Made by a program: the position numbers and the translations under genes. A stretch of DNA of 64,000 nucleotides from Comamonadaceae bacterium (GTDB lineage Bacteria > Pseudomonadota > Gammaproteobacteria > Burkholderiales > Burkholderiaceae_C). Every line of letters starts with the position of its first letter. The first letter of the stretch is position 1. Below, piece after piece: positions 1 through 64,000 of this stretch. Under the pieces are notes generated by a model. The model was given only the letters and a program-made list of their open reading frames with translations. It made no database searches and was not told the origin of the DNA. The stretch spans positions 1 through 64,000 of the forward strand of contig CANFXC010000006.1 in the NCBI GenBank assembly GCA_947450765.1, in the 5' to 3' direction.

Positions 1-216
1 GCCAATCAAAATCGTCAGTACCGCGCCGACGATGGCGATGGTGGTGTACTGACGCGACAGATAAGCGGCCGCACCCGTTTGGATGGCGGCGGCGATTTCC
101 TGCATGCGCGGATTGCCCGCGTCTTGCGACAGAATCCAGCTGCGGGCCCAGACGCCGTAACCGACGGCGATGAGTCCACACGCTAGCGCCAAAATGAGCG
201 CTGAGTTGCCAAGCAT
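1..216 (-). CDS. hppA: Membrane-bound H+-translocating pyrophosphatase, N-terminal part (runs off left edge)
   Basis: Reverse-strand translation [72 protein letters not shown] matches the V-PPase N-terminus, including the IQ.GA.AYL.RQY.TI motif. Confidence 0.85.
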
Positions 217-474
217 AGGTATTCTCCAGTTGTTGTTCATCAGGATTTCGGTGCAACGCCGGGGCGAACACCGCCTTGCGTTGCTTCCTCAACCCCGGAT
301 CAAAACCCGGAGGCAATTGGCCAACCTTTGAAATTTACCGCCAAAACATGACAAGTTCGTCGTTAGTAAGGCCTAGATCAGTAAAATGAGGGTAAATACC
401 GACCAAACCGCTCCTGTTCAGTGGTGGCCACACCTCATCAACAACTCTAAAGTACCTCAAGTACCTTTCATCAC

Positions 475-1014
475 ATGTCTTTATCCAAAGTAACCCCCGG
501 TAAGAATGCGCCCGATTCCTTCAACGTGATCATCGAGATTCCGATGAATGCCGATCCAGTGAAATACGAAGTCGACAAAGAGTCAGGCGCTATTTTTGTG
601 GACCGCTTCATGAGCACGTCCATGCACTACCCTACCAACTACGGCTACGTGCCCCGAACCCTCAGCGGTGACGGCGACCCGGTCGACGTGCTGGTGATCA
701 CGCCCGTGCCGCTGATCCCTGGCGTGGTGGTGACCTGCCGTGCGATTGGTATTTTGAAGATGACCGACGAAGCCGGTGAAGACGGCAAGGTCTTGGCTGT
801 GCCCATCGACAAGAAATGCTCGCTCTACACCCAGTGGCAAAAACCGGAAGACATGAATCCGTTGCGCCTGAAAACCATTGCCCATTTCTTTGAGCATTAC
901 AAAGACTTGGAAGACGGCAAGTGGGTGAAAATTCAGGGCTGGGAAGGCCCGCAAGCTGCGCACAAAGAAATCATGGACGGCATTGCTGCCTACGACAAAA
1001 CGCTGGAAGCCTGA
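475..1014 (+). CDS. ppa: Inorganic pyrophosphatase (soluble, family I)
   Basis: ORF 179 aa; family I PPase motifs ([19 protein letters not shown]). Confidence 0.97.
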
Positions 1015-1041
1015 TTCTTTTCCGAATTTCGTGTCAGCTGT

Positions 1042-1081
1042 AAAAAAGCGCCTGCAACTCACAAGTTGCAGGCGCTTTTTT
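1042..1081. terminator. Bidirectional intrinsic terminator between ppa and convergent ORF
   Basis: AAAAAAGCGCCTGCAACT-CACA-AGTTGCAGGCGCTTTTTT, long perfect stem with A/T tracts on both sides. Confidence 0.9.
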
Positions 1082-1096
1082 CATGTGCTGGTCAGT

Positions 1097-1465
1097 TCAG
1101 GTTTTCACTGGCACGATCTCAAAGCGGGCCTCGTCCATCTGCTTGCCCAAAGGCTTTAGCGCCGCACGGATGGCGTCACTCTCGGCTTTTTCCCAAAGCG
1201 TGATCATCTGCTGCATGCCACCGTCGGCATCGTCGATGTCCTCATCCGCTTCGTCATCTTCGCTGGGCTCGTTCAGGGCTTGCGCCAGCATGTAGGCTTG
1301 CAGCGAGGGCAGCACATACTCAGGGCCACCCAAGGCGAATTCGAGCGCCATCCGAAAGCGCAACTCTGCCGCTGCGCGTTGGTCTGCACTGAGGCCTGAG
1401 CTTTCGACAAGTTGGACGATGTAGGCTGCCTTTGTCGCAGCGTTGGCAGTGGAATTGGATGGCAT
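1097..1465 (-). CDS. Hypothetical protein with acidic low-complexity segment (EDDEADEDIDDADGG)
   Basis: ORF 122 aa downstream of the shared terminator; no family recognised. Confidence 0.6.
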   Translation of the reverse strand: MPSNSTANAATKAAYIVQLVESSGLSADQRAAAELRFRMALEFALGGPEYVLPSLQAYMLAQALNEPSEDDEADEDIDDADGGMQQMITLWEKAESDAIRAALKPLGKQMDEARFEIVPVKT

Positions 1466-1546
1466 GAAGTTCTTTCGGTGCGCAGCAGCTCTGTAGAGGC
1501 TATATTGGTGTGCTGAATTTTGGATTGTCCCTGAAAGGTTTTTTCA

Positions 1547-1945
1547 ATGGCTATAGGCTGGTTGACTGTTTTACAAAGTGTTCCTTGGTCGGACGTGGTC
1601 CGCAACGCACCGAAGGTCGCTGCAGGCGCCAAAAAACTCTGGGGTTCGGTGGCCAACAAGGATGGCGTTGATCACGTAGCTGATTTGGAAGCCCAGTCCA
1701 GGCAGCAGCCTGAGCATTTGACCTTGGGTAATTTGCAGGTGCAGATTGCGACTTTGCAATCGGTGGCCGGTGAGCTGCAACAGCGACTGACAGAGTCGAC
1801 GGGTTTGATCACCGCCTTGGCCGAGCAAAACACGCAGTTGATTCAGCGCATCGAGGCCATGCGCAAGCGCACAGCACGTTTCGGCGCCGCGCTGGTTGTG
1901 GTCGGCATCGCGGCAGGCGCTGCGCTTTGGCTCGGATTGCGCTAA
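1547..1945 (+). CDS. Hypothetical protein, coiled coil with C-terminal transmembrane helix
   Basis: ORF 132 aa; heptad-like central region and C-terminal FGAALVVVGIAAGAALWLGL helix. Confidence 0.65.
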   Translation: MAIGWLTVLQSVPWSDVVRNAPKVAAGAKKLWGSVANKDGVDHVADLEAQSRQQPEHLTLGNLQVQIATLQSVAGELQQRLTESTGLITALAEQNTQLIQRIEAMRKRTARFGAALVVVGIAAGAALWLGLR

Positions 1946-1949
1946 AAAC

Positions 1950-3311
1950 TCAGGCGGGAGCCTTGGCTGGCTTGAACGGAGTGCGCCGCTCGAGGTCTTC
2001 CATGTAGTTGGCAATGCCTTGCCCTTCGCGCTCCAGAAAACGCTCAACCGCATCGGCAAATGAGGGATGCGCCAGCCAATGCGCGCTGGTGGTTTTGACC
2101 GGCAACAGCGCCCGCGCCATCTTGTGCTCACCCTGCGCGCCGCCTTCAAAGCTGTGAAAACCGTGCTCGATGCACCACTGCAGGGGTTGGTAGTAGCATG
2201 CTTCAAAGTGCAGGCAATCAACGCGTTCGAGCGCGCCCCAATAGCGTCCGTAAGCTGTTTTTTGGACAGTCTCTGAGGGCGTCGACTGACCATCGCTTGC
2301 GAGCGTTTCCGCGCTCAGTGCGATCAGACTGCAGGCCATCGGCTCGCCGTCCTTTTCCGCCACAAACAGCAGCCAGTTCTCTGGCATGGTCTTGGCCATG
2401 CGCTCAAAAAAATCACGATTCAGGTAAGGCGCATTGCCATGCTCAAGATACGTGCGCTCGTAGCAACGGTAGAAAAAATCCCAATCTGCAGCGCTGATAT
2501 CAACACCTCGTGACCAGCGGAAAGCCACACCCGCTTCAGCCACCTTACGCCGCTCCTGGCGAATTTTTTTGCGCTTCTCCTGATTCAGAGAGGTTAAAAA
2601 ATCATCGAAATCTTTAAATCTTGTGGGGGCATTGTTTTCCCCGCCGGGCCGCCCCAAGGGGAAAAGCGCCCCTCTTTCTAGTTCATGGGGCAGCGCACCG
2701 CCGAAGGCACGCGAAGCGACAAGCGTGGGGGCCACATTCTTCCAGTGGAATTGAACCGTGTGACGCAGCATCAGCCCGGCCTCCGCACAAGCCGCAATGT
2801 CTTCATCCGCAGCAAACAGCATGTGCAGAGACGACAGCTGCTCGGCTTCACACCAAGCCATCAGCGCCTTGACCAGCATCACGCGCGAGGCGGCATCGCG
2901 CGCCAACAGGCGCGGGCCGGGCACGGGCGTGAACGGCGGTGCGACAACCGCTTTGGGGTAATAGGGCAGGCCGTGCTGCTGGTAGGCATTGGCCCAGGCC
3001 CAGTCAAAAACGTACTCACCATAAGAATGAGTCTTCAGGTACAGCGCGCAAGCAGCCATCAGCTTTTCGCCAACGTACAGCGCCACAAAGCGAGGCGTCC
3101 AACCGGTCTCGGGCGCGGCGCTGCCGCTGGCGTGCATGGCCGCCAAATACGCATGTCGCATGAAGGGGTTCAGCGTGCCTGCCGGGTTTTGCTGCGCCAG
3201 CAGGTCGTCCCACGCGATGGCATCTACCTCCAGAGGGGAATCGAAGACCCGAATGACATAATCATTGACGTTATTTTTCAATGGCTCTCTTTTCATTGAC
3301 TGTCTGCCCAT
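1950..3311 (-). CDS. GNAT/FemAB-like N-acyltransferase (COG3146 type) carrying a 34-aa in-frame insertion
   Basis: ORF 453 aa; RKKIRQERRKV, EGGAQGEHKMARALLPVKTTSAHWL motifs; exact start uncertain. Confidence 0.85.
   Translation of the reverse strand: MGRQSMKREPLKNNVNDYVIRVFDSPLEVDAIAWDDLLAQQNPAGTLNPFMRHAYLAAMHASGSAAPETGWTPRFVALYVGEKLMAACALYLKTHSYGEYVFDWAWANAYQQHGLPYYPKAVVAPPFTPVPGPRLLARDAASRVMLVKALMAWCEAEQLSSLHMLFAADEDIAACAEAGLMLRHTVQFHWKNVAPTLVASRAFGGALPHELERGALFPLGRPGGENNAPTRFKDFDDFLTSLNQEKRKKIRQERRKVAEAGVAFRWSRGVDISAADWDFFYRCYERTYLEHGNAPYLNRDFFERMAKTMPENWLLFVAEKDGEPMACSLIALSAETLASDGQSTPSETVQKTAYGRYWGALERVDCLHFEACYYQPLQWCIEHGFHSFEGGAQGEHKMARALLPVKTTSAHWLAHPSFADAVERFLEREGQGIANYMEDLERRTPFKPAKAPA
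2623..2732. repeat. Putative dispersed repeat element inserted in frame within the COG3146 gene
   Basis: Bounded by GTGGGGGC direct repeats (2623-2630 and 2725-2732), 102-bp period; encodes atypical peptide LVASRAFGGALPHELERGALFPLGRPGGENN. Confidence 0.7.
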
Positions 3312-5001
3312 GCTACTGAAAATTTGCGTTGCCCAGCTGAACTATGGTGTTGGCGACATGACGGGGAATGCCCGCAAGATCATTGACGCCGCACGCCAAG
3401 CCTACGCCGACGGCGCGCGCTTGGTGCTGACGCCCGAACTGGCCATTTGCGGTTACGCCGCTGAAGATCTTTTTTTGCGTCCAGCATTTATCCAAGCCTG
3501 CGATGATGCCGTGGATTTTGTAGCCCGTGAGCTGGCCGGGTTAAAGGGCTTGGCCGTGGTGGTTGGCAGCCCGAGCCTGATTGACGCCGGAGCGGGTTTG
3601 CGCACGCGCAGCGTGACGGTGCCGCAGCTCAGCAACGCCGCGCATGTGCTCCAAGAAGGCCGGCGCACGCACACCTATGCCAAACGCGAGCTGCCCAACT
3701 ACCAGGTCTTTGATGAGCGGCGTTATTTCACGCCCGGTCAAGGCCGCTGCGTTTTTCAGGTGGGTGAGGGCGCTGACCGTGTTTCAGTCGGCCTGTTGAT
3801 CTGCGAAGACGCCTGGTTTGACGAGCCGGCGCAGCTGGCCAAGGATGCTGGAGCCGAGTTGCTGGTGGTTATCAACGCCTCGCCTTTTCATGGCGGCAAG
3901 GGCGCAGAGCGCGAAGACATGATGCGCAGCCGTGCGCTGGCCACGGGCTTGCCGCTGGTGTTTGCCCATTTGGTGGGCGGTCAAGACGAAGTGGTCTTTG
4001 AGGGCCATTCGTTCGCCGTGCAAGCTGACGGCACGCTGGCCGGTCGGGCGGTGAGTTTTCAAGAAGCGCTGTTTGACGTGGCTGCAACGCGCACGTCGGC
4101 TGGCAAGTTGACCTTGCAGGCCGAGATGGCCCCGGCGCGCAGCATCGAAGCAGACCTGTGGGACGCGCTGGTGCTGGGCGTGCGTGACTACCTCGGAAAA
4201 AACCGCTTTCCCAGCGCGATTCTGGGTCTGTCAGGCGGCATTGACTCCGCCTTGGTGCTGGCCATTGCGGTAGATGCGCTGGGTGCTGACAAAGTCCGCA
4301 CAGTGATGATGCCGTCGCCGTACACCGCCGACATGTCTTGGATTGACGCGCGTGAGATGGCCGACCGCATGCACGTGCGCTACGACGAAATCGCCATCAC
4401 GCCGCAGTTCGATGCCTTCAAGGCGTCTTTGGCTGGTGAGTTCAAGGGCTTGCCCGAAGACGCGACGGAAGAAAATATTCAGGCCCGCATTCGCGGTGTT
4501 TTTCTCATGGCGCTGTCCAATAAGTTCGGTTCTATTGTGCTGACCACGGGCAACAAGAGCGAGATGGCCACGGGTTATTGCACGCTTTACGGCGACATGG
4601 CGGGTGGTTTCGCGGTCATCAAGGACTTGCTGAAAACCACGGTTTTCAAGCTGGCTCGCTGGCGCAACGAGAACAACCCCTACGGCACTTGCGACAACCC
4701 GATTCCAGAGCGCATCATCACGCGGCCGCCGAGTGCTGAATTGCGCGCCGACCAGACCGACCAAGACAGCCTGCCGCCTTACGAGGTGTTGGACGCCATC
4801 TTGACGCGTTACATGGAAAATGACGAAAGCATCGAAAGCATGGTGGCGGCTGGGTTCGATGCTGCGGTGGTCGAGCGCATCACGCGCCTGATCAAGATCA
4901 ACGAGTACAAACGCAGGCAGGCGCCGATCGGTATTCGGGTTAGCCACCGCAGCTTCGGCAAGGATTGGCGCTATCCTGTGACCAGTCAATTTCGGGCGTA
5001 A
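3310..5001 (+). CDS. nadE: Glutamine-dependent NAD+ synthetase
   Basis: N-terminal nitrilase domain plus LGLSGGIDSALVLAIA and TTGNKSEMATGYCTLYGDMAGG motifs; start chosen at MLLKICVAQLN. Confidence 0.95.
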   Translation: MLLKICVAQLNYGVGDMTGNARKIIDAARQAYADGARLVLTPELAICGYAAEDLFLRPAFIQACDDAVDFVARELAGLKGLAVVVGSPSLIDAGAGLRTRSVTVPQLSNAAHVLQEGRRTHTYAKRELPNYQVFDERRYFTPGQGRCVFQVGEGADRVSVGLLICEDAWFDEPAQLAKDAGAELLVVINASPFHGGKGAEREDMMRSRALATGLPLVFAHLVGGQDEVVFEGHSFAVQADGTLAGRAVSFQEALFDVAATRTSAGKLTLQAEMAPARSIEADLWDALVLGVRDYLGKNRFPSAILGLSGGIDSALVLAIAVDALGADKVRTVMMPSPYTADMSWIDAREMADRMHVRYDEIAITPQFDAFKASLAGEFKGLPEDATEENIQARIRGVFLMALSNKFGSIVLTTGNKSEMATGYCTLYGDMAGGFAVIKDLLKTTVFKLARWRNENNPYGTCDNPIPERIITRPPSAELRADQTDQDSLPPYEVLDAILTRYMENDESIESMVAAGFDAAVVERITRLIKINEYKRRQAPIGIRVSHRSFGKDWRYPVTSQFRA

Positions 5002-5379
<378 letters not shown>

Positions 5380-5401
5380 GCGCCGCGCTGCAGGTCTAGA
5401 T

Positions 5402-6013
5402 TTAGATTTGGTCTAGCCGCAGTTTTTCTGTGGCTAGACCAGACCCCGCTTCGGTCACCAGTGTTTCGAGCAAAGCTGCTGCGTCGCTGCTGGTGCGGAT
5501 CAGGTCCATCTGCCATTCGTTCATGAAGCCTTGTCGCACGGCAGAATTCAAAAATACCAGCAAGCTGTCGTAGTAGCCGTTCAGGTTCAGCAGGCCGACA
5601 GGCTTGTCGTGGTAGCCCAGCTGACGCCAAGTCCAGACTTCAAAAAATTCTTCAAAGGTGCCGATGCCGCCGGGCAGTGCTAAAAATGCATCGGCGTGCT
5701 CGGCCATGATGTGCTTGCGTTCGTGCATGGTGTCTACTACATGCAGCTCGGTGCAGCCGGTGTGCGCCCATTCTTTGTCGACCAGCGCCTTTGGGATCAC
5801 GCCAATCACGCGTCCACCCGCTTGCAGGCAAGCATCAGCCATGATGCCCATCAAACCGTTGTGACCGCCGCCATAGACGAGTTGTCCGCCATGCTCGGCA
5901 ATCCAGCGGCCGACCTGTTGGGCGACTTCGGCGTAAGCCGGCTCAACGCCCGGCCGCGAGCCGCAATAAACGCAGATAGAAAATGCCGGCTTTTCCTGCA
6001 TCACCGGGCTCAT
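5402..6013 (-). CDS. LOG family protein (TIGR00730-type nucleotide 5'-monophosphate phosphoribohydrolase)
   Basis: CVYCGSRPG, YGGGHNGLMG, ALPGGIGTFEEFFE motifs; ATGA overlap with upstream dgkA. Confidence 0.92.
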   Translation of the reverse strand: MSPVMQEKPAFSICVYCGSRPGVEPAYAEVAQQVGRWIAEHGGQLVYGGGHNGLMGIMADACLQAGGRVIGVIPKALVDKEWAHTGCTELHVVDTMHERKHIMAEHADAFLALPGGIGTFEEFFEVWTWRQLGYHDKPVGLLNLNGYYDSLLVFLNSAVRQGFMNEWQMDLIRTSSDAAALLETLVTEAGSGLATEKLRLDQI

Positions 6014-6399
6014 GTCGTCAAACGTTGGAACAGCGCCGTTAACCAAACACCGCTGCACAGCAACAGGCACAACAAAACGGCGGCGCTGCCGATGTCTTTG
6101 GCGCGTTTGGACAGGTCATGCCATTCAGGGCCGACGCGGTCAATGGCGCTTTCTACAGCGGTGTTGAGCAGTTCAACCACCATCACCAGCACCAGACAGG
6201 CGATCAGAAAAGCGATTTCAAGCCAGCTTTGACCCAGCCAGAAAGCAATGGGAAACAAGACAATGCTGGCAACGGCTTCTTGCCGAAAAGCGGTCTCATG
6301 CCAGCCTGCACGCAGGCCGGCCAATGAATAGCCAGCCGCATGCCAAATGCGGGACAGGCCTTTGCGCATTTTTTGGGGATTGACGGGTGCGTTTGTCAT
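6010..6399 (-). CDS. dgkA: Diacylglycerol kinase
   Basis: 129 aa; ELLNTAVESAIDRVG..H.LSKRAKDIGSAAV signature. Confidence 0.93.
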   Translation of the reverse strand: MTNAPVNPQKMRKGLSRIWHAAGYSLAGLRAGWHETAFRQEAVASIVLFPIAFWLGQSWLEIAFLIACLVLVMVVELLNTAVESAIDRVGPEWHDLSKRAKDIGSAAVLLCLLLCSGVWLTALFQRLTT

Positions 6400-6902
6400 G
6401 AAGCTCGTTTGACCGGTGGATGTCGAAAAGTGACCAGCCGGGTTCCGGCGATGGCGTCATGCCAGAACTGACGCCGAGGGTGAAAGCGCGACAAGATGGC
6501 CCAGATGGCGATCCAGCCACCGGCCAGCACCAAGGCTTCTTTGACCTCGACCCTGAACAGCCAACTGGCGACCAGCGGCGGCAGAAACCAGACCCAGCTG
6601 AGGGTGTATCGCAGCAGGGCGCGTTGTTGGGTGATGTTGCGGCCTTGAAGGTCGGTGACGCGGATATTCCAAGTTTTCATGGCCAGTGTTTGACCGTGTG
6701 CCCAAAACCAAACGAAGTAAATACCGAACACCAGAAACAAAAAGGCCTGTTGCGCATGCCGGTTGTCCATGGCGTTGCGCGTTTGCGTCAAGGTGCTGAA
6801 CAAATAGTCAGCGATGAACATGACCGCGAACATCAGCATGCCCTCGTACAACCAGCATGCCATGCGTCTGCGCAGCGAGGGGGTTTTGAATTCATCTGAC
6901 AT
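6396..6902 (-). CDS. RDD family membrane protein
   Basis: RRRMACWLYEGML, multiple TM helices, GQTLAMKTWNIRVTD; start at MSDEFKTPS. Confidence 0.88.
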   Translation of the reverse strand: MSDEFKTPSLRRRMACWLYEGMLMFAVMFIADYLFSTLTQTRNAMDNRHAQQAFLFLVFGIYFVWFWAHGQTLAMKTWNIRVTDLQGRNITQQRALLRYTLSWVWFLPPLVASWLFRVEVKEALVLAGGWIAIWAILSRFHPRRQFWHDAIAGTRLVTFRHPPVKRAS

Positions 6903-6954
6903 GAAGTGGGTATCGCTCGTTAAGTTGGGGCTGATGCCAGACCGGCACCCGAAC

Positions 6955-7653
6955 TCAATGGTCGGCCGTGGCGGCGCTGTCGTTTGCGCTTGAGTCAACC
7001 GGCATTTTAGGCGGCTTGCTCGCCGTGTTCGCTGGGGCTGGTAGCGTGACCAGTTTTTGCGGTGCAACCGGCCGTATTGCTGTGGCAGCGCCAACCGGCG
7101 ACCGCGAGCCTTTGTCCGCCAGCTTTTTCTTTTCTTCAGCGCTGAGTGATTGGTAAGCCTCCCACTTGGCTTTTTTCTCTTGCGGTGTCAACTCATGGGC
7201 CAGCTCGGTGGTGGTGGCGAAATTGAGCCGGGCTTCGGCGCGTTCGCGGTTGCTGAGTGCACCCCATTCGGCCATTCGGGCGTGCATGTTGGCCTTGTCC
7301 ACTTCCGTCATCGACGGGTAGTTGCGAGAGACTTCCAGCCATTTTCGTTGCTGCCCTGTGCTGAGCGTGTCCCAACTGCGAGCCAAAGGCTGCAATGCAT
7401 CTTTCTGCTGAGGCGTTAGTTTTGACCAGCCTGATTTCGATTCAATCGATTTTTTCGGGTTGGCCGCATCTGTCTTAGCCGTCGCCGATGATGTTGGCGC
7501 TGAAGCTCTGCCACTGGGTGCAGAACTGCGGTCGGTTTGACTGAAGCTGGCCGAGGCCATGAGCGCAAGCACAGCCAACATCGGCCAAGACATCCTCTTG
7601 CGGAGCGATACCAAGATGGTCAAGATGGTGCGAGGAACAGGCAGGGTAGGCAT
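6955..7653 (-). CDS. DUF3106 domain protein, probably periplasmic
   Basis: N-terminal hydrophobic signal, WSKLTPQQKDALQPLARSWDTLSTGQQRKWLEVSRNYPSM repeats characteristic of DUF3106; start MPTLPVPRT or the downstream M. Confidence 0.8.
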   Translation of the reverse strand: MPTLPVPRTILTILVSLRKRMSWPMLAVLALMASASFSQTDRSSAPSGRASAPTSSATAKTDAANPKKSIESKSGWSKLTPQQKDALQPLARSWDTLSTGQQRKWLEVSRNYPSMTEVDKANMHARMAEWGALSNRERAEARLNFATTTELAHELTPQEKKAKWEAYQSLSAEEKKKLADKGSRSPVGAATAIRPVAPQKLVTLPAPANTASKPPKMPVDSSANDSAATADH

Positions 7654-7669
7654 AAAGACCGGTATGTCC

Positions 7670-8098
7670 TTAGAGTTCAGCTTTGAGGAACTGGACGAAA
7701 CCAGGATCGGCAAATGCCTCTGGCGGCAAGACGTCCGTGAGCAGAGAAACGTCGACTTCAGCCAGCTCTCGCGCACGGTTGTCATCTTGCATGGAATTGA
7801 TCAGCAGCATGCCGACCACCAGTGCGATCAAAGGAACGATGGCGCCGATGCGGCCCCACAAACCCAGACCTTCTTCATGGCCCCATGTCAAGGCAGCGCT
7901 GCTGCCGTTAGCGACCACGGTGCGGGCCGAGCCCAGTTGGCTGACCTTGCGCTGAGACACGGCCTGCATACGCGCCACTCGCAAGCGCTCAGAAATATCG
8001 TGTGGCAACTCAGCCGTGCCCAAGCTGAGGTAAGAGGCTAGTTTCAAGCCTTGGCGGTCTTGCAGGACTTCGGTCTTGTTGAGTAATGCATTTTTCAT
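7670..8098 (-). CDS. DUF3619 family single-pass membrane protein (candidate anti-sigma factor)
   Basis: Starts MKNALLNKTEVLQDRQGLKLASYL; one TM helix (IGAIVPLIALVVGMLLI); ATGA overlap with the sigma factor. Confidence 0.78.
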   Translation of the reverse strand: MKNALLNKTEVLQDRQGLKLASYLSLGTAELPHDISERLRVARMQAVSQRKVSQLGSARTVVANGSSAALTWGHEEGLGLWGRIGAIVPLIALVVGMLLINSMQDDNRARELAEVDVSLLTDVLPPEAFADPGFVQFLKAEL

Positions 8099-8661
8099 AA
8101 TTTGATCCCTTTGGCGCTCAGAGCCTTGCTGAGGGCCTGAACTGCGCGTGAACAGTGTGTTTTGACACTGCCTTCCGAGCAGCCCATGGCCGCAGCTGTT
8201 TCCGCAACGTCCATCTCCTCCCAATAACGCATCAGGAAGGCTTCTCGTTGACGTCCAGGCAATTCCTTTATCTGCAATTCGATCTGATGCATGGTTTGTG
8301 CCCGCTCGGTCGCGTCTTGTGCACTTTCCGTGCCTTCAGAGTCCACCAGGCTCTCCAAAGTTTCCAAAAGATCGAAATCGCCGTCGTCGCCGGCCGATTC
8401 GAATTCGTTCATGTTGGAGAACAGCGCATTGCGGGTTTTACGCCTGCGGAACCAGTCCAAGGTGTTGTTCGACAAGATGCGTTGAAACAGCATGGGCAAC
8501 TCAGCCGCGGGCTTGTCGCCGTAGTGCTGGGCCAGCTTCATCATGGTGTCTTGGACGATGTCAAGGGCCGCATCTTCGTCGCGCACGTGGTACATGCTGC
8601 GCTTGAAAGCGCGTTTTTCAACGCTCTTGAGAAAGTCGGAAAGTTCTTGTTCAGTTGCCAA
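8095..8661 (-). CDS. RNA polymerase sigma factor, sigma-70/ECF family
   Basis: 188 aa; DEDAALDIVQDTMMKL (region 2), LPGRQREAFLMRYWEEMDVAETAAAMGCSEGSVKTHCSRAVQAL (region 4). Confidence 0.93.
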   Translation of the reverse strand: MATEQELSDFLKSVEKRAFKRSMYHVRDEDAALDIVQDTMMKLAQHYGDKPAAELPMLFQRILSNNTLDWFRRRKTRNALFSNMNEFESAGDDGDFDLLETLESLVDSEGTESAQDATERAQTMHQIELQIKELPGRQREAFLMRYWEEMDVAETAAAMGCSEGSVKTHCSRAVQALSKALSAKGIKL

Positions 8662-8901
8662 CGGTGATGCGTTCCGGTTGTCCCTGGGGCGTTCTTTTTC
8701 GTGTCGTCATTTTGTGTTGCCTGAACACGAGCTCAGGCGCGGGTGCCATAATACGCGCTGCAATTTAAAAAGCAAACGGGTCATGACTCGGCGGAATATA
8801 AGTCCGCTCATGGTTTTGGTCTCAAGTCTCGACGCTGTTTCACAAGAACGGGCGAAGAGGCACCCAAGTTATTTCGTTAGAGAAATTCACAAAGGTTCAT
8901 C

Positions 8902-10683
8902 ATGGAAATCTCCAAAGCGGAAATCGCTTCCGCCGCAGCTGCCTTGCAGCATGCCGACGACAAACACCCCGAGCTCATGGGCTCCGAAATTCTGGTCCGC
9001 GCACTCCAGCTTGAAAACGTCAAGCACATTTGGGGTTACCCCGGCGGTGCAGTTCTCTACATTTACGACGCGTTTTACAAACAAGACACGATTCAGCACG
9101 TGCTGGTCCGCCATGAGCAGGCTGCCGTTCACGCTGCTGATGGTTACGCCCGCGCCACCGGCGAAGTCGGCGTCGCGCTGGTGACGTCCGGCCCGGGTGT
9201 GACGAATGCCGTCACCGGTATTGCGACAGCTTATATGGACAGCATCCCGATGGTCATCATCACCGGTCAAGTGCCCACGCACGCGATTGGTCTGGATGCC
9301 TTTCAGGAGTGCGATACCGTTGGCATCACCCGCCCGATCGTCAAGCACAACTTCCTCGTCAAGGACGTGCGTGATTTGGCCGAAACGCTCAAGAAAGCCT
9401 TTCATATCGCTCGCACCGGACGTCCGGGCCCGGTGGTTGTGGACATTCCGAAAGACGTTTCCTTCAAGAAGTGCGCTTTTCACTACCCGGACACGGTTGA
9501 GATGCGCAGCTATAACCCGGTGCGTAAGGGTCACACGGGACAAATCCGCAAGGCCTTGCAGTTGCTGTTGGCGGCCAAGCGTCCCTACATTTACACCGGC
9601 GGCGGTGTGCTGCTGAGCAATGCCTCAGAAGAGTTGCGCACGCTGGTGAATATGCTCGGTTATCCGTGCACCAACACCTTGATGGGCTTGGGTGCGTTCC
9701 CGGCCAGCGACCCGAAGTTTCTGGGCATGTTGGGCATGCACGGCACGGTCGAGGCCAACAATGCCATGCAGCACTGCGACGTTTTGCTGGCTGTGGGTGC
9801 CCGTTTTGACGACCGCGTGATTGGCAACCCCAAGCACTTTGCGCAAAACGAACGCAAGATCATTCACATTGACATTGACCCGTCCAGCATCTCGAAGCGC
9901 GTCAAGGTCGATGTGCCCATCGTTGGTGACGTCAAGGACGTATTGACCGAACTGATCGCCATGATCCGTGAGTCGGGTCTCAAGCCTGACGCGAATGCCT
10001 TGGGCGGCTGGTGGGACACCATTGCCGGTTGGCGCAAGCGTGACTGCATGAAGTACAGCCTCGGCAGTGGCGATGTGATCAAGCCGCAGTATGTGGTCGA
10101 AACCCTCTGGAACATGACCAAGGACGCCGACACGTACATCACTTCTGATGTGGGTCAGCATCAGATGTGGGCCGCGCAATACTACAAGTTTGACGAGCCG
10201 CGCCGCTGGATCAACTCGGGTGGCTTGGGTACGATGGGTGTGGGCATTCCGTACGCTATGGGCGTCAAACTGGCCAGGCCGGACAGCGAAGTTTTCTGCG
10301 TCACCGGTGAAGGCTCGGTGCAGATGTGCATCCAAGAACTCTCGACTTGCTTGCAGTACAACACGCCGATCAAGATCGTCGCGCTGAACAACCGCTATCT
10401 CGGCATGGTGCGCCAGTGGCAGCAAGTTGAGTACGCCGGCCGCTACAGCAGCAGCTACATGGACGCACTGCCCGACTTCGTCAAACTGGCTGAGGCTTAC
10501 GGCCACGTCGGCATGCTCATTGAGCGTCCTGAGGATGTGGAGCCAGCCTTGCGTGAAGCGCGCCGGTTGAAGGACCGCACGGTGTTCATGGACTTCCGCA
10601 CGGACCCGACCGAGAACGTCTTCCCGATGGTTCAGGCCGGCAAGGGCATCACTGAAATGCTGCTGGGGAGCGAAGACCTTTAA
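8902..10683 (+). CDS. ilvB: Acetolactate synthase large subunit
   Basis: 593 aa; WGYPGGAVLYIYDA, VTSGPGVTNAVTGIATAYMDSIP, TPP-binding C-terminal domain. Confidence 0.96.
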   Translation: MEISKAEIASAAAALQHADDKHPELMGSEILVRALQLENVKHIWGYPGGAVLYIYDAFYKQDTIQHVLVRHEQAAVHAADGYARATGEVGVALVTSGPGVTNAVTGIATAYMDSIPMVIITGQVPTHAIGLDAFQECDTVGITRPIVKHNFLVKDVRDLAETLKKAFHIARTGRPGPVVVDIPKDVSFKKCAFHYPDTVEMRSYNPVRKGHTGQIRKALQLLLAAKRPYIYTGGGVLLSNASEELRTLVNMLGYPCTNTLMGLGAFPASDPKFLGMLGMHGTVEANNAMQHCDVLLAVGARFDDRVIGNPKHFAQNERKIIHIDIDPSSISKRVKVDVPIVGDVKDVLTELIAMIRESGLKPDANALGGWWDTIAGWRKRDCMKYSLGSGDVIKPQYVVETLWNMTKDADTYITSDVGQHQMWAAQYYKFDEPRRWINSGGLGTMGVGIPYAMGVKLARPDSEVFCVTGEGSVQMCIQELSTCLQYNTPIKIVALNNRYLGMVRQWQQVEYAGRYSSSYMDALPDFVKLAEAYGHVGMLIERPEDVEPALREARRLKDRTVFMDFRTDPTENVFPMVQAGKGITEMLLGSEDL

Positions 10684-10684
10684 G

Positions 10685-10709
10685 TTCTAAAGCGCTTGCC
10701 GCTTTAGTC
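10685..10709 (+). other. Stem-loop directly after the ilvB stop codon
   Basis: CTAAAGCG-CTTGC-CGCTTTAG (10687-10707), perfect 8-bp stem, no U-tract. Confidence 0.6.
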
Positions 10710-10730
10710 AAACGAGGCGTTGAGGCCGTG

Positions 10731-10853
10731 ATGGCTTATTCGCCTTGCCCCATTTTGTCCATTGACCCGATTCAAGACGAATCTATTGCCTGCCAAGCCT
10801 GCACATTACCGTGTGCAGGGGAGGGCAGCGAAAAGAGGAATCCATTCTTATGA
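10731..10853 (+). CDS. Candidate 40-aa Cys-rich small ORF translationally coupled to ilvH
   Basis: ATG 10731 preceded by GAGG; MAYSPCPILSIDPIQDESIACQACTLPCAGEGSEKRNPFL*; stop TGA overlaps the ilvH ATG (ATGA). Confidence 0.4.
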   Translation: MAYSPCPILSIDPIQDESIACQACTLPCAGEGSEKRNPFL

Positions 10854-11341
10854 AACACATCATTGCTGTCCTGCTCGAAAACGAACCCGGTGCGCTGTCG
10901 CGCGTGGTTGGTCTTTTCTCTGCCCGGGGTTACAACATCGAGAGTCTGACCGTGGCACCCACGGAAGACCCCAGCTTGTCGCGCATGACGATCCAGACCA
11001 CGGGTTCGGACGACGTCATTGAGCAGATCACCAAGCACCTGAACCGGCTCATCGAAGTGGTCAAAGTGGTTGATCTGACCGAAGGCGCGTACACCGAGCG
11101 TGAGCTCATGATGGTCAAGGTTCGCGCGGTCGGTAAAGAGCGCGAGGAAATGAAGCGCATGGCGGACATTTTTCGCGGTCGCATCATCGACGTCACCGAG
11201 AAGAGCTACACCATTGAGCTGACCGGCGACCTGACGAAAAACGACGCATTCCTAGAGGCCATTGAGCGCAGTGCCATTTTGGAAACTGTGCGCACGGGCG
11301 CGAGCGGTATTGGCCGGGGTGAGAGAATCCTGCGGGTTTGA
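10850..11341 (+). CDS. ilvH: Acetolactate synthase small subunit
   Basis: MKHIIAVLLENEPGALSRVVGLFSARGYNIESLTV ACT domain. Confidence 0.96.
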   Translation: MKHIIAVLLENEPGALSRVVGLFSARGYNIESLTVAPTEDPSLSRMTIQTTGSDDVIEQITKHLNRLIEVVKVVDLTEGAYTERELMMVKVRAVGKEREEMKRMADIFRGRIIDVTEKSYTIELTGDLTKNDAFLEAIERSAILETVRTGASGIGRGERILRV

Positions 11342-11354
11342 AGTTCAGTTGTCC

Positions 11355-12485
<1,131 letters not shown>

Positions 12486-12520
12486 TGCAGGCCGGGCCTT
12501 TTTGGCCCGGACGGTTATCG

Positions 12521-12555
12521 GAAAAAGCCGCGCAAGCGATTGCGCGGCTTTTTCA
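12521..12555 (+). terminator. Intrinsic terminator downstream of ilvC
   Basis: GAAAAAGCCGCGCAAGCGATTGCGCGGCTTTTTC; an additional GCCGGGCC/GGCCCGG hairpin lies just upstream. Confidence 0.88.
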
Positions 12556-12689
12556 TTTGAAGTCTCATCATGTCAGCTGGATGCATGCGCAAGTGTGGCG
12601 TTTGGTATCCTCCATGCTTGATGGCGTATTGCCTTCGTTAATAAATGCTGCTGACGAACTGGCGGTTAACCCGACCTGGAGCGTGTCCC

Positions 12690-13502
12690 ATGAGTGATGG
12701 TGAAGATTCTGAATTGGCTTCTGGCGAAGTCCTGGCGCGCAAGCGCAGCAAGGGCATTTACATCCTACCCAACCTCTTCACGCTGGCGGCCCTGTTCGGT
12801 GGTTTTTATGCCATCGTGATGGCCATGAACGGCCGCTTCGACCAAGCCGCTATTGGCGTTTTTTGTGCCATGGTGCTAGACAGTCTGGATGGTCGCGTGG
12901 CGCGCATGACGAACACGCAGAGCGCCTTTGGTGAGCAGATGGATTCGCTGTCGGACATGGTGTCTTTTGGTGCCGCTCCGGCTTTGATCGCTTACGTGTG
13001 GGCCTTGACCAGCCTCGGGCGTTGGGGCTGGATTGCGGCGTTTGTTTATTGCGCTTGTGCCGCCTTGAGGCTGGCGCGCTTCAACGTCAATACCGCCGTC
13101 GTTGACAAACGGTTTTTCCAAGGTTTGCCTTCGCCTGCTGCGGCTGCGTTGGTGGCCGGCTTCATCTGGTTGTTGACTGACCTAGGTGTGAGCGGTCAAG
13201 AAGTCCGCTGGCCCATGTTTGCCCTGATGCTCTATTCGGGCTTGACCATGGTCACCAACGTCCCTTTTTACAGTTTCAAGGATTTGAGCTTGAAGCGTAG
13301 CGTGCCCTTCGTGGTGATCGTGGCGATTGCGTTAGGCATTGCGGTGATCAACATTCATCCCCCCATCGTGATGTTTGCATTGTTCGTGGTGTACGGCTTT
13401 TCGGGCTATGCACTGTACGGCTGGCGCAAAACCAAGGGCTTGCAGACCAGCGTGATTTCAACCTCAACGGATGAACCCGACGAACGCGGTTTGCACAAAT
13501 AA
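12690..13502 (+). CDS. pssA: CDP-diacylglycerol--serine O-phosphatidyltransferase
   Basis: YILPNLFTLAALFGGFYAIV, DSLDGRVARMTNTQSAFGEQMDSLSDMVSFG CDP-alcohol transferase motif. Confidence 0.94.
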   Translation: MSDGEDSELASGEVLARKRSKGIYILPNLFTLAALFGGFYAIVMAMNGRFDQAAIGVFCAMVLDSLDGRVARMTNTQSAFGEQMDSLSDMVSFGAAPALIAYVWALTSLGRWGWIAAFVYCACAALRLARFNVNTAVVDKRFFQGLPSPAAAALVAGFIWLLTDLGVSGQEVRWPMFALMLYSGLTMVTNVPFYSFKDLSLKRSVPFVVIVAIALGIAVINIHPPIVMFALFVVYGFSGYALYGWRKTKGLQTSVISTSTDEPDERGLHK

Positions 13503-13527
13503 AGCCATACCGGTGATCGTTCTTGTC

Positions 13528-13556
13528 TTGACCGATCGCCCAAATTTTGTGATACA
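13528..13556 (+). promoter_or_regulatory. Candidate sigma-70 promoter for the leuA leader transcript
   Basis: TTGACC (13528-13533), 17-nt spacer, TGT-GATACA extended -10-like box (13551-13556). Confidence 0.45.
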
Positions 13557-13565
13557 TTGTTTGCT

Positions 13566-13619
13566 ATGAATTTGATTTCGCTTGCCCTACTACTACCTCC
13601 CTGCGGGCGGAGACGGTAG
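13566..13619 (+). CDS. Leucine leader peptide MNLISLALLLPPCGRRR*
   Basis: 17-codon ORF with 5 Leu codons, including three consecutive CTA; followed by an intrinsic terminator and then leuA. Confidence 0.82.
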   Translation: MNLISLALLLPPCGRRR

Positions 13620-13639
13620 CGCGCACGCGTTATCCCATC

Positions 13640-13674
13640 AACGGCCCGTCTGCATTAGCAACGGGCCGTTTTTC
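13640..13674 (+). terminator. Attenuator terminator upstream of leuA
   Basis: AACGGCCCGT-CTGCATTAGC-AACGGGCCGTTTTTC: GC-rich stem followed by a U-tract. Confidence 0.82.
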
Positions 13675-13724
13675 ATTGGCAAGTCGGTTTTTTGTTTTTT
13701 ACTTTTCACACTGTCGAGATAAAA

Positions 13725-15428
13725 ATGTTGAACACACCCTCAAGCAAATACAAAGCCTTCCCGCCGGTTCATTTGACCGACCGTACTTGGCCAGATGCCG
13801 TGCTGACTGCCGCGCCGATCTGGTGCAGTGTCGATTTGCGGGACGGCAACCAAGCCTTGATTGAGCCGATGGACATTCCCCGCAAGCTCAAGATGTTCGA
13901 GATGCTGGTGAAGATCGGCTTCAAAGAAATTGAAGTGGGTTTTCCATCTGCTTCTCAAACAGAATTTGACTTTTTGCGCCGCCTGATCGACGAGAACCTG
14001 ATCCCGGATGACGTCACGATTCAAGTGCTGACGCAGGCGCGCGAGCCCTTAATTCGGCGCACGTTTGAAGCGCTCCAAGGTGCCAAGAAAGCCATCGTCC
14101 ACCTGTACAACGCAACAGCACCTGTCATGCGCCGGGTCGTGCTTGGCATGAATGAAGACGAGATCGTTGCTTTGGCCATTGCCAACGCTCGTTTGTTTCA
14201 GCAACTGGCTGCAGCGCAACCGGCGACGCGCTGGACTTTTCAATACTCGCCTGAGATGTGGTCGGGCACCGAGCTGGCATTTTCAAAACGCGTGGTCGAT
14301 GCCGTCACTGACGTGTGGCAACCGACACCCGAGCACAAGTGCATCATCAACTTGCCATCGACGGTCGAGCATTCAACGCCGAATATTTTTGCCGACATGA
14401 TGGAGTGGATGCATCGGCATCTGGCGCGGCGTGACGCGATCGTGATCTCAGTTCATCCGCACAACGACCGCGGCACAGGCACAGCCGCAGGCGAGTTGGC
14501 GTTGATGGCTGGTGCAGATCGGATTGAAGGCTGTTTGTTTGGCAATGGCGAGCGGACCGGCAATGTCGATCTGGTCAATATCGCGCTGAATCTTTACACC
14601 CAGGGCGTCTCGCCCGGCCTCGATTTTTCGGACATCGATGAAGTGCGGCGAACGGTCGAGTATTGCAACCAGTTGCCGGTGCATCCGCGTCATCCGTATG
14701 CCGGTGATTTGGTTTACACATCGTTCTCCGGCTCGCACCAAGATGCCATTAAAAAAGCCTTCGCCGCGCGTCGTGACGGCGACGTCTGGGACATACCTTA
14801 TTTGCCGATTGACCCGATGGACTTGGGGCGCAGCTATGAGGCTGTCATTCGCGTCAACAGCCAGTCGGGCAAGGGCGGCATTGCCTATTTGCTTGAGCAT
14901 GAATTTGGCCTGGAGTTGCCGCGTCGTCTTCAGATCGAATTCAGTCAAGTGGTGCAGAGCGTGATGGACGCCAGTGGCAAAGAACTCACAGCGCAGGACC
15001 TGTTCGACTTGTTTCAGACCACCTATGGTGTGCAGACCGTGGTCGCCCCTGAGCGCCTGATGATTGAAGAAAGCACGCGGCCTGAAGGCAAGGTTTTTAG
15101 CATCAAGGCCGACGTGCGCTTGGGTACCCAGGTCCACGCCATTCACGGCAGCGGCACCGGACCCATAGACGCCTTTGTGGCGGGTCTGATGGCGGCGACC
15201 GGGCAGCTGATTCGCGTGCTTGATTACCGCGAACATTCGATCGGATCGGGCGCGAGCGCACAGGCCGTGGCTTACCTCGAATTGCGCATCAATGAGGAGA
15301 CGCTTTTCGGCGTCGGTATGGATGGCAACATCGTCTCGGCTTCACTCAAGGCCATTGTTTCAGGGCTGCAGCGAAGTCAGGCTGGACGCGGCAATTTAGC
15401 CTCTGTCAGCGCTACCATTGCAGATTGA
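13725..15428 (+). CDS. leuA: 2-isopropylmalate synthase, long (LeuA type 2) form
   Basis: [50 protein letters not shown]; about 567 aa. Confidence 0.93.
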
Positions 15429-15466
15429 CGGATTGAATAAGCTCAGCAGACTTCAGGAGACACGAC

Positions 15467-17005
15467 ATGGCCGATAAATTGATTATTTTTGATACCACCT
15501 TGCGCGATGGTGAACAATCTCCGGGTGCGTCCATGACCCGTGACGAAAAGCTGCGCATTGCACGCCAGCTTGAGCGACTCAAAGTCGATGTGATCGAGGC
15601 TGGTTTTGCTGCCAGCTCGAACGGTGATTTTGAGGCCGTGCAGGCGATCGCCAATGCGATCAAGGACTCGACGATCTGCTCGTTGGCACGCGCCAATGAC
15701 CGCGATATTTCACGCGCTGCTGAAGCCCTGAAAGGCGCACGTTCAGCGCGTATTCACACCTTCATCGCCACCAGCGCCCTGCACATGGAGAAGAAGCTTC
15801 GCATGACGCCAGAGCAGGTGTTGGAGCAGGCCAAACTGTCTGTGCGATTTGCGCGCAATTTGGTGGCTGATGTTGAGTTCAGCCCGGAAGACGGCTACCG
15901 CAGCGACATCGATTACCTGTGCCGCGTGATCGAAGCTGTTATCCAAGAAGGTGCGACCACCATCAACGTGCCCGACACCGTGGGTTATGCCGTGCCGGAG
16001 CTTTATGGCAACTTCATCAAGACACTGCGTGAGCGCGTGCCCAACAGCGACAAGGCGATCTGGTCGGTGCATTGTCACAACGACCTCGGCATGGCGGTGG
16101 CCAATTCCTTGGCCGGCGTGATGATTGGCGGTGCACGCCAAGTCGAGTGCACCATCAATGGCTTGGGTGAACGTGCTGGCAATTGCGCACTTGAAGAAAT
16201 CGTCATGGCTGTGAAAACGCGTCGTGATTACTTCAATCTCGACATGAATGTCGATGCCTTGCAGATTCTGGCGGCCAGCCGGATGGTCAGTCAGACAACC
16301 GGTTTTGTGGTGCAGCCTAACAAAGCTGTGGTCGGCGCCAACGCCTTCGCCCATGCCTCCGGCATCCATCAGGACGGCATGCTCAAGGCCCGTGAAACTT
16401 ACGAGATCATGCGCGCCGAAGATGTCGGCTGGACAGCCAGTAAGATCATCTTGGGTAAGCTCAGCGGCCGTAACGCTTTCAAGCAGCGCTTGCTAGACCT
16501 CGGCGTGCAGATGGAAAGCGAGACCGACATCAACAACGCCTTTGCAAAATTCAAGGAGCTGGCTGACCGGAAAAGCGAGATTTTTGATGAAGATATCTTG
16601 GCGCTGGTCAGCGATGCCAGTGTTTTGCAGGAGCGCGAGCCATACGGCTTTGTGGCTTTGTCGCAGCACAGCGAAACCGGTGAGCGCCCGCAAGCCAGTG
16701 TCACCTTCACCGTCAATGGGCAAGAGGTTCAAGGCAACTCAGACGGCAATGGACCGGTTGATGCCTCACTCAAAGCGATTGAAACCCATGTCAAGAGCGG
16801 TGCTGAAATGGTCTTGTACTCGGTCAACGCGATCAGCGGATCGACCGAAAGCCAGGGCGAAGTCACCGTGCGTTTGCAAAGCAGTGGCCGCATCGTTAAC
16901 GGCGTCGGATCTGATCCTGATATCGTCGTGGCATCTGCAAAAGCCTACTTGAGTGCCTTGAGTAAGCTGCACAGCAAGGCTGACCGTGTGCCTGCGCAGG
17001 GTTGA
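15467..17005 (+). CDS. leuA: 2-isopropylmalate synthase, short (LeuA type 1) form
   Basis: [41 protein letters not shown]-terminal LeuA dimerisation/regulatory domain. Confidence 0.95.
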
Positions 17006-17237
17006 AATGCATGTTACTTGAGGTCATTGGCGGTAATAGTGTGAAAAAATGGCTTACATTACCCCGACTTTACCGGTGCGATGCTCGCAGGCTTGTCGAT
17101 TCGGAGTCAGCCCATTTTTTACATGAATAAACTCTCGCAAGTTTTTGATATTGCGTGCTTTTTTGTATTTGGATACACTATCGAGCAACCTGCTACACGT
17201 AGTTTTTCATTTTTATACTCAAGAAGACCAACCAACC

Positions 17238-18278
17238 ATGCCTAAAACGACTCTCCAGCGCATTACCCAATTGGTTGGCGTTTGTGTTTTGGGGTTGTCT
17301 TTCATTCTGCCAGCAGCCTATGCTGCCGCAGATGGCGAGCGCCAAGTGTCTAAAAAAACACGTGTCGTCAAAACCAGCTCAACGCGTCAAAAAGTGAAAG
17401 TCCGCAGCTCAAAATCTGTGGTTATCCGTAGCGCGACCCCGCCGAAGTTGTCTTTTGGACAAATCGCTGGTTTACACAGTGCCCTGGATCCGTTGTCACT
17501 CAAATCGAGCGTAGCTCTCGTGATTGACCAAGACACTCAAGAAGTACTGTTCAGCAAAAATGACCATGCTGTGCTGCCGATTGCATCTCTCACCAAGCTC
17601 ATGACAGGCGTGATCATCAGTGGTGCGAACTTGCCGATGGATGACGTGTTGACAGTGACGCAAGACGATGTAGATACCGAAAAAAATAGCAGTTCACGTT
17701 TACGTGTGGGTACGTCGCTGACACGTGGTGAGTTGCTTCATCTGGCGTTGATGTCGAGTGAAAATCGTGCTGCCCATGCGCTTGGCCGGACTTATCCTGG
17801 CGGTCTTCAAACTTTTGTTGCTCTGATGAACGCCAAGGCCAAGATGCTCGGCATGAAGGACACGCGTTATGTCGAACCGACCGGCTTGTCCAGTCTGAAT
17901 CAGTCGAGCGCCCAGGATCTGGCCACTCTCGTCAATGCGGCGCATGCTGATCCCGTGATGCGTGAACTCACAACTTCTTCAGGCTATCAAGTGGCTGTTG
18001 GCCGGCAAACATTGCAATACAACAACACGAATCGCTTGGTGAAGAGTCCGAATTGGGATATCGGCCTACAAAAGACGGGTTACATCACAGAAGCTGGTCA
18101 GTGTCTTGTCATGCAGACGAAGATCGCCGGTCGCAAACTGATCATGGTGTTCCTAGATTCAGCTGGGAAGTTCAGTCGTATAGCGGATGCAGAGCGGGTT
18201 CGTCATTGGGTCGAATCGCTTCCTGTTGCGATTCAAAAAATCAAAGTGGCCGATTCGATCAAACTGACTGATGGCTAA
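17238..18278 (+). CDS. pbpG: D-alanyl-D-alanine endopeptidase / serine hydrolase (PBP7 family)
   Basis: SxxK motif ASLTKLMTG, SSENRAAHALGRTYPGG, QKTGYITEAGQCLVM. Confidence 0.88.
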   Translation: MPKTTLQRITQLVGVCVLGLSFILPAAYAAADGERQVSKKTRVVKTSSTRQKVKVRSSKSVVIRSATPPKLSFGQIAGLHSALDPLSLKSSVALVIDQDTQEVLFSKNDHAVLPIASLTKLMTGVIISGANLPMDDVLTVTQDDVDTEKNSSSRLRVGTSLTRGELLHLALMSSENRAAHALGRTYPGGLQTFVALMNAKAKMLGMKDTRYVEPTGLSSLNQSSAQDLATLVNAAHADPVMRELTTSSGYQVAVGRQTLQYNNTNRLVKSPNWDIGLQKTGYITEAGQCLVMQTKIAGRKLIMVFLDSAGKFSRIADAERVRHWVESLPVAIQKIKVADSIKLTDG

Positions 18279-18291
18279 TCGGCCGAATACG

Positions 18292-19083
18292 TCAAGATTT
18301 CTTTCTTTCTTGGCTATAGCCAAGGCCGACCGAGATTTCATGCGCAGTGGCTTGGAGTTTTGGCAGCCAACTTTCATCCAGCCTATCGGCGGGTGCTGAA
18401 ATAGACAGTCCGGCGATCAACTTGTTCTGATCGTCGTAAATACCGGCTGCCATGCAGCGAACACCCAGTTCCAATTCTTCGTTGTCACGTGCTATGCCAA
18501 GTTGACGTGCTTTGGATAACTCGCGTTCAAGTGCTGTCAGTTGCGTGATGCTGTTGCGCGTATGACCCGGTAGGCCCGTTCGCGTGGCGTAGCTGCGAAG
18601 ACGTTGCGGATCGTCAAATGCCAGAAATAGCTTGCCCACGGATGTCAAATGCAGCGGCGCGTGACCGCCAATAGCGCGAACCACCTGCATACCTGAGCGC
18701 TCGCTGTAAGCCCGCTCCACATACACAATTTCATCACCTTGACGCATACTTAGGTTGACTGGTTGCTGCGTCAGTTTGTGCAGTTCACGCATCGGAATCA
18801 GCGCTGCATCACGCACGCTGAGGCGGGCTTTGACCAAGTTACCCAGCTCCAGCAAGCGCATGCCTAGCCGATAGCTTCCTGCAGCCGGGCGTTCTACAAA
18901 GCGACCGGTTGCCAGGTCGTTCAAAATTCGATGTGCCGTGGAGGGATGCAGGCCGGACTTTTCGCTGATTTCCTTGAGAGAAACAGATTCTTCACGTCCC
19001 GCGAGTATTTCGAGCAAAGTGAACATGCGTCCAATCACCTGAACTGTCGGGGTCGCTAGTGTGCTGGTATCGGAATTTTTCAT
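18292..19083 (-). CDS. IclR family transcriptional regulator
   Basis: 263 aa; wHTH SLKEISEKSGLHPSTAHRILNDL and IclR effector domain. Confidence 0.93.
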   Translation of the reverse strand: MKNSDTSTLATPTVQVIGRMFTLLEILAGREESVSLKEISEKSGLHPSTAHRILNDLATGRFVERPAAGSYRLGMRLLELGNLVKARLSVRDAALIPMRELHKLTQQPVNLSMRQGDEIVYVERAYSERSGMQVVRAIGGHAPLHLTSVGKLFLAFDDPQRLRSYATRTGLPGHTRNSITQLTALERELSKARQLGIARDNEELELGVRCMAAGIYDDQNKLIAGLSISAPADRLDESWLPKLQATAHEISVGLGYSQERKKS

Positions 19084-19133
19084 GTGGCAACCTTTGCCTG
19101 CATTTTACTTTGTGAAATTTGTGTCTGCGCCCT

Positions 19134-19874
19134 TTATTGAGCAGGGCTCGCCCAGTCCCCATTCAGGCGGACTTCATTCGGTTTGAAGCGCGCTTTGTAA
19201 TTCATTTTTGGGCTTTGAGCGATCCAGTAGCCTAAATACACATAGGGAAGGCCAAGAAGGCGCGCTTGTTCAATCTGCCAAATGACGCCATAGTTGCCGT
19301 AACTGGCTTTCTTCTCAGGTTCGTAAAACGTATAAACCGCTGAGATGCCGTCATCCAGAATATCCAAAATCGAGATCATTCTAAGGGTCCCAGTTTTGCC
19401 ATCGGTTCGAGGTTCCCTGAATTCCACCAGGCGTGAATTGACCCGGCTCTGCAGTAAAAATTGGGTGTATTGATCAACGCTATCGTGATCCATGCCGCCA
19501 CCCGCATGTCGGCTTTTTTGGTAGCGCAGATAAAGGTCGTAATGCTCGGCGATGAAGCCCAGCTTGAGTACCCGGGCTTCAAGATGTTGGTGTTGCTCAG
19601 CTGCACGCCGCAGACTGCGGTCGGGTTTGAATTCATCCGCGATCACACGCAACGGGACGCAAGCCTGACAGCCCTCGCAGTACGGTCGGTAGGTGAACAT
19701 GCCGCTGCGGCGAAACCCGTGCGCGACCAACTTCGAGTAAGCCTCGTTATGGATCAGGTGGCTTGGCGTGGCCACTTGGGAGCGGGCTTGGCGCTCAGGT
19801 AAATAACTGCAAGGATAGGGAGCCGTGGCATAAAACTGCAAAGTTTGCAGCGGCAGATCTTTGAGATGGGTCAC
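19134..19874 (-). CDS. bpt: Aspartate/glutamate leucyltransferase (arginyltransferase family)
   Basis: [43 protein letters not shown] start ([13 protein letters not shown]) chosen. Confidence 0.93.
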
Positions 19875-19887
19875 GAGCAAGAGGCGG

Positions 19888-20655
19888 TTAGAGCCGGGGT
19901 TCAGTGTGTGTCGGCAAAATTTCATTCCAATGTTGCGCCTCGAAAATCCACTCCGGATTTGCACGACCGGTCTGTTCGTTCAGGTGTGCTGCAAACGCTT
20001 CACGGGTGATTTCGCGGGCGCCAAACGACGACAGGTGCTGCGTATTTTGCTGGCAATCGATCATGCTGATATTTTTGGCTTTGCAAAAAGCAACCAATGC
20101 CGACAATGCGATTTTGGAGGCATCAGTCTGATGCGCGAACATGGATTCGCCAAAGACCATACCGCCTAGATTGACGCAATAAAGTCCACCGACCAATTCC
20201 CCGTTAACCCAAGTTTCGACGCTGTGTGCATGGCCGGCATGGTGCAAATCTCTGTAAGCGGCAATCATGTCGGGGACGATCCAGGTGCCGGACTGGCCAT
20301 CGCGCGGAGCGTTTGCACATGCCGAAATAACTTGATCGAAGTTGCTGTCAAATGTTACGGCGCAAGTGGGGGTCTTAACAAAGCGCTGGAGTGTTTTCTT
20401 GAGCGAGCGGTGCAGTTTGAAATCACTTGTCAGCAGCACCATGCGTGGGTCTGGAGTCCACCACAAAATCGGTTGTCCTAAGCTAAACCATGGAAATATG
20501 CCCGCGCCGTAGGCCCTTAACAGGCTGTTGACGTCCAATGCACCACCGGCAGCAAGCAAGCCTGGTGCTGCTTCATCTGCCCCCCATGCGCTGCTCAGTG
20601 TTGGAAATTCTTCACCAGCCTTCAGCCATGGAACAGGTCTAGGTGATCGCTTCAT
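19888..20655 (-). CDS. aat: Leucyl/phenylalanyl-tRNA--protein transferase
   Basis: [45 protein letters not shown]. Confidence 0.95.
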
Positions 20656-20884
20656 GAAAATGGACTGACAGGCTTGTAACGGAGGTGATTCTGGCGAGAC
20701 AATTCGTTACCTTGTACTAAAAAATGGCTTTGAGTTCCAAAGATAAAATAAAATCGAATACTGAGTTATTAATGTTTTTCATCCATGCACACGATTGAAA
20801 TGGGACTTAGGCCGACCACAAGCCGTTGGCTACAACGAGAACTCAGTGTTTCGCATGACGTTATCAAGATTCTTTAGGAAAATT

Positions 20885-21511
20885 ATGCCTGTTTATACAA
20901 ATAAATTTTCCCAATCCCAGCCCAAAGTGGCCACTTCGCAGTTCAGCCGTCAGCTCCTGGTGTTGCTGTCCGCGTTGTTGCTTTGCAGCGCCTCACTGGC
21001 TCAACGATCCGACGGCCCCGGTGGTCGTGGCCACGACAACGACGGTGACAACCGCGGCAAAGGCGGCAAGCACTCACAGGGTTCAGATCGCAAGGATTAC
21101 GATCAAAAAGGTCAAGATCGACGGGACAACGACCGACAGAGCCGCGACCGTTCCGGCCCTGATCGACAAGGTTCATCGCGCGCTGATATGCGCCCCGGCG
21201 CTTACTTTCAAGATCGTCAACGCTCTGCCATACACGACTACTACGGTACCCAGTACCGGGCCGGACGTTGCCCACCAGGGTGGTCGAAAAATTACAAGGG
21301 TTGTATTCCACCGGTCCAGATACGCTATTACAGCGTCGGACAGCCCTTGGCACCGGCTGTGATTTATCACACGGTTCCGGCTGCGATGGTGGTCACGCTT
21401 GGTGCACCACCCTCAGGCCACCGGTATGTGCGTGTCGCCTCCGACATCTTGCTGATTGCAGTCGGTACCGGCATGGTGGTCGATGCCATTCAAGACTTAG
21501 GCGGTATGTAA
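20885..21511 (+). CDS. RcnB/CigR-like exported protein with Asp/Arg-rich linker
   Basis: Signal peptide then DRKDYDQKGQDRRDNDRQSRDR, CPPGWSKNYKGCIPP, HRYVRVASDILLIAVGTGMVVDAI. Confidence 0.7.
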   Translation: MPVYTNKFSQSQPKVATSQFSRQLLVLLSALLLCSASLAQRSDGPGGRGHDNDGDNRGKGGKHSQGSDRKDYDQKGQDRRDNDRQSRDRSGPDRQGSSRADMRPGAYFQDRQRSAIHDYYGTQYRAGRCPPGWSKNYKGCIPPVQIRYYSVGQPLAPAVIYHTVPAAMVVTLGAPPSGHRYVRVASDILLIAVGTGMVVDAIQDLGGM

Positions 21512-21719
21512 TCGTTTGCGATTGACGCTACTCCAGAGTCGCGTGCCGATTTTGGGACGATTGGCGTCAGTCCGACCGTTGACTGTGTTTTGAGGTACCG
21601 CCATTCGAGTGCACATGGCGGCTACATCTGATCACCCGCCGAATTTTAAGTTCTGACTTCTGGCAAGATGCCGCATCGCGGGCGACCTTCGTCCGCATCC
21701 CATCTGATTGGACATCCCT

Positions 21720-22346
21720 ATGCTGCTCGAAGTCGAAGAATCCCAACTCTTGCTGGTGGACTACCAAGTCCGCCTGATGCCTTCTATTTTTGAACACGAG
21801 TTAGTGCTGGCCAATGCCCTGCGGCTGGCCCGACTAGCAGAGGCGCTGCAAGTGCCTGTTTGGGGCACGGCCCAAAGCCCGGATGAGTTGGGACCCAATG
21901 TGCCGGAGTTGCAGGCAGCCATTGAACAAGCTGGCGGCCGGGTGATGAACAAGCAGTCTTTCAGCGCGGTGGCCGACGGTCTGTCGGATTGGTTGCGTCC
22001 GCCCGTTCGCAAAGCAACGCAGGGCGGTAATGCCCGCAGCCTGCCCAAGCATTTGCAGAAGCCTGCCGCCCCGGCCGAAGAAGAGGGGCGCGGCATCATC
22101 GTGATTGCTGGATGCGAAGCGCATGTCTGCTTGCTGCAAACCGCGCTTGATTTGCTCGAAGAAGAGTTTGACGTGTGGGTTGTCACCGACGCCTGCAGTT
22201 CCCGCAGCGAGCGCAATCGGGACGCCGCTTTTGACCGACTGGCTGGCAATGGGGCCGAACTGGTGACCACCGAGATGGTGGCTTTTGAATGGTTGCGCAC
22301 AGCCGACCACGAGATGTTCAAGCGGGTGCAGTCGCTGATCAAGTGA
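21720..22346 (+). CDS. Isochorismatase family cysteine hydrolase
   Basis: ESQLLLVDYQVRLMP, IIVIAGCEAHVCLLQTALDLLE. Confidence 0.9.
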   Translation: MLLEVEESQLLLVDYQVRLMPSIFEHELVLANALRLARLAEALQVPVWGTAQSPDELGPNVPELQAAIEQAGGRVMNKQSFSAVADGLSDWLRPPVRKATQGGNARSLPKHLQKPAAPAEEEGRGIIVIAGCEAHVCLLQTALDLLEEEFDVWVVTDACSSRSERNRDAAFDRLAGNGAELVTTEMVAFEWLRTADHEMFKRVQSLIK

Positions 22347-22441
22347 GAGCGCGCGGGTCGCACGGGGTCAAAGGGCTGAAGTCAGGCCGCTGAAAGTTCT
22401 ATTATCAATAATTATGAATTCAGTTTAAACGGAGACCCGAG

Positions 22442-24370
22442 ATGAGCCCAGCGCCGACCCCCGTCAGCTACGCCGACTTTTACCGTCAGTCCATCGATCA
22501 TCCGGATGCATTTTGGGCCGAGCAGGCCAAGTTGATCGACTGGTTCAAGCCCTTTGAGCGTGTCTGTAACTACGACAACCCTCCGTTTGCGCGCTGGTTC
22601 GAAGGCGGCCAAACCAATCTGTGCCACAACGCGGTCGACCGGCATTTGGCAGAGCGTGCAGATCAGGCTGCCCTGATTGCGATCTCGACGGAAACAGGCA
22701 CCGAAAAAACATACACCTTCAGCGACTTGCACCGTGAAGTTCAGCGCATGGCGGCCAGCCTGAAATCGCTGGGGGTGCAAAAGGGCGATCGTGTGTTGAT
22801 CTACATGCCGATGGTGGCTGACGCTGCTTTTGCGATGCTCGCCTGCGCGCGCATCGGTGCTATTCATTGCGTGGTGTTTGGTGGTTTTGCCAGCGGATCC
22901 CTGGCCTCGCGCATTGACGACGCCACACCGAAAGTCATCGTCAGCGCCGATGCCGGTTCGCGCGGTGGCAAGCCGACGCCCTACAAGCACTTGCTGGACG
23001 AAGCGATTCGGCTGGCCAAGCACAAGCCCGACGCTGTGCTGCTGTCTGACCGGCAGCTCGCACCGATGGATTGGGTCGCCGGACGCGACCATTTGTGGTC
23101 TGCATTACGGCAGCAACACATCGACGCGCAAGTGCCTTGCGAGCCGATGAACTCGACCGACATCAGCTACACCATCTACACCAGCGGCACCACCGGCAAG
23201 CCCAAAGGTGTGCAGCGCGACACCGCTGGCTACACCGTCGCTTTAGCGGCCAGCATGAAGTATATTTTTGGCGGTCGTGCTGGCGAAACCTTCTTCGCCA
23301 CCAGCGATATTGGCTGGGTCGTTGGCCACAGCTACATCGTTTACGGTCCGTTGATTGCCGGCATGGCGACCATCATGTACGAGGGTTTGCCAACGCAAGG
23401 CTTGGATGGTCAGCCGGACGGCGGTATTTGGTGGAGCCTGGTCGAAAAGTACAAGGTGACCGGCATGTTCAGCGCGCCGACGGCCGTGCGTGTGCTTAAA
23501 AAACAAGACCCCGCGCTGCTCAAAAAATACGATCTGTCGAGCCTGCGTGCTTTGTATCTGGCGGGTGAGCCGTTGGACGCGCCGACCGCCCGCTGGATCA
23601 GCGAAGGCTTGAACGTGCCGATCATCGACAACTACTGGCAAACCGAAACCGGCTGGCCGCTGCTCACCGTGGCCAATGGCGTGGCGCCTATGGCCAGCAA
23701 GTTTGGCAGCCCGGGTGTGCCGATGTACGGCTACAACGTCAAACTGCTGCACGAAAACACCGGCGAAGAACTCACCCAGCCGAATGAAAAAGGCGTGGTG
23801 GTGCTGGACGGCCCGACGCCGCCCGGTTTCATGCAAACCATCTGGAAAGACGACGCGCGCTTCGTCAATACGTATTGGAAGAGCATTCCGGGCAAGCTGG
23901 TCTACAACACCTTCGACTGGGGTATTCGCGACGAAGACGGCTACTACTTCATCCTCGGTCGAACTGACGATGTCATCAACGTCGCTGGTCACCGTTTGGG
24001 CACGCGCGAGATTGAAGAAAGTATTTCAGGCCATGCTTCTGTGGCTGAAGTGGCGGTGGTCGGTGTCGCTGACAACCTCAAGGGGCAAGTCGCCATGGCT
24101 TTTGTCGTGCTGAAAGACGCTCGTGCTGTGAATGATCCTGCAGTCGCACTGCAGCTTGAACGCGAGATCATGAAGCAAGTCGATGGCGATTTGGGTGCTG
24201 TCGCTCGCCCGGCTCGGGTGCGCTTCGTCACGGCCTTGCCGAAGACCCGCAGCGGCAAACTGCTGCGCCGCGTGATTCAGGCCATTTGCGAAGGTCGTGA
24301 TGCCGGCGATGTGACAAGCATGGACGACCCGGCCGCCTTGCAGCAGATCAAGGATCTCATGGCGAGCTGA
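22442..24370 (+). CDS. prpE: Propionyl-CoA synthetase (acetyl-CoA synthetase family)
   Basis: 642 aa; YTSGTTGKPKGVQRDTAGY, GWVVGHSYIVYGPL, NYWQTETGWPLL. Confidence 0.9.
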   Translation: MSPAPTPVSYADFYRQSIDHPDAFWAEQAKLIDWFKPFERVCNYDNPPFARWFEGGQTNLCHNAVDRHLAERADQAALIAISTETGTEKTYTFSDLHREVQRMAASLKSLGVQKGDRVLIYMPMVADAAFAMLACARIGAIHCVVFGGFASGSLASRIDDATPKVIVSADAGSRGGKPTPYKHLLDEAIRLAKHKPDAVLLSDRQLAPMDWVAGRDHLWSALRQQHIDAQVPCEPMNSTDISYTIYTSGTTGKPKGVQRDTAGYTVALAASMKYIFGGRAGETFFATSDIGWVVGHSYIVYGPLIAGMATIMYEGLPTQGLDGQPDGGIWWSLVEKYKVTGMFSAPTAVRVLKKQDPALLKKYDLSSLRALYLAGEPLDAPTARWISEGLNVPIIDNYWQTETGWPLLTVANGVAPMASKFGSPGVPMYGYNVKLLHENTGEELTQPNEKGVVVLDGPTPPGFMQTIWKDDARFVNTYWKSIPGKLVYNTFDWGIRDEDGYYFILGRTDDVINVAGHRLGTREIEESISGHASVAEVAVVGVADNLKGQVAMAFVVLKDARAVNDPAVALQLEREIMKQVDGDLGAVARPARVRFVTALPKTRSGKLLRRVIQAICEGRDAGDVTSMDDPAALQQIKDLMAS

Positions 24371-24461
24371 TCAACTGAAATCTCCCAACTCTTTAATTCG
24401 CTTTTGGCTTATATTTGGCTCCGGCCATAACAAGTCTTGATCGATCACAGGGGAGGGGGAT

Positions 24462-25472
24462 ATGCAGTTTTTCAAGCATTGGACATTAGCGCTGGTTGTG
24501 GCGCTGGCGCTTTGGCCAGCTGTCCATGTTCAGGCTCAGGCTCAGTCTGCGGTTACGCCCCAAGCCGTTGTCGCCGATCCCCGTGCAAACGGTGTCAATG
24601 GCGTCAAGATGAGCCCGCAGCGCGTCTCCTCGCTCGCTTGGTATGTCGAAGGCCTGTCGGCGATGGGTTCCAGCGCCAATCAAAACTTCATCTCCAACGC
24701 CGGCTTCGTCATCACGCCTGCTGGTGTGGTTGTCATTGATGCGTTGGGTTCACCGGCTTTGGCTGAGCAGTTGCTGGCTGAGATTCGCAAACTCACGCCC
24801 TTGCCGGTCACGCACGTCATCGTCACGCACTACCATGCCGACCATATTTATGGCCTGCAGACCTTCAAGGCGCAGGGCGCGCGCATTGTGGCGCATGGTG
24901 CGGCGCGTGAGTATTTGCAGTCAGACACCGCACGACTGCGGATGGAGAGTTCGCGCCAAGAGCTCTTCCCGTGGATTGACGAGAACACTCGCTTGGTGCC
25001 TGCCGATCAATGGATCGATGGCCCGACTGAATTGACTGTTGGTGGCGTTCGTTTCGTGTTGCAGCCGGTCGGTCCGTCCCATACCCCGGAAGATTTGGTG
25101 ATTTACCTGCCGCAGGACAAAGTTCTGTTTGCCGGTGATCTGGTCTTTCGCAACCGCATTCCCTATGTCGGGCAAGCCGACAGTGGTCATTGGATTCAGT
25201 CGTTAGAGACCCTGCTGACTTTCGACACCGCCGTGGTCGTTCCTGGGCATGGTCCGCTGTCAAAAGAAGCTAAAAGCGACATGGCGTTGACGCGTGACTA
25301 CCTTGTCTACTTGCGCAGCAGCATGGCTGAGGCCGCCCAAAACATGGAACCCTTTGACTCCGCCTACAAGGCTGCTAACTGGTCGCGTTTCGAGCATCTT
25401 CCGCTGTTCAACGCGGTGAACCGCATGAACGCCTACAACACGTATTTACTGATGGAGCGCGAAGTCAAGTAG
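24462..25472 (+). CDS. soxH: Exported MBL-fold metallohydrolase, SoxH-like
   Basis: Signal peptide; HYHADHIYGL, HTPEDLVIYLP, GHGPLSK metallo-beta-lactamase motifs; adjacent to sox genes. Confidence 0.7.
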   Translation: MQFFKHWTLALVVALALWPAVHVQAQAQSAVTPQAVVADPRANGVNGVKMSPQRVSSLAWYVEGLSAMGSSANQNFISNAGFVITPAGVVVIDALGSPALAEQLLAEIRKLTPLPVTHVIVTHYHADHIYGLQTFKAQGARIVAHGAAREYLQSDTARLRMESSRQELFPWIDENTRLVPADQWIDGPTELTVGGVRFVLQPVGPSHTPEDLVIYLPQDKVLFAGDLVFRNRIPYVGQADSGHWIQSLETLLTFDTAVVVPGHGPLSKEAKSDMALTRDYLVYLRSSMAEAAQNMEPFDSAYKAANWSRFEHLPLFNAVNRMNAYNTYLLMEREVK

Positions 25473-25504
25473 CGGCATACTGGCGTTTTGCACTCACACC
25501 GACC

Positions 25505-25825
25505 ATGACTCGCCAATCTCTGCTCTCTGCACTGCTCTGCCTCGCCAGTGTTTCGGCCCTGGCGCAAGGCCCGGCTATTTTTGTCGGAGCCGACCTGAAG
25601 CTCGGCGCGCAGCTGATCGCTGAGAACCAGTGCGTGGCTTGCCACCAGCGCAAGGTTGGGGGTGACGGATCGGCCATTTACCAATCCAGCGGTCGAATTG
25701 ACACGCCCGGCGCTCTGCGCGGCATGATCGAGCAGTGCAACATGGAACTCAACCTGGCCTTGTTTCCTGAAGAAGTGACCGCTATCAGTGCGGTGCTGAA
25801 CCGGGACCATTACCGCTTCAAGTGA
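25505..25825 (+). CDS. Small periplasmic c-type cytochrome
   Basis: 106 aa; signal peptide and one CVACH haem motif. Confidence 0.8.
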   Translation: MTRQSLLSALLCLASVSALAQGPAIFVGADLKLGAQLIAENQCVACHQRKVGGDGSAIYQSSGRIDTPGALRGMIEQCNMELNLALFPEEVTAISAVLNRDHYRFK

Positions 25826-25901
25826 GGCGTATCCCACACGCTTTAGATTTGGATCTTCGAATGGGGGTAAACACCGGGCACAAAAAAAGTTTCCAAGCTA
25901 T

Positions 25902-25921
25902 ATATTAGTAAATGCGAATAT
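25902..25921 (+). promoter_or_regulatory. Candidate ArsR (SoxR/SqrR/BigR-like) operator upstream of soxC
   Basis: ATATTA-GTAAATGC-GAATAT: near-palindromic 6-8-6 architecture about 40 nt upstream of the soxC start. Confidence 0.55.
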
Positions 25922-25961
25922 TTAAATTAAAGATGTGCGACTTTAGTTCCAAGGAGTCACC

Positions 25962-27338
25962 GTGAAGCATGAAGACCTGATGACAGGCCTGGGTTCAGGA
26001 CGGATTCAAAAAGCACCCGAAAACTTTCTCGGCTGTGCTGACGTCCAGACTGTCGTGGCTGAGGCTAAAAACGGTCGGCGTGACTTCATTCGTGGCGCTT
26101 TCGCGGCGGCCGCTGCTGGCTTGGCCGCGCCTGCTGCGCTGGCCCAAAGCAATCCGGTGCCCAGCGAAGGTGGGGATCCGAATATTCTCAACTTGCCCGC
26201 GCACAGCACGGGCTTGGGGCAGGGCGTGGTCACCGACGGCTATGGCAAGCCATCACAGTACGAGGCCAACGTGCAGCGCCGGCAAAGCCCGGGTTTGACC
26301 CAGACGGCACAAGCCTCGGTGTCGTTCGCGCCGCTGCAGTCCTTGTTTGGCATCATCACCCCGAGCGGATTGCACTTCGAGCGGCACCATCAAGGCTGGT
26401 GGGACATTGACCCTTCCAAGCACCGTTTCATGGTCAACGGCATGGTCAGCAAGCCGCATGTGTTCACCATGGACGAGATCATGCGACTGCCATCAGTCTC
26501 GCGTTTTCACGTCATTGAATGTGGCGCCAACACCGCCGCCGAATGGGGCAATGTGGCGGTGCCGACCTGCCAGTACACCCACGGCATGATTTCTTGCAGC
26601 GAGTTCACCGGTGTGCCACTCATCACTTTGCTCGAAATCGCTGGCGCTGATTTGAAAAACGGCAAGTTCGTGCTGGCCGAAGGCGGTGAGGGTTCGTCCA
26701 TGACCCGGACCATCCCGATGAGCCTGATTCTGTCGGGTGAAGTGCTGGTTGCCTATGGTCAAAACGGTGAAATGCTGCGGCCTGAAAACGGCTACCCCTT
26801 GCGCTTGGTGGTGCCCGGCGTGCAGGGCGTGAGCTGGATCAAATATTTGCGCCGGGTCGAGCTGGGCGACAAACCTTACGCGACCAAGGATGAAGCGATT
26901 CACTACCTCGACTTGCAGCCCGACGGCATGCAGCGTCAGTACGCCAGTTTGCAAGAATGCAAAAGCGTGGTCACCACGCCCTCGGGCGGTCAGGTGCTGC
27001 TGGATAAGGGTTTTTACAACATCACTGGGCTGGCTTGGTCGGGCAGGGGCAAGATCAAAAAAGTCGATGTGTCCGTTGACGGTGGACGCAATTGGCGTCA
27101 GGCCCGACTTGAAACGCCGGTGCTATCCAAGGCGCTCAGCCGCTTTAACCTTGGCTGGGTTTGGGACGGTAAACCCGCCATCATTCAGAGCCGCGCAACC
27201 GATGAAACCGGCTACGTGCAGCCGACCTACAAGCTGCTACGGGAGGTGCGCGGCACGCGCTCGATTTATCACAACAATGCGATTCAGTCATGGCTGGTGC
27301 AGGAAAACGGCGAGGTCAAAAATGTTCAACTCTCGTGA
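25962..27338 (+). CDS. soxC: Sulfane/sulfite dehydrogenase molybdopterin subunit SoxC
   Basis: Tat signal GRRDFIRGAFAAAAAG; FHVIECGANTAAEW, GVQGVSWIKYLRRVEL sulfite oxidase-family motifs; GTG start. Confidence 0.95.
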   Translation: MKHEDLMTGLGSGRIQKAPENFLGCADVQTVVAEAKNGRRDFIRGAFAAAAAGLAAPAALAQSNPVPSEGGDPNILNLPAHSTGLGQGVVTDGYGKPSQYEANVQRRQSPGLTQTAQASVSFAPLQSLFGIITPSGLHFERHHQGWWDIDPSKHRFMVNGMVSKPHVFTMDEIMRLPSVSRFHVIECGANTAAEWGNVAVPTCQYTHGMISCSEFTGVPLITLLEIAGADLKNGKFVLAEGGEGSSMTRTIPMSLILSGEVLVAYGQNGEMLRPENGYPLRLVVPGVQGVSWIKYLRRVELGDKPYATKDEAIHYLDLQPDGMQRQYASLQECKSVVTTPSGGQVLLDKGFYNITGLAWSGRGKIKKVDVSVDGGRNWRQARLETPVLSKALSRFNLGWVWDGKPAIIQSRATDETGYVQPTYKLLREVRGTRSIYHNNAIQSWLVQENGEVKNVQLS

Positions 27339-28377
27339 TGCACTCTTGGTTATTGCTGCGCTGGTTTGCGCCGGTTGGGTTTCCGCGCAAACAGCCAATC
27401 CGTACACCGGCATCGGCCGTCTCGCCACGCCCAAAGAAGTGGCGGCTTGGGATATTGATGTGCGGCCTGACTTCAAGGGCTTGCCGGCTGGTGCTGGTTC
27501 GGTGACCAAAGGACAAGATGTCTGGGAAAGCAAATGCGCCAGCTGCCACGGTATTTTTGGTGAGTCCAACGAGGTTTTCACGCCGCTGATTGGCGGCACC
27601 ACGGCCGAGGATGTCAAGACTGGCCGTGTTGCCAAACTGCTGGACCCGACGACGGGCCGCACCATGCTGATGAAGCTGGCGACGGTCTCGACGCTGTGGG
27701 ACTACATCAACCGCGCCATGCCTTGGAACCAGCCGAAGTCATTGAGTACCGAAGAGGTCTATGCTGTCACGGCCTTCTTGCTCAACCTTGGTGGCGTCAT
27801 TCCTGAAGACGACGTCTTGTCTGACAAAAACATCGCTGAGGTGCAGGCCCGCATGCCCAACCGCTACGGCATGACAACACAGCACGCGATGTGGCCGGGC
27901 AATGAGTTCAACGGCAGCCGTCAGCCGGACGTGCGCAACACGGCCTGCATGAAGAACTGCGCGACAGAACCCAGCGTGGCGTCTTTGTTGCCGGACTTTG
28001 CCCGCAATGCCCATGGCAATCTTGCGGACCAAAATCGGGGCATTGGCGCCCAGCATGGTGTCGACACAAGTCGCCCTGAAGGACAGAAGGGTGTTGCTCC
28101 CGCCGCTACAATTTCCCCTGCTCCAGTTGTATCTGCTGCGGTGGCCCTCGCCCAAAAGAACAACTGCACGGCTTGCCACGCGGTGGATAAGAAAATTCTG
28201 GGGCCCAGTTTTGTCGATATTGCCAAAAAGCACGCCGGGAAAACGGAGTACCTGGCAGGAAAGATAAAGTCTGGCGGGTCGGGAGTTTGGGGGTCTATAC
28301 CCATGCCGGCCCAGGGCGTGACCGATGCAGATGCCAATGCGATTGCCGCTTGGCTTGCTAAAGGTGCCGGCCGATAA
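27322..28377 (+). CDS. soxD: Sulfane/sulfite dehydrogenase cytochrome subunit SoxD
   Basis: MFNSRDALLVIAALVCAG...; two haem motifs (CASCH and CTACH); overlaps soxC by 17 nt. Confidence 0.93.
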   Translation: MFNSRDALLVIAALVCAGWVSAQTANPYTGIGRLATPKEVAAWDIDVRPDFKGLPAGAGSVTKGQDVWESKCASCHGIFGESNEVFTPLIGGTTAEDVKTGRVAKLLDPTTGRTMLMKLATVSTLWDYINRAMPWNQPKSLSTEEVYAVTAFLLNLGGVIPEDDVLSDKNIAEVQARMPNRYGMTTQHAMWPGNEFNGSRQPDVRNTACMKNCATEPSVASLLPDFARNAHGNLADQNRGIGAQHGVDTSRPEGQKGVAPAATISPAPVVSAAVALAQKNNCTACHAVDKKILGPSFVDIAKKHAGKTEYLAGKIKSGGSGVWGSIPMPAQGVTDADANAIAAWLAKGAGR

Positions 28378-28491
28378 GGGCGGCTAAAGATCTGTTCAAT
28401 AGACGCTAAGGAACGTCGAAAAGTGTCAGGGATTTCACCGCTGACACGATTTGCTAACTTAACTACCATGCACTTTCATCAGGAGAATCGA

Positions 28492-28947
28492 ATGCAGTCA
28501 CGCAGACAAACCCTCAAGCAAACCGCTGTGGTCGCTGGCCTTTTGGCTGGGACCGGTTTGTTCCCTCAGTTCGCTTGGGCGTTCAACAAAAGCGCGTTTG
28601 AAGCCAAGAGCTTGCAAGACGCCATCAAAGCTTATGGCGGCGGCACATTGACAGAAAGCAAGGATGTCTCCATCACTGCGCCTGACATTGCCGAAAACGG
28701 TGCGGTCGTGCCCTTGGCTGTTAGTTGTGCGCTGCCAGGTGTCAAACGATTGCTGTTGCTGGTCGAAAAAAACCCTTCCGCCTTGGTGGCGATGTTCGAC
28801 GTCACGGACAGCATCGACCCGGCATTTTCAACACGCTCCAAGATGGGGCAATCCTCTGACGTTTATGCGGTGGCCATCATGGCCGACGGCAAAGCGCTGT
28901 TCGCTAAAAAAGAAGTCAAGGTCACCCTGGGTGGTTGCGGCGGCTGA
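28492..28947 (+). CDS. soxY: Thiosulfate oxidation carrier protein SoxY
   Basis: Tat signal SRRQTLKQ; C-terminal GGCGG swinging-arm motif. Confidence 0.96.
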   Translation: MQSRRQTLKQTAVVAGLLAGTGLFPQFAWAFNKSAFEAKSLQDAIKAYGGGTLTESKDVSITAPDIAENGAVVPLAVSCALPGVKRLLLLVEKNPSALVAMFDVTDSIDPAFSTRSKMGQSSDVYAVAIMADGKALFAKKEVKVTLGGCGG

Positions 28948-28998
28948 TTTTCAGACTGTTCACCATTCCTTTCATATTTCAGATTCAGGAGTTACACC

Positions 28999-29310
28999 AT
29001 GGCAGATCCGATGCGCATTCGCGCCCAAGCAGCCGCAGGCAAAGCAACCGTTCGCGTGCTGATGGCGCATGAAATGGAAAGCGGTCAGCGCAAAGACCCG
29101 GCCGGCAAGACCATACCTGCCTGGTTCATTCAAGAAGTGACTGCCAGTCTCAACGGCAAACAAGTCCTCAACGCCGAATGGGGCCCTGCAGTGGCCAAGA
29201 ATCCATTTCTTCAGTTTGTTGTCAGAGGCGCTAAGGCGGGTGACAAGATTGTCGTCAACTGGAAAGACAACCGGGGCGACAGCCGCACTGACGAAGCGAC
29301 AGTTTCTTGA
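28999..29310 (+). CDS. soxZ: Thiosulfate oxidation carrier complex protein SoxZ
   Basis: 103 aa; MADPMRIRAQAAAGKATVRVLMAHEMESGQRKD. Confidence 0.95.
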   Translation: MADPMRIRAQAAAGKATVRVLMAHEMESGQRKDPAGKTIPAWFIQEVTASLNGKQVLNAEWGPAVAKNPFLQFVVRGAKAGDKIVVNWKDNRGDSRTDEATVS

Positions 29311-29342
29311 TATTTTTCACTATTTGACCTCACGGGGCGCTC

Positions 29343-30158
29343 ATGAAATTTCTTAAATCAGTTCCACTGATCGCCTCGGCGCTGGTCTTGTCTGGCTTGT
29401 TGGCCTCTGCGGCTTGGGCGCAAAAGTCCGCCATTGAAGCGATCGAAGAGTACCGCGCCATGATGCAAGACGGTAACCCGGCCGAGCTCTTTGAAGCCAA
29501 GGGCGAAGACATCTGGAAGTCACCGCGTGGACCGAAAAAAGTCTCGCTGGCGCAATGTGACTTGGGCAAAGGCCCTGGGGTCGTCAAAGGTGTCTTCGTT
29601 GAACTGCCACGCTATTTCGCCGACACACAGCGCATGCAAGACTTGGAGTCGCGGTTGCTGACTTGCATGGAAACACTGCAGGGCTTCAATGCCGCAGAGA
29701 TCGCCAAGACGCCCTTTGGCAAAGGCGAGCAAGTCAACGTCACCGCATTGGCCACCTGGATCGCTGCTGAGTCGAAGGGGCAGAAATTCAATTTACCGCA
29801 AGCCCATGCCCAGGAAAAAGTGTTCTACGAGGTCGGTAAGCGGCTGTTCTTTCAGCGCGCAGGCGCGCATGACTTTGCCTGCGCTTCCTGTCACGGCGTT
29901 GACGGCAAGCGGATTCGTTTGCAGGACTTGCCGAACCTGACAAAAAATCCGGGTGATGGCATTGGCTTTGCTGCTTGGCCGGCTTACCGCGTTTCCAACG
30001 GCCAGATGTGGGGCATGCAGCAGCGCCTCAACGATTGCTACCGTCAGCAGCGCTTCCCTTACCCCGGTTTTGGCAGTGATGCGACAGTAGCCCTTGGCGT
30101 TTATCTCGGTGTGAATGGCAAGGGCGCTGTCTCTGTGGCACCTGCCCTTAAACGCTGA
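29343..30158 (+). CDS. soxA: Sulfur oxidation c-type cytochrome SoxA
   Basis: 271 aa; single CASCH haem motif, adjacent soxX. Confidence 0.93.
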   Translation: MKFLKSVPLIASALVLSGLLASAAWAQKSAIEAIEEYRAMMQDGNPAELFEAKGEDIWKSPRGPKKVSLAQCDLGKGPGVVKGVFVELPRYFADTQRMQDLESRLLTCMETLQGFNAAEIAKTPFGKGEQVNVTALATWIAAESKGQKFNLPQAHAQEKVFYEVGKRLFFQRAGAHDFACASCHGVDGKRIRLQDLPNLTKNPGDGIGFAAWPAYRVSNGQMWGMQQRLNDCYRQQRFPYPGFGSDATVALGVYLGVNGKGAVSVAPALKR

Positions 30159-30173
30159 TACCGAAAGTCCAAC

Positions 30174-30827
30174 ATGAAGACAAAATACAAAATCACGCTG
30201 TCTCTTTTGGCCGTGGCGGCCATCACGGTAGGTTGTGCATCGTCGCCTAGTTTTGCCGAACTCGACAAGATCACCAGCGACATCGTCAAAGCGTCTTTTC
30301 GAGATGAAGGCATGGTCAAGGCGAGTGTGCTCAATGCCGACGAGACCAACCGCCTGTGCAGCGCCGCCGATGTGGCGGGTCAACCGTTGGACGACAAAAC
30401 AGCGCGTGCCTTGGAAGCTGCTAACTTCAAGATGATCAAGTGGCCCAGCGATGGCAAGTTTCTGGGTGACTGGCAAGAGGGCGAGAAACTCGCTCAGAGC
30501 GGTCGCGGCATGACCTGGACGGACACGGCCGGTGCAGCCAATGGCGGCAATTGCTACAACTGCCACCAGATGAGCAAGGAAGAAATCTCCTTCGGCACCA
30601 TTGGCCCTAGCTTGTATAACTACGGCAAGCTGCGCGGTGTCACCGACCCGGCCAGCCCAGATGTTAGGCCGATGCTCGAATACACCTGGGGCAAGATTTG
30701 GAACTCCAAGGCCTACAACGCTTGCTCCAACATGCCGCGTGCGGGCCATTCCGGCATCTTGACTGAAGGTCAGGTGCGCGACATCGTGGGCTTGTTGCTG
30801 GACCCCAAGTCGCCGGTGAATCAGTAA
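30174..30827 (+). CDS. soxX: Sulfur oxidation c-type cytochrome SoxX
   Basis: Lipobox-like AAITVGCASS; CYNCHQMSKEEISFGTIGPSLYNYGK. Confidence 0.93.
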   Translation: MKTKYKITLSLLAVAAITVGCASSPSFAELDKITSDIVKASFRDEGMVKASVLNADETNRLCSAADVAGQPLDDKTARALEAANFKMIKWPSDGKFLGDWQEGEKLAQSGRGMTWTDTAGAANGGNCYNCHQMSKEEISFGTIGPSLYNYGKLRGVTDPASPDVRPMLEYTWGKIWNSKAYNACSNMPRAGHSGILTEGQVRDIVGLLLDPKSPVNQ

Positions 30828-30854
30828 CTAGTAACGACGCTTCGTTGAACATTC

Positions 30855-30881
30855 AAAGTCCGGACACTTCCGGACTTTTTT
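30855..30881 (+). terminator. Intrinsic terminator/attenuator between soxX and soxB
   Basis: AAAGTCCGGA-CACT-TCCGGACTTTTTT: 10-bp perfect stem followed by U-tract. Confidence 0.85.
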
Positions 30882-30910
30882 CAGGCGATGACTTCATTGA
30901 TTGCGAATTT

Positions 30911-32644
30911 ATGAATTTAACCAAACGCGAGTTGCTTCAGGTCTTGGGTGCGGGCGCTGCCGCTGGCATGGGGCTGGGGACCTACGCTGAGGCTGACGCG
31001 GCCACGGCGTCCAACGCTTTGTATGACTTTCCGAAGTTCGGCCAAGTGTCATTTCTGCACATGACCGATTGCCACGCGCAGCTCAAACCGATTTACTTTC
31101 GCGAACCCAGCATCAACATCGGTCTGGGTGACATGAAGGGCCAGCTGCCGCACTTGGTGGGTGAGTACTTGTTGCAGGCCACCAAGATCAGGCCCGGTAC
31201 GGTTGAGGCCCATGCGCTGACGTTTTTGAATTACGAAAACGCCGCCAAACGCTACGGCAAGGTCGGCGGTTTTGCGCACCTCGCCACGCTGGTCAAGCGC
31301 ATGAAGGCCAGTCGCCCCGGCGCCTTGTTGCTGGACGGCGGTGACACTTGGCAGGGCTCCGGCACCAGCCTCTGGACACAAGGCCAAGACATGGTCGAAG
31401 CGGCCAAGTTGCTGGGTGTCGATGTGATGACCGGGCACTGGGAGTTCACGCTGGGCATGGAGCGCGTCAAAGAAATCATTGACAAAGACTTTGCCGGCAA
31501 GGTCGACTTTGTGGCGCAGAACGTCAGAACCCAAGACTTTGGTGATCCGGTCTTCAAACCCTATGTGATCCGTGAAATCAATGGCGTGCCCTGCGCCATC
31601 ATCGGCCAGGCTTTTCCGTACACGCCGATTGCCAATCCGCGCTACATGATGGCGGACTGGGCCTTTGGCATACAAGACGAAAACATGCAGCTGATGGTCA
31701 ACGAAGCCCGGGCCAAGGGCGCGCAAGTCGTCGTGGTGCTGAGTCACAACGGCATGGACGTTGACCTGAAGATGGCGACCCGCGTCAGCGGCATTGACGC
31801 CATTTTGGGAGGCCACACGCACGACGGCATGCCGGTCGCCAGCATTGTGGCCAACAAAGGCGGCAAGACCATCGTCACCAACGCGGGCTCCAACAGCAAA
31901 TTTCTGGGTGTGTTGGACTTAGAGGTCAAAGACAAAAAGGTGGTGGACTTTCGCTACAAGTTGCTGCCAGTTTTTGCCAACATGCTGCCGGCCGACAAAG
32001 CGATGGACGCATTGATCACCAAGGTTCGCGCGCCTTATGAAGTCAAGCTGGCTGAAAAGCTGGCCGTGACCGAGGGCACGCTTTACCGACGCGGCAATTT
32101 CAATGGCACTGGCGACCAGTTGCTGATCGATGCCTTGATGGATGTGCAGGGCGCTGAAATCGCTTTTTCTCCTGGTTTCCGCTGGGGCACCACGCTGCTG
32201 CCGGGGCAGACCATCACCCGTGAGTGGTTGATGGACATGACCGCGACCACCTATTCCTACGCCACCGTCACAGAAATGACGGGCGAAACCATCAAGACCG
32301 TACTCGAAGATGTTGCTGACAATCTTTTCAACCCTGACCCGTATTACCAGCAGGGCGGCGACATGGTTCGGGTTGGCGGCCTGCAGTACAGCTGCAAACC
32401 GAGCGCAAGCATGGGCCAGCGCATCGACAACATGCAGCTGAACGGCAAAGCCATCGAGGCCGACAAAAAGTACAAAGTCGCCGGCTGGGCGCCTGTGGCC
32501 GAAGAGGCTCGCAGCCAAGGCAACGCAATGGTTTGGGATGTCGTGGAGACTTGGCTCAAAGCCAGCGGCGGCAAGATCGCTCCGCGCCGTTTGAATGCGC
32601 CCCAACTCAGCGGTATTGAGCCCAACCCGGGTTATGTCGGCTGA
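30911..32644 (+). CDS. soxB: Thiosulfohydrolase SoxB
   Basis: MNLTKRELLQVLGAGAAAGMG; FLHMTDCHAQL, GGDTWQGSG, GGHTHDGMP 5'-nucleotidase-family motifs. Confidence 0.95.
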   Translation: MNLTKRELLQVLGAGAAAGMGLGTYAEADAATASNALYDFPKFGQVSFLHMTDCHAQLKPIYFREPSINIGLGDMKGQLPHLVGEYLLQATKIRPGTVEAHALTFLNYENAAKRYGKVGGFAHLATLVKRMKASRPGALLLDGGDTWQGSGTSLWTQGQDMVEAAKLLGVDVMTGHWEFTLGMERVKEIIDKDFAGKVDFVAQNVRTQDFGDPVFKPYVIREINGVPCAIIGQAFPYTPIANPRYMMADWAFGIQDENMQLMVNEARAKGAQVVVVLSHNGMDVDLKMATRVSGIDAILGGHTHDGMPVASIVANKGGKTIVTNAGSNSKFLGVLDLEVKDKKVVDFRYKLLPVFANMLPADKAMDALITKVRAPYEVKLAEKLAVTEGTLYRRGNFNGTGDQLLIDALMDVQGAEIAFSPGFRWGTTLLPGQTITREWLMDMTATTYSYATVTEMTGETIKTVLEDVADNLFNPDPYYQQGGDMVRVGGLQYSCKPSASMGQRIDNMQLNGKAIEADKKYKVAGWAPVAEEARSQGNAMVWDVVETWLKASGGKIAPRRLNAPQLSGIEPNPGYVG

Positions 32645-32774
32645 TTCAATCTTGGCGGCGGTTTGGCTCATGCGCTTTGCCACGGCTCATCCATGCGTTA
32701 GAAAGAATCGAAAAGCTATCGTCAGCCTGATGTTAGCGAGGCGGCACTCAGTCAGTTCTAGAAAGCCCAAACTC

Positions 32775-33119
32775 ATGGTCAAGCGTTCCATTCAAAAAAT
32801 TCAAGCAGGTACAGCTGAGCCCGATGAGGTGTTCGAGTTGGCCGCCGAAGTTTTTCGAGTGATGTCCGCGCCCATGCGGCTGAAAATTATCAGCAGCTTG
32901 TGCCAAGCTGAAAAAAACGTGAGCGAGTTGCTCAGTGAGATCGTCACCACACAGCCGAACATGTCTCAGCACTTGAACACTCTTTATCAAGCCGGGGTTT
33001 TGGGCAAACGCCGCGAAGGCGTGCAAATCTTCTACCGCATCATCGACGAGCGTGTGGCCAAGCTGTGCCGGACGGTTTGTACCCAGATTGCGATGGAAGC
33101 GGACGCTACAAACGGCTAG
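32775..33119 (+). CDS. ArsR family transcriptional regulator, probable sox regulator
   Basis: FRVMSAPMRLKIISSLCQAEKNVSELLSEIVTTQPNMSQHLNTLYQAGVLGKRREGVQIFYRI; Cys43, Cys98 and Cys102. Confidence 0.88.
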   Translation: MVKRSIQKIQAGTAEPDEVFELAAEVFRVMSAPMRLKIISSLCQAEKNVSELLSEIVTTQPNMSQHLNTLYQAGVLGKRREGVQIFYRIIDERVAKLCRTVCTQIAMEADATNG

Positions 33120-33254
33120 TTTGACCTGCCGTGGTCGCTGTCTCGGGCGAAACTGTCAACCTCGTGTCATCGTTCAGTGGCACAATATTGGATGTTTCTG
33201 AAGGCCCTTCCTGCCACAGTCGCATCCGCGAATCGGTCCAGCCGTGCTGCGGAA

Positions 33255-33305
33255 GGTTAATTAACAAGCTTTAACCAGCTAATGTTTCCCAAAGGGAAAC
33301 GGAGG
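33255..33305 (+). ncRNA. sucA-type 5'UTR cis-regulatory RNA (Burkholderiales sucA motif candidate)
   Basis: GGTTAA-N10-TTAACC hairpin, then GTTTCCC-AAA-GGGAAAC hairpin abutting the GGAGG SD of sucA. Confidence 0.6.
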
Positions 33306-33316
33306 TCAGCGTTCTC

Positions 33317-36208
33317 ATGAGTTCCAATCCACAGACACCTGCGTCTGCAGCCGCGTCGGTTTACGCCACATACCAAGACAATACCTATCTCTTCGGCGGC
33401 AATGCGCCTTATGTCGAAGAGATGTACGAGAACTATCTGGCTAATCCCGGGAGTGTGCCTGACAGCTGGCGCGATTATTTCGATGCCCTTCAGCATGTTC
33501 CCGCCGCCGACGGCTCGAACGCCAAAGACGTTCCTCACCAGCCCGTCATCAACGCCTTTGCTGAACGCGCCAAAGCTGGCGGCACCAAAGTCGTCATGGC
33601 CAGCGCAGACGCTGAAATGGGCCGCAAGCGTACTGCGGTTCAGCAATTGATCGCTGCGTACCGCAACGTTGGTCAGCGTTGGGCTGATCTGGATCCGTTG
33701 AAGCGCACCGACCGTCCGTCCATCCCTGAGCTGGACCCTGCTTTCTATGGTTTCAGCGATGCCGACCAAGAAATCGTCTTCGATACCAGCAACACGTTTT
33801 TCGGCAAGAACCGCATGGCCTTGCGCGAACTGCTCAACGCCTTGCGCGAAACCTACTGTGGCACCTTAGGTGCCGAGTACATGTACGCCACCGACCAAGG
33901 TGAAAAGCGCTGGTGGCAGCAAAAATTGGAAAGCATTCGCAGCAAGCCCAACTTCACGGCCGAGAAGAAAACACACATTCTTGAGCGTTTGACGGCGGCT
34001 GAAGGCCTAGAGCGTTTCCTGCACACCAAGTACGTTGGACAAAAACGCTTCTCACTCGAAGGCGGCGAGAGTTTCATTGCGTCAATGGACGAGCTGATTC
34101 AATCTGCCGGCGCCCAAGGGGTGCAAGAAATTGTCATCGGTATGGCTCACCGCGGCCGCTTGAACGTGCTGGTCAACACCATGCGCAAACTGCCTGCAGA
34201 CCTGTTCGCAGAGTTTGACCACACTGCACCCGAAGACCTGCCATCTGGTGACGTGAAATACCATCAGGGCTTCAGCTCTGATGTGAGCACAGCAGGTGGG
34301 CCAGTGCACCTGTCTTTGGCCTTCAACCCATCTCACCTTGAAATCGTCAACCCAGTGGTTGAAGGTTCGGTGCGGGCACGGATGGATCGCCGCGCCGACC
34401 CATTGGGCAAGCAAGTGCTGCCGGTGCTGGTGCACGGCGATGCCGCCTTTGGCGGCCAGGGTGTCAATCAAGAGACGTTTGCATTGGCCCAAACCCGTGG
34501 TTACTTCACGGGTGGCACGGTGCACATCATCATCAACAACCAGATTGGTTTCACCACCTCTGACCCGCGTGACATGCGTTCCAGCGTGTTCTGCACGGAC
34601 ATCGTGAAGATGGTCGAAGCACCGGTTCTGCATGTCAATGGCGATGATCCTGAGGCCGTCGTTCTGGCGACTCAGTTGGCCCTTGAATACCGGCTGACGT
34701 TCCGCAAAGACGTGGTCTTGGACATCGTGTGTTTCCGCAAGTTGGGCCACAACGAGCAAGACACGCCAGCGCTGACGCAGCCGCTGATGTACAAAAAAAT
34801 CGTCGCGCACCCGGGTACCCGCAAGCTGTTTGCCGACAAACTGGCAACGCAAGGCTTGGGCGACACCTTGGGCGATGACATGGTCAAGTCCTACCGCGCT
34901 GCGCTCGACGCGGGCAAGCACATCGGTGAGTCGGTGCTGACCAACTTCAAAACCAAGTACACCGTCGACTGGGCCCCGTTTTTGGGTAAGAAATGGACTG
35001 ATGCAGGTGATACCTCGATTCCTGCGTCTGAGTGGAAACGCTTGGCTGAAAGAATCACGACGATTCCTGAGTCCGTGTCACCGCACCAACTGGTTAAGAA
35101 GGTCTACGACGACCGCGCAGCCATGGGGCGCGGCGACACGCCCGTGGACTGGGGCATGGGTGAGCACATGGCCTTCGCGTCCTTGGTGGCCAGCGGCTAC
35201 CCGGTGCGTTTGTCGGGTGAAGACAGCGGTCGCGGTACGTTCACACACCGTCACGCGGTGATCCACGATCAAAAACGTGAAAAGTGGGATATTGGCAGCT
35301 ACGTTGCTTTGCAAAACGTGGCGGAGAATCAAGCCCCTTTTGTGGTCATCGATTCGATCCTGTCCGAAGAAGCGGTGCTTGGTTTTGAGTATGGTTACGC
35401 GTCGAACGACCCGAACACCATGGTCATCTGGGAAGCCCAGTTCGGCGACTTCGCCAATGGCGCGCAAGTGGTGATCGACCAGTTCATTGCCTCTGGTGAA
35501 GTCAAGTGGGGTCGTGTCAACGGCTTGACACTGATGCTGCCGCACGGCTACGAAGGTCAAGGCCCTGAGCACAGCTCTGCGCGCCTTGAGCGCTTCATGC
35601 AGTTGGCGGCAGACACCAACATGCAGATCGTGCAGCCGACCACGGCGAGCCAGATCTTCCACGTGTTGCGTCGTCAGATGGTGCGTGACCTGCGCAAGCC
35701 GCTGATCATCTTCACGCCTAAGTCCTTGCTGCGCAACAAGGACGCCACGTCACCGGTGTCCGAGTTCACCAAAGGCAGCTTCCAGACCGTGATTCCAGAG
35801 AACAAGGTGCTGAAGGCCGACAAAGTCAAGCGCATCTTGGCTTGCTCCGGCAAGGTCTATTACGACTTGGTGAAAAAGCGCGAAGAGCTGGCCGCCAACG
35901 ACGTCGCCATCTTGCGTGTGGAGCAACTCTATCCGTTCCCGCACAAGGCATTCGCGGCTGAACTCAAGAAGTACCCGAACGCCACGGAACTGGTCTGGAC
36001 GCAAGACGAGCCACAAAACCAAGGCGCCTGGTTCTTCGTGCAGCATTACATCCACGAGAACATGGTGGCCGGTCAAAAGCTCGGCTATTCAGGCCGTGCT
36101 GCTTCCGCTTCGCCCGCGGTGGGTTATTCGCACTTGCACCAAGAGCAGCAAAAAGCGCTGGTCGAAGGCGCCTTCGGCAAGCTCAAAGGCTTTGTCTTGT
36201 CCAAATAA
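33317..36208 (+). CDS. sucA: 2-oxoglutarate dehydrogenase E1 component
   Basis: 963 aa; FGGNAPYVEEMYENYLANPGSVPDSWRDYF; E1 TPP motifs. Confidence 0.97.
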   Translation: MSSNPQTPASAAASVYATYQDNTYLFGGNAPYVEEMYENYLANPGSVPDSWRDYFDALQHVPAADGSNAKDVPHQPVINAFAERAKAGGTKVVMASADAEMGRKRTAVQQLIAAYRNVGQRWADLDPLKRTDRPSIPELDPAFYGFSDADQEIVFDTSNTFFGKNRMALRELLNALRETYCGTLGAEYMYATDQGEKRWWQQKLESIRSKPNFTAEKKTHILERLTAAEGLERFLHTKYVGQKRFSLEGGESFIASMDELIQSAGAQGVQEIVIGMAHRGRLNVLVNTMRKLPADLFAEFDHTAPEDLPSGDVKYHQGFSSDVSTAGGPVHLSLAFNPSHLEIVNPVVEGSVRARMDRRADPLGKQVLPVLVHGDAAFGGQGVNQETFALAQTRGYFTGGTVHIIINNQIGFTTSDPRDMRSSVFCTDIVKMVEAPVLHVNGDDPEAVVLATQLALEYRLTFRKDVVLDIVCFRKLGHNEQDTPALTQPLMYKKIVAHPGTRKLFADKLATQGLGDTLGDDMVKSYRAALDAGKHIGESVLTNFKTKYTVDWAPFLGKKWTDAGDTSIPASEWKRLAERITTIPESVSPHQLVKKVYDDRAAMGRGDTPVDWGMGEHMAFASLVASGYPVRLSGEDSGRGTFTHRHAVIHDQKREKWDIGSYVALQNVAENQAPFVVIDSILSEEAVLGFEYGYASNDPNTMVIWEAQFGDFANGAQVVIDQFIASGEVKWGRVNGLTLMLPHGYEGQGPEHSSARLERFMQLAADTNMQIVQPTTASQIFHVLRRQMVRDLRKPLIIFTPKSLLRNKDATSPVSEFTKGSFQTVIPENKVLKADKVKRILACSGKVYYDLVKKREELAANDVAILRVEQLYPFPHKAFAAELKKYPNATELVWTQDEPQNQGAWFFVQHYIHENMVAGQKLGYSGRAASASPAVGYSHLHQEQQKALVEGAFGKLKGFVLSK

Positions 36209-36267
36209 GCTGTCCCCGCAAAAGCTCACTCGCACCTCATTCAGAATCAATTCCCGAAAGATCAAAA

Positions 36268-37521
36268 ATGGCTATCGTTGAAGTCAAAGTTCCGCAGCTG
36301 TCCGAATCCGTGGCTGAGGCCACCATGCTGGTGTGGAAAAAGAAAGTCGGCGACGTTGTCGCTGCAGATGAAATCCTGATCGAAATCGAGACCGACAAAG
36401 TCGTTCTTGAAGTGCCAGCACCTTCTGCTGGTGTTCTGTCAGAGATCTTGATCGGCGACGGCGCTACCGTGCTGGCTGAGCAGTTGATTGCCCGCATTGA
36501 CACCGATGGCAAGGTCGCTGCTGCTGCGCCAGCCGCAGCTTCCGCACCAGCTGCTGCCGCTGCACCTGCTGTCGCTGTTGTCGCCGCTCCGGCGTCCAAC
36601 AGCATGGCCGGCGTGGCCATGCCAGCCGCAGCCAAGCTGATGGCGGACAACAGTCTGGCTGCTGGCTCTGTTTCCGGCACTGGCAAAGATGGTCGCGTCA
36701 CCAAGGGTGATGTGTTGTCTGCCGTTGCCGGCGGCGTCAAGCCCGCTGCCGCCGTGATTCCGACTGGCGCGCCTAAGTCGTCGCTGCCGCAAGTGGCTAC
36801 ACCGGCTGCCAGCTTGGGCGACCGCCCTGAACAACGCGTGCCGATGAGCCGTTTGCGCGCCCGCGTCGCCGAGCGCTTGTTGCAGTCGCAATCGACCAAC
36901 GCCATTCTCACGACCTTCAACGAAATCAACATGGCTCCGGTCATGGAGATGCGCAAGAAGTTCCAGGAAAAGTTTGAAAAAGAGCATGGCATCAAGCTCG
37001 GCTTCATGAGCTTCTTCGTCAAGGCTGCAGTGCACGCTTTGAAGAAGTACCCAGTCCTGAATGCGTCTGTCGATGGCAATGACATCGTCTACCACGGCTA
37101 CTTTGACATCGGTATCGCGGTCGGTTCCCCACGTGGTTTGGTCGTGCCTATCTTGCGCAATGCAGACCAAATGAGCTTCGCTGACATCGAGAAGAAAATT
37201 GCCGAATACGGTGCCAAGGCACGTGACGGCAAGCTCGGCATCGAAGAGATGACCGGCGGCACCTTCTCCATCAGCAATGGCGGTACCTTCGGTTCCATGT
37301 TGTCGACGCCGATCATCAACCCACCCCAGTCGGCTATTTTGGGCGTGCACGCGACCAAAGACCGAGCCGTGGTTGAGAACGGCCAGATCGTTGTTCGCCC
37401 GATGAACTACTTCGCCATGTCTTACGACCACCGCATCATCGACGGCCGCGAAGCCGTGTTGGGCCTGGTCGCGATGAAAGAAGCGATGGAAGATCCAGCA
37501 CGTTTGCTGTTTGACATCTAA
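36268..37521 (+). CDS. sucB: Dihydrolipoamide succinyltransferase (E2)
   Basis: Lipoyl domain EIETDKVVLEVPAPSAG; Ala/Pro linker; SYDHRIIDGREAV catalytic motif. Confidence 0.97.
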   Translation: MAIVEVKVPQLSESVAEATMLVWKKKVGDVVAADEILIEIETDKVVLEVPAPSAGVLSEILIGDGATVLAEQLIARIDTDGKVAAAAPAAASAPAAAAAPAVAVVAAPASNSMAGVAMPAAAKLMADNSLAAGSVSGTGKDGRVTKGDVLSAVAGGVKPAAAVIPTGAPKSSLPQVATPAASLGDRPEQRVPMSRLRARVAERLLQSQSTNAILTTFNEINMAPVMEMRKKFQEKFEKEHGIKLGFMSFFVKAAVHALKKYPVLNASVDGNDIVYHGYFDIGIAVGSPRGLVVPILRNADQMSFADIEKKIAEYGAKARDGKLGIEEMTGGTFSISNGGTFGSMLSTPIINPPQSAILGVHATKDRAVVENGQIVVRPMNYFAMSYDHRIIDGREAVLGLVAMKEAMEDPARLLFDI

Positions 37522-37525
37522 AAAA

Positions 37526-37572
37526 TTGTGGGACAGACCAAGAAATGCGAAGCATTTTTGCTCTGTCCCCAA
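37526..37572. repeat. REP-like palindromic element between sucB and lpdA
   Basis: TTG(T)GGGACAGA...TCTGTCCCCAA outer stem with AAATGC-GAA-GCATTT inner stem. Confidence 0.65.
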
Positions 37573-37588
37573 CTGACTAAGGAAAATA

Positions 37589-39016
37589 ATGTCCAAAAAT
37601 TTTGACGTGATCGTTATCGGTGGCGGTCCTGGCGGTTACATCGCTGCGATTCGCGCAGCGCAGCTGGGCTTCAATGTGGCCTGTATCGACGAGTGGAAAA
37701 ACGCCAAGGGCGGCCCGGCTTTAGGCGGTACTTGTACCAACGTTGGTTGCATTCCTTCAAAGGCGCTGCTGCAGTCTTCAGAGCACTTTGAGCAAGCGGG
37801 TCATCATTTTGCTGACCACGGCATCAACGTTTCTGGCTTGAGCCTCGACGTTGCCAAAATGGTGGCCCGCAAGGACACCGTGGTGAAGCAAAACAACGAC
37901 GGCATCGTCTACCTGTTCAAAAAGAACAAGGTCACTTTTTTCCATGGCCGCGGCTCTTTTGTCGCAGCCAAAGATGGCTTGTACGACATCAAAGTGGCAG
38001 GCACGGCTGAAGAAATCATCTCTGGCAAGCACGTGGTCATTGCTACAGGCTCTAACGCACGCGCTTTGCCGGGCACACCGTTTGACGAGGTCAACATCCT
38101 CTCCAACGATGGCGCTTTGCGCATCGGTGCAGTGCCGAAAAAACTCGGCCTGATTGGTTCGGGCGTGATCGGCTTGGAGATGGGTTCAGTCTGGCGCCGT
38201 CTGGGTGCTGAAGTGACCGTACTCGAAGGCCTGCCGACGTTCCTCGGCGCGGTCGACCAGCAGATTGCCAAGGAAGCCCACAAGGCCTTCGTCAAGCAAG
38301 GTTTGAAGATCGAACTCGGCGTCAAAGTCGGCGAGATCAAGTCGGGTAAAAAAGGCGTCTCAGTCGCCTACACCAACGCCAAGGGTGACGCGGTGTCAAT
38401 CGACGTCGACAAACTCATCATCTCGATCGGCCGCGTGGCCAACACCATCGGTCTTGCCGCTGATGTCGTTGGCTTGTCGCTCGACGAGCGCGGCGCGATC
38501 GTCGTCGACGGCGACTGCAAAACCAACCTGCCCAACGTCTGGGCGGTGGGTGATGTGGTGCGCGGCCCGATGCTCGCACACAAGGCAGAAGAAGAGGGCG
38601 TTGCCGTGGCGGAGCGCATCGCTGGCCAACACGGCCATGTCAACTTCAACACCATCCCTTGGGTCATCTACACCAACCCTGAAATCGCTTGGGTCGGTCA
38701 AACTGAAGAGCAGCTCAAGGCTGCAGGTCGCGCATACAAGGCCGGTACATTCCCGTTCATGGCGAATGGTCGAGCGCGCGCTTTGGGTGACACCACCGGC
38801 ATGGTCAAAATGCTCGCAGACGCGGTCACTGATGAAATTCTTGGCGTACACATCGTCGGCCCCATGGCCAGCGAATTGATCGCCGAGTGTGTGGTGGCGA
38901 TGGAGTTTCGCGCCAGCAGTGAAGACATTGCCCGGATTTGTCACGCACATCCGTCGCTCAGCGAAGCTACCAAGGAAGCGGCTTTGGCGGTTGACAAACG
39001 CACGCTCAATTTCTGA
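37589..39016 (+). CDS. lpdA: Dihydrolipoyl dehydrogenase (E3)
   Basis: 475 aa; [33 protein letters not shown]. Confidence 0.97.
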
Positions 39017-39018
39017 GC

Positions 39019-40137
39019 TTGGCCCGCCAACCTAAGCTGTTGCCGGTCCATGCGGCCTATGAGGCAGAGTTGCAGGCGCGTGGCTTCGTCAGCGACCCCG
39101 CGCAATTGCGTGCGGTGGCTGCGTTGGAGCGCTGCGCAACCGAATGGGCAGGCTTCAAAGAAAAGCGTTCCAACGCATTCAAGAAGCTGATCAACCGGCC
39201 GGCCATTCCGCGTGGTGTTTACATGCACGGCGGCGTTGGTCGGGGTAAAAGCTTCCTGATGGATTGCTTTTACAACGCGGTGCCGCTCAAGCGCAAAACA
39301 CGGCTGCATTTTCATGAGTTCATGCGTGAAGTGCACCGTGAGCTGCGCGACCTGCAGGGCACGGTGAATCCGCTCGACGAATTGGGGCGTAGGATTTCTC
39401 TGCGCTACCGCTTGATCTGCTTTGATGAATTTCACGTGGCAGACATCACGGATGCGATGATCCTGCACCGGTTGCTGGCAGCCTTGTTTGACAACGGCGT
39501 GGGTTTTGTCACGACCTCTAATTTTGCGCCTGATGATCTGTACCCGAACGGCTTGCACCGGGACCGCATCCTCCCGGCGATTGCTTTGCTGAAGGCGAAT
39601 TTGGAAGTGCTGAGTGTCGACAACGGCACCGACTACCGTCGCCGCACGCTAGAGCAACTCAGGCTGTATCTGACGCCGCTGGATGCTGCTGCTGATGCGG
39701 AGATGACCGAGACTTTCAACCGCTTGGCTGAAGCGCACGACGAAGACCCGATTTTGCAGATTGAAGCACGGCAGATTCACGCCCGGCGAAAAGCCGGTGG
39801 TCTGGTCTGGTTCGACTTTAAAACGCTGTGTGGTGGACCGCGATCCCAAAACGATTACTTGGAACTCGCCAGTCAGTTCCACACTGTGCTGTTGAGCGAT
39901 GTACCGTACATGCCTGTCAACAAGGCGTCCGAAGCCCGGCGCTTCACTTGGCTGGTCGATGTCTTGTATGACCGCCGCGTCAAACTGATCATGTCGGCGG
40001 AAGTGGCACCGGAAGAGCTGTACACAGAAGGCCCACTGGCACATGAATTTCCGCGTACCATTTCACGTTTGAACGAAATGCAATCGGCGGAATTTCTGGC
40101 GCTTGAACGCCGGGACGTCGACACAACGCTCACATGA
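39019..40137 (+). CDS. zapE: Cell division protein ZapE (AFG1-like ATPase)
   Basis: GVYMHGGVGRGKSFLMDCFY, CFDEFHVADITDAMIL; TTG start. Confidence 0.93.
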   Translation: MARQPKLLPVHAAYEAELQARGFVSDPAQLRAVAALERCATEWAGFKEKRSNAFKKLINRPAIPRGVYMHGGVGRGKSFLMDCFYNAVPLKRKTRLHFHEFMREVHRELRDLQGTVNPLDELGRRISLRYRLICFDEFHVADITDAMILHRLLAALFDNGVGFVTTSNFAPDDLYPNGLHRDRILPAIALLKANLEVLSVDNGTDYRRRTLEQLRLYLTPLDAAADAEMTETFNRLAEAHDEDPILQIEARQIHARRKAGGLVWFDFKTLCGGPRSQNDYLELASQFHTVLLSDVPYMPVNKASEARRFTWLVDVLYDRRVKLIMSAEVAPEELYTEGPLAHEFPRTISRLNEMQSAEFLALERRDVDTTLT

Positions 40138-40775
40138 AATTTTTTTGCCTATTGGCGCTTTGCTCAGGGCTGGTTGGCAGTGTCATTGCGCAGCCAAGGG
40201 ATGATGGTGGGCCGCAGGAGCGTGCCGCCGAGCGATCGCGCATCACAGCAGAAAGGCAAAAGCTTGAGGCTGACTTTAAGGCTGCACAAGCCGTTTGCTT
40301 TCGCAAGTTCTTTGCCAATAATTGTCGTGACAAGTTGCTCCCGCCGTATCGTGAGCAATTGGCGGATCTTCGGCGTCAGGAAATTTTGATCAATGAGGTC
40401 GAGCGAAAGCTCAGCGCAGCCGATCAGCTGTTGAAGACCGAAGAAAAACTCAGTTTGCAGCGCGAGCAGCAGGCTGAGCAAGCGTTAAAAGTTCAACAAG
40501 ACGCAGCCACCCAAGCCGAGCGCGCCAAGCAGCGCGAGGTTGATCAGGGAAATACGGCAGAGCAGGCTGCTTCCAATAAGGCCAGCATGGGTACCCGACT
40601 AGAGAGTAACCAGAGCAAGGCAGCCGAGTCCGTGAGCAAGCGCGCACAAGCTGCCGCAAACGTGGAAGCAACACGCCTGCGGCAGGAGCAAGCTGCCAAA
40701 AATCGGACTGAGCGCGATCAGCGCTTGCGCGAAGACGGTCCGCCGACGGGCAAGTCCCTGCCTGCTTATCCCTGA
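40134..40775 (+). CDS. Hypothetical exported coiled-coil protein
   Basis: Signal peptide; Cys pair in AVCFRKFFANNCRDKL; long Gln/Ala/Glu/Lys-rich helix; ATGA overlap with zapE. Confidence 0.75.
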   Translation: MKFFCLLALCSGLVGSVIAQPRDDGGPQERAAERSRITAERQKLEADFKAAQAVCFRKFFANNCRDKLLPPYREQLADLRRQEILINEVERKLSAADQLLKTEEKLSLQREQQAEQALKVQQDAATQAERAKQREVDQGNTAEQAASNKASMGTRLESNQSKAAESVSKRAQAAANVEATRLRQEQAAKNRTERDQRLREDGPPTGKSLPAYP

Positions 40776-40834
40776 AGAACCGGCTGCCCACCTTGCTCAC
40801 CAACCTGCATTCTGTCGAAAGGCGACTCATCGAC

Positions 40835-40996
40835 ATGGCCATCGAACATGCGGACCTCGATGCTTTGATCGATTTGATGGCGCATACCCTGCCTGTCGAT
40901 CAGCTCATGTTCAAACGGTTGAAGAAACGTCGGTTGATGTTGCGTGACAAGATCACGCAGCTTGAATCATCTCTTCGCCCGTCTGAGCCCGCCTGA
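40835..40996 (+). CDS. YdcH/DUF465 family protein
   Basis: MAIEHADLDALIDLMAHTLPVDQLMFKRLKKRRLMLRDKITQLES; alternative start at 40793. Confidence 0.8.
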   Translation: MAIEHADLDALIDLMAHTLPVDQLMFKRLKKRRLMLRDKITQLESSLRPSEPA

Positions 40997-42996
40997 TGGA
41001 TCTTGAACAGCAAGTCGAGGAGGCTTTTGGGCCCGACGGTGTGCTGTCCCGCGCCGCCGATCAGTTTGTGCCCCGCAGTGGTCAAACCGAGATGGCGTTG
41101 GCGGTGGCCCGTGCGATCGAAGGCGCGTACCCGTTGGTGGTCGAGGCCAGCACCGGCGTCGGTAAAACATTTTCTTATTTGGTGCCCGCCTTGCTCAGCG
41201 GGGAGCGGGTCTTGCTGTCGACTGCGACCAAAGCCTTGCAAGACCAGCTCTACGGTCGCGATTTACCGCGCCTCGTCGAAGCCTTGGGCGTACCGGTCAG
41301 CACGGCATTGCTCAAGGGACGCGGCAGTTACCTGTGCCTGCACCGCATGGAGCAAGCGCGAACAGAGGTCATGCAACCTGAGCGCAGCACGCTGCATGCG
41401 TTGGCGCGTATTGAAGAATGGTCGCAGACCACCCGCACCGGAGATTTGGCTGAACTACCGGGTCTGGACGAGCGTTCGCCAGTGATTCCGCTGGTCACTT
41501 CGACACGCGAAAACTGCCTTGGTGCCGCTTGTCCGAAGTTCCGGGCCTGTCACGTCAATCTGGCCAGGCGCGAGGCTTTGGCCGCTGACGTGGTGGTCAT
41601 CAACCACCATTTATTTTTTGCAGATTTGGCTGTGCGTGAGTCGGGTGTGGCCGAGCTACTGCCCACGGTGCGCATTGCGATTTTTGACGAAGCCCATCAG
41701 CTCAACGAGACCGGCGTACAGTTTTTGGGCAAAAACATCAGCACCGGCCAGTTGCTGGATTTTTGTCGCGACTTGCTGGGCACGGGCCTGCAAATGGCGC
41801 GCGGCTTGGTCGACTGGCAAGCGCTTGCCGGCAAGGCCGAGCGCGCTGCCCGGGAGCTGCGCCTGTGTGTCGGCAAAGCCTATCCGGGAACCAAGCTGCG
41901 CTGGACTGACGCTTGCCCCGAAACAGTGGATCCTGATGCTTGGGTGCTAGCGTTAGAGCAAATGGCAGATGCTTGCTCGGCGGCCGCTGAAGCACTCGAC
42001 ACGGTGAGTGAAATTGCGCCTGATTTCTTGAGGCTGCTAGAGCGGGCCGTTGAGTTTGGCGAACGCCTGCGGCATTTCGCCGGGCCATGCCAGACCGGTT
42101 CGGTGCGCTGGCTGGAGGTAGGCGCGCAACTGCGCTTGATTGAGTCGCCGCTCGACATCGCACAAGCAGTTCAGGCCAAGGTGCTCGGCAGCAACCCGGA
42201 GGCCGCGAAGACTTGGATTTTTACCTCAGCCACGCTCGGTGATGATGACAAATTGAGCTGGTTCACGAAGCCTTGTGGACTGGCTGGTGCTCAGCTCTTG
42301 CGGGTCGGTAGCCCGTTTGACTACGCGACGCAGGCCGCGGTTTATGTGCCGCGTGATTTTCCGAAACCTAGCGAGGCTGCTCACATGACCCGCGTCGCAC
42401 TTTCAGCGGCGTTGTGGGCTTCACGCCTAGGCGGCCGGACGATGGTGCTGACCACGACCTTGCGGGCTTTGCGCGGCATCGCCGATATTCTGCGTGAGAC
42501 TTTTGAGGCTTCAGGTGAACTGGAAGTACTGGTGCAGGGGGCCCTGCCCAAGCGTGTCCTGATCGACCGCTTTCGCCAAGGTCGCTCTAACGGTGGAGCC
42601 GGATGCATTTTGGTTGCATCCGCTTCTTTTTGGGAAGGCATTGACGTGCCGGGTGATGCCTTGCAGCTGGTCATCATTGACAAGCTGCCTTTCCCTCCAC
42701 CCAATGATCCAATGGCTGAAGCTCGGTCAAAGCACATTGAGTCCGAAGGCCGCAGCGCGTTCAATGATTACTTCTTACCCGAGGCTGCGGTAGCCCTCAA
42801 GCAGGGTGCCGGACGCCTGATTCGGCGTGAAACCGATCAAGGTGTGCTGGTGGTGTGTGACACCCGCTTGGTGGCGATGGGCTACGGAAAGCGCTTGCTG
42901 AAAGCCTTGCCACCCATGCAAAGATTGACGACTGAAGAGGAGTTGCTGGAACGCCTCGACATGCTCACCAAAATTTGTACCACGCCCCCTGTTTAG
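40996..42996 (+). CDS. ATP-dependent DNA helicase, DinG/YoaA family
   Basis: 666 aa; VEASTGVGKTFSYLVPAL, Fe-S Cys cluster (C..GAACPKFRAC), DEAH, QGAGRLIRRETDQGVL. Confidence 0.93.
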   Translation: MDLEQQVEEAFGPDGVLSRAADQFVPRSGQTEMALAVARAIEGAYPLVVEASTGVGKTFSYLVPALLSGERVLLSTATKALQDQLYGRDLPRLVEALGVPVSTALLKGRGSYLCLHRMEQARTEVMQPERSTLHALARIEEWSQTTRTGDLAELPGLDERSPVIPLVTSTRENCLGAACPKFRACHVNLARREALAADVVVINHHLFFADLAVRESGVAELLPTVRIAIFDEAHQLNETGVQFLGKNISTGQLLDFCRDLLGTGLQMARGLVDWQALAGKAERAARELRLCVGKAYPGTKLRWTDACPETVDPDAWVLALEQMADACSAAAEALDTVSEIAPDFLRLLERAVEFGERLRHFAGPCQTGSVRWLEVGAQLRLIESPLDIAQAVQAKVLGSNPEAAKTWIFTSATLGDDDKLSWFTKPCGLAGAQLLRVGSPFDYATQAAVYVPRDFPKPSEAAHMTRVALSAALWASRLGGRTMVLTTTLRALRGIADILRETFEASGELEVLVQGALPKRVLIDRFRQGRSNGGAGCILVASASFWEGIDVPGDALQLVIIDKLPFPPPNDPMAEARSKHIESEGRSAFNDYFLPEAAVALKQGAGRLIRRETDQGVLVVCDTRLVAMGYGKRLLKALPPMQRLTTEEELLERLDMLTKICTTPPV

Positions 42997-43783
42997 CTTT
43001 GGTGTCGTTGCGTGTGAAAGCACTGTCTGGGTAGCTTTTTTGCATCACACGGAGAGTGTCATCGCGCAGTTGAGTCATGCCCAAGGCGTCATAAGAGCGG
43101 TAAATAAGCGAAAGCGCTTCTTCAATGGCGGGTACATCACGGTACGATGTGAGGGCACTTTGTGCCCGATTGATGGTTGCAAGATAAGCGCCACGACTGA
43201 AATAATATCGAGCGACGTGCACTTCAGACTCGGCCAGCGAGTTGACGATGTAAGTCATGCGCAGACGCGCATCGGGCGTGTATTTTGAATCAGGAAAACG
43301 CGCTGCCAGTTCCTTGAACGCCTCGAAGGATTCTTTGGCGGCTTTTTGGTCACGCTCTGAAAGATCTTGGCGAATCCAAGAACTGAAAAGACCGAGGTTG
43401 TCATTGAAATTGACGAGGCCCTTTAAATACAGCGCGTAGTCTAGGGCTGAGCTGGCGGGGTGTAGCCGCACGAAACGGTCAAGCGTTGCAATGGCTTTGA
43501 CTTGGTCGCCGTTTTTATACTGTGTATAAGCTTTTTCAAGTTCTGCCTGCTGGGCCAAGGGTGTTCCAGCGGCACGGCCTTCGAGCTTTTCGTACAAGCC
43601 AATGGCTTTTTCATAGGCTCCGGAGCTGGCTTCGTCTTTCGCTTCCGAGTAAATTTTGTTGGGACTCCATGTCGCTGTGGGGTCGACAGGGGTTGAGGCG
43701 CACCCAACAATCAAGCCGCCGAGAATTAAAACAGCGGTTGCGGTGCGAGTCGTGGCTTGTAGCGCCGATAATTTGAACAACAT
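42965..43783 (-). CDS. bamD: Outer membrane protein assembly factor BamD
   Basis: Lipobox LIVGCAST; TPR-like GAYEKAIGLYEKLEGR; start MLFKLSALQ. Confidence 0.93.
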   Translation of the reverse strand: MLFKLSALQATTRTATAVLILGGLIVGCASTPVDPTATWSPNKIYSEAKDEASSGAYEKAIGLYEKLEGRAAGTPLAQQAELEKAYTQYKNGDQVKAIATLDRFVRLHPASSALDYALYLKGLVNFNDNLGLFSSWIRQDLSERDQKAAKESFEAFKELAARFPDSKYTPDARLRMTYIVNSLAESEVHVARYYFSRGAYLATINRAQSALTSYRDVPAIEEALSLIYRSYDALGMTQLRDDTLRVMQKSYPDSAFTRNDTKAKQGAWYKFW

Positions 43784-43799
43784 CGTGATCGACTCTCTA

Positions 43800-44834
43800 A
43801 TGACTGTTTCTGAACATAGCCCAATAATTATATCGAGCGCCTCTTTGATCGCTAACGCTTCTGATGACTCCATAGAGGAGGCAGACAGCGTCGTTGAGGT
43901 CGAATTGCGTGAGGCGGCCGCACCGATTTCTGCACACGGCGAGCGGCTGGACCGAGCTTTGGCTGGAATTGTGCCCGAGTTCTCGCGCACTTATCTTCAA
44001 CAACTCATTGAGTCCGGCGCAGTTCGCTTAAAAAACCAAGTCATCACCAAGACCTCGGCCAAGGTCAAGGCCGGTGATTTGTTGCAAATTGAACTGCGGC
44101 CGACCCCCCAGAGCCAAGCCTTCAAGCCTGAGGTCATGGACTTGGACGTTGTTTTCGAAGACGATTATTTGATGGTGATCAACAAGCCTGCAGGCTTGGT
44201 TGTGCACCCGGCACCGGGCAACTGGAGCGGTACTCTATTGAATGGCTTGCTCGGCCGCGATGAGGCGATGCGTTTTTTACCGCGCGCCGGTATCGTGCAC
44301 CGGCTCGACAAAGACACCAGCGGCTTGATGGTTGTGGCTAAAACCCGTGAAGCCATGGATCGGTTGGTCGAGATGATTGCTGCTCGCCATGTCAACCGCG
44401 ACTATCTGGCGGTAGGCCAGAAAGAGTGGCTAGGGTCGCGGCAACAGCAGGTGGCGCTGCCGATCGGACGCGACCCGCGCAACCGTTTGCGCATGGCGGT
44501 GGTCGATCTTGAACGTAACTCTGGCAAAACAGCCATGACGGATATCTCATTGATCGATAACCAAGACGATTTTTGCCTCGTGCGATGCAAGCTTTATACC
44601 GGCCGCACGCATCAGATCCGCGTTCACATGGCCGCATTGGGTCATCCGCTGGTCTCTGATGCCCTGTACGGCGGTGAGCCTGCTGCTGGACTCACACGGC
44701 AGGCCTTGCATGCCCGTCGTCTGGGTTTTGAGCACCCCGTGAGTGGCGAGGCCATGACTTTTATTTCCCCGGTGCCGGCCGACTTAGAAGCCGCCATGGC
44801 TGAGTTGGGGCTCAGTTACAATGGAAAACTGTAG
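43800..44834 (+). CDS. rluD: 23S rRNA pseudouridine synthase RluD
   Basis: S4 domain, HRLDKDTSGLMVVAKT, GRTHQIRVHMAALGHP. Confidence 0.95.
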   Translation: MTVSEHSPIIISSASLIANASDDSIEEADSVVEVELREAAAPISAHGERLDRALAGIVPEFSRTYLQQLIESGAVRLKNQVITKTSAKVKAGDLLQIELRPTPQSQAFKPEVMDLDVVFEDDYLMVINKPAGLVVHPAPGNWSGTLLNGLLGRDEAMRFLPRAGIVHRLDKDTSGLMVVAKTREAMDRLVEMIAARHVNRDYLAVGQKEWLGSRQQQVALPIGRDPRNRLRMAVVDLERNSGKTAMTDISLIDNQDDFCLVRCKLYTGRTHQIRVHMAALGHPLVSDALYGGEPAAGLTRQALHARRLGFEHPVSGEAMTFISPVPADLEAAMAELGLSYNGKL

Positions 44835-44962
44835 TCTCAACGACTTGCCAGCGTTACGCTCACCGGATGGTTTCCCGCCAACCTGAACCTCTCGTCTCTG
44901 TGCCCCCGCCTCGTTTAAAACTAGGCCAGCCTCACCCGGCTCTTTTACGGATTTGAAAAATC

Positions 44963-45700
44963 ATGAATACGATGGATGCAAAGCGCGTCCTCGAAACGGC
45001 ATTGATCTGCGCTCCGCAACCATTGCATGTGCGCGAGATGGAGGTGCTCTTCGATGGTGCGCTGTCAGCCGACACTCTGAAACGCCTGTTGCAGCAGTTG
45101 CAGGACGATTGGGCCGGTCGAGGCGTTGAATTGATCCATGTGGCCAGTGGCTGGCGTTTTCAAAGTCGCCCGGAGATGCGTGAATTCCTAGACCGGTTGC
45201 ACCCTGAAAAGCCGCCCAAGTACACCCGCGCGGCGCTAGAGACATTGGCGATCATTGCCTACCGTCAGCCCGTGACACGCGGCGACATGGAAGATATTCG
45301 GGGCGTGACGATCAACAGCCTGTTGCTCAAGCAGTTGGAGGACAGAGGTTGGGTCGAGGTGATTGGCCATCGTGAAACTGTCGGTCGGCCTGGGCTTTAC
45401 GCGACCACCCGGCAGTTTCTGGATGATCTTGGGGTCGAGTCGCTCGACCAATTACCTGCCATGAACAGCTCCGAAGGTGAGGCTGCCATGTTGGAGCAGA
45501 TCGAGTTTGGCCTGTCGGAGCCGGCACCGATTGCTGAGTCTTTGGTGGTGCCCGTAGAGATCGAGGCCGTGATGGAGGTCGAAGCTGAGTTCGATATAAA
45601 AGCTGAGATCGACATAGAGATTGAGACCGGGACAGAGTCAAAGACTGAGACGCAGACGACGCCCGAAGACCCTGACAAGCCAACCCGCGAAAACACATGA
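44963..45700 (+). CDS. scpB: Segregation and condensation protein ScpB
   Basis: [32 protein letters not shown]; acidic C-terminal tail. Confidence 0.94.
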
Positions 45701-47265
45701 ACCCATCAGACATCCCCGTTCCCGCCACCGACTTGTCTACCCAGCCGGTTGTTGACGTCATCACGCCAGAAGTGCAGGACGCCGCAAAGCAGCCGCCAGC
45801 ACATCGGCCGCAGGTCGCTGCAACTCGCGACTCAGCCTACCAGTTCGAAGATGTGGTGACCGGCCAATTCGACGCTGACGAAGAAGATGTCGCCGTCGTT
45901 TTGTCCAAGCGAGTGTTGTCTGCACAGCCGGAAAGCCCGAAGCTGCACAAGGTGCTGGCGCAGGCCGGTTTGGGTTCGCGCCTGGAGATGGAGCAACTCA
46001 TTTTGGAAGGACGAATTTCTGTCAACGCCGAACCGGCTCACGTCGGTCAGCGCATCCAGTTTGGCGACACAGTCAAGGTCAACGGCAAGCCGGTTCGTGT
46101 GCGTATCGACCCGCCGCCAGCCCGTGTGATCGCCTATCACAAGCCTGCTGGCGAGGTTGTCACCCACGACGACCCGCAAAACCGGCCTACCGTTTTTCGG
46201 CGTTTGCCCAAGCTCTACCAAGGTAAGTGGCAGTCTGTCGGTCGGCTTGATCTGAACACCGAGGGCTTGTTGTTGTTGACGAGTTCCGGGGAGCTCGCCA
46301 ACCAATTGATGCATCCGCGTTTTGGTTTGGAGCGTGAATACGCCGTTCGTGTGCTGGGTGCACTGAACAATGAAGAGAAAAAACGCTTGTTAGAGGGCGT
46401 GCAGCTTGACGACGGCATGGCTCAGTTCGGCACGATTGAAGCCGGCGGCGGCGAGGGCGCTAACTGCTGGTACAAGGTCACGATTTCTGAAGGCCGCAAC
46501 CGCGAAGTGCGCCGCATGTTTGAAGCTGTCGGCCACGCCGTCAGCCGTTTGATTCGCATTCGTTATGGCGCGGTTATGCTGCCGCGCGGCCTCAAGCGCG
46601 GCGCCTTCGTCGAACTCGATGAAAATGACATTGCAGCGCTGACGAATGCGGTGAGTCGATCTGAATCGCGCGGCGATCCACGACCACCGCGTCAAGCGGA
46701 CGGGGCGCCTGGCAATGGCCGCACAGGTCGTGGTCCGCGGCAAGAGCGTTCACGCGGCAATCGGGGTGCGCCCGTGCAGCGTCAGCCTGGCGATGCGCAG
46801 CGGGAAGACGCGCCAGAGCCCTACGATTTGCAGCCGCCACCACAGCGGCAAGATGCTGGTCGTGGGAGAGGCCCTGGCTCCGGTGGTCGTGGCCCCGGCC
46901 CAGGTGGCCCGCGCGGAGGTCCGCGTCAGGGTGGCTTCGGCGGTGGTGGCAATGCAGGCAGGCAAGGTCAGCAACGCGGTGGCGATCGTTCGGCCCGGTC
47001 TGACAACCCACCAGGTGGTTCGCAGCCAGACCCGATGAAAACGTCGTTTGGCTACATCGGTGCCGACACATTCACTAGGCAACGCCAAGCGCAGGGCCAA
47101 GGTCAGCGTCGTGGCGGTAGCGGAGGCGGCGGTGGTTATAGCGGCGGAGGTGGTGGTGGGGGTGGTTATGGCGGCGGTGGCGGCACCGGTGGTCCACGCC
47201 GTGGTGGTGGTGGCGGTAATCGAGGCGGCAGTGGCGGAGGCGGTGGCCGAAGCGGGAATCGCTGA
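45697..47265 (+). CDS. rluB: 23S rRNA pseudouridine synthase RluB with long Gly/Arg-rich C-terminal tail
   Basis: [37 protein letters not shown]; about 200-aa RGG-type tail. Confidence 0.94.
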
Positions 47266-47393
47266 ACATGACGCTGAACTTCAAGGTCTTTCAGCCCACC
47301 CTTGCGTACACATAACTGGTGCGCTCAGGTTAAACTCTAGGGCTTTGTTCATTCAGAACATTCACTCGAAAATTCAAAAGTTAAGGATTCCTC

Positions 47394-47819
47394 ATGGCTA
47401 TCGAACGTACTCTCTCCATCATCAAGCCTGACGCTGTCGCTAAGAACGTCATTGGTCAGATCTACGCCCGTTTCGAAGCTGCTGGCTTGAAAATTGTGGC
47501 TGCCAAGTTTGTGCATCTGTCACGCGGCGAGGCCGAAGCTTTCTACGGCGTGCACCGCGAGCGTCCTTTCTTCAAAGATCTGGTTGATTTCATGGTCTCC
47601 GGCCCAGTGATGATCCAAGCTCTCGAAGGCGAAAACGCTGTCCTGAAGCACCGTGATCTGTTGGGTGCTACTGACCCAAAGAAAGCCGCTCCAGGCACCA
47701 TTCGCGCTGACTTCGCTGAGAGCATTGATGCCAACGCCGTTCACGGTTCTGACGCTGTTGAAACCGCGCAAGTCGAGATCAGCTTCTTCTTCGCAGGCAT
47801 GAACATTTACGCACGCTGA
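47394..47819 (+). CDS. ndk: Nucleoside diphosphate kinase
   Basis: 141 aa; [33 protein letters not shown]. Confidence 0.97.
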
Positions 47820-47942
47820 TATGTCGGCCCCACAGCTTCAGTGCCCGTTGCCGGGTCGTTGCTGGCTTGGGGCCTCTTTTCGTGGGTGGCAGGTTCGGCC
47901 TTTCGGCGCGGGTCATTTCCAGTGCATAAAGGCGACCCTGTC

Positions 47943-49091
47943 ATGACCACCAATCTTCTCGACTTTGACCTTGATGGCTTGGCCGCATTTTGCGAGCAAC
48001 TCGGAGAAAAGCGTTTCCGCGCGACCCAGCTGTTCCGTTGGATTCATCAGCGCGGCGCGACTGACTTTGAACAGATGACGGATCTGGCTAAGTCACTGCG
48101 CAGCAAGCTCGCTGGCAAGGCCCACATTCAGGCTCTCACCGTGCTGTCGCGGCATGACTCTGCTGATGGCACGATCAAGTGGTTGTTCGACGTCGGTGCC
48201 GGCGATGTCATTGAGACCGTCTTCATTCCTGAGGCTGACCGCGGCACTTTGTGCATTTCATCCCAAGCCGGTTGCGCCGTGGGTTGTCGTTTTTGCTCAA
48301 CCGGTCATCAAGGCTTCAGTCGCAACCTCAGCACCGCCGAAATCACGGCGCAGCTTTGGTTTGCCGAGCATTTCCTGCGCCAGCATTTAGGTAAGCAAGA
48401 ACGCGTCATCTCCAACGTGGTGATGATGGGCATGGGTGAACCGCTGCAAAATTACGCGCAGTTGCTGCCAGCCTTGCGCGTCATGCTCGACGACCACGCT
48501 TACGGCCTTTCGCGCCGCCGCGTCACGGTCTCTACCTCTGGCGTGGTGCCGATGATCGACCGTCTCGGGCAAGACTGCCCAGTCGCACTGGCTGTCTCAC
48601 TGCATGCGCCAGACGACACTTTGCGTGACAACCTGGTGCCGCTGAACCGCAAATACCCGATTGCCGAGTTGCTGCAAGCCTGCGCCCGTTACCAAGCCTT
48701 TGCGCCGCGCGACTTCATCACCTTTGAATATTGCATGCTCGACGGCGTGAACGACCAGCCAGAGCATGCGCGCCAGTTGGTCGCGTTGATGCGCAAGCAC
48801 GCGGTGGACGGGCTGTCGTGCAAGTTCAACTTGATTCCTTTCAATCCGTTCCCGGCTTCGGGCTTGACGCGCTCGGCGATGCCGCAAGTGCTGGCATTTG
48901 CCAAAATCTTGCTGGATGCCGGTATCGTGACAACCGTGCGAAAAACCCGTGGCGATGACATTGACGCTGCTTGCGGGCAACTCGCGGGCGACGTGCAAGA
49001 CCGCACCGATGTGCAAAAGCGCATGGCGACACAGCGTCAAGGCATGTTGGCGGGGATCAAGGTCGTTGTAGCACCGGTCAACCAGTCATGA
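47943..49091 (+). CDS. rlmN: 23S rRNA (adenine2503-C2)-methyltransferase RlmN
   Basis: [15 protein letters not shown] radical SAM motif, [11 protein letters not shown]. Confidence 0.96.
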
Positions 49092-49906
49092 AGCTGAATG
49101 CCACGCTCACCCGCGGACTTGTCTGCTCGTTGGCTGTGTGGCTGTCCGGCTGTGCGCAAGGAATCGCCGGGCTCGATGCGTCTAGCCGCCCGCAAGTCCT
49201 TGCAGATATTCAGACCGAATCTGACGAAACGCCCAACCAGCGACGGGCGCGCATTCGGCTTGAGCTTGCTACGGCTTACTTTCAGCAAGGCCAGACGCAT
49301 GTTGCGCTGGATGAGATCAAGCAGGCGATTGCCATCGACCCTAGGTATGGGGATGCCTACAACCTGCGTGGTCTGGTGTACCTGCGTCTGAACGACTTGC
49401 CGCTGGCTTCGGACAGTTTTCAACGCGCATTGGCGCTGAATCCTCATGATGCGGACGCTGCACACAATTACGCTTGGTTGCTGTGTCAACATTCTCAATA
49501 CGATGCCTCGCTCAAGTATTTTGCTCGGGCGATTGCCAACCCGACTTACGCTACTCCAGCGAAAAGCTGGATGGCGCAAGGATTGTGTCAGTTGCGTTCA
49601 GGGCAAACTGACGATGCAAAGATCAGTCTGACCCGATCGTATGGGTTGGATGCCGCTCATCCAGTGACCGCTTATAACTTGGCTCTTTTGTTGTTTGAGC
49701 GTGGAGAAATTCAACCTGCGCAGCCTTACGTGCGCCAGCTGAACGACGGTCCTTTGGCCAATGCAGAGTCCTTGTGGCTGGGTATCAAAATTGAGCGACA
49801 ACTGAACAATCCGGATGCAGTTGCTGCGCTGGTCGGTCAACTTCGTGGTCGTTTTGCACAATCTCGCGAGTCGATCGCGTATGAAAAAGGGGCTTTTCAT
49901 GATTGA
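49088..49906 (+). CDS. pilW: Type IV pilus biogenesis/stability lipoprotein PilW (PilF), TPR
   Basis: Lipobox [12 protein letters not shown] repeats; synteny rlmN-pilW-rodZ-ispG. Confidence 0.9.
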
Positions 49907-50795
49907 AGACAGTGTTCAAATGACGGATCAAAACCCAGTGCCGGTCGTGGCTCCGCCTGAACTCACTGCCGGAGCGCTGATCCGCCGCGCACGCGAGGCC
50001 TCAGGCTTGCACATCGCAGCTTTGGCGGTTTCATTGAAGGTACCTGTCAAGCGGCTCGAGGCCTTGGAGGCTGATCGTTTTGATCTCTTAACCGATGCCG
50101 TATTTGTGAGAGCGTTGGCCGCCAGTGTGTGCCGCAACCTGAAGGTGGATCCAACGGAGATCCTTGGGCTTTTACCCAGCCAGCAGACACCTCGTGTTGA
50201 TCAGCGAATTGAGGGTCGACGCGCCATTGAAGGTGCAACGATATCGAGTCAGAAATCGAACTTTTTAAGCACGGTTTCACGACCTTCCATGGCTGCTGGA
50301 TTGCTGCTGGTATTGGGCGCACTGGTGTTGGTTTTGTTACCCCCACTTGATTATTTCCTGCCTAAAACCGACGTGGTCGAGGGGGAAGCCACGGGCACAC
50401 CGCCGCTGCCTGTGATGGCTGTTGAGCCGACGGCTCCAGGTCCAGTGGCTGTAGTCCCTGCGGCTGCAGAAATCGTGGCCAATGCGAACTCGCCGGCAAC
50501 CGCTTCCGGTCCTGTGCTTTCGGCCGCTGAGGGCGTTCAAATCGGAACACCGTCAGCCACTGGCATTGTGGTCTTTCGGCCGACGGCTGAATCTTGGGTC
50601 GAAGTGACCGACGCTAAAGGCGTGGTTTTGTTGCGCCGCAAGTTAGTCGCTGGCGAAGTGGCCGGGGCATCAGGTGCGCTGCCGTTGAACGCTATCGTGG
50701 GTCGGGCTGATGTGACCCAAGTTCAGATTCGCGGGCAGGCGTTTGACCTGACGCCCATCTCCCGCGACAACGTCGCTCGTTTTGAGGTGAAATAA
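49899..50795 (+). CDS. rodZ: RodZ-like helix-turn-helix membrane protein
   Basis: [36 protein letters not shown]-terminal DUF4115-like domain. Confidence 0.88.
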
Positions 50796-50797
50796 AA

Positions 50798-52075
50798 GTG
50801 CACCCTTGCCTCCCGATTGAATCCGCCGAGCCCCTGGCCCGTCGCTCTGCCCAGGCCCGCGTGGTCTGGGGTTCGCGCGTGGTCACCGTGGGCGGTGATG
50901 CGCCGGTGCGTGTGCAGTCGATGACCAACACTGACACCGTTGATGTCATCGGTACCGCTATTCAGATCAAGGAACTCGCAGTGGCGGGCTCTGAAATGGT
51001 CCGTATCACGGTCAACACGCCTGAGGCGGCCGAGGCCGTGCCGCATGTTCGCGATCAACTCGACCGCATGGGCATTGACGTCCCCCTGATTGGTGACTTT
51101 CACTTCAATGGCCACCGGCTGTTGACGGATTACCCGGCTTGCGCTGAAGCGTTGTCCAAGTACCGCATCAACCCCGGCAATGTCGGCAAGGGCAACAAAC
51201 ACGACAAGCAGTTTGGCCAAATGATTGAAGCGGCTGTGCGCTGGAACAAACCCGTGCGCATTGGTGTCAACTGGGGCAGCCTTGACCAAGAGTTGTTGGC
51301 CAGTCTGATGGACCTGAACAGCACTCGAAGCAACCCGTGGGATGCCAAGCAGGTGATGTACGAAGCGCTCATCACGTCGGCGCTTGATTCCGCCGCACTG
51401 GCCCAACAAATGGGCATGGCGCATGAGCAAATTATTCTGTCCTGCAAGGTCAGCGGTGTGCAAGACCTGATCTCGGTCTACCGCGAGCTGTCCAAGCGTA
51501 CGCAGCATGCTTTGCATTTGGGGTTGACCGAGGCCGGCATGGGCACCAAAGGCACGGTGGCGTCGGCTGCGGTGCTGGGTATCTTGCTGCAAGAAGGCAT
51601 TGGCGACACGATTCGCGTCTCGCTGACGCCGCAACCCGGTGAGTCGCGCACGCAAGAGGTGTTGATCGCGTCGGAGATTTTGCAGGCGTTGGGTCTGCGC
51701 AGTTTTGTCCCGAGCGTGACCGCTTGCCCGGGCTGCGGGCGCACCACGAGTGACACCTTCCAAGTGCTGGCGAAGCAGATTGACGACTTTCTGCGTGGCC
51801 AAATGCCGGTCTGGCGCGAGCAATACCCCGGCGTTGAAAAACTCAAAGTGGCGGTCATGGGCTGCATCGTCAACGGTCCCGGCGAAAGCAAGCATGCCGA
51901 CCTCGGCATCAGTCTGCCGGGCTCTGGTGAAGCACCTGCAGCGCCGGTCTTTATTGATGGCGAAAAGCGCATGACACTGCGCGGCGACCGCATCGCCGAA
52001 GAGTTCCAAGTCATCGTCGAAAACTACATTGAAAATCGCTTCGGTCGCAGCTCTGCGACGACCGAAGCCGCATAA
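50798..52075 (+). CDS. ispG: 4-hydroxy-3-methylbut-2-en-1-yl diphosphate synthase
   Basis: [48 protein letters not shown] start. Confidence 0.96.
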
Positions 52076-52080
52076 AAAAC

Positions 52081-53397
52081 ATGGCTGAAAAACTGCTTGC
52101 CGTCAAAGGCATGAACGACATATTGCCGCCTGAATCGGCGCGCTGGGAATGGTTAGAGGGAAAAGTCCGGGACCTGATGACGCGCTACGCCTATCGCAAC
52201 ATTCGCACGCCGATTTTGGAGCACACGCAACTCTTTGTGCGCGGCATTGGCGAGGTCACGGACATTGTCGAAAAGGAGATGTACTCTTTTGAAGACCGCT
52301 CCGACAAAAACGGTGACCACGCCTTTCTGACCATGCGACCTGAGAACACCGCCAGCGTGGTGCGTGCTGTGACCGAACACAACTTGCTGTACGAAGGCGG
52401 TAAACGGCTTTACTACATGGGCCCGATGTTTCGGCGCGAGCGTCCGCAGCGCGGTCGTTATCGGCAGTTTCATCAAATCGGTGCCGAGGCTTTAGGTTTT
52501 GGTGGCCCGGAAGTCGATGCTGAACTGATCTTGCTGGCTGCCGCACTCTGGAAAGAAATAGGCATCACCGATTGGCGACTGGAGATCAATAGCCTCGGTC
52601 AGCCAGACGAGAGGGCGCTGCACCGGACGCAGCTGATCGCTCACTTTGAGCAGCACGCCGACATGCTCGACGAAGATGCGCGCCGCCGACTGCACAGCAA
52701 TCCTCTGCGGATTCTGGACACTAAAAATCCGGCCATGAAAGCCGTGGTCGAGAGCGCTCCGCGCCTGATCGACTTTCTGGGCGCTGCGTCACTGGCCCAC
52801 TTTGAGGCACTCAAAGCTATTCTTGACGCCAATGGCGTGCCGTGGACGCTGAACCACCGGCTGGTGCGCGGGCTCGACTATTACAACCTGACGGTGTTCG
52901 AGTTCGTCACAGACCAGTTGGGCGCGCAAGGTACGTTGTGCGCGGGTGGGCGTTATGACTACCTGATCGAGCAAATCGGCGGCAAAGCCGCTCCGGCCGT
53001 GGGTTGGGCGCTGGGTGTTGAGCGCGTGCTGGAGTTGGTCCGCGAGAGTGGTCAAGCCGTGCCGGTCTTGGTGCCTGACGCTTATGCAATCGTCCCGGAC
53101 GCTGCGGCTGTGCCGGTGGTTTTGCAGACCCTGCAAGTGCTTCGATCGCAAGGCGTGAGCGTGCAAATGCACGCCAGCGGTGGATCCGGTGCAGACGGCA
53201 TGGGCAGCATGAAGTCGCAATTCAAAAAAGCCGACGCCAGTGGCGCCCGCTTCGCTCTGATCTTTGGCGAGACTGAACTGGCCAGCGGCTGCGTGGCGGT
53301 CAAGCCCCTGCGCGCAGGGAAGGGCGATGCTGCGCTCGAGCAATCCTTGTGCAAACTCGACGAAGCCGCCTCCTGGGCGGCGATCCTGCGCGGTTGA
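52081..53397 (+). CDS. hisS: Histidyl-tRNA synthetase
   Basis: [42 protein letters not shown]. Confidence 0.97.
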
Positions 53398-53450
53398 ACA
53401 AGCCCCGGCCTCTACAATCCATCTTTCTTTCGGCATCGTGAACAAGACCC

Positions 53451-54149
53451 ATGGCAAAACATCTGGACCTCGAAGAGCAGGAACAACTCGCTGAGTTGAA
53501 GCATTTCTGGAAGCGCTACGGCAACGCCATTTCTTGGGCTTTGATCGTCATCTTCGGCGCTGTGGCCGCTTGGAATGGCTACCACTACTGGCAGCGCAGT
53601 CAAGCTGCGCAAGCCGCTGTCATGTATGACGAAGTGGAGCGGGCTGCGGTAGCGGGCGACATGCCCAAACTGGATCGCTCATTGGCAGACATGCAAGAGC
53701 GCTACGGCCGCACCGCCTACGCGGAGCAGGCCGCGTTGTTGGCGGCACGGGTTTATTACGACAAAGGAAATCTCGATGCGTCCAAGGGCGCGTTGGGCTG
53801 GGTCGCAACCAAGGCGTCTGACGAGGGTTATCAAAGCATTGCCAAATTGCGGCTGTCTGGCATCTTGCTGGAAGCCAAAAATTACGACGCTGCGCTGCAG
53901 CAGGTTTCAGGCACCATGCCCAAGGCATTTGCCGCGCTGGCGGCTGATCGACGCGGTGACATTTTTGCGGCGCAGGACAAAAAAGCAGAAGCTAAGGCGG
54001 ACTATCTGACGGCTTATAAGGAATTTGACGAGCGCTCTGAATACCGCCGCCTGGTCGAAGTCAAGCTCAATGCCTTGGGTGTTGATCCTGTGGGCGCTTC
54101 CAAAGCGGTATCAGCCAGCTTAGCGCCGGTCAGCGAGTCTCAAAAATGA
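53451..54149 (+). CDS. YfgM-like tetratricopeptide membrane protein
   Basis: MAKHLDLEEQEQLAELKHFWKRYGNAISWALIVIFGAVAAWNGYHYWQRSQ; between hisS and bamB. Confidence 0.9.
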   Translation: MAKHLDLEEQEQLAELKHFWKRYGNAISWALIVIFGAVAAWNGYHYWQRSQAAQAAVMYDEVERAAVAGDMPKLDRSLADMQERYGRTAYAEQAALLAARVYYDKGNLDASKGALGWVATKASDEGYQSIAKLRLSGILLEAKNYDAALQQVSGTMPKAFAALAADRRGDIFAAQDKKAEAKADYLTAYKEFDERSEYRRLVEVKLNALGVDPVGASKAVSASLAPVSESQK

Positions 54150-55315
54150 AACGGATTAACTTGTCGTTATTCTCAAGCGCTTTGGAATTTGCACGCTGCC
54201 GCAGTTGGCGTCTACCCGTTACCGGATTGGCCTTGGTCTTGTTAGCGGCTTGCTCCGGTGGTGCCAACAAACCCAAGCCTGCTGAACTCAAATCAGTCGC
54301 GCCTGTGCTTGCTGTTCAGCAAATGTGGAGCGCGCGCCTGGGGTCGGTCAACTTTCCCATGACGCTCAGCGTCTCCGGTACTACATTGTTTGCGGCAGCG
54401 AGCGACGGTGTTGTGGCCGCACTTGATGCCCGCACGGGACGTGACATCTGGCGTTTGAATCTGGCTACGCCATTGGCCGCTGGCGTCGGTAGTGATGGAC
54501 GGATTGCAGCGGTTGTTACGCAGAACAATGAGTTAGTGGCCGTGTCCGAAGGACGCGAAATTTGGCGAGAAAAGTTATCCGCGCAGGCGTATACAGCGCC
54601 ATTCGTCGCGGGTGGGCGCATCTTTTTACTGACAGCAGACCGAGCCATTCACGCCTTTGATGGCAACAGTGGCCGCAAGCTCTGGATGCAGCAGCGTCCG
54701 AACGAGCCACTGGTTCTGCGTCAGGCGGGCGTTTTGCTGGCCGTTGGAGACACTTTGGTGGCCGGGCTGGCGGGTCGCCTGACGGGTTTGAACCCTGCCA
54801 ATGGCGGTATTCGCTGGGAAGTCCCCATTGCCTCGCCGCGCGGCATCAATGATGTTGAGCGTCTGGTTGACCTGGTCGGCCCTGTGAGCCGCTTGAATGA
54901 TGTGGTTTGTGTGCGAGCCTTTCAGGCCAGCGTTGGCTGTGTGAATGCTGAACGAGGTGTTGTGCAATGGACGAAGCCTGCTGATGGCAGCGTCGGCCTG
55001 GATGGCGATGAGCGCTTGGTCTTTGCTGTGGAGTCGGATGGCAAGGTTGTCACGTGGAAGCGTGCTGACGGCGAGAGCGGCTGGACTAGTGAGCAATTGC
55101 GCTTTCGTGGTTTAACGGCGCCCCGCGTCGTGGGTCGCTCGATTGCGATTGGTGACGCTTCCGGCTTCGTGCATTTGTTGTCTCGGGAAGACGGCACACT
55201 TTTGAACCGCCTGACGACCGATGGTTCTGCCGTCGTCGTAACGCCGACTTTGGTCGGCGAGACGCTGGTGGTGGTCACTCGCTCCGGCACTATTTTCGGC
55301 TTTCAGCCGCAATAA
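54146..55315 (+). CDS. bamB: Outer membrane protein assembly factor BamB
   Basis: Lipobox [12 protein letters not shown]-like beta-propeller repeats. Confidence 0.93.
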
Positions 55316-55350
55316 ACAGGCTCTCCTGTAGAGCCCGTCTGAAGATTTTG

Positions 55351-56697
55351 ATGAAACCTGTAATCGCCCTGGTGGGCCGCCCGAATGTGGGCAAATCGAC
55401 GATTTTTAACCGCCTGACCAAATCGCGGGATGCGATTGTGGCCGACTTTGCCGGCCTCACGCGGGACCGTCACTATGGCAATGGCCAATTGGGTTCGCAG
55501 GAATACATCGTCATCGACACCGGTGGTTTTGAGCCCGATGCGGCTTCCGGTATCTACAAAGAAATGGCCAAGCAGACGCGTCAAGCGGTGGCCGAAGCGG
55601 ACGTCGTTATTTTCGTGGTCGATGCGCGTGCCGGTTTGAACGCCCAAGACTACGACATCGCCAAATACCTGCGCAAGCTGGGCATCCCCACGCTGCTAGC
55701 CGCCAACAAGGCTGAAGGCATGCAAGAGGGCGGTGTGCAGCTGTCCGAGTTCTTTGAGCTGGGCTTGGGCGAAGTGCTGGCGGTCTCGGCCTCACACGGC
55801 CAAGGCATGCGGATGCTGATCGACATGGCGCTGGAGCCGCTCAAGCTGCCAGAGTCGGACGAGAACGCCGAACCCGAAGACCCGACCGTCATCAAGCTCG
55901 CAGTCGCCGGACGCCCGAACGTCGGCAAATCGACGCTGATCAACACCTGGTTGGGTGAAGAGCGGCTGGTGGCTTTTGACATGCCGGGCACCACCCGCGA
56001 TGCGATTTCGGTGCCTTTTGAACGTGCGGGTCAAAAATTCGAATTGATTGATACCGCCGGATTACGCCGTAAAGGCAAGGTTTTTGAGGCGATCGAAAAG
56101 TTCTCCGTCGTCAAGACATTGCAAGCCATCGAGAATTCGAATGTCGTCCTGCTGCTGCTCGACGCCACGCAAGGCGTGACCGACCAGGACGCGCACATCG
56201 CTGGTTACATTCTGGAGTCGGGCCGTGCTGTGGTCTTGGCCATCAACAAATGGGACGCAGTCGACAGCTACCAGCGCGAAACGCTGGAGCGCTCAATTGA
56301 AACGCGTCTGGGCTTTCTCAAATTTGCCTCGATTCACCGCATCTCAGCTATCAAACGCCAAGGTCTGGCACCTGTCTGGAAGTCCATCATCCAGGCTCAT
56401 GCATCGGCCAACCGCAAGATGTCCACGCCAGTCCTCACGCGTTTGCTGCTTGAAGCCGTGCAGTTCCAGCAGCCGCAGCGTTCTGGCATGTTCCGTCCCA
56501 AGATGCGCTATGCGCACCAAGGCGGCATGAACCCACCGATCATCATCATTCACGGCAACTCTTTGGAGCATGTCAGCGAGTCCTATAAGCGCTATCTGGA
56601 AGGGCGATTCCGTAAGGAATTCGATCTGGTCGGTACGCCGATGCGGATTCAGATGAAGACATCAACAAACCCCTTCACCGACAAAGATTCGGACTAG
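55351..56697 (+). CDS. der: Ribosome biogenesis GTPase Der
   Basis: Two G domains: [15 protein letters not shown] and [16 protein letters not shown]. Confidence 0.97.
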
Positions 56698-56772
56698 GAC
56701 TACAGGTTATCCCTGTAGTGCTGTGGTAAGGTTAAGAGTCTTAAACAACTACTCTAGAACACGGAGAATATC

Positions 56773-57030
56773 GTGAGCAATAACAACAACAAAGGTCAGC
56801 TGTTGCAGGACCCCTTCCTCAACACTTTGCGTCGTGAGCATGTCCCGGTGTCGATTTATCTCGTCAACGGTATCAAGCTGCAAGGGCAGATCGAGTCTTT
56901 TGACCAGTACGTCGTGTTGCTCCGCAACACCGTCACGCAGATGGTCTATAAGCACGCCATCTCAACCATCGTCCCCGGACGTGCCGTCAATTTTGCCACG
57001 GCCGAATCCGAAGAAGGTCCAGCAAGCTGA
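56773..57030 (+). CDS. hfq: RNA chaperone Hfq
   Basis: [47 protein letters not shown] start. Confidence 0.97.
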
Positions 57031-57035
57031 GTTCC

Positions 57036-58208
57036 GTGGACACCCGTCCCGCAGCTTCCACGTCTGTCCTTCTGGTTGGAGTTGACTTTGGGCATGCCAA
57101 TTTTGACGACAAACTTGAAGAACTAGGGCTTCTGGCGCAAACAGCGGGTCTCGTGCCAGTTGAGCGCATGACCTGTAAACGAAAAGCGCCTGATGCGGCA
57201 CTTTTCGTGGGCACCGGCAAGGCAGAAGAAATCAAGATGATGGCCCGTGAATGCGGTGCCACCGAAATCTTGTTTGACCAGTCCCTCAGCCCGGCGCAGC
57301 AGCGCAACCTTGAGCGCACGCTCGACATGCCTGTCAATGACAGGACCTTGCTGATCCTCGAGATTTTTGCCCAGCGTGCACGCAGCCACGAGGGCAAATT
57401 GCAGGTCGAGCTGGCCAAGTTGCAATACTTGTCAACCCGGCTGGTTCGGCGTTGGTCGCATCTTGAGCGCCAAACCGGCGGTGCAGGTGTGCGCGGTGGC
57501 CCTGGCGAAAAGCAAATCGAACTCGACAAGCGCATGATCAGTGAATCGATCAAGCGCACCAAAGAGCGTCTGACCAAGGTCAAACGCCAGCGGCAGACGC
57601 AGCGCAAGCAGCGGGACCGGCGCAACTCGTTCACCATTTCCTTGGTGGGTTACACCAACGCCGGCAAAACGACGCTGTTCAATGCGCTCGTCAAAGCCCG
57701 CGCCTACACCGCCGACCAGCTGTTTGCCACCTTAGATACCACCACGCGTCAGCTGTATTTAGGTGACGCAGCACGCTCCGTCTCACTGTCTGATACGGTT
57801 GGTTTCATTCGCGATTTGCCACATGGCTTGATCGATGCATTTCAAGCCACACTGCAAGAGGCGGCTGAAGCCGATTTGCTGCTGCATGTGGTCGATGGTG
57901 CCAACCCTGACTACCTGGAGCAAATAGAGCAGGTTCAGCGTGTGCTGGCAGAAATTGGTGCAGACCAAGTGCCGCAGCTCTTGGTTTTCAATAAATTAGA
58001 TGCTATTGCAAAAGACCGCTGGCCCCTGCAGATGAGTGATGTGTTTGAGGTGAATGACCCGGTCTCCGAGACCGCCAGACCCCTTGAGCGAGTTTTTGTG
58101 AGTGCCAAGACCGGCGAAGGTCTGCCTTTGTTGCGGCAAGTGCTAGCCAAGCATGCCGGTACCTTGCCCGCAGACGAGAGTCCCCATGCCGATGAGTCTG
58201 TTGCCTGA
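57036..58208 (+). CDS. hflX: GTPase HflX
   Basis: GGAGVRGGPGEKQIELD, LVGYTNAGKTTLFNAL; GTG start. Confidence 0.96.
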   Translation: MDTRPAASTSVLLVGVDFGHANFDDKLEELGLLAQTAGLVPVERMTCKRKAPDAALFVGTGKAEEIKMMARECGATEILFDQSLSPAQQRNLERTLDMPVNDRTLLILEIFAQRARSHEGKLQVELAKLQYLSTRLVRRWSHLERQTGGAGVRGGPGEKQIELDKRMISESIKRTKERLTKVKRQRQTQRKQRDRRNSFTISLVGYTNAGKTTLFNALVKARAYTADQLFATLDTTTRQLYLGDAARSVSLSDTVGFIRDLPHGLIDAFQATLQEAAEADLLLHVVDGANPDYLEQIEQVQRVLAEIGADQVPQLLVFNKLDAIAKDRWPLQMSDVFEVNDPVSETARPLERVFVSAKTGEGLPLLRQVLAKHAGTLPADESPHADESVA

Positions 58209-58252
58209 TTAGGCACAATGTCAGAGTTATCCAAAACAAGAGAATTTGCCCC

Positions 58253-59635
58253 ATGAATCTGATTCCTGTACTGCAGACGGTCACGGCCTTGCCCGCAAGG
58301 CTGAAGCAGCGTGCGCTCGGCATGTTCAATCTGAACGATCCACGTTGGGGTCGTGAAGAAGACAAAGCATCGTCGTCTGACGAATCCAAGCCGGCTGCGG
58401 GTCAAGACGAGTCGGTGCCGGTCAATCCACCGCAGCGGCCGAAGCCGCAGGGCGCTACTCAGGGCCCGCCTGATTTGGACGAGTTGTGGCGCGACTTCAA
58501 CCGCAAGTTGGGTGGGCTTTTTGGCGGTAAAAAAGGTGGTGCCAGTCGTCCTCAAGGCGGTGGCGGTGCGGGTGGTCCCGGAGGTTTTCAGCCTGACATG
58601 AAAGCCGCAGGTGTCGGCGTTGGACTGATAGGCGCCGTCGCCGTACTGATCTGGCTCGGCACAGGATTTTTCATTGTGCAAGAGGGGCAGCAAGCCGTCA
58701 TCACGCAGTTTGGCAAATACAACTCAACCGTTGGCGCTGGTTTTAACTGGCGCTTGCCGTACCCGGTTCAACGCCATGAAGTGGTGGTGGTTTCGCAGAT
58801 CCGCTCTGTTGATGTCGGCCGTGACAGCGTCATCAAGGCGACGGGTCTGCGTGAGTCGGCCATGTTGACCGAGGACGAAAATATTGTCGAGATCAAGTTC
58901 GCTGTTCAATACCGATTGAGCGATGCACGGGCTTTTCTTTTTGAGACGCGCGATCCCGCCGCCACGGTCGTGCAGGCCGCTGAAACAGCCGTTCGTGAAG
59001 TGGTCGGCAAGATGCGCATGGATTCGGCGTTGGCCGAAGAGCGCGACCAGATTGGTCCGCGCGTGCGGGTTTTGATGCAATCCATCCTAGACCGTTATAA
59101 GGTCGGGGTTGAAGTGGTGGCCATCAACTTGCAGCAAAGCGGTGTGCGTCCGCCGGAGCAGGTGCAAGCCGCTTTTGACGACGTGCTGAAGGCGGGTCAA
59201 GAGCGCGAGCGCGCCAAGAACGAAGCCGAAGCTTATGCCAATGACGTGATCCCGCGCGCCGTCGGTTCGGCCTCGCGTTTGAAGGAAGAGTCCGAGGCTT
59301 ACAAAGCTCGGGTGGTGGCGCAGTCGCAAGGTGACGCGCAGCGTTTTCGTGCGGTGTTGACTGAATACCAAAAAGCCCCGCAAGTGACCCGCGACCGTAT
59401 GTACACCGACACCATGCAACAGGTTTACAGCAATGTGACCAAAGTCTTGGTGGACTCCAAGCAAGGGTCTAATTTGTTGTACTTGCCGCTGGACAAACTC
59501 ATGCAAGCCACGGTGCAAGGCACCGCGCCTAAAACTGGGGCTGACACATCGAGTGCCGCCGTGTTGCCGCCGATGAACCCGGCAGCCTCCAGCAGCGCTG
59601 AGACTCGCACCCGTGAAACGTCACGTACTCGCTAA
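58253..59635 (+). CDS. hflK: FtsH protease modulator HflK
   Basis: SPFH domain, N-terminal Gly-rich region; hfq-hflX-hflKC synteny. Confidence 0.95.
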   Translation: MNLIPVLQTVTALPARLKQRALGMFNLNDPRWGREEDKASSSDESKPAAGQDESVPVNPPQRPKPQGATQGPPDLDELWRDFNRKLGGLFGGKKGGASRPQGGGGAGGPGGFQPDMKAAGVGVGLIGAVAVLIWLGTGFFIVQEGQQAVITQFGKYNSTVGAGFNWRLPYPVQRHEVVVVSQIRSVDVGRDSVIKATGLRESAMLTEDENIVEIKFAVQYRLSDARAFLFETRDPAATVVQAAETAVREVVGKMRMDSALAEERDQIGPRVRVLMQSILDRYKVGVEVVAINLQQSGVRPPEQVQAAFDDVLKAGQERERAKNEAEAYANDVIPRAVGSASRLKEESEAYKARVVAQSQGDAQRFRAVLTEYQKAPQVTRDRMYTDTMQQVYSNVTKVLVDSKQGSNLLYLPLDKLMQATVQGTAPKTGADTSSAAVLPPMNPAASSSAETRTRETSRTR

Positions 59636-59638
59636 GGA

Positions 59639-60541
59639 ATGACCGTGAATAGAGTTGGATTTATTGCATCTTCGCTGCTGGTGATTCTGGCTTTGGCCAG
59701 CTCCATGTTGTTCGTTGTTGATCAACGGCAGTTTGGCGTGGTCTATGCCTTGGGTCAAATCAAGGAAGTCATTTTGGAGCCGGGGCTGAACTTCAAACTG
59801 CCGCCACCGTTTCAAAACGTCTCTTACATCGACCGGCGTTTGCTGACCCTGAACAGCACGGATGCAGAACCGATGTTGACGGCCGAAAAGCAGCGCGTGA
59901 TCATCGACTGGTACGTCAAATGGCGCATCACGCAACCGTCTGAGTACATTCGCAACGTCGGACTGGATGAGCGCGCAGGCGCGAATCAGCTGAACCGTGT
60001 GGTACGCAACGCTTTTCAGGAAGCCATTAACAAGCGGACCGTGAAGGAGCTGTTGTCGATCCAGCGTGACACCTTGATGGCCGATGTGAAATCTGAAGTG
60101 TTGAAGGTTGTGCGCGGCGCTCAGCCTTGGGGCATTGATGTGAACGACGTGCGGATCACGCGCATCGATTATGTTGAAGCTATCACCGAGTCTGTCTACC
60201 GCCGTATGGAGGCTGAGCGCAAGCGGGTCGCCAATGAATTGCGTTCGACGGGTGCTGCCGAAGGCGAAAAAATCCGTGCTGATGCTGACCGTCAGCGTGA
60301 AATCACGATCGCCAACGCTTACCGCGATGCACAAAAAATCAAAGGTGAGGGCGATGCCCAGGCAACAGGCATTTACAGCGAGTCTTTTGGCCGTGACCCG
60401 CAGTTCGCTCAGTTTTATCGCAGCTTGGATGCCTACCGGGCCAGCTTCGACAAAAAGAGCGATGTCATGGTGATCGACCCGTCTTCTGATTTTTTCAAGG
60501 CCATGCGGAGCCCGGGCACCGGGGCAGCGCCGAAACGGTAA
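59639..60541 (+). CDS. hflC: FtsH protease modulator HflC
   Basis: SPFH domain; SSMLFVVDQRQFGVVYALGQI. Confidence 0.95.
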   Translation: MTVNRVGFIASSLLVILALASSMLFVVDQRQFGVVYALGQIKEVILEPGLNFKLPPPFQNVSYIDRRLLTLNSTDAEPMLTAEKQRVIIDWYVKWRITQPSEYIRNVGLDERAGANQLNRVVRNAFQEAINKRTVKELLSIQRDTLMADVKSEVLKVVRGAQPWGIDVNDVRITRIDYVEAITESVYRRMEAERKRVANELRSTGAAEGEKIRADADRQREITIANAYRDAQKIKGEGDAQATGIYSESFGRDPQFAQFYRSLDAYRASFDKKSDVMVIDPSSDFFKAMRSPGTGAAPKR

Positions 60542-60683
60542 GTCAAAGCACAGTCCTCTAGGGCTGCGCTTTCGATCTGAATGCATGCGTAATTGCTGCT
60601 CGCGCAGCTTTTCCAGCATGCTCATCACAAACCGGCACGAAGCACCGGTAAAATCCTGCTTTTATAGCTCATCTTAAATACGC

Positions 60684-61874
60684 ATGCCCGCTTGGTCGTC
60701 CTCATGGCAATTGCCGGATCAAATTGCCGACGTCCTCCCCTCAGAGGCGCGTCACATTGAAGAACTCCGACGTCTTTTCCTAGACACAGCTCGGCGCTAC
60801 GGCTACGAGCTGGTCATGCCGCCGCTGCTAGAACACCTCGAGTCTTTGCTGACCGGAACTGGTGAAGCCCTCGATCTGCAGACCTTCAAGCTGGTCGATC
60901 AGCTGTCTGGTCGCACCCTTGGTTTACGCGCCGATACCACCCCGCAAGTAGCCCGCATCGATGCTCATTTGTTGAACCGCAGCGGCGTGGCGCGACTTTG
61001 CTACTGCGGCCCGGTCTTGCACACACGTGCTGAGCGTCCGCACGCCACCCGCGAACCCTTGCAGTTGGGTGCTGAAATATATGGTCATGCAGGACTAGAG
61101 GCCGATCTGGAAATCCAGCTGCTCGCCCTTGAAGGCTTGACTGCTGCCGGCGTTGGATCGCTGTCGGTCGACATGGCCGACGTCCGCGTTGTCAGCAGCC
61201 TATTGGCAGGCGCCAGTATCAGCGCAACAACGTTGGCGCAATTACATGCCGCTTTGGCTGCAAAAGATGCCAGCGAGTTGGCCAGCTTGCTGGCTTCGCA
61301 GCCGAGTATTTCGCAAGCCTCGGCCGAAGGCCTGAAAGCCTTGCTGCAACTCTATGGCGACGACAAAGTTTTGGCCGAAGCCGAAAAAGCCTTCAAGGCG
61401 GTGCCCGCTGCGGTCGCTGCATTGCAAGACCTGCGCTGGTTGGCTTCGCACGTCGCCAATTTTGGCGGTGCTGTCAAAGTCGGTTTCGACTTGGCTGACT
61501 TGCGCGGCTACGCCTATTACAGCGGCACGCGCTTTGCCATTTACGGGCAGGGCGCTGAACTGGCCCGCGGTGGTCGCTATGACGAAGTCGGCGCTATTTT
61601 TGGGCGCAGACGTCCGGCAGCAGGCTTCAGTCTTGACTTGAAAGAGCTCGTCAGTGTGTTGGCGCCACGGCCTTTGCGGGCTGCTGTGTGCGCGCCGTGG
61701 GGCGTTGAGGCCACGCTACGTCAAGCCATTGCTGGACTTCGTGCCCGCGGTGAAACCGTCGTTTGCGTGTTGCCCGGGCACGAGCATGAAATCAATGAAT
61801 TCGATTGCGACCGCGAACTGGCCCAAGTGGCTGGCAAGTGGGTCGTTCAGCCGCTGAGCAAGACACTCGTTTGA
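60684..61874 (+). CDS. hisZ: ATP phosphoribosyltransferase regulatory subunit
   Basis: [41 protein letters not shown]; HisS-like domain lacking C-terminal anticodon domain. Confidence 0.94.
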
Positions 61875-61911
61875 GTCTGATCTGACGCATTCTGCAACTC
61901 TTTTTTAGTAA

Positions 61912-63261
<1,350 letters not shown>

Positions 63262-63322
63262 TCGCGAACTGACGCGGACACCTGAGTTATCTTGAAACTG
63301 CTCTTTTGATTGGAAGTCCCTC

Positions 63323-63847
63323 ATGTTGACTGAAGACGGCAAACACCTGTACGTGAGTTACGACGAGTATCACAATCTGATCGAAAAACTGGCGATCAAG
63401 ATTCACCAATCGGATTGGCAGTTCGACACCATTTTGTGTCTGGCGCGCGGCGGCATGCGCCCCGGCGACATCCTGTCGCGCATTTTTGACAAGCCGCTGG
63501 CCATCATGTCGACCAGCTCTTACCGTGCTGATTCGGGCACTGTGCAGGGCAATCTGGACATCGCACGTTTCATCACCACGCCCAAGGGCGAGATCGCTGG
63601 CAAGGTCTTGCTGGTCGATGACTTGGCCGACACCGGTCACACGCTGAACGCGGTGATTCATCAGCTGCGCAACAACTACAAGCCCATCACTGAGCTGCGC
63701 AGCGCAGTGATCTGGACCAAAGGCGTGTCGACTTTCCAGCCTGATTACTCGGTCGAGTCTTTGCCGACCAACCCGTGGATTCATCAACCCTTTGAAGGCT
63801 ACGACGCCTTGCGTCCATCGCACTTGATGGAGAAGTGGAAAGTCTGA
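63323..63847 (+). CDS. Phosphoribosyltransferase (xanthine/hypoxanthine type)
   Basis: ILCLARGGMRPGDILS, VLLVDDLADTGHTL PRPP motif. Confidence 0.9.
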   Translation: MLTEDGKHLYVSYDEYHNLIEKLAIKIHQSDWQFDTILCLARGGMRPGDILSRIFDKPLAIMSTSSYRADSGTVQGNLDIARFITTPKGEIAGKVLLVDDLADTGHTLNAVIHQLRNNYKPITELRSAVIWTKGVSTFQPDYSVESLPTNPWIHQPFEGYDALRPSHLMEKWKV

Positions 63848-63894
63848 AAAGACGCGAAGGGCGCTGAGCTCGTCAAGGTCTGTAACATGCACGC

Positions 63895-64000
63895 ATGCAA
63901 GACCTTTCCACTCAGCTGATCCATCATCCCTATCAGGCGCCGGCAGGATTTGCCAGCGTCAACGTGCCGGTGCACCGCGCCTCCACCGTGATTTTTTCCA
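63895..64000 (+). CDS. metC: Cystathionine beta-lyase, N-terminal part (runs off right edge)
   Basis: MQDLSTQLIHHPYQAPAGFASVNVPVHRASTVIFS. Confidence 0.8.
   Translation, partial: MQDLSTQLIHHPYQAPAGFASVNVPVHRASTVIFS

Follow-up and report, generated by a model that had tools for sequence, protein, structure and literature searches.

Within the window, the whole 64,000-nucleotide stretch of Comamonadaceae DNA analyzed here, a minus-strand gene for a FemAB-like protein contains a 34-codon segment that raises a simple question: is it part of the protein family, or is it a DNA repeat that came to rest there in frame? A first-pass annotation had favored the second answer, and the local features that it described proved accurate. 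The 8-bp direct repeat GTGGGGGC occurs twice, with the copies exactly 102 bp apart, and at no other position in the 64 kb on either strand; the palindrome CCCCAAGGGG was confirmed to the base, and the reading frame stays open across the segment (Table 1). We conclude that the segment is very likely a copy of a repeat that is dispersed in Comamonadaceae and some other Burkholderiales and prone to form tandems, and that this copy landed in frame in a loop of the FemAB-like protein. The repeat itself is very probably the Beta-proteobacterial repeat element (BRE).

Table 1. Features of the FemAB-like gene and its insert (window positions)
Feature	Position	Strand	Support
FemAB-like (PF04339) acyltransferase-fold gene, insert-bearing, 453 aa	1950..3311	-	Pfam match, FemX 1xf8 fold match
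Repeat unit, 102 bp = 34 codons, residues 194-227, APTLVASRAFGGALPHELERGALFPLGRPGGENN	2631..2732	-	93% copy in own-genome metX
GCCCCCAC, first 8 bp of unit	2725..2732	-	
GCCCCCAC, start of truncated second unit (other half of 8-bp direct repeat)	2623..2630	-	L069, L070: longer partial second unit
CCCCAAGGGG, inverted repeat within unit	2652..2661	.	no unusual folding energy
QFHW, residues 187-190, invariant end of strand preceding insertion loop	2742..2753	-	
Helix 235-240 (FDDFLT), after loop, opens second half of fold	2592..2609	-	

The host protein is a clear member of the PF04339 FemAB_like family (436 bits against a gathering score of 27, E = 1.2e-130). Its match falls into two stretches, the second beginning at residue 231, just beyond the insert. 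The best fold match in the PDB is FemX (1xf8). An AlphaFold model with a mean pLDDT of 85.2 has only one internal stretch below 50, residues 199-223, which belongs to the loop that connects strand 181-191 to helix 235-240. The insert fills this low-confidence loop, which joins the first half of the fold to the second, and is predicted to be disordered. No PDB chain carrying the peptide was credibly matched in either frame, and an Rfam scan gave no match at the insert.

The absence of a second copy from the 64-kb window had been remarked correctly; copies exist elsewhere in the genome. A search of the window's own genome, proposed at the outset as a check, found a copy at C5:70424-70535 (93% over 112 bp, E = 1.9e-42 to 2.1e-42), in frame in metX, along with six weaker matches, so that the repeat is not single-copy. 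Its repetition is far beyond chance. At E <= 0.001, matches were found in 36 of 61 genomes (its own, 36 from the same genus, and 24 from other families of the order) but, when the same search is counted by genus, in only 2 of 25, and a wider draw from the order gave the repeat in 11 of 300, spread over several families. With a peptide profile, the number of matches per genome ranged from 1 to more than 130 across 61 genomes of the genus. The finished 5,200,264-bp chromosome of G341, which we take to be Polaromonas sp. JS666 (NC_007948), has at least 52 matches, and about 10 of some 45 sites there are intragenic and in frame.

The common form of the repeat is GCCCCCACGCTTGTCGCTTCGCGTACTGCGCTGCCCCCCGAGGGGGCGCATTTTCCCTTGGGGCGGCCCGGCGGGGAAA, and the consensus is 73% GC. 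Tandem arrays mostly have a unit of 84 bp (the spacing in 5 of 5 cases within genes and in 18 of 26 outside them, the others being 82-119 bp); this is the modal length overall, units of 79-85 bp and partial matches of 46-47 bp also occur, and the 102-bp form in the window is a longer variant. Because all units of the tandem arrays begin with GCCCCCAC, the 8-bp repeat is most readily interpreted as the beginning of a truncated second unit. A target-site duplication was considered and seems the less likely reading: GCCCCCAC flanks the unit, yet it also begins each tandem unit, and the empty site of the orthologue L072 has GCCACCAC. The palindrome is present as described, but the marked RNA structure that it might imply is not, the folding being no better than that of shuffled sequence (z-scores of -0.58, 0.53, and 0.07). 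The ends of the repeat are not inverted, with 9 of 20 positions equal, and inspection of the consensus and of the window unit showed neither a GTAG nor a CGTC tetranucleotide at an end; on the other strand the end is GTGG.

These properties suggested to us that the repeat is very probably BRE, an identification made on the description of that element. The original account gives BRE a full length of ∼90 bp (75-91) with partial copies of 40-60 bp, a tandem arrangement of variable number with some copies entirely within coding sequences, a high GC content (mean 69% in Bordetella), and a range within the Betaproteobacteria that includes the Comamonadaceae, Polaromonas sp. JS666 being richest with 29 copies (Hot et al. 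2011, PMC3110155). Length, partial copies, tandem habit, GC, taxonomic range, and intragenic copies all agree, whereas the longer 102-bp form of the window copy is a difference. The gene lexA, used as a neighbor test of BRE identity, was absent from the loci examined. The account contains no analysis of reading frame, host proteins, or orthologues (PMC3110155).

The FemAB-like gene is one of many hosts. Of 113 non-redundant sites, chosen solely for their DNA similarity, 23 (20%) are intragenic and in frame, as judged by a codon-usage test of both flanks together with an open frame; one of the ORFs, L253:1089-3071, is without a Pfam match and was counted by codon usage alone. The same repeat lies in frame inside at least 20 other genes of relatives, most of them conserved. 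Curated models are interrupted in UvrA, heavy-metal ATPase, ThrC, RlmI, GcvP, CobQ, ValRS, FolC, RecJ, and MetX, as well as in a histidine kinase, a 5'-nucleotidase, and an RND pump, and further interrupted families include APH, alpha/beta hydrolase, SulP, and MFS. A peptide search added more sense inserts, in PEP carboxylase, FdhD, PGM/PMM, and others, which were left out of the frame test below. In the window's own genome, the homoserine O-succinyltransferase model matches metX in two stretches, and uvrA (L007/L279) contains an in-frame copy of opposite orientation.

The frames in use are highly restricted. At 20 of 21 different gene sites the element is read in just two of its six frames, one per orientation: a sense frame, APTLVASRTALPPEGAxFPxGGPxEN, and an antisense frame, SAGPPQGKxAPSGGSAxxEVxSVGA. 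The sole exception is the insert in the heavy-metal (P-type) ATPase of L056, which uses a third frame. Both favored frames give Gly/Pro/Ala-rich peptides, whereas the unused frames encode peptides rich in Arg, Cys, and His. In 69 non-genic full copies all six frames are open, at 58-97%, and when the test is weighted by this openness the bias has P = 2.7e-8 (1.0e-5 if four frames are taken as equally likely). The simplest reason for the bias would be that cells translate the inserts and that selection has removed the ones giving bad peptides.

At the FemAB site itself, an alignment overturned the expectation that no other orthologue would have the insert: the element was present in the loop after QFHW(K/T)N in 33 of 100 Comamonadaceae orthologues. 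It is always in frame, with 0 to 3 units at the site, partial units included, and all are open. Carriers include Polaromonas, Variovorax, Acidovorax, Hydrogenophaga, and Xenophilus relatives, among them the isolates Polaromonas sp. AER18D-145, Variovorax paradoxus ISL-79, and Xenophilus aerolatus. DNA alignment of the site shows the empty form GGCCACCAC in L072 and, in L071, an insert contracted by exactly one unit (93 bp) relative to an array of the L070 type; the variation among orthologues is gain, loss, or unit change. The empty close orthologue, the copies in the same genome and genus, the predicted disordered loop, and the occurrence of the same element in many genes together uphold the original reading of a repeat-derived, in-frame insert.

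The occupation of one site in so many relatives would also be expected if the insert were ancestral in Comamonadaceae FemAB and had been lost many times; it would then be an old part of the protein and no repeat insertion. When the tree was built with the loop left out, presence of the insert was clustered, with 20 changes against 28.1 in shuffles and only 6 forced by starred branches; gain and loss are not distinguishable on this tree. However, the DNA is that of a dispersed repeat with copies both in unrelated genes and in intergenic DNA, and the MetX loop shows that independent insertion into one loop happens. We consider an old protein segment unlikely; a single old gain followed by many losses in FemAB alone would be compatible with a repeat origin.

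The MetX loop holds the sense form in most species and the antisense form in L332, to which L322 is opposite in orientation. Two orientations in one loop require at least two insertions. The loops of L336 and L337 look like decayed antisense forms, those of L348-L351 contain no element, and the metX of L346 has contracted by one unit. In the solved MetX structure 2pl5 the loop is ∼7 residues long, and the insert falls between residues 241 and 249 in an alignment that we used in place of a structure model with a pLDDT of 48, which was set aside. We also observed a composite element in the MetX loop of L326, L334, and L341, whose second half is ALRLRPGEAGSAAPAGE and not the usual end.

A REP/RAYT system, with the repeat moved by the genome's Y1 tyrosine transposase, appeared attractive in that a Y1 transposase of RAYT size (∼240 aa) is encoded in 60 of the 61 genus genomes. 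This RAYT-like gene is single-copy and lies beside gltB (L290:1420-2169, plus strand; C34 of the window's genome). However, the eight loci checked have no repeat in the ∼1.5 kb on either side of the transposase gene, and the gene is present whether a genome has one repeat match or more than 130, with G338 and G003 having one match each. We rejected this origin as improbable on these two grounds, the transposase being unflanked in those eight loci and the link with repeat number missing; the transposase is apparently domesticated.

We compared the change accumulated in inserts and flanks. In 14 orthologous pairs, changes at the three codon positions number 73/48/86 in the inserts and 83/46/348 in the flanks; thus the flanks are constrained at the protein level and the inserts hardly so, with the frame kept. 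The insert peptide looks like a tolerated passenger, since the inserts show little codon-position bias, and it may be drifting under little constraint. Third-position change is slower in the inserts, at 14% (a figure biased downward by the picking of pairs with alignable inserts) versus 25% in the flanks. Such slower change is not what neutral drift by itself would give from the time the species parted, and it calls for younger insertion or for homogenization or exchange of copies.

A function of the element in the protein, such as binding, regulation, or localization, with the peptide kept by positive or purifying selection, would agree with the strong frame bias and with those orthologous inserts that are better conserved than their flanks. 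One of these is the window insert, which is nearly identical to that of L198, from a different species, at 115/117 positions and is identical over the 110 bp of 2623-2732, whereas the flanks stand at 0.892. The insert is better conserved than the flank in only 10 of 26 pairs, however, and this near-identity is therefore not a rule; general homogenization of orthologous inserts was rejected for the same reason. Together with the small codon-position bias, the fact that insert-free orthologues are common and intact, and the great differences among the host proteins, this makes a function of the peptide very improbable. An artefact of metagenome assembly or binning can be practically dismissed, even with a window genome in 151 contigs at 86.7% completeness, since the isolates named above carry the same FemAB insert, and like inserts lie in the finished chromosome of G341.

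Taken as a repeat insertion, the locus suggests the following course. The element would insert, with the reading frame preserved, into the loop that separates the halves of the FemAB-like protein, and its peptide would be translated into a floppy surface loop. Selection would filter such insertions, so that stop-free, Gly/Pro/Ala-rich peptides in accommodating loops survive. Whole units of 84, 93, or 102 bp may then be gained or lost through recombination or slippage between direct repeats, and since these units are multiples of three, the reading frame is kept. A more tentative possibility, which we rate as doubtful, is that the element is adapted to coding sequence, with codon-multiple units in most arrays, one benign frame per orientation, and repeated independent insertion into permissive loops making it a recurring supplier of disordered loops and length variation. 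Loops entered repeatedly in different lineages would be those of FemAB, MetX, the histidine kinase hairpin, CobQ, and RlmI; 84-bp units also lie between genes.

Rickettsia is the best-known setting for in-frame insertion of repeats in conserved proteins, which is commonly put down to the relaxed selection that acts on a small intracellular population. The Betaproteobacteria considered here are free-living and have ordinary genomes, and such insertions are frequent in them, reaching central enzymes such as UvrA, ValRS, GcvP, and PEP carboxylase. The Rickettsia palindromic elements (RPE) are short repeats in frame in many unrelated conserved genes whose proteins are apparently functional (PMC10969869, PMC2229807). 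The present repeat resembles them in lying in frame in many unrelated genes, which supports the analogy to a probably tolerated insert drawn in the first-pass annotation. It differs in being without terminal inverted repeats or a long stable stem-loop, and in occurring in Comamonadaceae, in both orientations, as tandem codon-multiple units inside genes. Intragenic GTAG/CGTC REPs are 20-40 bp long and RAYT-linked; they have been found in ORFs of several free-living species, some in the repair genes uvrA and recB and some at nearly matching sites of related species, and that report does not mention Polaromonas, Acidovorax, Rhodoferax, or Variovorax (Di Nocera et al. 2013, PMC3733652). Unlike REPs, the repeat described here has no GTAG/CGTC end tag and does not flank the transposase in the eight loci. 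The enterobacterial ERIC/RU MITEs are small open-frame repeats fused to genes (Delihas 2007, PMC2759123; PMC2229807); the reported fusions are comparatively few, and ERIC/RU have terminal inverted repeats and target-site duplications, the former of which are missing here.

The kind of phenomenon is thus already known from RPE and intragenic REPs, whereas its extent here, the two-frame rule, and the recurrent insertion into the same loop appear new. As read from DNA and predicted protein, the insert is real, repeat-derived, in frame, and probably translated, and the local case is one of many. These findings support the notion that repeats can supply ready-made floppy loops to proteins of free-living bacteria of the Polaromonas type and their relatives, beyond Rickettsia. 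The empty, filled, opposite-orientation, multi-copy, and contracted alleles of a gene form a natural loop-insertion experiment, and their range across relatives opens tolerance, frame filtering, and turnover to direct tests. For annotation, such inserts matter in that they break profile matches and resemble errors.

Several individual loci merit separate mention. Two of them come from other genera of the family: a CobQ gene (L171:189-2315, plus strand) has two separate in-frame copies, and in an RND efflux pump gene six antisense units of 84 bp form an in-frame array that encodes 164 residues (L173:1333-1826). The PEP carboxylase gene at L203:2972-6037 (minus strand) has an in-frame copy just after SRPASR, a loop that lies close to the active site of these enzymes. 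In the sensor histidine kinase of several species (L153, L200, L214, and L231), the element sits in the turn that follows DHp helix 1. Elsewhere in the window, Rfam identified an ilvH RNA (RF02993, 95.3 bits) at 10776-10843 and a sucA RNA motif (RF01070, 79.2 bits) at 33220-33311, both on the plus strand.

Follow-up and report, generated by a model that had tools for sequence, protein, structure and literature searches.

The 64,000-nt stretch of DNA analysed here (the window), whose nearest named relatives are Polaromonas and other Comamonadaceae, carries pssA followed by a 17-codon ORF, a terminator hairpin and then two tandem 2-isopropylmalate synthase genes of different types (Table 1). The first leuA, with its ATG at 13725, matches the Pfam families HMGL-like, IPMS_D2 and LeuA_dimer. 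The type of the second gene is found directly behind the leader in relatives. The window thus has one leader and two unlike leuA genes in tandem (13725-17005); relatives often retain just one of them directly behind the leader. This tandem duplication, together with a promoter abutting the leader ATG, was absent from the sequence-only reading of this DNA that we followed up.

Table 1. Features of the leuA leader region, in window coordinates
Feature	Coordinates	Strand	Evidence or remark
pssA, CDP-alcohol phosphatidyltransferase family	12645..13502	+	Pfam PF01066; upstream neighbour of the leader in most relatives
Extended -10 element TGTGATACATT	13548..13558	+	TGTGnTACATT conserved in 85 aligned relatives
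Leader peptide ORF MNLISLALLLPPCGRRR, then stop	13566..13619	+	ATG 13566, TAG 13617-13619; synonymous variation in relatives
Control codons 8-10, CTA CTA CTA	13587..13595	+	Conservation in relatives
Predicted 1:2 hairpin, CUACU with GGUAG around Leu codons and stop	13590..13619	+	Fold; helix pair counts
Segment 2, predicted antiterminator 5' strand, core CGGGC 13604-13608	13603..13610	+	2:3 fold -23.4 kcal/mol; pair counts
Segment 3, predicted 5' terminator arm and antiterminator partner	13640..13653	+	Fold; pair counts
Predicted intrinsic terminator (3:4) with U tract	13640..13673	+	-22.0 kcal/mol
First leuA, 2-isopropylmalate synthase, 567 aa	13725..15428	+	Pfam
Second leuA, 512 aa, other type	15467..17005	+	Pfam; starts 38 nt behind the first leuA

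At the gathering score, Rfam finds two RNAs alone in the whole window and nothing at the leader. One is the ilvH RNA (RF02993, 95.3 bits, 10776-10843), which lies between ilvB and ilvH, so that the BCAA cluster of the window carries a second cis-regulatory RNA. The other is the SucA RNA motif (RF01070, 79.2 bits, 33220-33311). A strong hairpin, AAAAAGCCGCGC..GCGCGGCTTTTT, stands 3' of ilvC (12519-12573) and could terminate transcription on both strands. Weak Rfam matches at 12500-12583 (Leu_leader, Thr_leader) were rejected as a leader since they correspond to this hairpin.

The leader ORF is preceded by an extended -10 element. Among 85 aligned relatives, the bases T-17, G-16 and A-9, which our search pattern left free, are found in 83 to 85. 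The pattern permitted 6-9 nt between the -10 element and the ATG; the spacing is 6 or 7 nt in 85 of 91 leaders. No other site in the window combines the extended -10 pattern with an ATG 5-9 nt downstream. We found no conserved -35 element in the 85 aligned relatives and no Shine-Dalgarno sequence before the leader ATG. At the usual distance from the -10 element, the transcript would start at about 13565-13566, so that its 5' end would coincide with the ATG or lie one base upstream of it. With this placement a leaderless mRNA is probable, in contrast to E. coli leuL. For B. cenocepacia, sites of this kind are known in general to yield leaderless transcripts (PMC4603805). A generic promoter and terminator scan missed both the promoter and the terminator, as its rules demand a -35 element and a terminator loop of at most 8.

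The leader peptide has 5 Leu among its 17 residues, including the three consecutive CTA codons, and all base-level statements of the sequence-only reading proved right. It had also described CTA as rare nearby; in 33 long ORFs of the window we count 38 CTA among 1432 Leu codons (2.7%), indicating that the triplet run is not casual. At the 80 loci described below, leuA itself gives a further baseline, with 0.2% CTA (7/3938). Among leaders of 17 codons, CTA occupies codon 8 in 77 of 81 and codon 10 in 73 of 81. Across relatives, the Leu codons of the leaders are 57% CTA, 33% CTG and 5% TTA and TTG together. We considered that CTA might be kept merely for pairing with the UAG stop. This was rejected: leaders with a TGA stop still use 44% CTA, compared to 0.8% in the corresponding leuA genes, which reveals a preference at the codon level. 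In the Salmonella leu leader, replacement of CUA by CUG reduced sensitivity, and a theoretical ranking of leu control codons puts CUA best, CUG second and UUG/UUA last (PMC1183508). The order in the leaders, CTA > CTG >> TTG/TTA, is the one this theory predicts (PMC1183508).

The ORF also varies as a coding sequence would. Amino acids are conserved while third positions change: over codons 2-13, mean diversity is 0.30 at first, 0.17 at second and 0.37 at third positions. For example, 65 of the 76 unique leaders have Ala at codon 7, spelled GCA, GCC, GCG or GCT. The element therefore has the leader ORF of leu-type attenuators, with successive codons for the product of the pathway, and this ORF is presumably translated.

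Downstream of the ORF, the GC-rich terminator that the sequence-only reading had proposed before leuA was recovered, with arms AACGGCCCGT (13640-13649) and ACGGGCCGTT (13661-13670) and TTTTT at 13669-13673. In 51 relatives, 96.8% of the cells of this helix are paired. The antiterminator proposed from CGGGC and GCCCG likewise held: segment 2 can pair with GCCCG at 13644-13648 or with CCGTCTGC at 13646-13653 of segment 3, and, when segments 1 and 4 are omitted from folding, the 2:3 pairing appears in the minimum-energy fold of 91/91 leaders, compared to 36% of shuffles. The proposed pause hairpin, CCTCCC-TGC-GGGCGG, stood in outline and not in extent; the 1:2 stem that is conserved extends further, with a CUA codon of the run pairing with the region of the UAG stop. 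Its outer helix has 93.5% of cells paired and its weak inner part 74.5%. Over the leaders, median energies are -13.1 (1:2), -19.7 (2:3) and -21.4 kcal/mol (3:4), and the entire window leader folds better than 200/200 dinucleotide shuffles (z -4.3). Thus the intrinsic terminator, the mutually exclusive antiterminator and the 1:2 protector hairpin of a leu-type attenuator are all predicted here.

In the 51 leaders, the share of paired cells is 90.7% in helices 1:2 and 3:4 together and 89.0% in 2:3, compared to 17-52% in slid controls. The alignment of leuA upstream regions that had been suggested as a check confirmed the Leu run; covariation of the stems is modest, with few compensatory changes because the GC cores are nearly invariant. 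Compensated terminator changes can be seen by eye in more distant members, for example GGCTCG/CGAGCC (L172) and AGCCCG/CGGGCT (L173). The predicted helices are supported more by the upkeep of pairing and by the anatomy than by covariation.

Next, we looked at how far the element extends. Within the genus, a DNA search found it in 30 of 37 genomes, the source genome counted. A LeuA protein search added 80 loci, 79 of them with upstream sequence, and inspection identified a leader upstream of leuA at 79/79 of these Comamonadaceae-type loci, typically encoding M(N/K)xISLALLLSPxGRRR before the stop. A covariance model (R1) built from 51 leaders matches 80 of 101 family genomes (79 of 100 genera). 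Loss of the leader or of its Leu codons at orthologous leuA genes, which would have spoken against attenuation, is thus not what these loci display. Among the fetched family matches (L141-L204 and L206, down to E of about 0.01), 64 of 65 precede leuA, the exception being L203. Of the 21 family genomes that R1 does not match, ten bear a leader on inspection (one weak); at leuA of some family genomes (L207, L209, L215) it was not detectable. Outside the family, R1 matches at leuA in three genomes only, all of family f10, and a class-wide genome sample gave no further match at leuA. The R1 matches L122-L140 and L278-L281 lie away from leuA; they were rejected as leaders and taken as chance. The leaders L178-L202 and L210-L217 end in ...LLLGVPRAR or PRVR, with TGA stops and the same terminator core; our guess is that they are Burkholderia-type.

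In other betaproteobacterial families, we found a second type of ORF before leuA, ending in ...LLLRPAR before the stop (CTGCTGCTGCGCCnnGCGCGCTAA; L221-L235, L245, L248-L276). It uses mostly CTG and has a -10 element, TATATT or TATAGT, 6-9 nt ahead of its ATG, and by this spacing it would be leaderless too. Among 299 genomes of the order, its 3'-end pattern matches 54 and the reversed pattern two; 30 pattern matches were taken as loci, 26 with leuA and four away from it. The LLLRPAR leaders share the end GCGCGCTRA with those leaders in the window's family that finish in ...PRAR, which suggests, short of proof, a common descent of both leader types. A recognisable intrinsic terminator is absent in 31 of 34 LLLRPAR-type leaders. 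A Rho-like, C-rich composition as a contrast between the types was unsupported, C and G counts after the stop being similar. Tentatively, and with more doubt than confidence, we propose that one ancestral leaderless Leu-sensing leader might guard leuA across Betaproteobacteria with different outputs: an intrinsic terminator in the window family, and in the LLLRPAR families a switch that needs no terminator and acts through Rho or on translation.

Taken as a whole, the element very probably attenuates transcription of the leuA genes by a ribosome-mediated mechanism that responds to charged tRNA-Leu, with a leaderless start and a terminator/antiterminator switch. The sequence-only reading had named a leucine attenuator, and what this predicts at the sequence level is found: coding conservation, control codons, helices and a family-wide position before leuA. 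We infer from these features the start site, stalling, termination and leucine dependence. Transcription would begin at or beside the leader ATG and the ribosome would load on the leaderless 5' end. With ample leucine, it would reach the stop (nt 52-54 of the ORF) and mask segment 2 (CGGGC; nt 38-43), so that segment 3 pairs with segment 4 and the terminator arises ahead of leuA. Under a shortage of leucyl-tRNA, above all of the CUA-reading species, the ribosome would stall at about codons 8-9, and segment 2, left uncovered, would pair with segment 3; this would prevent the terminator and allow transcription of leuA. If no translation occurs, the 1:2 hairpin would hide segment 2, making termination the default, as in classical attenuation. 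Using textbook values for ribosome footprint lengths, codons 8 and 9 are likelier sensors than codon 10, since a stall at codon 10 would already mask part of segment 2.

We weighed three other explanations. The hairpin sits just downstream of pssA and would also halt read-through from it. Nonetheless, that it is a mere terminator of the pssA transcript and the ORF incidental is exceedingly improbable: a conserved promoter element of its own precedes the ORF, its residues are conserved under synonymous change, its CTA use is extreme and its antiterminator partner is conserved. In addition, the three f10 loci retain the leader ahead of leuA, and the stretch fetched for them contains no match to PssA. 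The lack of an intrinsic terminator in most LLLRPAR-type leaders implies that another output must exist in those families, and control mainly through leuA translation or Rho could be imagined here as well. For the window-type leader this is highly improbable, given its strong conserved terminator with a U tract and its competing helix.

Some leader peptides, such as Sinorhizobium trpL, have roles in trans, and the C-terminal GRRR of the window-type peptide is strongly conserved. However, pairing of segments 1:2 and 2:3 fully explains GGGCGGAGACGGTAG, so selection at the peptide level is unnecessary there, and the peptides of four relatives (and one padded) have no Pfam family match. An additional action in trans of the peptide, as a small protein, or of the short attenuated RNA, as an sRNA, is accordingly very unlikely. 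Attenuation by terminator and antiterminator is the reading we retain.

The closest known system is leuL of E. coli and Salmonella (Rfam RF00512, Leu_leader), which is alike in its short ORF with a CTA run, its alternative hairpins and its terminator before leuA. E. coli leuL has 28 aa, four CTA codons and a Shine-Dalgarno-like GGAG upstream, whereas the window leader has 17 aa, three CTA codons and an apparently leaderless start. The RF00512 covariance model gives no match over 13566-13676, even with E up to 5. Leaderless leader peptides, in which an ORF at the transcript 5' end feeds an attenuator, include Sinorhizobium trpL and Corynebacterium leaders; compared by description, these share the layout of the window leader and concern other amino acids or lineages. 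Proteobacterial attenuators were reportedly surveyed by Vitreschak and colleagues in 2004. The E. coli ilv leader peptides share the general anatomy of BCAA-operon attenuators (PMC6123439) but, again by description, mix Ile, Val and Leu codons, while the conserved run of the window type is Leu only. The actinobacterial LEU element also has a Leu-run leader ORF before leuA; there, the Leu codons pair with the leuA Shine-Dalgarno sequence in a pseudoknot, without classical attenuation (PMC1262725), and a comparison by description sets the window leader apart by its terminator/antiterminator pair.

The sequence-only reading had thought this leader probably not described, which agrees with the open-access literature, Rfam and Pfam. 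A review mentions putative leaders in various Gram-negative species (PMC6123439). In the open-access literature we found no description of a betaproteobacterial leu attenuator, and earlier mention elsewhere is possible; leuA is absent from the main text of a study of B. cenocepacia start sites (PMC4603805) and from that of a study of premature terminators (PMC2965389). The switch is of a known type, its leaderless start is the chief difference, and the Comamonadaceae-type leader is new as far as the open-access literature, Rfam and Pfam show.

These results indicate leucine attenuation as the rule in a very large lineage that has no matching Rfam family, and many genomes gain a conserved gene that had gone unannotated. 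How else a Leu leader may control leuA is a testable question prompted by the relatives without a terminator in other families. The leaderless start would offer a clean model of leaderless translation during starvation. Finally, the order CTA > CTG >> TTA/TTG over dozens of leaders tests the selective-charging theory developed for E. coli against independent evidence from evolution.
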